This document shows, piece after piece, positions 1-64,000 of a DNA stretch of 64,000 nucleotides (positions are counted from its first letter, which is position 1; each line of letters opens with the position of its first letter). Under the pieces are notes generated by a model that was not told the DNA's origin, did no database searches, and saw only the letters and a program-made list of their open reading frames with translations. This DNA comes from Streptomyces sp. NBC_00224. GTDB lineage: Bacteria; Actinomycetota; Actinomycetes; Streptomycetales; Streptomycetaceae. The translations under genes and the position numbers were made by a program. Location of the stretch: the NCBI RefSeq assembly GCF_041435195.1, contig NZ_CP108106.1, positions 806,001 to 870,000 of the forward strand, given 5' to 3'.

Positions 1-30710
<30,710 letters not shown>

Positions 30711-30800
30711 AGATGAAGCGACCCGTCCCCCGAGTGCCGGGCACTTCACAGTGGCCGAACGACCGTAATTCTTGCCTGCGGCGGGCTGCTACCGCCGCGA

Positions 30801-30806
30801 AATATA
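30801..30806 (-). promoter_or_regulatory. Candidate -10 box for the PKS operon
   Basis: On the minus strand a TATATT hexamer lies about 90 bases upstream of the ATG at 30710, in an unusually A/T-rich patch of the 300-bp spacer between the PKS and the thioesterase. A weak -35-like TGGTCG sits 16 bases upstream. This is pattern reading only. The rest of the spacer (30711-31010) must also hold the promoter of the divergent thioesterase gene; I see no obvious operator palindrome. Confidence 0.35.
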
Positions 30807-31010
30807 CACTCAATCGGGCGGTCGACCAGAACAGGTTGACCACCCGGTTCCGTATCTCACATGACGCCCCGGATAACGTCAAGCGCCGCACGTCGGGGCC
30901 GTTGGCGGGTGCTCGGCGCGTCGGCCTCGGGCCCTAGGCTGACGGATGGCTCCACCAAGAACTTGAATGCTGGACTTCACCCGAAGCGCGCATGAGGAGA
31001 AGGATCGACC

Positions 31011-31769
31011 GTGGCACGATCGTCCATGACCAGCCCCTGGATCCGGCGGTTCCACCCCGCCCCGCAGGCCGCCACCCGGCTCGTCTGCTTCCCGCACGCG
31101 GGCGGCTCGGCCACGTACTACTTCCAGGCCTCCCAGGCACTCTCGCCCGAGGTCGATGTGCTCGCGATCCAGTACCCCGGCCGCCAGGACCGGCTGGCCG
31201 AACCGTGCATCAAGGACATATCCGCGCTTGCCGACCGCATCGCCGAGGAGCTGGCCCCCTGGACGGACCGGCCGCTCACCCTCTTCGGCCACAGCATGGG
31301 CTCCGCGGTCGCGTACGAGGTCGCGCTGCGCCTGGAGCGGCGCGGCACCGTACCGCTGGGCCTGTTCGCCTCGGGGCGCCGCGCCCCTTCTGTCGTACGT
31401 GACGGATATGTCCACCTCGGCAGCGACGAGGACCTGCTCGCCGAGCTGAAGCGGCTCAGCGGCACCGACGCGCAGGTGCTCGCCGACGAGGCGCTGCTGC
31501 GGATGGTCCTGCCGACGATGCGCAGCGACTACCACGCCATCGAGACCTACCGCCCCACCCCGGCCCCGCCGCTGAGCTGCCCGGTCGTCGCCCTGTCCGG
31601 CGACGACGACCCGGTGGTCGAACTCGACGAGGTCGCCCTGTGGGAGCGGCACACCTCGGCGTCCTTCCGGATGCGGGTGTTCGCGGGCGGCCACTTCTTC
31701 GTCGACGACCACCTGCCGGTCATCACCCGCGAGATCCGCGAGCACATCGCGACCGCGAACGCCCGCTGA
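31011..31769 (+). CDS. Type II thioesterase of the PKS/NRPS cluster
   Basis: 252 residues, alpha/beta hydrolase. The nucleophile elbow GHSMGS puts Ser95 at the active site. A late Asp in SGDDDP and a His in GGHFF complete the triad expected of editing thioesterases. Such enzymes free mis-loaded or stalled acyl groups from carrier proteins of NRPS and trans-AT PKS lines. The GTG start at 31011 is chosen because GAGGAGAAGG lies about 8 bases upstream; an internal ATG at 31026 is less well placed. It is transcribed divergently from the megasynthase genes and followed by the amidase gene after 97 bp, probably in one transcript. Confidence 0.92.
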   Translation: MARSSMTSPWIRRFHPAPQAATRLVCFPHAGGSATYYFQASQALSPEVDVLAIQYPGRQDRLAEPCIKDISALADRIAEELAPWTDRPLTLFGHSMGSAVAYEVALRLERRGTVPLGLFASGRRAPSVVRDGYVHLGSDEDLLAELKRLSGTDAQVLADEALLRMVLPTMRSDYHAIETYRPTPAPPLSCPVVALSGDDDPVVELDEVALWERHTSASFRMRVFAGGHFFVDDHLPVITREIREHIATANAR

Positions 31770-31866
31770 CGGATTTCGGTGCCGGGGCCGTCGAACCCCG
31801 GCGCCGACCGACTCGTACGCGTATGTCACGCTGGCCCGGGCACGCAACCGAGGAGTGGACGACCGC

Positions 31867-33282
31867 ATGGAGCCGCACGCATACGCAGCCTTCGACGCGG
31901 TCGGTCTGCGCGAGCTGATCCGTACGCGCGAAGTGAGCGCCGCCGAGGTGGAGGACGCCGCCCGGCGTGCGGTCGAGCGCGTGAACGCCGATCTCAACGC
32001 CCTGACCGGGCCGCTGTTCGACCCGGCCCCGACGCATGAGCCGGACGGGCCGCTGGCCGGGGTGCCGTTCGTCATCAAGGACAGCGGCCCCTTCACCCAG
32101 GGCGTGCCGTTCACCGTGGGCAGCCGCAGCATCCGGGGCGCCTACGCCCTGGTCGACCACGATCTGATGGCCCGCTTCCGCACCGCCGGACTGGTCGCCC
32201 TCGGCCAGAGCACCGCCCCCGAGTTCGGCCTCAACTTCGCCACCGAGTCGGTGCGCTACGGCGTCACCCGCAACCCGTGGGACCTGGAGCGGGGCGTCGG
32301 CGGCTCCAGCGGCGGCTCGGCCGCACTGGTCGCCGCCGGGGCTGTACCGTTCGCACACGCCAATGACGCGGGCGGCTCGATCCGCGTCCCGGCCTCCTGC
32401 TGCGGCCTGGTCGGCCTCAAGCCGAGCCGCGGCCGCACCCCGTCCGGACCGCTCACCGGCGAGGCCGCGTTCGGGCAGCTGGTCGAGTTCGGCCTCACCC
32501 GGACCGTACGGGACGCAGCACACCTGCTCGACGCCGTGTCCGCGCCGACGGTCGGCGAGAAGTACCAGCTGGCGCCGGTCACCCGGCCCTACGCCGACGA
32601 GGTCCGCACGGACCCGGGCCGGCTGCGGGTCGCCCTCACCACCGTGCCGTGGTCGGGCGTGCCCGTCGACCGCCAGATCGCCGAGGCGACCGTCGCCGTC
32701 GGCCAGGTCCTGGAGTGGATCGGCCACATCGTGACGGAGGCGAGCCCCGACGTCGATGCCGACGAGGTGGTGGAGGCGGTCATGCTCAGCGCCGTCTCGA
32801 CCGGCGGCGCGGTGCTGCGGGGCGCCCCGCGCCGACCCGACCCGTCCGCACTCGAAGGCGTCTCGCGCCGCGTCCTGGCCGAGGCCGAGTCCTTCACCGC
32901 GCTGGACGTCCTGGCCGCGATGGAGGCCCAGCACCTGGTGACCCGGCCGATCGGCCGCTTCTTCCTCGACCACGACCTGCTGGTCACCCCGACGCTGGCC
33001 CAACTCCCCGCCCCGCACGGCACCCTGGACTACGACGACGCCCGCCACAGCACCCGCTCCTGGCTCCGCCGCATCTTCGAACACGGCCCGTTCACGGCCC
33101 TGTTCAACGTCTCCGGCCATCCCGCGATCAGCCTCCCCCTGGGCCAGAGCCGCACGGGCCTGCCCATCGGGGTTCAACTGGTCGCCGCCCATGGCCGCGA
33201 GGACCTGCTGCTGCGGGTGGCGGCGCAGCTGGAGCAGGCGGTGCCTTGGGGGGAGCGGCAGCCCGGGGTTTATGTGGATTGA
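31867..33282 (+). CDS. Amidase-signature family hydrolase
   Basis: 471 residues, a usual length for the family. The Ser-cisSer-Lys centre is visible: Lys71 in VIKDS, the GGSSGGS stretch around 145-151, and the nucleophile Ser170 in DAGGSIR. The ATG at 31867 has AGGAG 11 bases upstream, preferred over the GTG four codons earlier. These enzymes hydrolyse or transfer amides. Because it follows the type II thioesterase and sits beside a PKS/NRPS with glycine modules, it may trim or amidate the product or a precursor; this is inferred from position only. A general catabolic amidase is the alternative. Its stop is 11 bp from that of the convergent pentapeptide gene. Confidence 0.88.
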   Translation: MEPHAYAAFDAVGLRELIRTREVSAAEVEDAARRAVERVNADLNALTGPLFDPAPTHEPDGPLAGVPFVIKDSGPFTQGVPFTVGSRSIRGAYALVDHDLMARFRTAGLVALGQSTAPEFGLNFATESVRYGVTRNPWDLERGVGGSSGGSAALVAAGAVPFAHANDAGGSIRVPASCCGLVGLKPSRGRTPSGPLTGEAAFGQLVEFGLTRTVRDAAHLLDAVSAPTVGEKYQLAPVTRPYADEVRTDPGRLRVALTTVPWSGVPVDRQIAEATVAVGQVLEWIGHIVTEASPDVDADEVVEAVMLSAVSTGGAVLRGAPRRPDPSALEGVSRRVLAEAESFTALDVLAAMEAQHLVTRPIGRFFLDHDLLVTPTLAQLPAPHGTLDYDDARHSTRSWLRRIFEHGPFTALFNVSGHPAISLPLGQSRTGLPIGVQLVAAHGREDLLLRVAAQLEQAVPWGERQPGVYVD

Positions 33283-33293
33283 GGGGGCGGCGG

Positions 33294-34220
33294 TTACTTG
33301 TTCCGGGAGCCGGCCGGGCCCGGGCGCCTGCGGCCGGAGGCGCCGGGCTTGCGCGCCGGGGAGCCCTTGCGCGGGGCGCCACCGCGGGCGGGCGTGGCCG
33401 GGGCGGTGGCGTCCTTGTTCCAGTGCGACGGGCGCTCCAGGCCGGCCGGGAGGAGGGTGGCGGCGTCGCCGTGCGCCGCGTTGACCTGTGTCTGGGTGAG
33501 GAAGAGGCAGTCGGTGAGGTCGGCGCCCGCGAGGTTCGTGTCGCGGAAGTCCGCGCCGATGACATCGGCGAGCCGCAGGTCCGCGCCGCTCAGGTCGGCG
33601 GCGATGAGGTACGCGCCGCGCAGGTCCGCCCCGCGCAGATCGGCGCCCTTGAGCCGGGCCCCGAACAGGTCGGCGCCTCTGCGGTCCTTCTTCATGCCCC
33701 GGACCTCGGCGCGTACCAGCTCGCTGGTGCGCAGCAGCAGGACGTTCACCTCGGCGCGGTGTGCGGCCACGTCCAGGCCGAGCAGGGTGTCCACGTCGCT
33801 GAGCGTCAGGCGCTCGATCTTCTCCAGCTCGGCCGCCACCTGGCGGTGGACCGGCCGGGCGGCGGGGCGGGCCAGCGCCTCGGAGAGGTACCAGAGCAGC
33901 TCGTGGAACTGCCGCATCACGGGGAGCGCGGCGAACATCTGCCGCGACCCGTCCGGGGACTCCCGCCAGTTCCGGCCGACAAAGGTGACCTGCGAGATCT
34001 TCTGGCCCGCACCGAAGCAGTCGTACACCGTGCACCCCTGAAAGCCCTTGGGACGCAGCTTGTCGTGGATGCCGCAGCGGAAGTCCTGCTGAAGGTTGGG
34101 GCAGGGGTCCCCGACGGCCTTGTCGATCGCGAAGTCCGTCGACCGGGAGAATGCCAGCGCGACGCAGCACAGACCGAAGCAGTTCGCGCAGTCGGCCCGC
34201 AGTTCGGATGTCTCGGACAC
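33294..34220 (-). CDS. Pentapeptide-repeat protein with N-terminal Cys cluster
   Basis: 308 residues from a GTG at 34220, with AGGAGA upstream. The first 65 residues hold a metal-site-like cluster (CANCFGLCC at 11-19, then further Cys in DPC, FRCG, GCTVYDC), similar to zinc/iron-chelating YkgJ-type domains. The middle is helical. Roughly residues 190-250 are A(D/N)LxG-type pentapeptide repeats, which form a right-handed beta helix. The tail is Arg/Gly/Pro-rich and basic. Some pentapeptide proteins protect DNA gyrase from inhibitors, so a resistance role next to a biosynthetic cluster is possible, but many are of unknown function. Confidence 0.85.
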   Translation of the reverse strand: MSETSELRADCANCFGLCCVALAFSRSTDFAIDKAVGDPCPNLQQDFRCGIHDKLRPKGFQGCTVYDCFGAGQKISQVTFVGRNWRESPDGSRQMFAALPVMRQFHELLWYLSEALARPAARPVHRQVAAELEKIERLTLSDVDTLLGLDVAAHRAEVNVLLLRTSELVRAEVRGMKKDRRGADLFGARLKGADLRGADLRGAYLIAADLSGADLRLADVIGADFRDTNLAGADLTDCLFLTQTQVNAAHGDAATLLPAGLERPSHWNKDATAPATPARGGAPRKGSPARKPGASGRRRPGPAGSRNK

Positions 34221-34501
34221 GGTGGGTGGTCTCCTGTGCTGTCGGCCCCGGTACGGCTCTTGATCGGACCCGTGACGGACCGCAGGGGCCCCGTACGGGC
34301 AGGTCAAGCCTATCGCCCGAGGCTTTCCCCGCGGAGTGGACACCCTGGCAGTGGATCTTGATGGTCCAGGGAGGGATGTCCAGGTGGGACGCGAGTCTCC
34401 GACACACCCAGCCCCGCGAGCACCGGCAGGGCTTGTCATGAGCCCATCCCTCGCCAGCGGGTAGGCTGCTGAGCGCACGCGCACCACACGGGGGATTTTG
34501 C
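34221..34501. promoter_or_regulatory. Divergent spacer between pentapeptide gene and WXG-like operon
   Basis: 281 bp between two divergent starts, therefore expected to hold both promoters. AGGAGA serves the pentapeptide GTG. No other gene, and no palindrome that I would trust as an operator. Confidence 0.4.
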
Positions 34502-35032
34502 ATGAGCGACGACAAACTGCCCGAACCGTCCCAGCTGCCGCTGTCGCCGGACGAGCTGAAGCGGCACCACTCCGAATGGGCCGCCGGCATCACCAAGGCC
34601 CCACCCGCCGACAGCTACGTGGACCCCCTCACCCCGGTCCCCCTGCGTCCGAACCCGCCGATCACCGGCTCACCCTTCCTCAAGCCGCCGCTCCAGGGCC
34701 CGCCCCAGGACGTGCTCCGCATCGCGCCCGGTGTCCTCACCGCGGCGGCGGGCCGCGCGGACGAGATCCACACGGCCTTCACCAAGCCCGCGGCCGCGCT
34801 GGAGGACCCCGCGCAGAAGGCGTCGGCGGCGATGGACGGCTGGGAGTCGGCCAAGGCCATCCGTACGGCAGGTGTGCAGTGGGAGAAGCAGGCCGGCACC
34901 GTGGCCGGCTGGCTGGCCCGCATCTCCGAGAGCCTGCGCGTGGGATCGCGGGAGTATCACACGACGGACACCGCCGTGGACGAGTCATTGCAGTGCGTCG
35001 TACCGCGCCGCTCGAAGCTGGAGGGGCTGTAA
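34502..35032 (+). CDS. WXG100-like / type VII secretion target-like protein
   Basis: 176 residues. The N-terminal 75 residues are Pro-rich and probably unstructured. Residues 80-160 form a helical segment with a WES motif (helix-turn-helix hairpin style of ESX proteins). No signal peptide or membrane segment is seen. Its TAA overlaps the ATG of the next gene (TAATG), so the two are coupled. I infer a type VII (ESX-like) substrate or chaperone from the size, helical pattern and pairing; no catalytic motif is seen. Confidence 0.6.
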   Translation: MSDDKLPEPSQLPLSPDELKRHHSEWAAGITKAPPADSYVDPLTPVPLRPNPPITGSPFLKPPLQGPPQDVLRIAPGVLTAAAGRADEIHTAFTKPAAALEDPAQKASAAMDGWESAKAIRTAGVQWEKQAGTVAGWLARISESLRVGSREYHTTDTAVDESLQCVVPRRSKLEGL

Positions 35033-36171
35033 TGCCGTCGTTCTACCGGGAGATCCTCGACACCGACCTCGGCCCGCTGCAGAAGCTCGCCGACCAGTGG
35101 CGCACCACGCACACGGACCTCGCCAAGCTGCCCAAGCGGGTCCACGACGAAGTGCTCACGCCGCTGCGCGACAAGGGCTACTGGGAGGGCGCGGCCGCTC
35201 CGTACGCCTGGCGGATGATCGACGACATCGAGCGCCAGATCGAGGCGGCCGCCAAGGTCGCGCAAGCGGCGGTCGGCGTCCTCGACGACGCGCTCGGCGA
35301 ACTCAAGACCGTGCAGAAGGATCTGAAGGACGCCGTCCGGCGTGCCCTGGAGAGGGGCCTGTACATCGACAAGGACGGCGCCGTCTCCCCCGACATGGTC
35401 GGCGGCGTCTGCAAGGTGATCGAGAAGGGCTCTGCGGACGCGAAGGCCATCGAGGACGCCCAGCGGGAGATCGTCGACATCGTGAAGCGGGGCATCGTCG
35501 CCGACCGGAATCTGGCGTTCGCCCTCATGTCGGACGTCGGGCTCGGCGACTGGTTCAACACCGCCCCGCAGCACAAGAACATCGACACGACCAACACGAT
35601 CAGCCAGGCCGACTACAACGCCCTCGGCCTCGCGATGCAGGGCAAGGACCCGCACCCGCTCCGTCAGGGCGACGACCCGTACTCCCTCGGCTTCGACTGG
35701 GTCACCGGCAGCGGGCCGCGCGACCGCGAATACCACGACGGCGACCGGATGACCGAGCTGATCAAGTCCAGCGTCAGCATGGAGCAGCTCCGGGCCGACA
35801 CCCTCGCCAACTGGCGCAAGGACGGAAGCGACGAGGGCACCGTCAACTACTCCATCTCCAAGGGCGGAAAGATCGGCGCCCTCGAAAAGCTCATCTTCAC
35901 CGACCTGCCGGCGATCGCCACGGGTGACAAGGACCACCTGGGCGAGGCGTTCGTCGGCTCGTACTCCCTCGACTACTCGGTCAAGGGCCAGGACCCCGAC
36001 GGCTCCCTCGTCGTCGAGTACACGCTCAAGAACAAGACCAGCAACGAATCCTTCCTCCACTTCGTCGGCTACTACGACTGGCTGAAGAAGACGAACCGCG
36101 AGGACGGCGTCTTCTCCACCGTCGGACAGCACATGACCTGGACCGAACGCATCCCGGCAGCAGGGAAGTAG
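35032..36171 (+). CDS. Helical N-terminal protein, possible type VII secretion effector
   Basis: 379 residues. The first 110 residues are predicted alpha-helical and contain GYWEG, resembling WXG/LXG-type export domains. The remaining 270 residues are mixed alpha/beta with no motif I recognise; the last 100 look beta-rich (SYSLDYSVKGQDPDG and onward). The start is the ATG overlapping the upstream stop. The stop is followed after 4 bp by a lipoprotein gene, so the three form one operon. Function is unknown; effector plus lipoprotein partner is one reading. Confidence 0.7.
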   Translation: MPSFYREILDTDLGPLQKLADQWRTTHTDLAKLPKRVHDEVLTPLRDKGYWEGAAAPYAWRMIDDIERQIEAAAKVAQAAVGVLDDALGELKTVQKDLKDAVRRALERGLYIDKDGAVSPDMVGGVCKVIEKGSADAKAIEDAQREIVDIVKRGIVADRNLAFALMSDVGLGDWFNTAPQHKNIDTTNTISQADYNALGLAMQGKDPHPLRQGDDPYSLGFDWVTGSGPRDREYHDGDRMTELIKSSVSMEQLRADTLANWRKDGSDEGTVNYSISKGGKIGALEKLIFTDLPAIATGDKDHLGEAFVGSYSLDYSVKGQDPDGSLVVEYTLKNKTSNESFLHFVGYYDWLKKTNREDGVFSTVGQHMTWTERIPAAGK

Positions 36172-36175
36172 CACC

Positions 36176-36649
36176 GTGCCCCACCACTCCCGACGCGCCC
36201 TCGGGGCCGTCGCCGCCCTCGTGGTCCTTGCCGCCACGCTCACCGCATGCGGTTCCGACGCCCTCCAGCGCTGCGTCCCGGTCGCCGCCAAGTCCGCTAC
36301 GCCCGGCGAACTCATCGGCAGTTACGAGGGCGCGCACGAGGCCGATGGAGTGCGTCTCACGCTGTCCTCGGGCGGTGCCATGCGGGCGGAGAAGTGGCCC
36401 ACCGGCGACTACCACCGCGCCAAGCTGGGCGACACGTTCAACGGCTCCGGCACCTGGGAGATCGAATCGGCCACGGCGTCCCGGGACCGCGCGCTGCTGC
36501 GCCTGCACTTCACCAAGCCCACCCTGTTCCTCCAGGGCGACACCCTCGACAAACTCACCATCGGCATCGACACCAATCGCACGGACCTCTACGAGGACTT
36601 CGACCCCGACGTCTGCCCCGACTTCCGGCTCCAGCTCCGAAAGCCCTGA
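36176..36649 (+). CDS. Small lipoprotein
   Basis: 157 residues. Basic N-terminus (HHSRR), hydrophobic stretch, and a lipobox LTAC with the lipidated Cys at residue 25, so it should be anchored outside the membrane. The mature part is beta-rich with GSYEG and NGSGTWEI motifs, reminiscent of small lipocalin-like or immunity-type folds. GTG start at 36176. It closes the three-gene operon beginning at 34502, where it could neutralise or display the product of the preceding gene; this is inferred from order only. Confidence 0.75.
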   Translation: MPHHSRRALGAVAALVVLAATLTACGSDALQRCVPVAAKSATPGELIGSYEGAHEADGVRLTLSSGGAMRAEKWPTGDYHRAKLGDTFNGSGTWEIESATASRDRALLRLHFTKPTLFLQGDTLDKLTIGIDTNRTDLYEDFDPDVCPDFRLQLRKP

Positions 36650-36660
36650 CCGACGGGCCG

Positions 36661-36688
36661 CCGGGGGAGGCCCGAACGGTCTCCCCCG
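36661..36688. terminator. Hairpin between convergent operons
   Basis: GGGGGAG at 36663-36669 pairs with CTCCCCC at 36681-36687. Extra inner pairs (GCC with GGT) leave a 5-base loop, giving a stem of about 10-11 bp. It lies between the stop of the lipoprotein gene and the stop of the convergent substrate-binding protein gene, so it can serve both directions. There is no U-run, as usual in Streptomyces. Confidence 0.65.
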
Positions 36689-36713
36689 ACAACGAGCACC
36701 CCGGTGCCCACCG

Positions 36714-37715
36714 TCACCGCTTCCCCGCCACCTCCCGCAGATACGCGCCGAAGCGGGCGATCGCCGACGGGTTGCGGGGGCTCTCCACCAGGTCGGCGTA
36801 GTCGAGGGTGAAGATGCGCCGGTTCTTGACCGCGGAGACATCCCGCAGAGGGGCGTAGGAGAGCAGGAACTTCTTCTTCGCCTCGGCGCTCACATCGCCG
36901 TAGTCGCAGATGAGGATCACGTCGGGGTTGCGCTGGACGACGCTCTCCCAGCCCACCGTGGTCCAGGAGTCCGCCACGTCGTGCATGACGTTGACGCCGC
37001 CGGACTCGGTGATGATCTGCTCCGGGGCGGCGTAGCGGCCGGAGGTGAAGGGCTGGTCGCGGCCGCTGTCGTAGAGGAAGACCGTGGGCCGGTCGGCGCC
37101 CCGGGGTGCCTTGGCCCCCACGTCCGCGACGCGCTTCTTGAAGTCGGCGATCAGCCGGGTGGCCCGCTCCTCGACGCCGAAGAGCTTGCCCAGGTTGGTC
37201 AGGTCCGCGTAGAGCGCGTCCAGCGGCGGCATGATGCCCCGCGAGGACTTCGTACGGCTGTTGCGGCAGGACTCGGTGAGGACGTACGAGGGGATACCGA
37301 GCTTGCGCAGCGCGTCGGGGGTGAAGCCGCCTTCTTCGCGGAAGCCGTAGCTCCACCCGGCGAAGACGAGGTCGGCGCGGGCGTCCAGGACGTTCTCCTT
37401 GGTGAGCTGGTCCTTCGAGAGCCACTTGACCTTGTCGTAGCCGCCCTTCCAGGGCACGTCGCTCAGGTCGCCCTTGTCGTCGGGCATCGCGAAGCCGGCC
37501 ATCCGGTCCTCAAGGCCCAGGGCCAGCATCAGTTCGGTGATGCCGACGTCGTTGGTGACGACCCGTTCCGGGACCTTGTCGTAGGTCACCTCGCGGCCGC
37601 AGTTGGTGAGGGTGACCGCCGCGGACTTGGTGTCCTGGGACTCGGACCGCTCGACCGACGCACCGCAACCGGTGGTCACGACGAGGCAGACGGAGGCGGC
37701 GAGCAGCTTGCGCAT
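36714..37715 (-). CDS. ABC importer substrate-binding lipoprotein (BtuF/FepB type)
   Basis: 333 residues. The leader ends in VTTGC, so Cys17 should be lipidated. The body matches the two-lobed class III binding fold with a long linking helix used for iron-siderophores and cobalamin: an early DVGITELMLALG segment and a later DVILICDYGD segment. It is the last gene of a permease-ATPase-binding protein operon, 8 bp after the ATPase gene. The cobalamin riboswitch upstream of the operon points to a corrinoid substrate; sequence alone would allow a ferric siderophore. Confidence 0.85.
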   Translation of the reverse strand: MRKLLAASVCLVVTTGCGASVERSESQDTKSAAVTLTNCGREVTYDKVPERVVTNDVGITELMLALGLEDRMAGFAMPDDKGDLSDVPWKGGYDKVKWLSKDQLTKENVLDARADLVFAGWSYGFREEGGFTPDALRKLGIPSYVLTESCRNSRTKSSRGIMPPLDALYADLTNLGKLFGVEERATRLIADFKKRVADVGAKAPRGADRPTVFLYDSGRDQPFTSGRYAAPEQIITESGGVNVMHDVADSWTTVGWESVVQRNPDVILICDYGDVSAEAKKKFLLSYAPLRDVSAVKNRRIFTLDYADLVESPRNPSAIARFGAYLREVAGKR

Positions 37716-37723
37716 GGGCGTCC

Positions 37724-38530
37724 TTACGGAGTGGGCCGGGTGGGCCTGATGGTCGGAAGCAGGTCGAACAGGAGCTGGACGGCGCCCGTGAGGGGATGCC
37801 GTACGCGATGGGCGCGGACGCCGAACACCTCGGCGAGCAGCTCCGGTTGGAGGACGTCGTGCGGGGGCCCGGAGGCCACGATCCGGCCCCCGTCGATGAC
37901 GTACAGCAGGTCGCAGTGGGCCGCGGCGAGGTTGAGATCGTGCAGCGCGGCGAGCACGGTCACCCCGCTCTCGCGGACCAGGGACAGGACGTCCAACTGG
38001 TGGGCGATGTCGAGGTGGTTGGTGGGTTCGTCGAGGACGAGCACCTGCGGCTGCTGGGCGAGCGCGCGGGCGATGAGCACCCGCTGCTTCTCTCCGCCGG
38101 ACAGGCTGAGGATGCCGCGGTCGGCGAGGTGGGCGACGCCGGTGCGCTCCATGGCCCGCGCGCAGATCTCGCGGTCCGAGGCCGCGGTACGGCCCTGGTG
38201 CGGCAGCCGTCCCATGGCGACCACCTCGGCCACCGTGAAGTCGAAGTCGGCCGAGGACTCCTGCGGCAGCGCCGCCAGCACGCGGGCGGCGGCCCGGGGA
38301 TCCATGGCGTGCAGGTCGTCGCCGTCGAGCCGGACCGCTCCCCCGGCGGGCCGCAACGCCCGGTACACCGTGCGCAGCAGAGTCGACTTCCCGCTGCCGT
38401 TGGGGCCGACGAGCCCGACGAACGCCCCGCTGTCCACCGTGAGCCGGACGTCGTCGACCAGCCGGGTACGAGCGGCCTCCACCGTCACGCCGTCGATGTC
38501 GATCCGCACGTCAGCGACCTCCGAACGCAT
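37724..38530 (-). CDS. ABC importer ATP-binding protein (BtuD/FepC type)
   Basis: 268 residues. Walker A GPNGSGKST (about 41-49), signature LSGGEKQR and Walker B VLVLDEPTNHLD are all intact; a downstream switch His is seen in LAALHDLN. This matches the ATPase of cobalamin and siderophore importers. The 5' end overlaps the permease gene by 20 bp, showing tight coupling. The chosen ATG at 38530 gives a normal family length. Confidence 0.9.
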   Translation of the reverse strand: MRSEVADVRIDIDGVTVEAARTRLVDDVRLTVDSGAFVGLVGPNGSGKSTLLRTVYRALRPAGGAVRLDGDDLHAMDPRAAARVLAALPQESSADFDFTVAEVVAMGRLPHQGRTAASDREICARAMERTGVAHLADRGILSLSGGEKQRVLIARALAQQPQVLVLDEPTNHLDIAHQLDVLSLVRESGVTVLAALHDLNLAAAHCDLLYVIDGGRIVASGPPHDVLQPELLAEVFGVRAHRVRHPLTGAVQLLFDLLPTIRPTRPTP

Positions 38531-39566
38531 GGCCGCTCTGCCGCATCAGCAGGACGAACGCGGGGACACCGACCACCGCGGTGATCACCCCTACGGGCAG
38601 TTCGGTCGGGGCGAGCAGCAGCCGGGACAGCACGTCGGCCCAGACGAGGAGCACCGCACCCGCGAGGGGCGCGATCACGAGGACGCGCCGGTGGTCGGCG
38701 CCCACCACCATCCGTACGACATGAGGCACCATCAACCCGACGAACCCGATGGCCCCGCTGACCGCGACGACGGTCCCGGTGACGGCGGCGGTCACGAGGA
38801 ACAGCTCCCGGCGCAGCCGCGAGGGCGGCACGCCCAGCGCGGCCGAGGTCTCGTCCCCCATGGCGAGCGCGTTGAGCGCCTCGGCCCGCCACCGCAGCCA
38901 GATCCACCCGGCCGCCACGGTCACGGCGGCAATCGGCAACTGCGCCCAGGTCGCCCCGCCCAGACTGCCCAGCAGCCACATCATCGCGGACCGGGCGGCC
39001 TCGCCGCGGGCCGCGCCGAACACCATGACGGTGGTGATGGCCTCGAAGCCGTACGCCAGAGCCGTGCCCGTCAGGATCAGCCGCAGCGGCGTCAGCCCAT
39101 GGGGCGAGCGGGCCACGGCGTACACCAGGACCATGGCCGCGAGCGCGGAGACGAACGCGGAGACGGACAGCGCCCACACCCCGAGCCCGGCGAACGCCCC
39201 CAGCAGGATGACGGCGTTGGCGCCCACGGCGGCGCCGGAGGAGATGCCCAGGACGAACGGGTCGGCCAGCGCGTTGCGGACCATCGCCTGCACGGCCACA
39301 CCGACGGCCGCGAGACCCGCCCCGACGACCGCGCCGAGCAGCACTCTTGGCAGACGGATCTCCCAGACGATGGTGTACGAGGCCGCGTCGGCCGCCGCCA
39401 CGGTTCCGCCGGTCAGTCCCGCCCACAGGAAGCGGAGTGTGTCCGCCCAGTCGATGTCGGCGGCTCCGAGCCCGACACCGCACACGAGCGATGCCACGAG
39501 TAAGAACCCAAGGCCGAGGCTGAGGGGCAGCACGGGTATCCGGCTGGCGGCCTTACTTCGGCGCAC
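38511..39566 (-). CDS. ABC importer permease (FecCD/BtuC type)
   Basis: 351 residues with about ten hydrophobic segments. Family landmarks are LPRVLLGAVVGAGLA after the first membrane segments, ADPFVLGISSGAAVGAN, and GFVGLMVPHVVR near the C-terminus. The GTG start at 39566 has GAAGGA about 11 bases upstream. It is the first gene after the cobalamin riboswitch, so riboswitch control should act on the whole importer. Confidence 0.9.
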   Translation of the reverse strand: MRRSKAASRIPVLPLSLGLGFLLVASLVCGVGLGAADIDWADTLRFLWAGLTGGTVAAADAASYTIVWEIRLPRVLLGAVVGAGLAAVGVAVQAMVRNALADPFVLGISSGAAVGANAVILLGAFAGLGVWALSVSAFVSALAAMVLVYAVARSPHGLTPLRLILTGTALAYGFEAITTVMVFGAARGEAARSAMMWLLGSLGGATWAQLPIAAVTVAAGWIWLRWRAEALNALAMGDETSAALGVPPSRLRRELFLVTAAVTGTVVAVSGAIGFVGLMVPHVVRMVVGADHRRVLVIAPLAGAVLLVWADVLSRLLLAPTELPVGVITAVVGVPAFVLLMRQSGHAFGGR

Positions 39567-39609
39567 GGTGGGGACCGTCCTTCACATGGGCCGCCTGCTG
39601 GACGGCACA

Positions 39610-39804
39610 CAGGAGACAGCCCGTACGGCCGTGATCCGACCGCGCGGTCCCCTCTCGCAGTCCACGGCGAGCAGTCAGCGGGTCGCAGGCCCCCCACGGG
39701 CGATCGGGCTCACACGGAGGCCGTCGGGCAGCCGTGCACACCGTTGCGGGTCAGCGCCGGAATCCCACCGGACTTCCCCCACAGGAGACGAAGGGAGCCT
39801 AACA
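39610..39804 (-). promoter_or_regulatory. Cobalamin riboswitch
   Basis: On the minus strand, 39740-39780 reads GGAAGTCCGGTG, GATTCCGG, a short spacer and GACCCGCAAC followed by GGTG. These are the conserved core helices and junction of AdoCbl riboswitches. Flanking G/C-rich arms continue to about 39610, and the leader starts near 39804. It sits 44 bp or more upstream of the permease start. High corrinoid is expected to turn the importer off. The edges are approximate. Confidence 0.85.
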
Positions 39805-39954
39805 AACGCCGTGCGCGGTGTGTTTACGGACGGTGGGTGCGGCCGATGGGTCATGGCGTCGCGGATTCGGCGGGGGTAAAGACGCCATGGGCGAGGGTGG
39901 CCAGGATGGCGTCGACCGGTTCATGGCGCGGTGCGCCGTCCTCCCCCGCTCGTG

Positions 39955-40071
39955 GCGATCCCGACAGGAGCGAACTTCACCTTCGAGATCCCCGAGGGCG
40001 AGGAACCCGTGCTGAACGTCATGGGCCTGCCCGGCGACGGACATGACTGCTCCGCACGGACCACGGGCTGA
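39955..40071 (+). pseudogene. Remnant of a cupin-like C-terminus
   Basis: An in-frame 38-codon tail ends in TGA and reads AIPTGANFTFEIPEGEEP and onward. This resembles the final strands of a small cupin barrel (an IPxG turn, then a xGxEPV strand). No matching upstream coding is evident in the same frame and no start is near, so I read it as a decayed gene fragment. The evidence is weak. Confidence 0.3.
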
Positions 40072-40618
40072 ATGAAGCCAACCACCCGATCCGCGCCACC
40101 AGGGCCACTGCCCCACCTGCCAGGCGTCCCAGGGCCGAATTATGGAGTCCGCCCGAATCGGGCTTCCGCGACGTACTGGCCCCAGGACGCGAAGGGCTCA
40201 CGCCAGGGGCTGTTGGGACGTGGTGCAGAAATCCCGAAGTGCTGGGCAGGCTGTCTCTGAGCGCCGGACAGACTCCGCCGAAGCTGCCAGTTGCAAATAC
40301 CGCCTGGCCTCATCTCCTCTATTGAGTACTGCTGGATATGGCGACCTCCGGGGCCGCAATTCAGGATGCATGAATATTTGAACCGTAATCCAGTGCGACC
40401 GCCCCTCAGTTTGGCCGAAAGTAAAGGTCAAGGTGGTGTCAACCCTGCCCATACGGGCCAGTCTTGCTCGGCGAGAATCGGCCTCTGACGGTGCGTCAGG
40501 CATGGCTCTCAATAGCCGAAATTGTGCGGGCGGAAGCAAAATCGGCCATCGGTCGGTGTGTGATTGACAGCCCTTCAGGCCCACGACAGCATTGTTTTCT
40601 CAATCGTGAGGAGGCGTC
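40072..40618. other. Gene-free leader region upstream of the Mau-like operon
   Basis: 547 bp with lower GC than its neighbours and no convincing coding frame. It holds two small inverted repeats, GCCC-ATAC-GGGC at 40447-40458 and CTGACG-GTG-CGTCAG at 40485-40499. A TTGACA hexamer lies at 40564-40569, but no good -10 box follows it. The ribosome site GAGGAGG lies just before the ATG at 40619. Promoter and regulator sites for the operon are probably here. Confidence 0.5.
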
Positions 40619-41161
40619 ATGGACCGGGCAAGGAAACGCCTGACACGCAGAGCCGCACTCACCGCCGCCGTGGCAGGAGCCGGCTCTGTCGCCGTCAGCG
40701 TCCCAGCGAGCGGCGCCGCCACCGCGCGGGGCCGTGGCCCCGGGAGCACGGCCCGCACCGATCTGGCCCGGGTCCGCTCGGTCACGGCGGACTCGCTGCA
40801 CGTCGACTTCCCACAAGCGGGCACGCGCACGCGCTCGCTGATGGCGCCTGATGCGCCGGCCTCGCGGGAGACCGTGCCCATGGCGGGGTTTCCCCAGGGC
40901 GTCGTTCCCCGGCCCGGCGACCGTGTGATGGTCACCGACTGGTGGGACGGCAGGGAGACCGCCGCCATACCCGTCGTGTCGTGGGTGACCGGCGTTCCCC
41001 GACCGCTGCGGGACGGCGGGTACCGGGTCGGCGGCCGACGCGCCGCGCCCTCGCCGCTACTGGAGCGCGCGAGCAGAACCGGCACACGTACGGCCGTCTG
41101 CCTGCTGGACACCGAACTGGCGACTGCCCAGGTCATGGCCGTGCGGCCTCCCTCGCGGTGA
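40619..41161 (+). CDS. Tat-type secreted protein of unknown function, first gene of the Mau-like operon
   Basis: 180 residues. N-terminal RKRLTRRAALTAAVAGA has a twin-arginine pair and hydrophobic core, with likely cleavage after an Ala near residue 35. The mature part is a small beta-rich domain (VTDWWDG near 105) with a single Cys near the C-terminus; no family is recognised. The ATG at 40619 follows a good GAGGAGG site. Its stop overlaps the GTG of the MauE-like gene (GTGA), so it is translated with the redox genes and is probably a client or partner of them. It occupies the place of a large subunit but is far too short to be MauB. Confidence 0.75.
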   Translation: MDRARKRLTRRAALTAAVAGAGSVAVSVPASGAATARGRGPGSTARTDLARVRSVTADSLHVDFPQAGTRTRSLMAPDAPASRETVPMAGFPQGVVPRPGDRVMVTDWWDGRETAAIPVVSWVTGVPRPLRDGGYRVGGRRAAPSPLLERASRTGTRTAVCLLDTELATAQVMAVRPPSR

Positions 41162-41682
41162 CGGCCCTCGCGGCGGTGAACGCTCTCGTCCGCCTGGTGG
41201 CAGCCGTGCTGCTCCTCTACGCGGCCGTCCACAAGCTGGCCGCCCCTCGCGCGTTCCGCTCGACCCTCACCACCCTGGGTGTGCCGTGGCCCGCGCCGGT
41301 CTCCGCGGGCGTTCCCGTACTGGAGCTCGCTGCCGGGTTCACCCTGCTGAGCGCTCCGCGCTCGGTGGTGGCCGCCGGGCTGGTGGCCGGGCTGGGGGTG
41401 GCGTTCGCGGTTGCGGGCGTGCTGGCCCTGCGGAGCGGGACGAAGGTGAAGTGCGCCTGCTTCGGCCGGGTCGGGGCCGGTGATCTGGGACTGCGCCAGA
41501 TCGCGGTCCTGCCCCTGTGGGCCGGGGTGGCCGCCGTGGCCCTCCGTACGCCGGAGCAGTCACCGGCCGGGCCTGCGGCAGCGGCAGCCGTGATCTGGGG
41601 ACTGGCGGTGTGCGCGGCCCTGAGGGTGGTGGTGCTGATGCGAAGGAACCGGGAGGACATGCAAGCGATGGTGCCGCAATGA
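41158..41682 (+). CDS. MauE-like redox-associated membrane protein
   Basis: 174 residues, four hydrophobic segments, DoxX/MauE-like. The redox-active pair Cys99/Cys101 is in KCACFG, the typical MauE/VKOR-neighbour motif, followed by a GDLGLRQ-type segment. In methylamine utilisation operons MauE works with MauD to supply or handle disulfides for the light chain. The GTG start overlaps the previous stop by 4 bp, and its own TGA overlaps the next ATG (ATGA), so the order secreted protein-MauE-MauD is strictly coupled. Confidence 0.88.
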   Translation: MTALAAVNALVRLVAAVLLLYAAVHKLAAPRAFRSTLTTLGVPWPAPVSAGVPVLELAAGFTLLSAPRSVVAAGLVAGLGVAFAVAGVLALRSGTKVKCACFGRVGAGDLGLRQIAVLPLWAGVAAVALRTPEQSPAGPAAAAAVIWGLAVCAALRVVVLMRRNREDMQAMVPQ

Positions 41683-42215
41683 TCTTCCTGTGGATCGTGG
41701 TGACGGTTCTGTCCCTGCTCGTGTCGATCTGCCTGATGGCACTGGTGGACCAGTACCAGACCCTGCAACTGATCCGGGGACGGCTGGAGTTGGACGACGC
41801 TCCCGCTCCTGTCGTCATCCCCGGCGACCGCGTGCTCGCGCCGTCTGCCATCGGCCTGCCCGCCGAGCTGGATCACCGGGAGCATCTGGTGGTCCTCTTC
41901 CTCTCGACCACCTGCGCTACGTGTCGGGCTCTTGCGAAGAAGCTCGGCGGCAGGCCCCCGGACAACCTGTGGGTCGTACTCGTGGAGGGCGATGCCGAGC
42001 GGGCCGCCGACTGGTTCGCCGCCGCCGGGCTGCCCCGCACTCGGGCGACGGTGGATCTGGACGGGCGCATCAGCGACGCGTTCGGCCTCGACGTGACCCC
42101 CGCGGCATTCGTCTACCGCCGCGGCGAAGTACTCCTTGGGCAGACCATCCCCTCGTTCCGCCAGCTCGACTCTCTGCTCAGCTCGGACGCCGTGCCGCCG
42201 TCCCTGCTGCCCTGA
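41679..42215 (+). CDS. MauD-like membrane-anchored thioredoxin
   Basis: 178 residues. One N-terminal membrane anchor (residues 3-23) is followed by a thioredoxin fold with active site CATC (Cys79/Cys82) after the strand VVLFLST, and the cis-Pro region in VTPAAFVYR. The catalytic domain should face outside the membrane. In mau operons MauD is needed for correct disulfides in the methylamine dehydrogenase light chain. Coupled to the MauE-like gene by an ATGA overlap; the next gene starts 33 bp later behind its own ribosome site. Confidence 0.88.
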   Translation: MIFLWIVVTVLSLLVSICLMALVDQYQTLQLIRGRLELDDAPAPVVIPGDRVLAPSAIGLPAELDHREHLVVLFLSTTCATCRALAKKLGGRPPDNLWVVLVEGDAERAADWFAAAGLPRTRATVDLDGRISDAFGLDVTPAAFVYRRGEVLLGQTIPSFRQLDSLLSSDAVPPSLLP

Positions 42216-42248
42216 ACCAGCCGAGAAGGGAAGAAAGGAGACACCCGT

Positions 42249-42629
42249 ATGAGCACGACCACCGTGTGCAGCCAGTCGACGGGCGTGGCCGCGGCACTTG
42301 AGGAGTGGGACAGCCATCCCGCCCGGCGACGCCGGGTACTGCGGGTCTCGGCCACCGCGTTCATCGCCGGTCTCTCGGCGCTGTTCCTGGGCGACCGGGC
42401 CAACGCCGCGGACTGCCAGGGCTCGCCGTGCTGCAGCCTGGCGAAGTGCGAGGAATGCAGCTACGGGGAAAGCAAGGACCGCTATAGCTGCCCGAGTGGC
42501 TACAACCGCCGAACGTGGAGCTGTGTCAGCGGCAGCAACCGGTACTACTGCGGCGAATGCGCCACGGGCACCGACTGCTGGTCCGGTCCGTTCGCGTGCT
42601 CCATCTGGTTCGGCCCCTCCCCGGCCTGA
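42249..42629 (+). CDS. Cys-rich exported protein resembling methylamine dehydrogenase light chain
   Basis: 126 residues; AAAGGAG precedes the ATG. The leader has four Arg (ARRRRVLR), a hydrophobic core and a probable cleavage site after Ala53. The mature 73 residues contain 11 Cys (56, 61, 62, 67, 70, 81, 92, 101, 104, 110, 117) and Trp at 90, 111 and 120. The CPSGYNRRTWSC stretch is similar to the CPPGS...W...C region around the first cofactor Trp of MauA as I remember it. MauA has a comparable density of disulfides and a Trp-derived cofactor. Its place after MauE and MauD fits a disulfide-rich client. The relation to MauA is inferred; catalytic function is unknown, and no MauB or MauG is in the window. 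Confidence 0.65.
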   Translation: MSTTTVCSQSTGVAAALEEWDSHPARRRRVLRVSATAFIAGLSALFLGDRANAADCQGSPCCSLAKCEECSYGESKDRYSCPSGYNRRTWSCVSGSNRYYCGECATGTDCWSGPFACSIWFGPSPA

Positions 42630-42685
42630 CCGTCTCCCGCAGTCTCCGCACCCTTTCTCCGCACCCTTGAGGGAGCCGAAGCGCC

Positions 42686-43456
42686 ATGCCCCTGGTGGCT
42701 CTGTGGACCGTGAGCCTGGCCGCCGTGGCCGGGTTCGCCCAGTTGTTCAGTCCTTGAGGCCAGTCCTTCATCGGATTCGTCCGCCCCTTCGTGCAAGGGG
42801 ATTCCGACCTCATGCGGCGGCGCAACCTGCGCTTCATCGCCACACTCGCGCTCGCGCACATCGCCGCGGCCGGTTTCATGGTCGCGGTCCTGTACCAGGC
42901 CGGCACGGTGACGTCCGCTCACCTGCCCTCTCACGTACGGGTCGCGGTGTGCGCCGCAGCGGCGGCGGTGGGCATCGTTCTCGACGCCCGCGCCATCAGA
43001 CGGGGCACGTTCACCGTCGGCCTGCGCCGGCAGACGACCAAGAGGCTGTCGGACGGCACGGAAACCGCTCCCGGCTGGGTGACGCCCCTGCTGTGGGGGC
43101 TGGACACGGGGTTGGTGTGGACGACGTTCCGTATGTCGTGCGCGTCATGGGTGCTTCTGTTCAGTTCGCTGCTGACGGTCGCCCCGCAGTGGTCGGGCCT
43201 GGTCTACGGTACGTGCTTCGGCGTCCCGTTGGTCATCGCGACGCTGACCGGGGACCCCGCCGGGATCGGGCGCCGTCGCACGTACTCGCTGACGCGCCTG
43301 ACCCAGACGGCGGGCATCGTGGTCCTGATGCTGTTGCCGCTGGGAATGGCGGGGAGCCACGTCGCGCGGCGGGCGTCGGCCGCCCCCTCAAGCGCTCACC
43401 TCATCGTGAACCCGACCGGATCACCTCCCGGCGGTGATCCGGCAGTCGGCGGGTGA
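42686..43456 (+). CDS. CcdA/MauF-like membrane protein, probable selenoprotein (Sec24 encoded by in-frame TGA)
   Basis: Reading from the ATG at 42686 (GAGGGAG about 10 bases upstream) gives 256 residues if the TGA at 42755-42757 is read as selenocysteine. Residues 4-24 form the first membrane segment ending in FSP-[TGA]-GQ, the place where CcdA/DsbD/MauF proteins carry their first transmembrane redox Cys (SPC or NPC). About five more hydrophobic segments follow. Cys152 in a later membrane helix could be the partner; Cys89 and Cys177 are also present. A hairpin starts 27 bases after the TGA, with its loop 32 bases after. MauF belongs to the CcdA family, and the order E-D-A-F is complete here. 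The selenocysteine genes start within the 3' end. The alternative is a broken gene, or a truncated one starting at GTG 42791; that start would discard the redox residue. It should pass electrons across the membrane to MauD/MauE-type proteins. Confidence 0.75.
42755..42804 (+). promoter_or_regulatory. UGA codon with bacterial SECIS-like hairpin
   Basis: After the TGA at 42755-42757, CCCCTT (42784-42789) pairs perfectly with AAGGGG (42795-42800) around the 5-base loop CGTGC. TCGG near 42771 can pair with CCGA just after the stem. Bacterial SECIS elements recognised by SelB are described as stem-loops about 16-37 bases downstream of UGA with a G among the first two loop bases. Here the loop begins 32 bases after UGA and its second base is G. 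Confidence 0.65.
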
Positions 43457-45164
43457 GGCCCTGTTCGTCCAGGTGGTTGAGCATAGGCAGAGACACCCGG
43501 CGGGTGGTGTCGAGCGCGCGGCTCGCGGCGCCCACGGTGAACGGCTGTGCCAGCCGCCCCACTTGTACCAGGGCACGTGCCGGGGCGTCTGGCAACAGGA
43601 CGATCCCGGGCGCGAGACACAGCAGCAGACCCGCGCGGGTCGCTGCCCGGATCTCCCGCTCCCCCAGGCCGAGTTCCGCCAGGCGCGGTGCCGCCGGAGC
43701 CCGGAACGGAGCCTGCTCCAGATCGGCGCACACCTGCCGTACCGCGTCGCGGAGCGCTTGCGGCACACCGGCGGATCGGTGCACGATCCTGCCCGCGCGC
43801 ACCTCAAGAGGCGCCCGGACCAGAGCCTGGACCAGGGCGCGATCGGGCAGCTGGAGCTGGAGCCGGGCCGTCTCCAGCGGCAGGCCGTCCGCGTAGGGCC
43901 GCTCCTCGGCGAAGTCGGCCACCAGCGTGGTCAGGCGGTGGAACAGTTCCTGCCAGTACGCGGGGTCGGCAAGCCAGTCCCCGCTCACCGGATCACGGGT
44001 GACCGCCACACCCATGGCCTCCAGCAGGGGGCGGCGTATCAGGCGTCGGCGGGCGAGTTCCGTCGCTTCGGTCGGGGTGCCGGCGAGCTGTGCGAGCTCG
44101 CGGGCCCGTGTGGCGGCGGCTCCCCGGCGGCGCAGTTCGGGCGGGCGGACGTCGAGGACGGTCACTCCCGCGCTGATCGCCTGGCGGCCGGGGTCGCGCA
44201 GCAGTGCCCGGTCGCCGAGGCGCAGCGGGAGCGCGGGGGTGAAGGAGAGCCGGGCGGCGCCGTGGCCGAGCGGGCGAAGGTGCACGGTGCGAGCGGCCGC
44301 TCCGATGTGCAGCGTGAGCGTCCGGGGCAGCCGGCCGGCGTCGGTGCCGTGCAGGCGGACGTCGCACACGGTGGTCTGGATGAACTGCCCCGGCGTGAGA
44401 AGGGCTTCACCCCGTGGGAGGGCGCCGTGAGCGGGGCCGCGCAGATTGAGGGCGACGCGGGCGGGCGCGGTGACCGTGGGTGTGTCCCGCTCCAGGGTCT
44501 GGATGCCCCGCACCTTGGCCCGCAGCCCCTGCGGGGCGGTGACGAGTTCGTCCTCCACATCGATGCGCCCCCGGGGCAGGGTTCCGGTGACCACCAGGCC
44601 CGCCCCGCGCACGGTGAAGGCCCGGTCCACCCACAGGCGCACCGCGCCCGACGGGTCCGGTGCGGGGATGCGGTGGACGAGCCGGGCGAGGCCGCGCCGC
44701 AGGTGGTCGAGCCCGTGGCCGGTCTTCGCGCTGACCGTGACGGAATCGACGCGGCCCAGCGAGGTGGCGCGGATCTCGGCCAGTGCCCGTACACGGGCGG
44801 GGGCGGGGTCCGCGAGATCGCTGCGGGTGATCACGAGCAGGCCGTGGCGCACGTCGAGGGCGTCCAGGGCGGCGAGGTGCTCGGCGGACTGGGGCATCCA
44901 CCCCCCGTCGGCCGCCACGACGATCATCACGGCCGCCACGGGGCCGATACCGGCGAGCATGTTCGCAACGAAGCGTTCGTGCCCGGGGACGTCGACAAAG
45001 GCGATGGTCTCCCCCGAACCGAGGGTGGTCCAGGCGAAGCCGAGGTCGATGGTCAGCCGCCTGCGCCGCTCCTCGGCGAGCCGGTCGGGATCGCGTCCGG
45101 TCAGGGCCCGTACGAGGGTGCTCTTGCCGTGGTCGACGTGGCCGGCCGTGGCGACGACGTGCAT
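43401..45164 (-). CDS. selB: Selenocysteine-specific elongation factor SelB
   Basis: 587 residues. The GTPase domain starts at once with GHVDHGKST, followed by DVPGHERF (G3) and later switch motifs, then EF-Tu-like beta barrels and C-terminal winged-helix repeats that bind the SECIS hairpin. The ATG at 45164 is chosen because the protein then starts MHVVATAGHVDHGK as in the family, and it nearly abuts the selA stop. Its last 56 bp overlap the convergent MauF-like gene. It delivers Sec-tRNA to UGA codons marked by a hairpin. Confidence 0.95.
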   Translation of the reverse strand: MHVVATAGHVDHGKSTLVRALTGRDPDRLAEERRRRLTIDLGFAWTTLGSGETIAFVDVPGHERFVANMLAGIGPVAAVMIVVAADGGWMPQSAEHLAALDALDVRHGLLVITRSDLADPAPARVRALAEIRATSLGRVDSVTVSAKTGHGLDHLRRGLARLVHRIPAPDPSGAVRLWVDRAFTVRGAGLVVTGTLPRGRIDVEDELVTAPQGLRAKVRGIQTLERDTPTVTAPARVALNLRGPAHGALPRGEALLTPGQFIQTTVCDVRLHGTDAGRLPRTLTLHIGAAARTVHLRPLGHGAARLSFTPALPLRLGDRALLRDPGRQAISAGVTVLDVRPPELRRRGAAATRARELAQLAGTPTEATELARRRLIRRPLLEAMGVAVTRDPVSGDWLADPAYWQELFHRLTTLVADFAEERPYADGLPLETARLQLQLPDRALVQALVRAPLEVRAGRIVHRSAGVPQALRDAVRQVCADLEQAPFRAPAAPRLAELGLGEREIRAATRAGLLLCLAPGIVLLPDAPARALVQVGRLAQPFTVGAASRALDTTRRVSLPMLNHLDEQGLTRRLPDHRREVIRSGSR

Positions 45165-45165
45165 G

Positions 45166-46482
45166 TCAGGCTCCCGCCGCTCGCAGCACGGCTTCGAGGA
45201 TGTGCGTATCACTGGGCTCGGGGACGCAGCGGAGGTCCAGCAGCAGTCGGCCGTGGAGCACACGGCCGATCACGGGCGGAGTGCCGGTGCGCAGGGCGCC
45301 CGCGAAGTCGGGCGGCAGAGCGACAGCGCAGGAAGGCAGCGCCGTCCCCGGTGCACCGCCGCCTCCGACGACGGCATCGGCGGCGACGACCTGCGCGTCG
45401 ATGCCGTGGGAGCGCAAGGACGCGGCGAGCCGCTCGGAGCGCTCCTCAAGCTCGGCCAGGGGCAGGCGCAGAGCCTGCCGCACAGGCGGCTCGGGTCCGG
45501 TCAGGGTGGCTTCCAGGGCGGCGAGGGTGAGCTTGTCGACCCGCATGGCACGAGCGAGCGGATGACGTCTGAGACGGTCGACTTCGGCTTCGGTTCCGAA
45601 GACGAGGCCGGCCTGCGGTCCGCCGAGGAGTTTGTCGCCGCTGGCGATGACGAGGCCGGCCCCCTCGCTCAGAGCGGTGCTCACGTCGGGTTCGTCGGGG
45701 AGAAGGGGCTCTGGGGCCAGCAGTCCTGATCCTATGTCCGCGACGACGGGCAGGCCCAGGGAGGCGAGTTCGCAAAGGCCAGCCTCGGCGGTGAAACCGC
45801 GGACGATGAAATTGGACGGGTGGATCTTGAGGATGAAGGCGGTCTGCGGTCCGACGGCCGCGGCGTAGTCACTGAGCCGGGTGCGGTTGGTCGTCCCCAC
45901 CTCCCGGATCCTCGCACCGGTCGCGGTGAGCAGTTCGTGGATCCGAAAGCCGTCCCCGATCTCCACGAACTCGCCCCGGCTGAGGAGGATTTCCCGTCCC
46001 GCGGCCAGGGCGGTCGCCGCCAGCGTCAGCGCGGCGGCGCCGTTGTTGACGACATGGACCGCCTGGGCACCCGGTACGGCGTGCCGCAAGGCGCTGAGCG
46101 CGGAGCGCCCGCGGCGGGCACGGCGCCCGCTGTCCAGATCGAGCTCCACGTCCGTGCATCCGGAGGCGGCCGCCACCGCCTCCACCGCTGCCCGCGAGAG
46201 CGGGGCGCGACCGAGGTTGGTGTGCACGATCACCCCCGTCGCGTTGTGGACCGGGCGCAGCCCCGACGCCTGGCCGGGCAGCGCGGCCAGGACCGCGCCG
46301 ACGACGTCCTGCGGCTTCACGTTCCCCTGCCGCACCGCCTGTTGTACGGACTGGACGGTTTTTTTGACCATCGCTCTGCCCAGCCGCGCGATGGCCGCCT
46401 GCAAGAGAGGGTCGTCCAGTACGACGGCCGTGCTCGGCACGCTGCGCCGGGGATCCGGCTCGCCCCGCACGGCCTGGTCCAC
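45166..46482 (-). CDS. selA: L-seryl-tRNA(Sec) selenium transferase SelA
   Basis: 438 residues from a GTG at 46482. A PLP enzyme of the aspartate aminotransferase fold; the cofactor Lys284 lies in SGDKLLGGPQAG, the SelA signature. The N-terminal helical domain that grips tRNA-Sec is present (VVLDDPLLQAA near 20), and N(A)TGVIVHTNLGR marks the PLP domain entry. It converts Ser-tRNA-Sec to Sec-tRNA-Sec with selenophosphate. Its stop is one base from the selB ATG, and its start is 24 bp after the tRNA gene, so tRNA-selA-selB are probably co-transcribed. Confidence 0.96.
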   Translation of the reverse strand: MDQAVRGEPDPRRSVPSTAVVLDDPLLQAAIARLGRAMVKKTVQSVQQAVRQGNVKPQDVVGAVLAALPGQASGLRPVHNATGVIVHTNLGRAPLSRAAVEAVAAASGCTDVELDLDSGRRARRGRSALSALRHAVPGAQAVHVVNNGAAALTLAATALAAGREILLSRGEFVEIGDGFRIHELLTATGARIREVGTTNRTRLSDYAAAVGPQTAFILKIHPSNFIVRGFTAEAGLCELASLGLPVVADIGSGLLAPEPLLPDEPDVSTALSEGAGLVIASGDKLLGGPQAGLVFGTEAEVDRLRRHPLARAMRVDKLTLAALEATLTGPEPPVRQALRLPLAELEERSERLAASLRSHGIDAQVVAADAVVGGGGAPGTALPSCAVALPPDFAGALRTGTPPVIGRVLHGRLLLDLRCVPEPSDTHILEAVLRAAGA

Positions 46483-46506
46483 GTCGCGCTCCCCCCACCA
46501 AGTCGG

Positions 46507-46599
46507 CGGAGGCGGACGGGAATCGAACCCGCCTGACCCGGATGCCGGATCACACCGATTTTGAAGATCGGGAGGGGCACCAGCCGCCCTAACGCCTCC
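46507..46599 (-). tRNA. selC: tRNA-Sec (anticodon TCA)
   Basis: 93 bases, read on the minus strand. The acceptor stem begins GGAGGCG and closes with CGCCTCC plus a G discriminator, as in tRNA-Sec. The anticodon arm is CCGAT-CTTCAAA-ATCGG with TCA at 46562-46564. A very long variable arm (TGATCCGG paired with CCGGGTCA around a 3-base loop) and a T arm with GGTTCGATTCC follow. CCA is not encoded. Its place between selA and selD fits. Confidence 0.97.
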
Positions 46600-46657
46600 A
46601 TGTCGCCGCTCACCCGCCCCCTGTTCCCCGAGCGGCCGAGAGTGAAATCATCCTGGC
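46600..46657. promoter_or_regulatory. Divergent promoter spacer between tRNA-Sec and selD
   Basis: Only 58 bp separate the 5' end of the tRNA-Sec gene (minus) from the selD ATG (plus), so both selenium transcripts must start in or near this spacer. I cannot pick clear -10/-35 boxes or a strong selD ribosome site in it. Confidence 0.45.
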
Positions 46658-47677
46658 ATGACGGGACATGAGGTGTCATCAGCGCCCCGATTGACGTCGT
46701 ACGCGCACGGCGGCGGATGCGCGTGCAAGATTCCCCCCGGTGAACTGGAACAAATCGTCGGCGGGCTGAGCGCCGGGGGCGCCGAGAACCCCGAAGCCGA
46801 ACTACTCGTCGGCCTCGACACCGGCGACGACGCCGCCGTGGTCCGTATCTCCCCCACCACCGCGCTCGTCTCGACCGCCGACTTCTTCACCCCTGTCGTC
46901 GACGATGCCTACGACTGGGGCCGTATCGCCGCGGCCAACGCCCTCTCCGATGTGTACGCGATGGGCGGGCGCCCCGTCACCGCCGTCAATCTGCTCGGCT
47001 GGCCGCGCGACGTGCTTCCCTTCGAGCTGGCCGGCGAGGTGCTGCGCGGCGCACTCGACGTCGCGCACAGCGCGGGCTGCCATGTCGCGGGCGGTCACAG
47101 CGTCGACGACCCCGAGCCCAAGTACGGCATGGCCGTCACCGGCCTGGTGCACCCCGATCGCATTCTGCGCAACAGCACCGGCCGGGCAGGGCTTCCCCTG
47201 ACGCTGACCAAGCCGCTCGGCGTGGGCGTCCTCAACAACCGGCACAGGACGACCGGCGAGATCTTCCCGCATGCCGTCGCTTCCATGACCGCCCTCAACG
47301 ACCGGGCCGGCGCCCAGGCCCTGGAGGCCGGCGTCGAATGCGCCACCGACATCACCGGTTTCGGCCTCCTGGGCCACCTGTACAAACTGGCCCGGGCCTC
47401 TCACGTCTCCGCCACCGTGTACGCGGCGGCCGTCCCCTACCTAGACGGCGCTCGCTGCTCGCTGCGGGCCGGATACGTCAGCGGAGGAACCCGCCGCAAT
47501 CTGGACTGGGTGCGCCCCCATCTCGATGCCGGCGACACCGCCGAGGAAGAACTCCTCCTGCTCGCCGACGCCCAGACATCAGGCGGCCTGCTCATCGTCG
47601 GCGAGATCCCCGGCCATCCCGTCATCGGCGAACTCGGCCCCGCCTCGGGCGCGGGCGCGGTCGTCACCGTCGTCTGA
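46658..47677 (+). CDS. selD: Selenophosphate synthetase SelD (selenide, water dikinase)
   Basis: 339 residues. The N-terminal glycine-rich loop HGGGCACKI carries the catalytic pair Cys21 and Lys24 (equivalent to Cys17/Lys20 of the E. coli enzyme), so this copy uses Cys, not Sec. The following AIR-synthase-like domains include DTGDDAAVVR, DFFTPVVDD and GGHSVDDPEPKYG, which bind ATP and magnesium. It makes selenophosphate for SelA. Transcribed divergently from tRNA-Sec/selA/selB across only 58 bp, which must hold both promoters. Confidence 0.96.
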   Translation: MTGHEVSSAPRLTSYAHGGGCACKIPPGELEQIVGGLSAGGAENPEAELLVGLDTGDDAAVVRISPTTALVSTADFFTPVVDDAYDWGRIAAANALSDVYAMGGRPVTAVNLLGWPRDVLPFELAGEVLRGALDVAHSAGCHVAGGHSVDDPEPKYGMAVTGLVHPDRILRNSTGRAGLPLTLTKPLGVGVLNNRHRTTGEIFPHAVASMTALNDRAGAQALEAGVECATDITGFGLLGHLYKLARASHVSATVYAAAVPYLDGARCSLRAGYVSGGTRRNLDWVRPHLDAGDTAEEELLLLADAQTSGGLLIVGEIPGHPVIGELGPASGAGAVVTVV

Positions 47678-47781
47678 TCAGGCTGCCGGGTGAGGCCTTC
47701 GCGATGGCCGGAGGCGCTAGGCGAGAGCGGCGGTACGAGCCGGACGCGCCGCCCTTCAGGCCACCCAGGTGCCGGTGAAAA

Positions 47782-49071
47782 CTAGACGGTGTCGGGAAGC
47801 GGGGCCTCGTCGGGCCGACCATGTGTCGCGCGGGCCGTGTCGTGGCTTGAGCGGCGGGTGCGCTCCGCCCATGCGGCCACCGGCGGGCCTGCCGCGCCCA
47901 GAGCCGCGAAGAACGCGCCGAGCAGCAGCCAGCCTGCGTGTCCCAGTCCAAGGACCGCTGTCGTGAGGACCACCGGAGCCAGGGCCTGTCCGGCGTCGAA
48001 GGCGATGCCGAAGAAGCCCTGGTACTGCCCTTGGGCGTGGTCGGGGGCGAGACCGAAGCCCAGCGCGAAGCCGCCCGAGGACTCCCATACCTCTCCGAGA
48101 CTGTGCACGCAGACGGCGAGGATGGCGAGCCCTGGCGCGACCCAGGTCGGAACGTCCGCGGTCAGGGCCATCAAGGGGCAGCTGACCAAGAAGAGCAGCC
48201 CGGCGAGGCGGAACGCCCGGCCGCCCTGGCGCGGTGTTTCCACCCGGGAGCCGATCCTGCTCTGGAGCAGCACGCACACCCCGCTGTTGACCGCGTAGAC
48301 CGCCGCCACGGTCCACCGGGGCGCGTCGGTGTGGGCGGACAGCCAGATCGGCAGGAGCAGGGAGACGGTCTGGTATTGCAGGCCCATGGCACCGTAGAGC
48401 GCGGCGAAGGACACGAACGGCCGGTCCGACAGGACGGCCCAGCGGTGGTGCTCCTTGGGCCGGGGCAGGGGCTGGTAGTTCGGGACGCCGATCAGTGCGA
48501 CCAGTCCGGCGCAGGCGAAGCTGGCGGCGTTGGCGAGGATGAGCGCGGTGTATGCCGGGCGGGTGTTGGCCGAGATGGCGAAGGCGGCGCCGAGGGTGCC
48601 CAGGACCACGCCCAGGTTGACGAACGTGCGGAGTTTCGCCCTGAAGGCGGCCGGGCGTTCACCGCCGGCACGGGCGATGAGCGCACCGCCCGCGGCGCCG
48701 CTCGCCGCTGCTGCCAGCCGGTCCAGGGTGGCGATGAGCGTGAACGTGACCCAGCTGTGGATGAAGACGAATGCGGCCATCGTCGCGGCCTGCATCGTGA
48801 GGGACGTCAGCCAGACCGTGCGCGGCCCGTACCGGTCGGCCAGGTTCCCGGCCGGGATCCCGGCCAGCAGCCCGACCAGCCCGGCGATCGTGAGGCCGAC
48901 ACCGACCCGTGCGGCGGGCAGGTGCACCACCAGCGTGAAGTAGAGCACCGCAGCGGTGTTGAACAGCCCGTTGCCCACCCGACTGACGAAGCTCGCGACG
49001 ATGAGGGCGCGCTGCGGACCACTTGGCGCCAGCAGGTTGGATATCCGCAGCCTGGCGCTCTTCCCGATCAT
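47782..49071 (-). CDS. MFS transporter
   Basis: 429 residues with about 12 hydrophobic segments. The loop between segments 2 and 3 reads GNLADRYGPR, the MFS signature. The ATG at 49071 precedes the first membrane segment; upstream in-frame codons have no membrane or ribosome-site support. Substrate is unknown; drug or metabolite export is usual for this type. It is convergent with selD, with 104 bp between them in which I see no clear terminator. Confidence 0.85.
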   Translation of the reverse strand: MIGKSARLRISNLLAPSGPQRALIVASFVSRVGNGLFNTAAVLYFTLVVHLPAARVGVGLTIAGLVGLLAGIPAGNLADRYGPRTVWLTSLTMQAATMAAFVFIHSWVTFTLIATLDRLAAAASGAAGGALIARAGGERPAAFRAKLRTFVNLGVVLGTLGAAFAISANTRPAYTALILANAASFACAGLVALIGVPNYQPLPRPKEHHRWAVLSDRPFVSFAALYGAMGLQYQTVSLLLPIWLSAHTDAPRWTVAAVYAVNSGVCVLLQSRIGSRVETPRQGGRAFRLAGLLFLVSCPLMALTADVPTWVAPGLAILAVCVHSLGEVWESSGGFALGFGLAPDHAQGQYQGFFGIAFDAGQALAPVVLTTAVLGLGHAGWLLLGAFFAALGAAGPPVAAWAERTRRSSHDTARATHGRPDEAPLPDTV

Positions 49072-49193
49072 GAGCAACAGGCTAACAGCGCCCCCGCGGA
49101 CACCCTCCGCATGGCCCGGGCCGTCTCTCGGACTCACCGATGAGGCGGAGGTGGCCGAAACGTCCTGGCGGGCCGGGGCGTCGGCGGCCGCGC

Positions 49194-49793
49194 TCAGGCG
49201 CGGCGGACCCGCCAGAGCCATGCTGTCGTACTGGCCAGCACGGCGAGCGTCGCCAGGTTGGCGAGGAGGGCCGGACCGTCGCCCGCCGGGGCGGCGCTGG
49301 ACCATGTCCAGATGCTGATGGCGACGGTCGGCAGGACGGCGGCGAGCAGCACGCCAGTGGTCTTCTGGACCGAGGTCCAGTGCACTGAGGTGCAGAGAAA
49401 TACCGCGCCGATGACGCGGAACAAGGTGCTGCAGAACTGCACGGCGGGGACGTCGGGGAGGACCGTCGCGAAGAGGAAGGGGATGGTCAGCATCAGGAGC
49501 GGGACCAGGGGGTGCACCTTGCCGCGCCGGGCGGGTGCGTCGGCACCGCCCTGGGCCGGGGCCCCGGCGGTCCCGTTCCCCGCCTCGGACAGTGCCGTTG
49601 CCGCGATCGTGCGGGGGTCCCCCAACTCCGCCAGGACCGCGCCGATCGCGGCGTCGGGGCGTTCGGCGCGCGTCACCTCGATGTGTTCGGCGAGGTCGGC
49701 GAGGAGTTCCTGGCGACGGTCGGCGGGGAGCGCGGAGGCCTCGCGCTCGACGGCGGAGAGGTAGTCGCGTACGGGGTCGGTTGAGGTCTTCAT
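49194..49793 (-). CDS. HAAS-domain membrane protein, PadR partner
   Basis: 199 residues. Residues 8-60 form the helical HAAS-like domain (VRDYLSAVEREASALPADRR, then LLADLAEHIE) found in proteins paired with PadR regulators. The rest has three to four membrane segments. Its ATG overlaps the PadR stop (ATGA), so the two are coupled. It probably senses or transmits an envelope signal; the exact role is not known. Confidence 0.8.
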   Translation of the reverse strand: MKTSTDPVRDYLSAVEREASALPADRRQELLADLAEHIEVTRAERPDAAIGAVLAELGDPRTIAATALSEAGNGTAGAPAQGGADAPARRGKVHPLVPLLMLTIPFLFATVLPDVPAVQFCSTLFRVIGAVFLCTSVHWTSVQKTTGVLLAAVLPTVAISIWTWSSAAPAGDGPALLANLATLAVLASTTAWLWRVRRA

Positions 49794-50164
49794 GCGAGGT
49801 CTCCGGTGGAGGTGTGGGGGGTGGTCAGGAAGGCGTCGACGGCGTTGCGGAAGCCGGGCCAGACGCGGGTGAACTCGTCGAGTGCGGCCCGGCCGCTGTC
49901 GGTGAGCGCGTAGTAGCGACGGGGTGGTCCGGAGGCGGACTCCTGCCAGGTGGTGGTGACCAGGTCGTCGCGGCGGAGCCGGGAGAGCAGCGGGTAGACC
50001 GTGCCCTGGCTGGTGGCCAGGGCGCCGGATTCCTCCAACGCGTGGAGGAGTTCCACGCCGTAGCGGGGGCGGTCCCGCATCAGGGCGAGTACGCAGTACT
50101 CCAGGACACCCTTGCGCAGCTGGGCGGCTGCCCGGGCCTGCTTGGTCGAATCACCTGGTTCCAT
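49790..50164 (-). CDS. PadR-family transcriptional regulator
   Basis: 124 residues. A winged-helix domain: LEYCVLALMRDRPRYGVEL, then TVYPLLSRLRRDDLV as recognition helix and GPPRRYYALTDSGR as wing, typical of short PadR repressors. The ATG at 50164 is favoured by family start position. It is translationally coupled to the HAAS membrane protein and probably autoregulates from the upstream spacer. Confidence 0.9.
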   Translation of the reverse strand: MEPGDSTKQARAAAQLRKGVLEYCVLALMRDRPRYGVELLHALEESGALATSQGTVYPLLSRLRRDDLVTTTWQESASGPPRRYYALTDSGRAALDEFTRVWPGFRNAVDAFLTTPHTSTGDLA

Positions 50165-50420
50165 GCGATGCAAGATACCTGGTGGAGCAAGTGGATGGGA
50201 AGGGGGGTGTAGCTCTTTCGAGAACGGGCTGAGCTGGGAAGACGTTGATTGGTGCGTGGTCGGTGTCTTTGCAGAGCTAACGGAGTCCTACCTGTACCGC
50301 GAGTACTTACGCCCGTGGTCCCGGCCGCGATGACAGCGGACGCGGCTTCCGGTCGTGACCACTGCGTACGGTGCGGGCCGGCCCGGAGGCAGCTCCGGGC
50401 CGGCCCAGGGGGTATGGGTG
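50165..50420. other. Spacer upstream of the PadR gene
   Basis: 256 bp between the PadR start and the stop of the membrane protein gene. It should hold the PadR operon promoter; a candidate half-site GATACC lies 10-15 bases upstream of the PadR ATG. I see no gene, RNA or clear terminator here. Confidence 0.4.
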
Positions 50421-52097
50421 TCACCCCGTGCAGTTGACCCTGACAGCGGCCGCCGCGTGATGGGCGTAGGTCTTGGTGGACCCCTTCTTGTTCGTGCCCC
50501 GGTCGTGCATCTTCACCGAGATCTTCCTGGTGCCGACCGGGAACGTGCCGCTGACGTCGTACCAACCTCCTTGATGGGCAACCTGGTTGATGGAGAATGA
50601 CCCCACGAGGTTGTCGCCCTTGGGGGTGAAGGCCCGGTAGACGCTGTAGTACGTCGCGGTGCCGCCGACCCTCATCACGTCACTGCTGCGCGGAATGTAG
50701 ACGGAGATACGGCATTGCTTGGCATCGGCCGAGGTGTCGAAGAGCCAGTTGACCGAGTTGGCACCGTCCCCCGAACCACCGGACATCGGCATCGACACAT
50801 ACCGCCCGTCGCAGCCCGAGCCCTTGTAACCGCCGGTCGAGCTGGACCAGCCCGTCCGCTTGTCGCTGACGTAGTCATGCATCTGGAAGCGCTGCGGGCC
50901 CGAGCAGTACGGTCCGGCGATGGCACTGAACACCGTGCTGGGGCCCTGGGCCGCCGCGCCCTTGGACGCGCCGGAGCCCGATGTCTTGGTTCCTCCCGAG
51001 CCGCCACCGGGCTGAGACGAGGGCGACCCGCCCGTCGTGGTCCGGGATTCGCCCCCGCTGCCGGTGCCGGCCTCGGACTTCGCCTGCCCTGCGGGGTGGT
51101 CACCCGTAACGCCGCTCCCGGCGGGCACGCCGCTGAGCGCGTGCGTGCCGTTACCGGCGCCGCCATCGCCCGAGCCGGCCCCGCCCCGCTGGTCTCCGCC
51201 CCCGCCCTGTCCGGTGTGCGGCGCCGAGCCGGCTTCGCCCCCGCGCTGCTGGGGGTCGGTGCCCGGGACGAAGCCGTCCTTCGTCTTACCGCCGTTCCAC
51301 GCGGCCGCCTGTTCCCGGCGGGCCGCCTGACCGTCGTCACCGCCCTGGAGTCCCGCCACGATGAACGGTGTGGCGATGAGAGCCGCTCCGGCGAAGGCCG
51401 CGGCGATGCGCATGGGCCGCGGAACGCGCCCCACCACGCCTGGGCCACCCCTTTCGGGTCCGTCGCCGTCCCCGGCTTCGTCACCGCTGTCGATGTGGGT
51501 GGCCGACTGGCCCGCCTGGGCGGCGGCGGGCGCGCTCGCCACCGCAGCGGACACGGCCGGGGGTTCGGACGATCCGGCTGACGCGGGTGAGGCGGCTGCA
51601 CCGGATGATCCGGCCGATTCGGCTCGGGTCCCGGCGGCCCCGCCCGCCGAGGCTCCGGCTTCCTTCGCCGCCTCCGTACGGGCCACCTCGGCCGTGGGCT
51701 GCACAGCGGTGGAGACCGCCGCCTCTGCCCGGCCAGGGTCGTGTGCCGATGGCACCGTACGTATCGCAGTCCCAGTCGCAGCCGTACCCACCGCCGCTCC
51801 GGCGACCGCTCCGAGCGCACCGATCGCGGCCGTCACCGGAAGGGCCTCCTCCTCCGTACTTCCCTCCGCCTCCGGCTCCGGGTCCCGCCCAAGAGTGCCG
51901 GGGCGACGGCCCGGCCGCTCGTCCAAACCGCTCTCGACGCTGCCGGTGTTCCCCTCCGCTTGAGCCCGCGCGGGCGCGCCTATGGCGCCGACCGGCGCCT
52001 CCTCGTCGGCTGCGGGGTCATCGCCACCGTGGTACTCGGGCACTTCACGGCCGGATGCGTTCTCCGGACCGGCGGATCCGAACAGGTTCCTCTCCAT
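50421..52097 (-). CDS. Single-pass low-complexity protein with extracellular beta domain
   Basis: 558 residues from the ATG at 52097, which has GGAAGG ten bases upstream (a further ATG lies nine bases earlier). The N-terminal 240 residues are Ala/Glu/Ser/Gly-rich and disordered. One membrane segment follows (MRIAAAFAGAALIATPFIVAG), then about 130 residues of Gly/Ser/Thr-rich stalk. The C-terminal 145-residue beta sandwich has four Cys (YCSG, GCDG, QCRISVY, RVNC) and looks like golvesin/xly-type surface domains. It follows the giant toxin-like gene by 50 bp on the same strand, suggesting an operon. Function unknown; display or export partner of the giant protein is a guess. Confidence 0.75.
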   Translation of the reverse strand: MERNLFGSAGPENASGREVPEYHGGDDPAADEEAPVGAIGAPARAQAEGNTGSVESGLDERPGRRPGTLGRDPEPEAEGSTEEEALPVTAAIGALGAVAGAAVGTAATGTAIRTVPSAHDPGRAEAAVSTAVQPTAEVARTEAAKEAGASAGGAAGTRAESAGSSGAAASPASAGSSEPPAVSAAVASAPAAAQAGQSATHIDSGDEAGDGDGPERGGPGVVGRVPRPMRIAAAFAGAALIATPFIVAGLQGGDDGQAARREQAAAWNGGKTKDGFVPGTDPQQRGGEAGSAPHTGQGGGGDQRGGAGSGDGGAGNGTHALSGVPAGSGVTGDHPAGQAKSEAGTGSGGESRTTTGGSPSSQPGGGSGGTKTSGSGASKGAAAQGPSTVFSAIAGPYCSGPQRFQMHDYVSDKRTGWSSSTGGYKGSGCDGRYVSMPMSGGSGDGANSVNWLFDTSADAKQCRISVYIPRSSDVMRVGGTATYYSVYRAFTPKGDNLVGSFSINQVAHQGGWYDVSGTFPVGTRKISVKMHDRGTNKKGSTKTYAHHAAAAVRVNCTG

Positions 52098-52146
52098 CAC
52101 TCTCATTCCTTCCGGGCCCACTCGTAGTACGGCAGGGAGCAGGCCA

Positions 52147-55100
52147 TCAGATTTGCTGTCTCAGCCACGCGAGAGAACCCGGCGTGAGCGTCAAGAATTG
52201 CTCTATGTATGCGGCTGCCGAAGGGTTGGTTTGATATATGTCCGTCACGACGCGCTTAAGCTCGGCGCTCCAGAGTCCGTTCAGCACAGAGCTGTCGGCC
52301 GTTCCGTCCCGCTTCAGGCATTCAGTCCAGGTTTTGATAAAATCTGCGGGCATCGTTTCGATAATCCTTCGGCGATCATCGACGCTCAGACCGTCCAGGA
52401 CCAGATCAGGTTCCATCACTTCTTCGATGAAATCCGTCTTCATCCTCTTGCTGATGGCGGCCTCGGACACTCCCAGAAAACGCGAGAACTGGGCCTGCAA
52501 ACCAAGTTCTGGGTAGTCTCGAATGACATTCTTCATCATGCTCCACACGCGCTCGTCATAATGGGTATGGCCACCCTTGTCCTGGCCATCCGCGCGCCGT
52601 GCACGGGTTTGGAGATCCTCGTCGCCCATGACGGCCAGGACGTTCCACTGGTGCACTTTCGCGAGTTCACCCAATCCCCTGCCGCCCCCGGTTCCACTAC
52701 TTCGCGAAGTGCTTCGCGGGATCGATCCGGTGTGCAGCGTATTCTCATTTGTGGGAAGAGAAATGTCATCCCACTCCGGCTCACTTTCAGATGCCGTTTC
52801 GTAGGACCTGCTGCCCTCAGCTCCGTCGGACATGGACGACACAGCGCTGCCATCGGCGATTCCTGCGCCTGCGTACGAATAGGCGGAGATGAACGAGTTG
52901 TGCCGCAACTTCTCCTCCAGAACCTCGGCACGACCGGCCAGGTGCGGGAGATGGCGGGTGAGGGTATGGAGTGACTGCTGATAGAAGTTCCCGATGTTGT
53001 CGTTGAATTGGACACTGTGATCGAGGTGGCCGCGCGTGCTGTTCCACTCTTCCCGGAAGTTCGTCAGGCCCAGCCAGCACGCCGCACAGGGACGCTTCTG
53101 GCCCCGAATGATGACCGGTGAGTCGATGTCCTGGGCCGTGACAGCTGCCCGCGACAGAAGATGGAGGATCTTCTGCTCCGCGTGCATCGGGAAGTCCCAG
53201 TTGCGTGCGCCGTCCGGCCCCATGACCAGAATCACGTGGCCTGCATAATCCGCATCCGTCAACAACGCGTGCAATGCCTCAGGATCGTCGGAACTCGCCA
53301 CCTTGTGAACACGTACATTCTGGTCCTGGGCACGGTGGCTTTTGAGTATCTCCACCACAGCATTTTGCGCCTGATGCAGACCGTCGCCCTCAGAAATATC
53401 CATGCCGGAGGTCTCAATATCCAGCTTCTTCAGGGCCCGGTCCGAGCGCGCACGTGCCTCACTGGAGTCAGCGCTGGTGTAGCCCAGGAAATATCGATCG
53501 CCAGGCGACCACCGCAGCAATTCCCAGAACCCCCCGGCCTGCGAGTTGATTCCATGCAGCCATTCGACCGAGCGGTCCAGATTGGTCGCGAAGACCAGGC
53601 GATCGCGCACCAGCGCGCCCTGCACTTCCACTTCCCGCTTGAACGCCTCCCCGGGCATCTCGGCGGATATCTTCTGGTGGATTTGACCAAGCGCGTTCCA
53701 CAGCCTGATGGAAATGTGGCGCAGCGACTGGGCTTCCGGGGAGTCACTGAAACTGCGCCGCCCACTGACAGTGACCTCTTCCGTGGATCGCCCCATCTGG
53801 GAGAAACTCGGGTCAGATGTGATCTCTATTATTCTATTGGTCGTTGTTTTCACCCATGCGGTCTGCTCCCGCGACAGGGGAATCCTGCTGTATATCCGCC
53901 GACTTCCCGTTCCGACGCGGTCCCCACGCGACGCACGGGCCACAGGGTGGTGTGGCGCCGGGGGCCCAGTGTGCGACCTGGGGGCGGACTGCGCCCCGGC
54001 GACCCATGCCTCACCCGTGGCAATGATGGGCAAAAGGTGCGACGGGGTGCCACCGGAGCCAGACATGTCAACGTCAGAGTCGACTGCGGGCAGTGGGCGG
54101 CTGCGGGAATATCGAAGGTCGAAGTGTTTGCTGAGCATCCCTTCCCAGGCCCCGGCAGGCCAGGCTCCCATGAACCGCTGCAGGCCGTTCGGCAGGATCA
54201 GCTGCCGCTGGAGAAAGAGGCCCTCGTGCGCCAGAAGACTGTTGCCTGCCGTCACGAAGATGACGTATCCACGACGCTCGGGTTCCAGAACCGCGACGAG
54301 CTGGGCCAGTTGCTCACTGCCCAGTTCCACGAAGCCGTCCGTCTTTGTCCGAAGCAAGAGCCCGCCATTGGGGCCGACCTGCGCCTCAATGATGGTGAAA
54401 TCCTCAGCGGGCCCGAGATTCTCAAAGGACGCCAGATCGACGTGCTCATAGAATCTCTGAACCGCCCGGTGCTCCTCGGGACTTGCCAGGGAGGCGTGAT
54501 AACGCAGCGCAGCGTTCCGGTTCCTGGACGTATAGAGCCCAAGGCTCGACAGCCCGAACCGTGTCCCGTCGAGAGCCGTCAGCGTCTGCGTCAGATCACT
54601 GGGGAACGACGAACGCATCCCGCGCGGAGCGCCGGCCTCTGCCGGTTCGCTCAGGTACGGATCCACCTCGTGCTCGGCGCCCGGCCCCCGCAGGCCCTCG
54701 TAAATGAGTGTCGCAAAACCGCCCTGCCCATCGGTATTGACCGTGAACTCGCCCGGGGCCGTGTTCCTCCCCCGCACGTCCGCTCCCGCATCTGCCTCGG
54801 CCTGAGCCGTCGCCGGGGTCGCCCGTTCCGCCACCACGGGCGGCGCGGATCGCGAGGAGGCGTCGGGCGCGAGCGGGGCCGCCGCCTCGTCCGTGCCGGG
54901 CGCATACGCCGTGACCCATCGCCCGCGTGCGTCCTCGCCACGGGCCAGCAGTGCCAGTACGCCTCCGTCCGGCGCCTCCCCCTCGATCGCCGGGGAGTGG
55001 CCCACGTCGCTGTCCGGCGCGTAGAGGCGGCGCCCGGGTGCCGCCTTGGCCGCCTCGGCGACCACGCTGCGCCCGTCGTTCGTCTGACCCGTCTTGCACG

Positions 55101-58100
55101 CCACCAGGACGATGTCGCCCCGCTCGGCCGGTCCCTTGGTGAGAGAGGTGAGGAAACGGCCGAACTGGGCACCGTCGACGACCACCTTCTCCGACACAGC
55201 CGTCCCGTCGGCCGGTTCGGCCGCATCCTTCAATCGCAGCACCACTCCGTCCTTGGCGCCGTGCGCGTCGAAGAAGTACGGGCGCGACGTGTCCGTGCCC
55301 GACGTCTCCGGCCGCCACGGCAGTCGCTCCTCGGCCTGCGTGCCATCCGGCGACGCGGTGGTCCGGTCCGCGCCCTCGCTCACGCGGTAGTGGCGGAAGG
55401 AGTCGGTGGTCGTACGGAAGCGGTGGTAGAAGTCCTCCCGCCGGGCCCAGTCGTCGGCGCTGTGCGAGGCGTGGCCGAGGAACTCCCCCTGCGCGTCCCT
55501 GATTTCGAACAGCTGCACACTGCTGTAGGGGATCTTCCGGCCGTCCTGGAGGACGAAGACGTGCTCCTGCTCAGCCGCCTGCGCAGCCGGTTTCTGCTGG
55601 GTCTGGCTTTCGGCCTGGGGCTGGGAATGGGACTGCGCACGGCTCTGTGCCTGCGCCCGACCCTGCGCCTGGGGCCGAGGCGCCGCCGCCTTACGGGCAG
55701 CCGAGGGCAGGTTGTTGCCGATCTCCCGCAGCGTGCTCCAGTCCGCCTGGACAAAATCGGACTGGGGCTGCCCGCTCTTGGCCGCCTTCTCGATGGCTCT
55801 CTTCAGCTGGTTCGCAGCCTGATCGAAGGCGGTCTTCTTCAGGGGCTGGTACTTCGGCGACACCTCATCGCCGAGTTCCGCCACCTGTGCGAGCGCGGTC
55901 GCCACCTTGCCCTGCGCGGGCACGTCCTCGGAGAGCTTGTCGGTCAGGGCGAGGATGTCGAGCGCGTCCCGCCTGCGCTTCTCGGTCAGCTCGTCCTCGG
56001 GCCGCTGCCCCTGCGTGCCCTCCCCGGGCGCCGCCGGTTTCCGGTTCGCGAGCGCCACGATCTTGTCGCTGAGCAGGCGCGGTGCCGAGACAGCGGTGAC
56101 GGGGACGGTCTGCGTCTCGTCGCCGGCGAGCTTGAGCCGGCGCTGGTCCGTGGGGACCTTGCCGAACGTCACGCTGACTTCGACCCCGCCGAACCAGCCC
56201 TTGACCGTGCTCGCCGGCGCCTGGGCTCCTCCGTCCGGGTTGACGAGCTGCGACACGGTGGCGAAGATCTGCTGGCGTTGCGCCGCGTCGATGCCGTCCG
56301 GCAGGCTCAGCCGCAGGTCCAGGTCCTGGAGGGGCCGTTGGGGGCGGTAGGCGAAGACTCCGCCGCCACCGCCCAGGCTCACCACGGCCTCCACGGCATG
56401 CTCGTCCCGGATGGCCTCGATCAGCAGGCGCTCGATCAACGCGGCTGTGCCCAGCCGGAATTCGGATTCGATGTGCTCGTAGCCCTGGAACGTCTGCTCC
56501 TGAGCGTCCGGGGCCGCGGGTACGTCGCCGTTGAGGGCCAGGGCCGCGAGGAGTGTGTCCGCCGCCGAGCTGAACCGGCCGCCCTGGCGCGGGACTTCGG
56601 CCGCGTCAGTGGCCGGCAGGGCCGCGACGTAGTGGTCGCCGTCCTGGTACAGCAACGGTGACGCGGCCGTGGGGGTGCCGTACGTTCGCACGCGGCCGTC
56701 CGGGCCCACCACCCGCAGCCCGCCGACCGCGCGGACAGCCAGTTCATGGAAGAGCCGGGGCAGGGCGGACGGGGCCGAGGTGTAGGGCCGGTGCAGTACG
56801 AGGGCCGTGAGCGCGGCGCGCTCGCTGTCGGAGAGGCGGGCGTGGGCGGCGGCCGTCAGGGTGTAGTGGCCGGAGGGCAGGGATGAGGTCGAGGACTGCG
56901 GGTCCGCGCCCTTGGTGAAGGGTGCGCCCGGCTCCCGTCCGGCGGCCCGGAGCTCATCCTCGGTGAACGTGGTGCCCGCTCCGGGGAACAGGCGTCGGCT
57001 CAGCGCTCCGCGCGCGAACGCGCCGAGGACGGTGTCCTCGGGCAGCAGGCCTCCTGTCTCGGTGAAGCGGCGCCACCCTGCCCCGTCGAGGGCGACCCCG
57101 GCGGCTGCCAGGTCATCCTCGGTGAACGGATGGCCGCGCAGCACGTCCTCACCGAGGTCGGGGAACTCCTCGACGACCTCCCGCAGCAGACCGTCGAGGG
57201 CCCGGGCCCGCAGGTCCCCGGCGCTTTCCCCACGGCCGTGCGCGGCGGCGAGTGCTTCGAACAGCCCGCCGTCCTCGGAGCCGGTCACGGGTCGCAGCAC
57301 ATACCTGCTCCCGTCGGGCAGGACGAGGGTGTCGCCCTCGCGCACTGCCGCCTGCGTGTCGGTACGGCCCAACGCGGGCCGGTACTGGTGGTCCTGGACG
57401 TGCAGGGTCACCTCCAGCGGCGCGAGCCGGTCCGGCGGGGTGAACGTCTGGTGGCCGAGGTCGCCGCGTACGACGGTGAGGTTCAGCCCGAGCAGGCGTG
57501 CGGCCAGGACGGGCAGCAGGTCGGCGGCCGCGTGGTTCCAGCCCGCGTCGACGCGGTCGCCCACCCGGCCGTCTCCCGGGCGCAGCAGGCTCAGCCGAGC
57601 CAGGGCGAGACGCTGCTCGGGGGTGAGCGTGAGCGCGCGGGGCAGGCGGTGGTGCGCGGCCAGTTCCTGGCGCTCCGCTGCGGTGAGGGTGATGCCCGCG
57701 GCGTCGAGGTCCTGCACGGTGAACCGGTCGGCGGGTCCGGGGGCGAGGGTGTCCGCCAACTCCCGCTGCCAGGTTGCCAGTTCGCCCTCGGGGAGCAGTT
57801 GGTCGGCCACGGCGTGGGCGACGGTGCGCACGGTGGACGCGAGGTCGTTGCCGCGCAGTCCGCGTGTGTCGAGCAGGTGGGGGGTGGTCGTGTCCACGGC
57901 GTGAACGAGTGAGCGCAGGAAGCTGGTGCCGCTGTCGGGCTCGGCGGTCGGCGCCTCGACGATGTCGAGGACCCGCTCCCCGTCCGGGGACAGCAGGGTG
58001 AGCGGGCGCCCTTCGGGGTCGGTGAGCAGGGCCGTATACCGGCGCGGCTCGTCGGTGGTTGCTGTACGGGCCGTGGCGGGCATCGGGTCGGGACGCCAGG

Positions 58101-61100
58101 GGGCCGGACGAGGCGCCATACGGGGGATGTCCGCGGCGGCGCGGGCGGCCGCCCTGGCCGCCAGGAACCGGGCGCGGGCCGCGACCGCCTCCGACCGGGA
58201 GAGTTCCAGGCGCTCGCGCACCTCGTCGTACGCCCGTACCGCCTCCCGTACGGGTTCCAGGGCACGCCACTGGCGTTCCGCGGAAACGCGCGGGGTCTTT
58301 CCGTGGGCACGGCTCAGCCGCTCCCGGGCGGCCTGCTCGTCCGCGAGCGCGACTCGGTAGCGGGTGTCGGCGGCCTGCCAAGTGCGGGCCCATGCCCGCA
58401 CGTTGTCCCGTTCGCGTACGGCGGCGTCCGTCAGGTCGGCGCGGGCCATCAACGGGTCCAGCGTCGCGCGGTGCTCGGCGAACCAGGGCCGCACGGCCTC
58501 GGTCACCTCGGCTTCGGTGAGCGGGCCGGGTGCGGTCAGCGGGTCAGTGGCCGCCGCATCGGCCAGATGCTGGGGGCCGGGTGCCGGCAGCGGGTAGTCG
58601 GCCAGGTCGTGGGCGGAGGGCTGTGCCACGACGATGTCGTCGCGTACCGCGTCGGCGTCGAAGGGCTCCGGCGCGTTGCCGGTGCGCTGGGCCGGCGGGC
58701 GGCTGTGGTGGAGGAGCGTCTCGTCGGCCCAGGTCCGGGCGCGCGAGAGGCGGGTCTGGGCGGAGGTGAGGTCGCGGCGGCGGTCGGCCAGTTGCTGCTG
58801 GAGTTCGGCGAGCCGTTCCTCGCGCGAGGCCAGTCGTGCCGCCGCCGCGCGCACGGCGGCGGGCAGTGGGTCGTGTCCGGTCGGGGCGGGGGCCGCCGAC
58901 GATGTCGACGCCATGGCGTCCGGTGTGTCGTCGTCCGTGGTGTTCTCGTGCCAGGCGCGTTCCACGTCGGCGCGGGCCTGGGTGAGTTCGGCCGTCAGGT
59001 CGCGCAGGGACCGTACTGTCGCCGCCTCCGTCTTCGCGGCCTCGGTGAACGCCTTGGTCTGCTTCTTCAACGTCGTGGACGCGGCGTCGAGTTCGGGCGT
59101 GAGCAGGCCGTGCCGCCTGGCGAGGTCGTACGAGACCCAGACGTGGATGCCGGCCGTCACGGTGTGCTCGGCGGCGACGGGCGGTCCGACGCGTCTGCTG
59201 ATGTGGTCCGGCAGGAGGTTCCGCACGGCCTGGGGCACGGCTCCGGTGCGCCGGGTGACCTCGGCGAGGTGTCGCCAGTCCACGTCCATGCGGACCAGCA
59301 CCGCTCCGCCCGCCGGCGGCTTGACGGTGGTCAGGGCGGAGGTGCGGCGGTCGAGGGTGAGTCCGTCGATCGCGGTGTCCGGCCAGCCGGGTGTGGACAC
59401 GGTGACGGTGCCCGGGGGGAACGCGACGGACACCGGTGCCAGGCTCGGGCCCGCCGTCAGTCCCGGCTGGTGCACCTGGGTGGTGTCACCGCTGTGCGTG
59501 TGGTTGCCCAGGGCACGTCGACTGCCGCCGATGCCCGCGTCCGGATCGAGGGCGACCACGACCGCACTGTCGAGGTCGATGTTGGCGAACAGCCGCAAGG
59601 TGGCGTCGAACCCGCCGTGCGCGGAGTCGGTGTCGTGCAGTCCGAGGGTGAGCCCCTGCGTGAGCAGCTGGCGGAAGTAGGCGGCGAGGACTTCGTGGCT
59701 GACGGTGTCGGCGTGGACCTGGGCGGCCGCCGCGCCCGGACGGGTGAGGGCGCCGCGGCCCTGGTGCGGGTCGCCGCCTTGGACCAGCGCCGTCCCCGTC
59801 CAGGTTCCGGCCCGGGTGCCCAGGGGCGGGCGGATGCCGCCGCGCGGCAGCGGCCCGGCCGCGTCCAGGACGAACGTCCCGGCCTCGCGAAGCTCGGCGA
59901 TGCCCTCGATCCGGGCGACCGCCAGGGCTTCGGGTCCGGCCGCGAACAGTTCCCGCGCCCGGCGGTACGCGGGCCGCGCGGACCAGTCGGCCAGGGCCCC
60001 GGGGGTGCTCGCGTCGATCAGGGTCGGCCGGGTGGAGACGGCGGCGGGAGCGAAGGGGTGGTGTGCGACGGCGGCCGGTACGGCCAGGGACAGCGGAAGG
60101 TGCTCACGGACCGTGCCCAGGGGGTAGGGCGGGCTGGTGAGCCGATGGCGTCCGCCGTCGACCTCCAGTTGGAAGACGACGGAGAACGCGCTGTCGCCCG
60201 ACACGGAGATACCGCCGTGCGTCACGGTGGAGGTGGCCGATTCGGTCAGGGTCAGGCCGAGCGTGGTGGAGCGAGAGACGCCGGCGCGGTCGTCGAGCGC
60301 CACGGAGATCCCGGTCAGGGCCGACTGCCCCGGGACGGTGGGGCCTTCGGTGACTCGTATGCCCGCGTCGGTGCCCCGGGCCGCCTTGTCGGTGACCGTG
60401 TGCGCCGTGGAGGTCACCTTCGACGCCGACAGTGCGGCGTCGTGCCGCAGCGCGCCAGGGGTGAACGCGGTGCGCTGCACGGACACGGTCAGGCGGGCGC
60501 TGCGCGAGGAGCCGAGGTTCTGGCGGGTCAGGCGCAAGGTGGCGCCGCCGTTCTCCAAGGTGGCGAGCAGGCCGCGTATCCCGCTGGGCGACAGAGTGGC
60601 GCTGCGCCGGGCGAGGCTGCCGAGCTGGTCCTCAAGCAGACCGGCCGGCTCCAGCCAGTCGGCGTGCCGGGGCAGGCCGGTGCCTACCAGCTCCCGGAAC
60701 CGGGTGAGTGCGCCGCTCAGATCGAGGCTGCCGACGGGGAAGGACCCGAGCGCGGCCAGCGGGCCCGCAGTGAACGGGACATGCGGCAGCGGGTCGCCGA
60801 GCCCGTCCTCGTACAGCCCCAGCGCCCTGGCCTCCTCCAGCGGCATCCAGATCAGCACGCCGTCGGGCACGGAGACGATCCGCCCCTGCGGCGCTCTCAC
60901 CCAGGGGCCGGTCGTGGGCAGCGCCAGCAGACCTCGCGGGCTGGAGCGTGCGGCGAGATGCCACTCCACGTCCGCCGCGACCAGGGCGAAGGGCCCGCTG
61001 TAGGCCACGGTGTGGGTGGGGTTGGCCCCCAGCGCGTGGGTCTCGGTGTGGGTGGTGGAGCGCTGGTAGGGCGTCCAGGAGAGCCCGTAGGCGCCCGTGG

Positions 61101-64000
61101 TGCGCAGGGCGTCGTGCTGCTTGGCGCGGAACGCCGCGGCCACGGTCACGCTCGCGTCCCGGGTGGCGGCCAGGGAGTGGCCCGCGCCGGTGGTCACCGA
61201 TCCGATGGCGGACAGGGTGACGTCGCCGGAGTCGACGACGCCCAGCACCCGGGCCCGGCCGAGCCGGGGCCAGGCGCTGACGGACGCGGTGATGTCGGTG
61301 AACGCCGTCTTGCCGAACAGCTCGCCGACGTGCTTGCCCACCACCGCCGCGTCGGCGAAGTCCGCCTCGTTGCGGCCGGGCGCGAAGGACTCGGCGAGCG
61401 CGTGGGAGGCAGGGGTGCCGTCGCTCCGGTAGACCCATGAGTCACCCGAGACCTGTGCCAGCAGTTCCCGCGCGTGCCGGTGGACCGTGGCGGGTGCCAG
61501 GACGTTCTGGACGATGTGGGGGCCTCGCAGCAGTGCGGGCGTCACCCGGTCGGCGACGGGCCGCCCGGAGGACAGCGTCCGCGCCTGCTCGGCGCTCATC
61601 GCCCGCACCGGCGCACCGCCCTCGGTGACGGCGCCACCGGCGGCGGCCAGGGCGGCCGGAACGGCGAGGGTCAGCTGTCCGCCGAAGTCCCGCGCACCCA
61701 GCAGGTCATCGGCCGTGCCGCGGGAGATGAACACATCCGCGGCCAGGAGTTCGCCGGTCGCGACGCGTGCCGCGTTGGCGGGCCGGCGCAGGGAGCGGGC
61801 CGACACCTCGAAGTCCAGGTCGTACGTCCACAGATGCTGGCTTCCGGTGCTGCCGATCCCGCCGTCCGGGTTCAACTGCGGCCCGTAGGTGGCCCCGTAG
61901 GCGCGCTGGCGGCCTCGGCGCAGGCTCAGTCCGGCGGTCGCGCCGTACGCGTCGCCGCCGAGGATGCCGAGGTCCAGCCCGCCGGACCAGCCCTGGGTGC
62001 GGGTGCTGGCGCCGTCGGCGCGGATCGACGACAGTACGTTGTTGGCGAGGCCCAGATCGTGCTGGGTGCCCGCGAACCGCGGGCCGCGCACGCGCGCCCT
62101 GACCTCGACGGTGACGTACTCCTTGAGGGCGGCGCCGAGCCCACTGTCGCCCACCCTGCCGACGCGGTCGAGCTGGATGCGCAGACCGGTGGTGGTGAGC
62201 CGTTCCAGGGCGCTCTCGATCTGCGGCTGCGACAGCGCCTGGTACAGCTTGTGGGTGTTGCGCAGCGCGTTGGCGTAGTCGGCCTCGGCGGAGTCCTTGA
62301 GGAGTCGGCCCTCGCGGAAGCCGTGCGGAGTGTCCTGGTCGGGCCGTACCACCAGGCGGGGATGGCGCTCCCACAGGCTTTCCAGCACCTGGTCGCGTAC
62401 GCGCTCGATGAGCGAGGCGCGCCGCACCGGCTCGCCGCCGGCGTCCTGGGGCGCGGCCACCGCGTCGAGGGCGACGACCACGTGCGGCCCGAAGGTGCCC
62501 GGCCGTTCGGCGGTGGGGAGGTAGGCGGGCGGACGGGGTTCCTGTGCGGTGTCGGTATGCCCGAGGTCACGCTGCCATCGGGCGAGCCGCCGTGCCTCGT
62601 CGCGCGCCATCAGCACGGACGCGGTCAGGTGCGCGGGCTCGCGGTCGGCGCGCGGCGAGCGCCAGGTCTCCCCCAGCCTGCGGACCTCGACGCGGTAGCG
62701 CACCTCGTAGACGCCCGAGTGACCGCGCGTGGTGAGGGTGCGGCCGATCTCGGCGGTGTTGCCGGTGAAGCTGCTCTCGGCGCGCTGCGTGGACCACGTC
62801 AGCGCCCCGCCCGCCTGGACGCGAAGCTGCTGCGCCAGGCCGGGCACGGTCACGGCCGGGCCCAGTGTGCCGGTGAGGCTGCCGCCCTGGGTGCTGCGCC
62901 GGTCGAGGACGGCGGAGACCCGGCCGGTGTCGGCCTTCTTCACCTCGGTCGTGTCGGACGCGGCGCTGAGCGTCGCCGACACCGGACGCAGGCGCAGCTC
63001 GGCGGCGCCCAGCCAGTGCGCGCCGGCCGGGTCCGCCGGGAGCGGTGCGCTCAGGACCGTGGCCTCGGTGGCCGGCCCCAGCAGGGTGCGCAGGCTCTCC
63101 GGCGAGAAGAAGGAGTCGAGGGCCCGGAGGGCCTCGCTGTCCGGCCCGGCCTCGGGGAACGCGGTGCGCGCCCACGTGTACAGGTCGCCGCCGGGGGCGA
63201 CGTCGAGGGGGACGAACAGGCGGGGCCGGTCGCCCGGGGCGAACCGGATGTGCTCGGGCATCCGGTCCGGGAGCACCGGCCGCACCGCGCTGTCCGGCGC
63301 CCGCCACACGAGCCCGCCGGTGATGCGGTACGCGGACTCCCGCACCGGGCCGGACGGTTGTCCGGACCGGTCCAGGGGTGCGGCGACGGCCCTGATGTAC
63401 AGGTCGTCGACGTGGACGTGGCTGCCGTCCTTGCCGACGGCGGTGCTGCTGGTCTGGGCGCGGTGTTCGAAGGCGTACTGGTAGGCGGGTTCCTTGCGGC
63501 GCACGGTGGCACCGACGGAGGCGTACGGGGCGACGGTGCCGGCTCCCGGGCCCAGCGGGAGGGTGGCGCCGAAGGACCGTGTCGCGCCGAGGGACTTGCT
63601 GTCCCCCGTGCCCGGACGGCTGCGGACCTCGGTGTCCACCTTGGTGTCCCCGGCGGCCTTCGCCTCTTCGCCGAGCGGGGTGTAGCGGCTCCAGTCGCCA
63701 TAGTTGGCGGCCTCCACGGTCAGTGTGTGCCGACCGCCGTCCTGGGTGGTGAAGGTGAAGGGGCGGCCGTGGAGGAAGGTGTGCGGGTTGTCGGCGAGCT
63801 CCCGCCGCAGCTCCTCCAGCGCGCCGGGGGCCGGGCGGACATCCGCGTGCAACTCCTCGACCAGCCGCTCGATCCCACGGAAGGCGAGCGCGCCGTGACC
63901 CGCCGAGCGGAGGTTGTACGGCAGTTCGGCCCCGTCGTCGAAGCGGACCAGGCCCTCGGGCCGGTGCTGGGGCGCGACCGCGTCGCGTGCCAGCGCCACG
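52147..64000 (-). CDS. Giant polymorphic-toxin-like protein (N-terminus beyond the window)
   Basis: At least 3,950 residues are in the window, numbered here from the right edge. About 1-1600 is a Thr/Ser/Gly-rich, beta-strand repeat region. About 1640-1760 is a charged coiled coil. About 2237 has a TGSEDGGLFEAL segment in a repeated OTU-like context. About 2540-2700 is nucleotidyltransferase-like (GGGG..., PLQDLDLRL, SAPRLLSDKIVAL). About 2911-2970 is caspase-like, with His in FFDAHG and Cys in VLVACKTG, as in 'lonely Cys' domains. About 3605-3640 has a zinc deaminase pair, HAEQK and PCAACW. A further 300 residues end with an HTH-like FLGVSEAAISKRM. Giant actinobacterial proteins with such C-terminal enzymes are thought to act in inter-bacterial or phage conflict. 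No immunity gene is evident immediately downstream. Confidence 0.85.
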   Translation of the reverse strand, partial: VALARDAVAPQHRPEGLVRFDDGAELPYNLRSAGHGALAFRGIERLVEELHADVRPAPGALEELRRELADNPHTFLHGRPFTFTTQDGGRHTLTVEAANYGDWSRYTPLGEEAKAAGDTKVDTEVRSRPGTGDSKSLGATRSFGATLPLGPGAGTVAPYASVGATVRRKEPAYQYAFEHRAQTSSTAVGKDGSHVHVDDLYIRAVAAPLDRSGQPSGPVRESAYRITGGLVWRAPDSAVRPVLPDRMPEHIRFAPGDRPRLFVPLDVAPGGDLYTWARTAFPEAGPDSEALRALDSFFSPESLRTLLGPATEATVLSAPLPADPAGAHWLGAAELRLRPVSATLSAASDTTEVKKADTGRVSAVLDRRSTQGGSLTGTLGPAVTVPGLAQQLRVQAGGALTWSTQRAESSFTGNTAEIGRTLTTRGHSGVYEVRYRVEVRRLGETWRSPRADREPAHLTASVLMARDEARRLARWQRDLGHTDTAQEPRPPAYLPTAERPGTFGPHVVVALDAVAAPQDAGGEPVRRASLIERVRDQVLESLWERHPRLVVRPDQDTPHGFREGRLLKDSAEADYANALRNTHKLYQALSQPQIESALERLTTTGLRIQLDRVGRVGDSGLGAALKEYVTVEVRARVRGPRFAGTQHDLGLANNVLSSIRADGASTRTQGWSGGLDLGILGGDAYGATAGLSLRRGRQRAYGATYGPQLNPDGGIGSTGSQHLWTYDLDFEVSARSLRRPANAARVATGELLAADVFISRGTADDLLGARDFGGQLTLAVPAALAAAGGAVTEGGAPVRAMSAEQARTLSSGRPVADRVTPALLRGPHIVQNVLAPATVHRHARELLAQVSGDSWVYRSDGTPASHALAESFAPGRNEADFADAAVVGKHVGELFGKTAFTDITASVSAWPRLGRARVLGVVDSGDVTLSAIGSVTTGAGHSLAATRDASVTVAAAFRAKQHDALRTTGAYGLSWTPYQRSTTHTETHALGANPTHTVAYSGPFALVAADVEWHLAARSSPRGLLALPTTGPWVRAPQGRIVSVPDGVLIWMPLEEARALGLYEDGLGDPLPHVPFTAGPLAALGSFPVGSLDLSGALTRFRELVGTGLPRHADWLEPAGLLEDQLGSLARRSATLSPSGIRGLLATLENGGATLRLTRQNLGSSRSARLTVSVQRTAFTPGALRHDAALSASKVTSTAHTVTDKAARGTDAGIRVTEGPTVPGQSALTGISVALDDRAGVSRSTTLGLTLTESATSTVTHGGISVSGDSAFSVVFQLEVDGGRHRLTSPPYPLGTVREHLPLSLAVPAAVAHHPFAPAAVSTRPTLIDASTPGALADWSARPAYRRARELFAAGPEALAVARIEGIAELREAGTFVLDAAGPLPRGGIRPPLGTRAGTWTGTALVQGGDPHQGRGALTRPGAAAAQVHADTVSHEVLAAYFRQLLTQGLTLGLHDTDSAHGGFDATLRLFANIDLDSAVVVALDPDAGIGGSRRALGNHTHSGDTTQVHQPGLTAGPSLAPVSVAFPPGTVTVSTPGWPDTAIDGLTLDRRTSALTTVKPPAGGAVLVRMDVDWRHLAEVTRRTGAVPQAVRNLLPDHISRRVGPPVAAEHTVTAGIHVWVSYDLARRHGLLTPELDAASTTLKKQTKAFTEAAKTEAATVRSLRDLTAELTQARADVERAWHENTTDDDTPDAMASTSSAAPAPTGHDPLPAAVRAAAARLASREERLAELQQQLADRRRDLTSAQTRLSRARTWADETLLHHSRPPAQRTGNAPEPFDADAVRDDIVVAQPSAHDLADYPLPAPGPQHLADAAATDPLTAPGPLTEAEVTEAVRPWFAEHRATLDPLMARADLTDAAVRERDNVRAWARTWQAADTRYRVALADEQAARERLSRAHGKTPRVSAERQWRALEPVREAVRAYDEVRERLELSRSEAVAARARFLAARAAARAAADIPRMAPRPAPWRPDPMPATARTATTDEPRRYTALLTDPEGRPLTLLSPDGERVLDIVEAPTAEPDSGTSFLRSLVHAVDTTTPHLLDTRGLRGNDLASTVRTVAHAVADQLLPEGELATWQRELADTLAPGPADRFTVQDLDAAGITLTAAERQELAAHHRLPRALTLTPEQRLALARLSLLRPGDGRVGDRVDAGWNHAAADLLPVLAARLLGLNLTVVRGDLGHQTFTPPDRLAPLEVTLHVQDHQYRPALGRTDTQAAVREGDTLVLPDGSRYVLRPVTGSEDGGLFEALAAAHGRGESAGDLRARALDGLLREVVEEFPDLGEDVLRGHPFTEDDLAAAGVALDGAGWRRFTETGGLLPEDTVLGAFARGALSRRLFPGAGTTFTEDELRAAGREPGAPFTKGADPQSSTSSLPSGHYTLTAAAHARLSDSERAALTALVLHRPYTSAPSALPRLFHELAVRAVGGLRVVGPDGRVRTYGTPTAASPLLYQDGDHYVAALPATDAAEVPRQGGRFSSAADTLLAALALNGDVPAAPDAQEQTFQGYEHIESEFRLGTAALIERLLIEAIRDEHAVEAVVSLGGGGGVFAYRPQRPLQDLDLRLSLPDGIDAAQRQQIFATVSQLVNPDGGAQAPASTVKGWFGGVEVSVTFGKVPTDQRRLKLAGDETQTVPVTAVSAPRLLSDKIVALANRKPAAPGEGTQGQRPEDELTEKRRRDALDILALTDKLSEDVPAQGKVATALAQVAELGDEVSPKYQPLKKTAFDQAANQLKRAIEKAAKSGQPQSDFVQADWSTLREIGNNLPSAARKAAAPRPQAQGRAQAQSRAQSHSQPQAESQTQQKPAAQAAEQEHVFVLQDGRKIPYSSVQLFEIRDAQGEFLGHASHSADDWARREDFYHRFRTTTDSFRHYRVSEGADRTTASPDGTQAEERLPWRPETSGTDTSRPYFFDAHGAKDGVVLRLKDAAEPADGTAVSEKVVVDGAQFGRFLTSLTKGPAERGDIVLVACKTGQTNDGRSVVAEAAKAAPGRRLYAPDSDVGHSPAIEGEAPDGGVLALLARGEDARGRWVTAYAPGTDEAAAPLAPDASSRSAPPVVAERATPATAQAEADAGADVRGRNTAPGEFTVNTDGQGGFATLIYEGLRGPGAEHEVDPYLSEPAEAGAPRGMRSSFPSDLTQTLTALDGTRFGLSSLGLYTSRNRNAALRYHASLASPEEHRAVQRFYEHVDLASFENLGPAEDFTIIEAQVGPNGGLLLRTKTDGFVELGSEQLAQLVAVLEPERRGYVIFVTAGNSLLAHEGLFLQRQLILPNGLQRFMGAWPAGAWEGMLSKHFDLRYSRSRPLPAVDSDVDMSGSGGTPSHLLPIIATGEAWVAGAQSAPRSHTGPPAPHHPVARASRGDRVGTGSRRIYSRIPLSREQTAWVKTTTNRIIEITSDPSFSQMGRSTEEVTVSGRRSFSDSPEAQSLRHISIRLWNALGQIHQKISAEMPGEAFKREVEVQGALVRDRLVFATNLDRSVEWLHGINSQAGGFWELLRWSPGDRYFLGYTSADSSEARARSDRALKKLDIETSGMDISEGDGLHQAQNAVVEILKSHRAQDQNVRVHKVASSDDPEALHALLTDADYAGHVILVMGPDGARNWDFPMHAEQKILHLLSRAAVTAQDIDSPVIIRGQKRPCAACWLGLTNFREEWNSTRGHLDHSVQFNDNIGNFYQQSLHTLTRHLPHLAGRAEVLEEKLRHNSFISAYSYAGAGIADGSAVSSMSDGAEGSRSYETASESEPEWDDISLPTNENTLHTGSIPRSTSRSSGTGGGRGLGELAKVHQWNVLAVMGDEDLQTRARRADGQDKGGHTHYDERVWSMMKNVIRDYPELGLQAQFSRFLGVSEAAISKRMKTDFIEEVMEPDLVLDGLSVDDRRRIIETMPADFIKTWTECLKRDGTADSSVLNGLWSAELKRVVTDIYQTNPSAAAYIEQFLTLTPGSLAWLRQQI

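Follow-up and report, generated by a model that had tools for sequence, protein, structure and literature searches.

The 64,000-nucleotide stretch of Streptomyces sp. NBC_00224 analyzed here (the window, from a genome of 9.18 Mb) contains a gene that very likely represents a new family of selenoproteins. Judging from comparison of related sequences, an in-frame TGA in this gene is probably decoded as selenocysteine (Sec) in a predicted CcdA-like membrane electron carrier, in which Sec would be the working residue and would serve the disulfide chemistry of a cysteine-rich protein encoded alongside. A preliminary description of this DNA had noted that a membrane-protein frame of 256 codons is broken by a lone in-frame TGA, its codon 24, with a good ribosome site and an ATG upstream, and reading of the frame bears this out: translation can begin at the ATG at 42686 and end at the TGA at 43454-43456, with one internal TGA between them (see table). 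On its own a single-TGA open frame is unremarkable in window DNA, where long frames are many and lie on both strands. The TGA stands beyond chance because it is conserved at one column in all eight related loci.

Table. Coordinates, strand and basis of features in the window (positions are those of the whole stretch)
Feature	Position	Strand	Basis or remark
Small exported protein that opens the set, with twin-arginine-like leader	40619..41161	+	ORF list; no Pfam match
MauE family membrane protein	41158..41682	+	Pfam (PF07291, E 1.5e-17); CxC invariant in 4/4
Membrane-anchored redoxin (MauD/TlpA-like position), CATC	41679..42215	+	Weak thioredoxin matches; CxTC invariant in 4/4
Exported Cys-rich protein, twin-arginine-like leader, likely substrate	42249..42629	+	Nine invariant Cys and W90
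Ribosome-binding site GAGGGAG	42669..42675	+	Read from sequence
Proposed selenoprotein gene, 256 codons including internal TGA, predicted multi-helix membrane protein	42686..43456	+	Frame reading and relatives
In-frame TGA, proposed Sec codon 24	42755..42757	+	Same column in 8/8 loci
Candidate bSECIS hairpin CCCCTT-CGTGC-AAGGGG	42784..42800	+	Apical loop starts after 32 nt from TGA; loop begins C-G-U
selB, convergent; 3' end overlaps the proposed selenoprotein gene by 56 bases	43401..45161	-	ORF list and profile match
selA	45166..46482	-	Profile match
tRNA-Sec, TCA anticodon	46508..46599	-	tRNA match, 74.1 bits
selD, without internal TGA	46658..47677	+	ORF list and profile match

The eight are the recognized related loci with DNA over the site: the window itself, L016 (Streptomyces sp. 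WM4235), L036 (Embleya sp. NBC_00888, on a 5.7-Mb record labelled plasmid), L022 (genome G502, from a different actinobacterial family), L038 (Streptomyces anthocyanicus NBC 01636, on a 387-kb linear plasmid), L072 and L073 (genomes G319 and G001, both of the same subfamily as L038) and a remote member, L039 (Nonomuraea gerenzanensis). Identity to the window protein falls from 77% (L016) and 57% (L036) to 33% (L022), 28% (each of L038, L072 and L073) and 21% (L039); the codon at the column is TGA in every one, never TAA or TAG. The Ser-Pro-[X]-Gly context originally remarked upon in the window recurs as FSP-U-G in six loci and as YSP-U-G in one (the eighth is divergent), and a longer motif, SP-U-GxSxxG, spans the TGA in seven. 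In L016 and L036 the TGA is likewise codon 24; the remaining contexts are FVQLFSP-TGA-GLSFLG (L022), ILQVFSP-TGA-GQSMAG (L038), VFSP-TGA-GQS (L072) and VYSP-TGA-GQS (L073). For the remote Nonomuraea locus, where the TGA lies at 4628, the frame starting directly after it was the top match to the family profile among 874 frames in five loci (E 6.6e-7; the next had an E of 1.5). Residues invariant in all eight besides the proposed Sec are, in window numbering, A12, A15, S22, G30, D100, R115, Q116, L135, G138, T147 and P167.

Two readings in which the TGA is not decoded as Sec were set against these data. Were the TGA a true stop, the locus would encode a membrane leader peptide of 23 residues and, coupled to it by reinitiation, a distinct downstream protein: the GTG at 42791 (codon 36) is a possible start in the window, and database gene callers do annotate the downstream part. 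However, conservation of the protein continues across the TGA (FSP-U-GxS) ahead of any start codon; the GxSxxG that follows the TGA and precedes the next possible start of the window frame is conserved, and in L022 the corresponding G-x-S-F-x-G is preserved despite two synonymous changes. Against a stop stand also the exclusive use of TGA and the proximity of Sec-decoding genes in seven of the eight loci, and we regard the leader peptide as very improbable. A single internal stop in one genome is also the usual sign of a sequencing error or a decaying pseudogene, but the identical TGA is present in independent genomes, and beyond the first 17 codons after it the window and L016 differ by 61 synonymous versus 50 other codon changes, which is a purifying pattern. 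Because eight loci agree, and an artefact common to all of them is not credible, error or decay is refuted, its chance being negligible; leader-peptide, pseudogene and sequencing-error readings were all rejected on conservation.

If the TGA encodes Sec, proteins related to the window product might be expected to carry Cys at this position, and alignment of homologs over the column had been proposed as a check. Relatives among database proteins number 13 by protein search and 24 in total by profile search (including P0003, the window's own entry). The alignment begins downstream of the TGA in 23 of the 24, which start beyond it, and the N-terminal third of the other (P0024) is unalignable to the family, so that none of the 24 has a residue aligned to the Sec column; yet the DNA of the eight loci has TGA there, and it is because TGA occupies the column in all of them that database relatives align only past the site. 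The expected Cys form did not appear, either in the eight loci or among the 24 database proteins. An ORF from Fodinicola (P0095, known from its protein end alone) continues from the Cys-rich protein as far as GFAQLFSP, where it ends exactly.

Members of the protein family are few and sporadic among the genomes sampled: within the bacterial family 3 of 394 genomes have one, and within the phylum 2 of 396, the genome of the window included in both. Matches were obtained in 7 of the 394 (those in G000, G319 and G001 are real; L012, L013, L014 and L015 are unrelated on reading) and in 5 of the 396 (those in G000 and G502 are genuine; L019 and L020 proved unrelated when read). Further samples gave 1 of 392 (own genome), 1 of 129 (G502 itself) and 1 of 296 (own genome); all these counts come from differing queries and cut-offs and are not rates. 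One candidate, L021/L074, was not counted, its profile match covering just 36 residues (22.5 bits) without the core motifs or the site. Three more loci, L023, L024 (in which no clear reading was obtained) and L025, do not enter into any conclusion. Relatives were not found in viral contigs or phages.

Decoding of TGA as Sec calls for dedicated genes, and the adjacency of such genes recorded in the preliminary description was recovered in the window, where selB, selA, tRNA-Sec and selD lie beside the gene. The same holds for seven of the eight loci, each with a tRNA-Sec near the gene (the window, L016, L036, L038, L039, L072 and L073; selB and selD of L016, L036 and L039 were recognized by reading ORF lists). 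The exception is L022, where the 12 kb of sequence around the gene show no sel genes next to it; another contig of this genome contains a tRNA-Sec (64.6 bits) and SelB (329.5 bits, above the cut-off) approximately 2 kb apart. Sec-decoding genes are thus present in the same genome for all eight loci and, since those of L022 are not adjacent, the TGA is no mere by-product of a sel neighborhood.

Several features of the sel regions were seen by eye or in passing. Embleya (L036:2891-4063, YLDYNATTP) and Nonomuraea (L039:10788-11993, YLDHNATTP) have a cysteine-desulfurase-like gene beside or within the sel region, the product of which is perhaps the selenium donor for SelD. In L038 two further small genes (6519-7237) lie between the selenoprotein gene and tRNA-Sec/selD. 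A plasmid of Streptomyces sp. NBC_00080 (L042:12001-12927) covers only 71% of a selA-like match, with no tRNA-Sec in 25 kb, and is perhaps a decayed sel locus.

A further prediction concerns the RNA after the TGA. The bSECIS model, in the part of PMC13188914 that defines it, specifies a loop of 3-9 nt on a stem of 4-16 bp, a G in the first two loop positions, a distance of 16-37 nt from the UGA and an MFE of -7.5 kcal/mol or lower. A hairpin of this geometry is found in all eight loci, 17-32 nt from the TGA and with G followed by G or U at the start of the loop. The loops are CGUGC at 32 nt in three loci including the window (-7.3), GUCGUGAAG at 27 nt in one (-5.5), GGUCG at 17 nt in three (-9.5 to -12.2) and GGUCU at 32 nt in one (-11.8); the published energy limit is reached in four of the eight, and the window misses it. 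Hairpins with such loops at -5.5 or better also trail 472 of 2831 control TGAs; within the window, an equally stable hairpin follows 211 of 1094 TGAs, and folding of 58 nt gives no better result than folding of shuffled sequences (z -0.76). Synonymous changes are suppressed in the 17 codons after the TGA: ratios of identical to synonymous codons are 15/0 versus 62/51 elsewhere between the window and L036 (P = 3.8e-4), 14/1 versus 54/57 between L016 and L036 (P = 8e-4) and 16/1 versus 90/67 between the window and L016 (P = 0.003). Suppression is not significant between the window and L022 (P = 0.69), nor in any of the three comparisons within the second subfamily (P = 0.12 to 0.53). The candidate hairpin supports the Sec reading without proving it, because hairpins of this kind are frequent after control TGAs, four of the eight miss the energy limit and the fold does not surpass the shuffles.

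The protein had been likened to CcdA/MauF, with the TGA at the position of the catalytic Cys. In the CcdA/DsbD plan a redox site lies at the break of a helix. An AlphaFold2 model built from 24 sequences (pLDDT 82, pTM 0.76) has helices at 2-20, 23-36, 41-79, 82-106, 132-142, 152-162, 170-188 and 199-232, the first two of which meet at S22-P23-U24. As we read the model, the protein may cross the membrane six times, with two passes that look interrupted: the first at S22-P23-U24 and the fourth around 143-151. Two broken helices with a redox site at each break would match the CcdA plan.

Of the likeness to CcdA, the correspondence at the site itself stood. The FSPU of the family aligns with the SPC of 20 CcdA sequences (local hhalign over residues 8-29, E 0.0017, probability 15.6, Sec being entered as C); a global alignment scores higher (E 1e-5, probability 62), helped by cutting the CcdA sequences 24 residues before SPC, a step that sets the register; the local score gives the fairer comparison. 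CcdA proteins of the window's relatives (fetched by PF02683 from 21 of 21 genomes) mostly read GGLVSFFSPCVLPLVPG; FSP is thus common to the family and to most of these. What did not stand is assignment to a known family or a second site. None of the 24 family members matches PF02683 in Pfam at E up to 10, and NCBIfam selenoprotein models returned no family for the window protein and only stray matches for the 24 members (best E 0.033). No invariant Cys exists in the eight loci at the place of the second catalytic Cys (helix 4) or at any other position: Sec is the sole chalcogen residue common to all. L038 and L073 encode no Cys whatsoever, and Sec would therefore be their only redox residue. 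A Foldseek search of the PDB placed CcdA (5vkv) at rank 11 (E 0.58, probability 0.63, TM 0.35/0.39), but the search is not discriminating, and the lack of CcdA among the best 50 VIA rows says nothing either way. The protein thus shares with CcdA/DsbD (PF02683) a small multi-helix membrane build, SP-[C/U] in helix 1 and, in its model, two interrupted helices (2-20/23-36 and 132-142/152-162), whereas it differs in having Sec for Cys and no conserved helix-4 Cys; membership in CcdA/DsbD was not found.

Analysis of the surrounding genes shows that in seven of the eight loci the gene stands with genes for MauE, a CxxC redoxin and the Cys-rich exported protein. In the window these genes and that of the small exported protein are tightly spaced on one strand. 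The three partners were recognized in L038 by annotation, Pfam and reading, and in L072 and L073 by profile, the Cys-rich match being weak (E 1.7e-4 and 2.8e-3 in 409 frames). In L039 MauE and the Cys-rich protein were not found by profile and a redoxin-like frame was weak (E 0.027 in 874 frames). Residues suited to thiol chemistry are conserved in the partners: C99 and C101 of MauE and C79 and C82 of the redoxin are each kept in all four sequences compared, while an alignment of 49 Cys-rich proteins (46 of 89 found, plus the window, L016 and L022) has as invariant positions C61, C62, C70, C81, C92, C101, C104, C110 and C117, together with W90 and E103. Cys-rich proteins and shortened Sec proteins in the database also pair by locus tag (VF062_25270/25275) and by the length of their contigs. 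The small exported protein that opens the set has counterparts, by eye, in L016, L036 and L022; none was found in L072 or L073.

Other genes and domains were noted around these loci. Downstream of the selenoprotein gene, L016 (8677-9216), L036 (8712-9203) and L022 (9911-10534) each encode an extra small exported protein; by eye these proteins have a common C-terminal GC[WY].[VL]TA, two are without a Pfam match, and there is none in the window, where selB overlaps the gene instead. Six relatives of the Cys-rich protein (P0098, P0105, P0108, P0110, P0111 and P0113) carry a precomputed PF01476, which we take to be the LysM domain, hinting at a possible location in the cell wall. Upstream of the operon in the window (36714-39566, minus strand) is, by reading, an iron/siderophore-type ABC importer composed of a substrate-binding protein, an ATPase and a permease.

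MauF, MauE and MauD are considered maturation factors for the methylamine dehydrogenase light chain, and from gene order and sequence the Cys-rich protein was itself considered as such a light chain. This idea was rejected: neither Pfam, nor a PDB sequence search, nor a fold search (with a model of pLDDT 69) supports it. Domains of the light and heavy chains of methylamine dehydrogenase were not detected in searches run without a positive control (PF02975 in 0 of 296 genomes, own included; PF06433 in 0 of 2). The set nevertheless resembles MauF-MauE-MauD maturation in uniting MauE (by Pfam), a redoxin, a Cys-rich exported protein and a membrane protein, a likeness of gene set.

These observations suggest how the protein might work. 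Sec would sit at the break of transmembrane helix 1, the place of the first catalytic Cys in CcdA. It would act alone, since the family has no counterpart of the second CcdA Cys and two of its members are Cys-free, and it would form a mixed Se-S bond with either MauE (at CxC) or the redoxin (at CxTC). Electrons might then cross the membrane outward and keep the redoxin active, and the redoxin might make or reshuffle disulfides in the exported Cys-rich protein; these are the least certain steps. Such a route, from Sec carrier to redoxin to Cys-rich protein, would by analogy resemble that of MauF/E/D. CcdA is a reductive carrier, and an outward, reductive flow is favored because the site is CcdA-like.

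The same selenoprotein could operate with the opposite flow, the Sec protein and MauE forming a DsbB- or VKOR-like oxidase that would accept electrons from the redoxin and so make the disulfides of the Cys-rich protein. A candidate substrate with nine invariant Cys would need net oxidation, and the decRiPPter authors (PMC7794033) note, with reference to earlier work, that a role of MauE in disulfide formation has been the subject of speculation; the resemblance of the site to CcdA, however, points the other way, and we consider the oxidase possible but doubtful. It is distinctly improbable that Sec is a ligand in a membrane protein handling a metal, a metalloid or another substrate rather than an electron carrier: the neighbors (MauE, a CxxC redoxin and a Cys-rich protein) are of redox type, and Z values of the structure search at the level obtained may, according to the tool's own note, reflect merely a common arrangement of helices. 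The reductive Sec carrier remains the reading that we prefer, with moderate confidence in the statement as a whole.

The preliminary description had suggested that a selenoprotein of CcdA type could be an undescribed family, and the inventories consulted list none. No family of this kind is in NCBIfam 20 or among the 119 families and subfamilies that a 2026 review counts for the selenoproteins of prokaryotes (PMC13188914, Table 1). The nearest entries of that table – TsoB (rhodanese/DsbD fusion-like, NF045694), YeeE/YedE and SO_0444 – likewise place Sec in proteins that reside in the membrane or are linked to it, and one of them includes a DsbD-like part, but the window protein and its 23 relatives match none of their NCBIfam models, and the listed Sec motifs differ. 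In the open-access literature nothing was found that links selenium to a MauE, MauF or DsbD protein of this kind, and a search for CcdA or bSECIS with selenoproteins gave nothing relevant among the best 20 of 33 matches. Statements in PMC12013277 on Cys homologs indicate that every known selenoprotein now seems to have them and that deep-Sep may miss those without; for the window family, in contrast, none was found.

Related gene sets have been reported from Streptomyces. The passages on mauE clusters in PMC7794033 describe candidate RiPP loci, found with decRiPPter, that encode Cys-rich precursors; these resemble the window set in having mauE, in one case mauD too, alongside a small protein that contains eight or more Cys, whereas those passages describe the clusters without selenium or a TGA-containing protein, and the likeness is one of description only. 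The sel genes of some other actinobacteria are associated with formate dehydrogenase: a Sec formate dehydrogenase accompanied by selABCD is reported for Streptomyces incarnatus (PMC4498112), and on plasmids of Arthrobacter and Tsukamurella we found formate dehydrogenase beside sel genes. In the window this place beside the sel genes is taken by the mau-like operon. A Sec formate dehydrogenase was not seen in the window's own genome, in which five places with molybdopterin domains have no internal stop.

If the Sec reading is true, the inventory gains one more selenoprotein family, in which a transmembrane helix of a CcdA-type carrier would house the Sec. Sec finders that work by homology depend on a Cys relative and may miss this family, and others that have none may hide as shortened hypothetical proteins. 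The family would also provide a test of the reasons for retaining Sec, because a carrier with a single chalcogen has only intermolecular Se-S exchange to run on. We see an even chance that this is an obligately selenium-dependent disulfide system, in which Sec is the only working chalcogen and for which no Cys form exists in nature, its cassette traveling with selA, selB, tRNA-Sec and selD (once on the linear plasmid of S. anthocyanicus) and keeping the Sec trait alive instead of formate dehydrogenase. Soil actinobacteria would then have a reason besides formate dehydrogenase for retaining Sec decoding.
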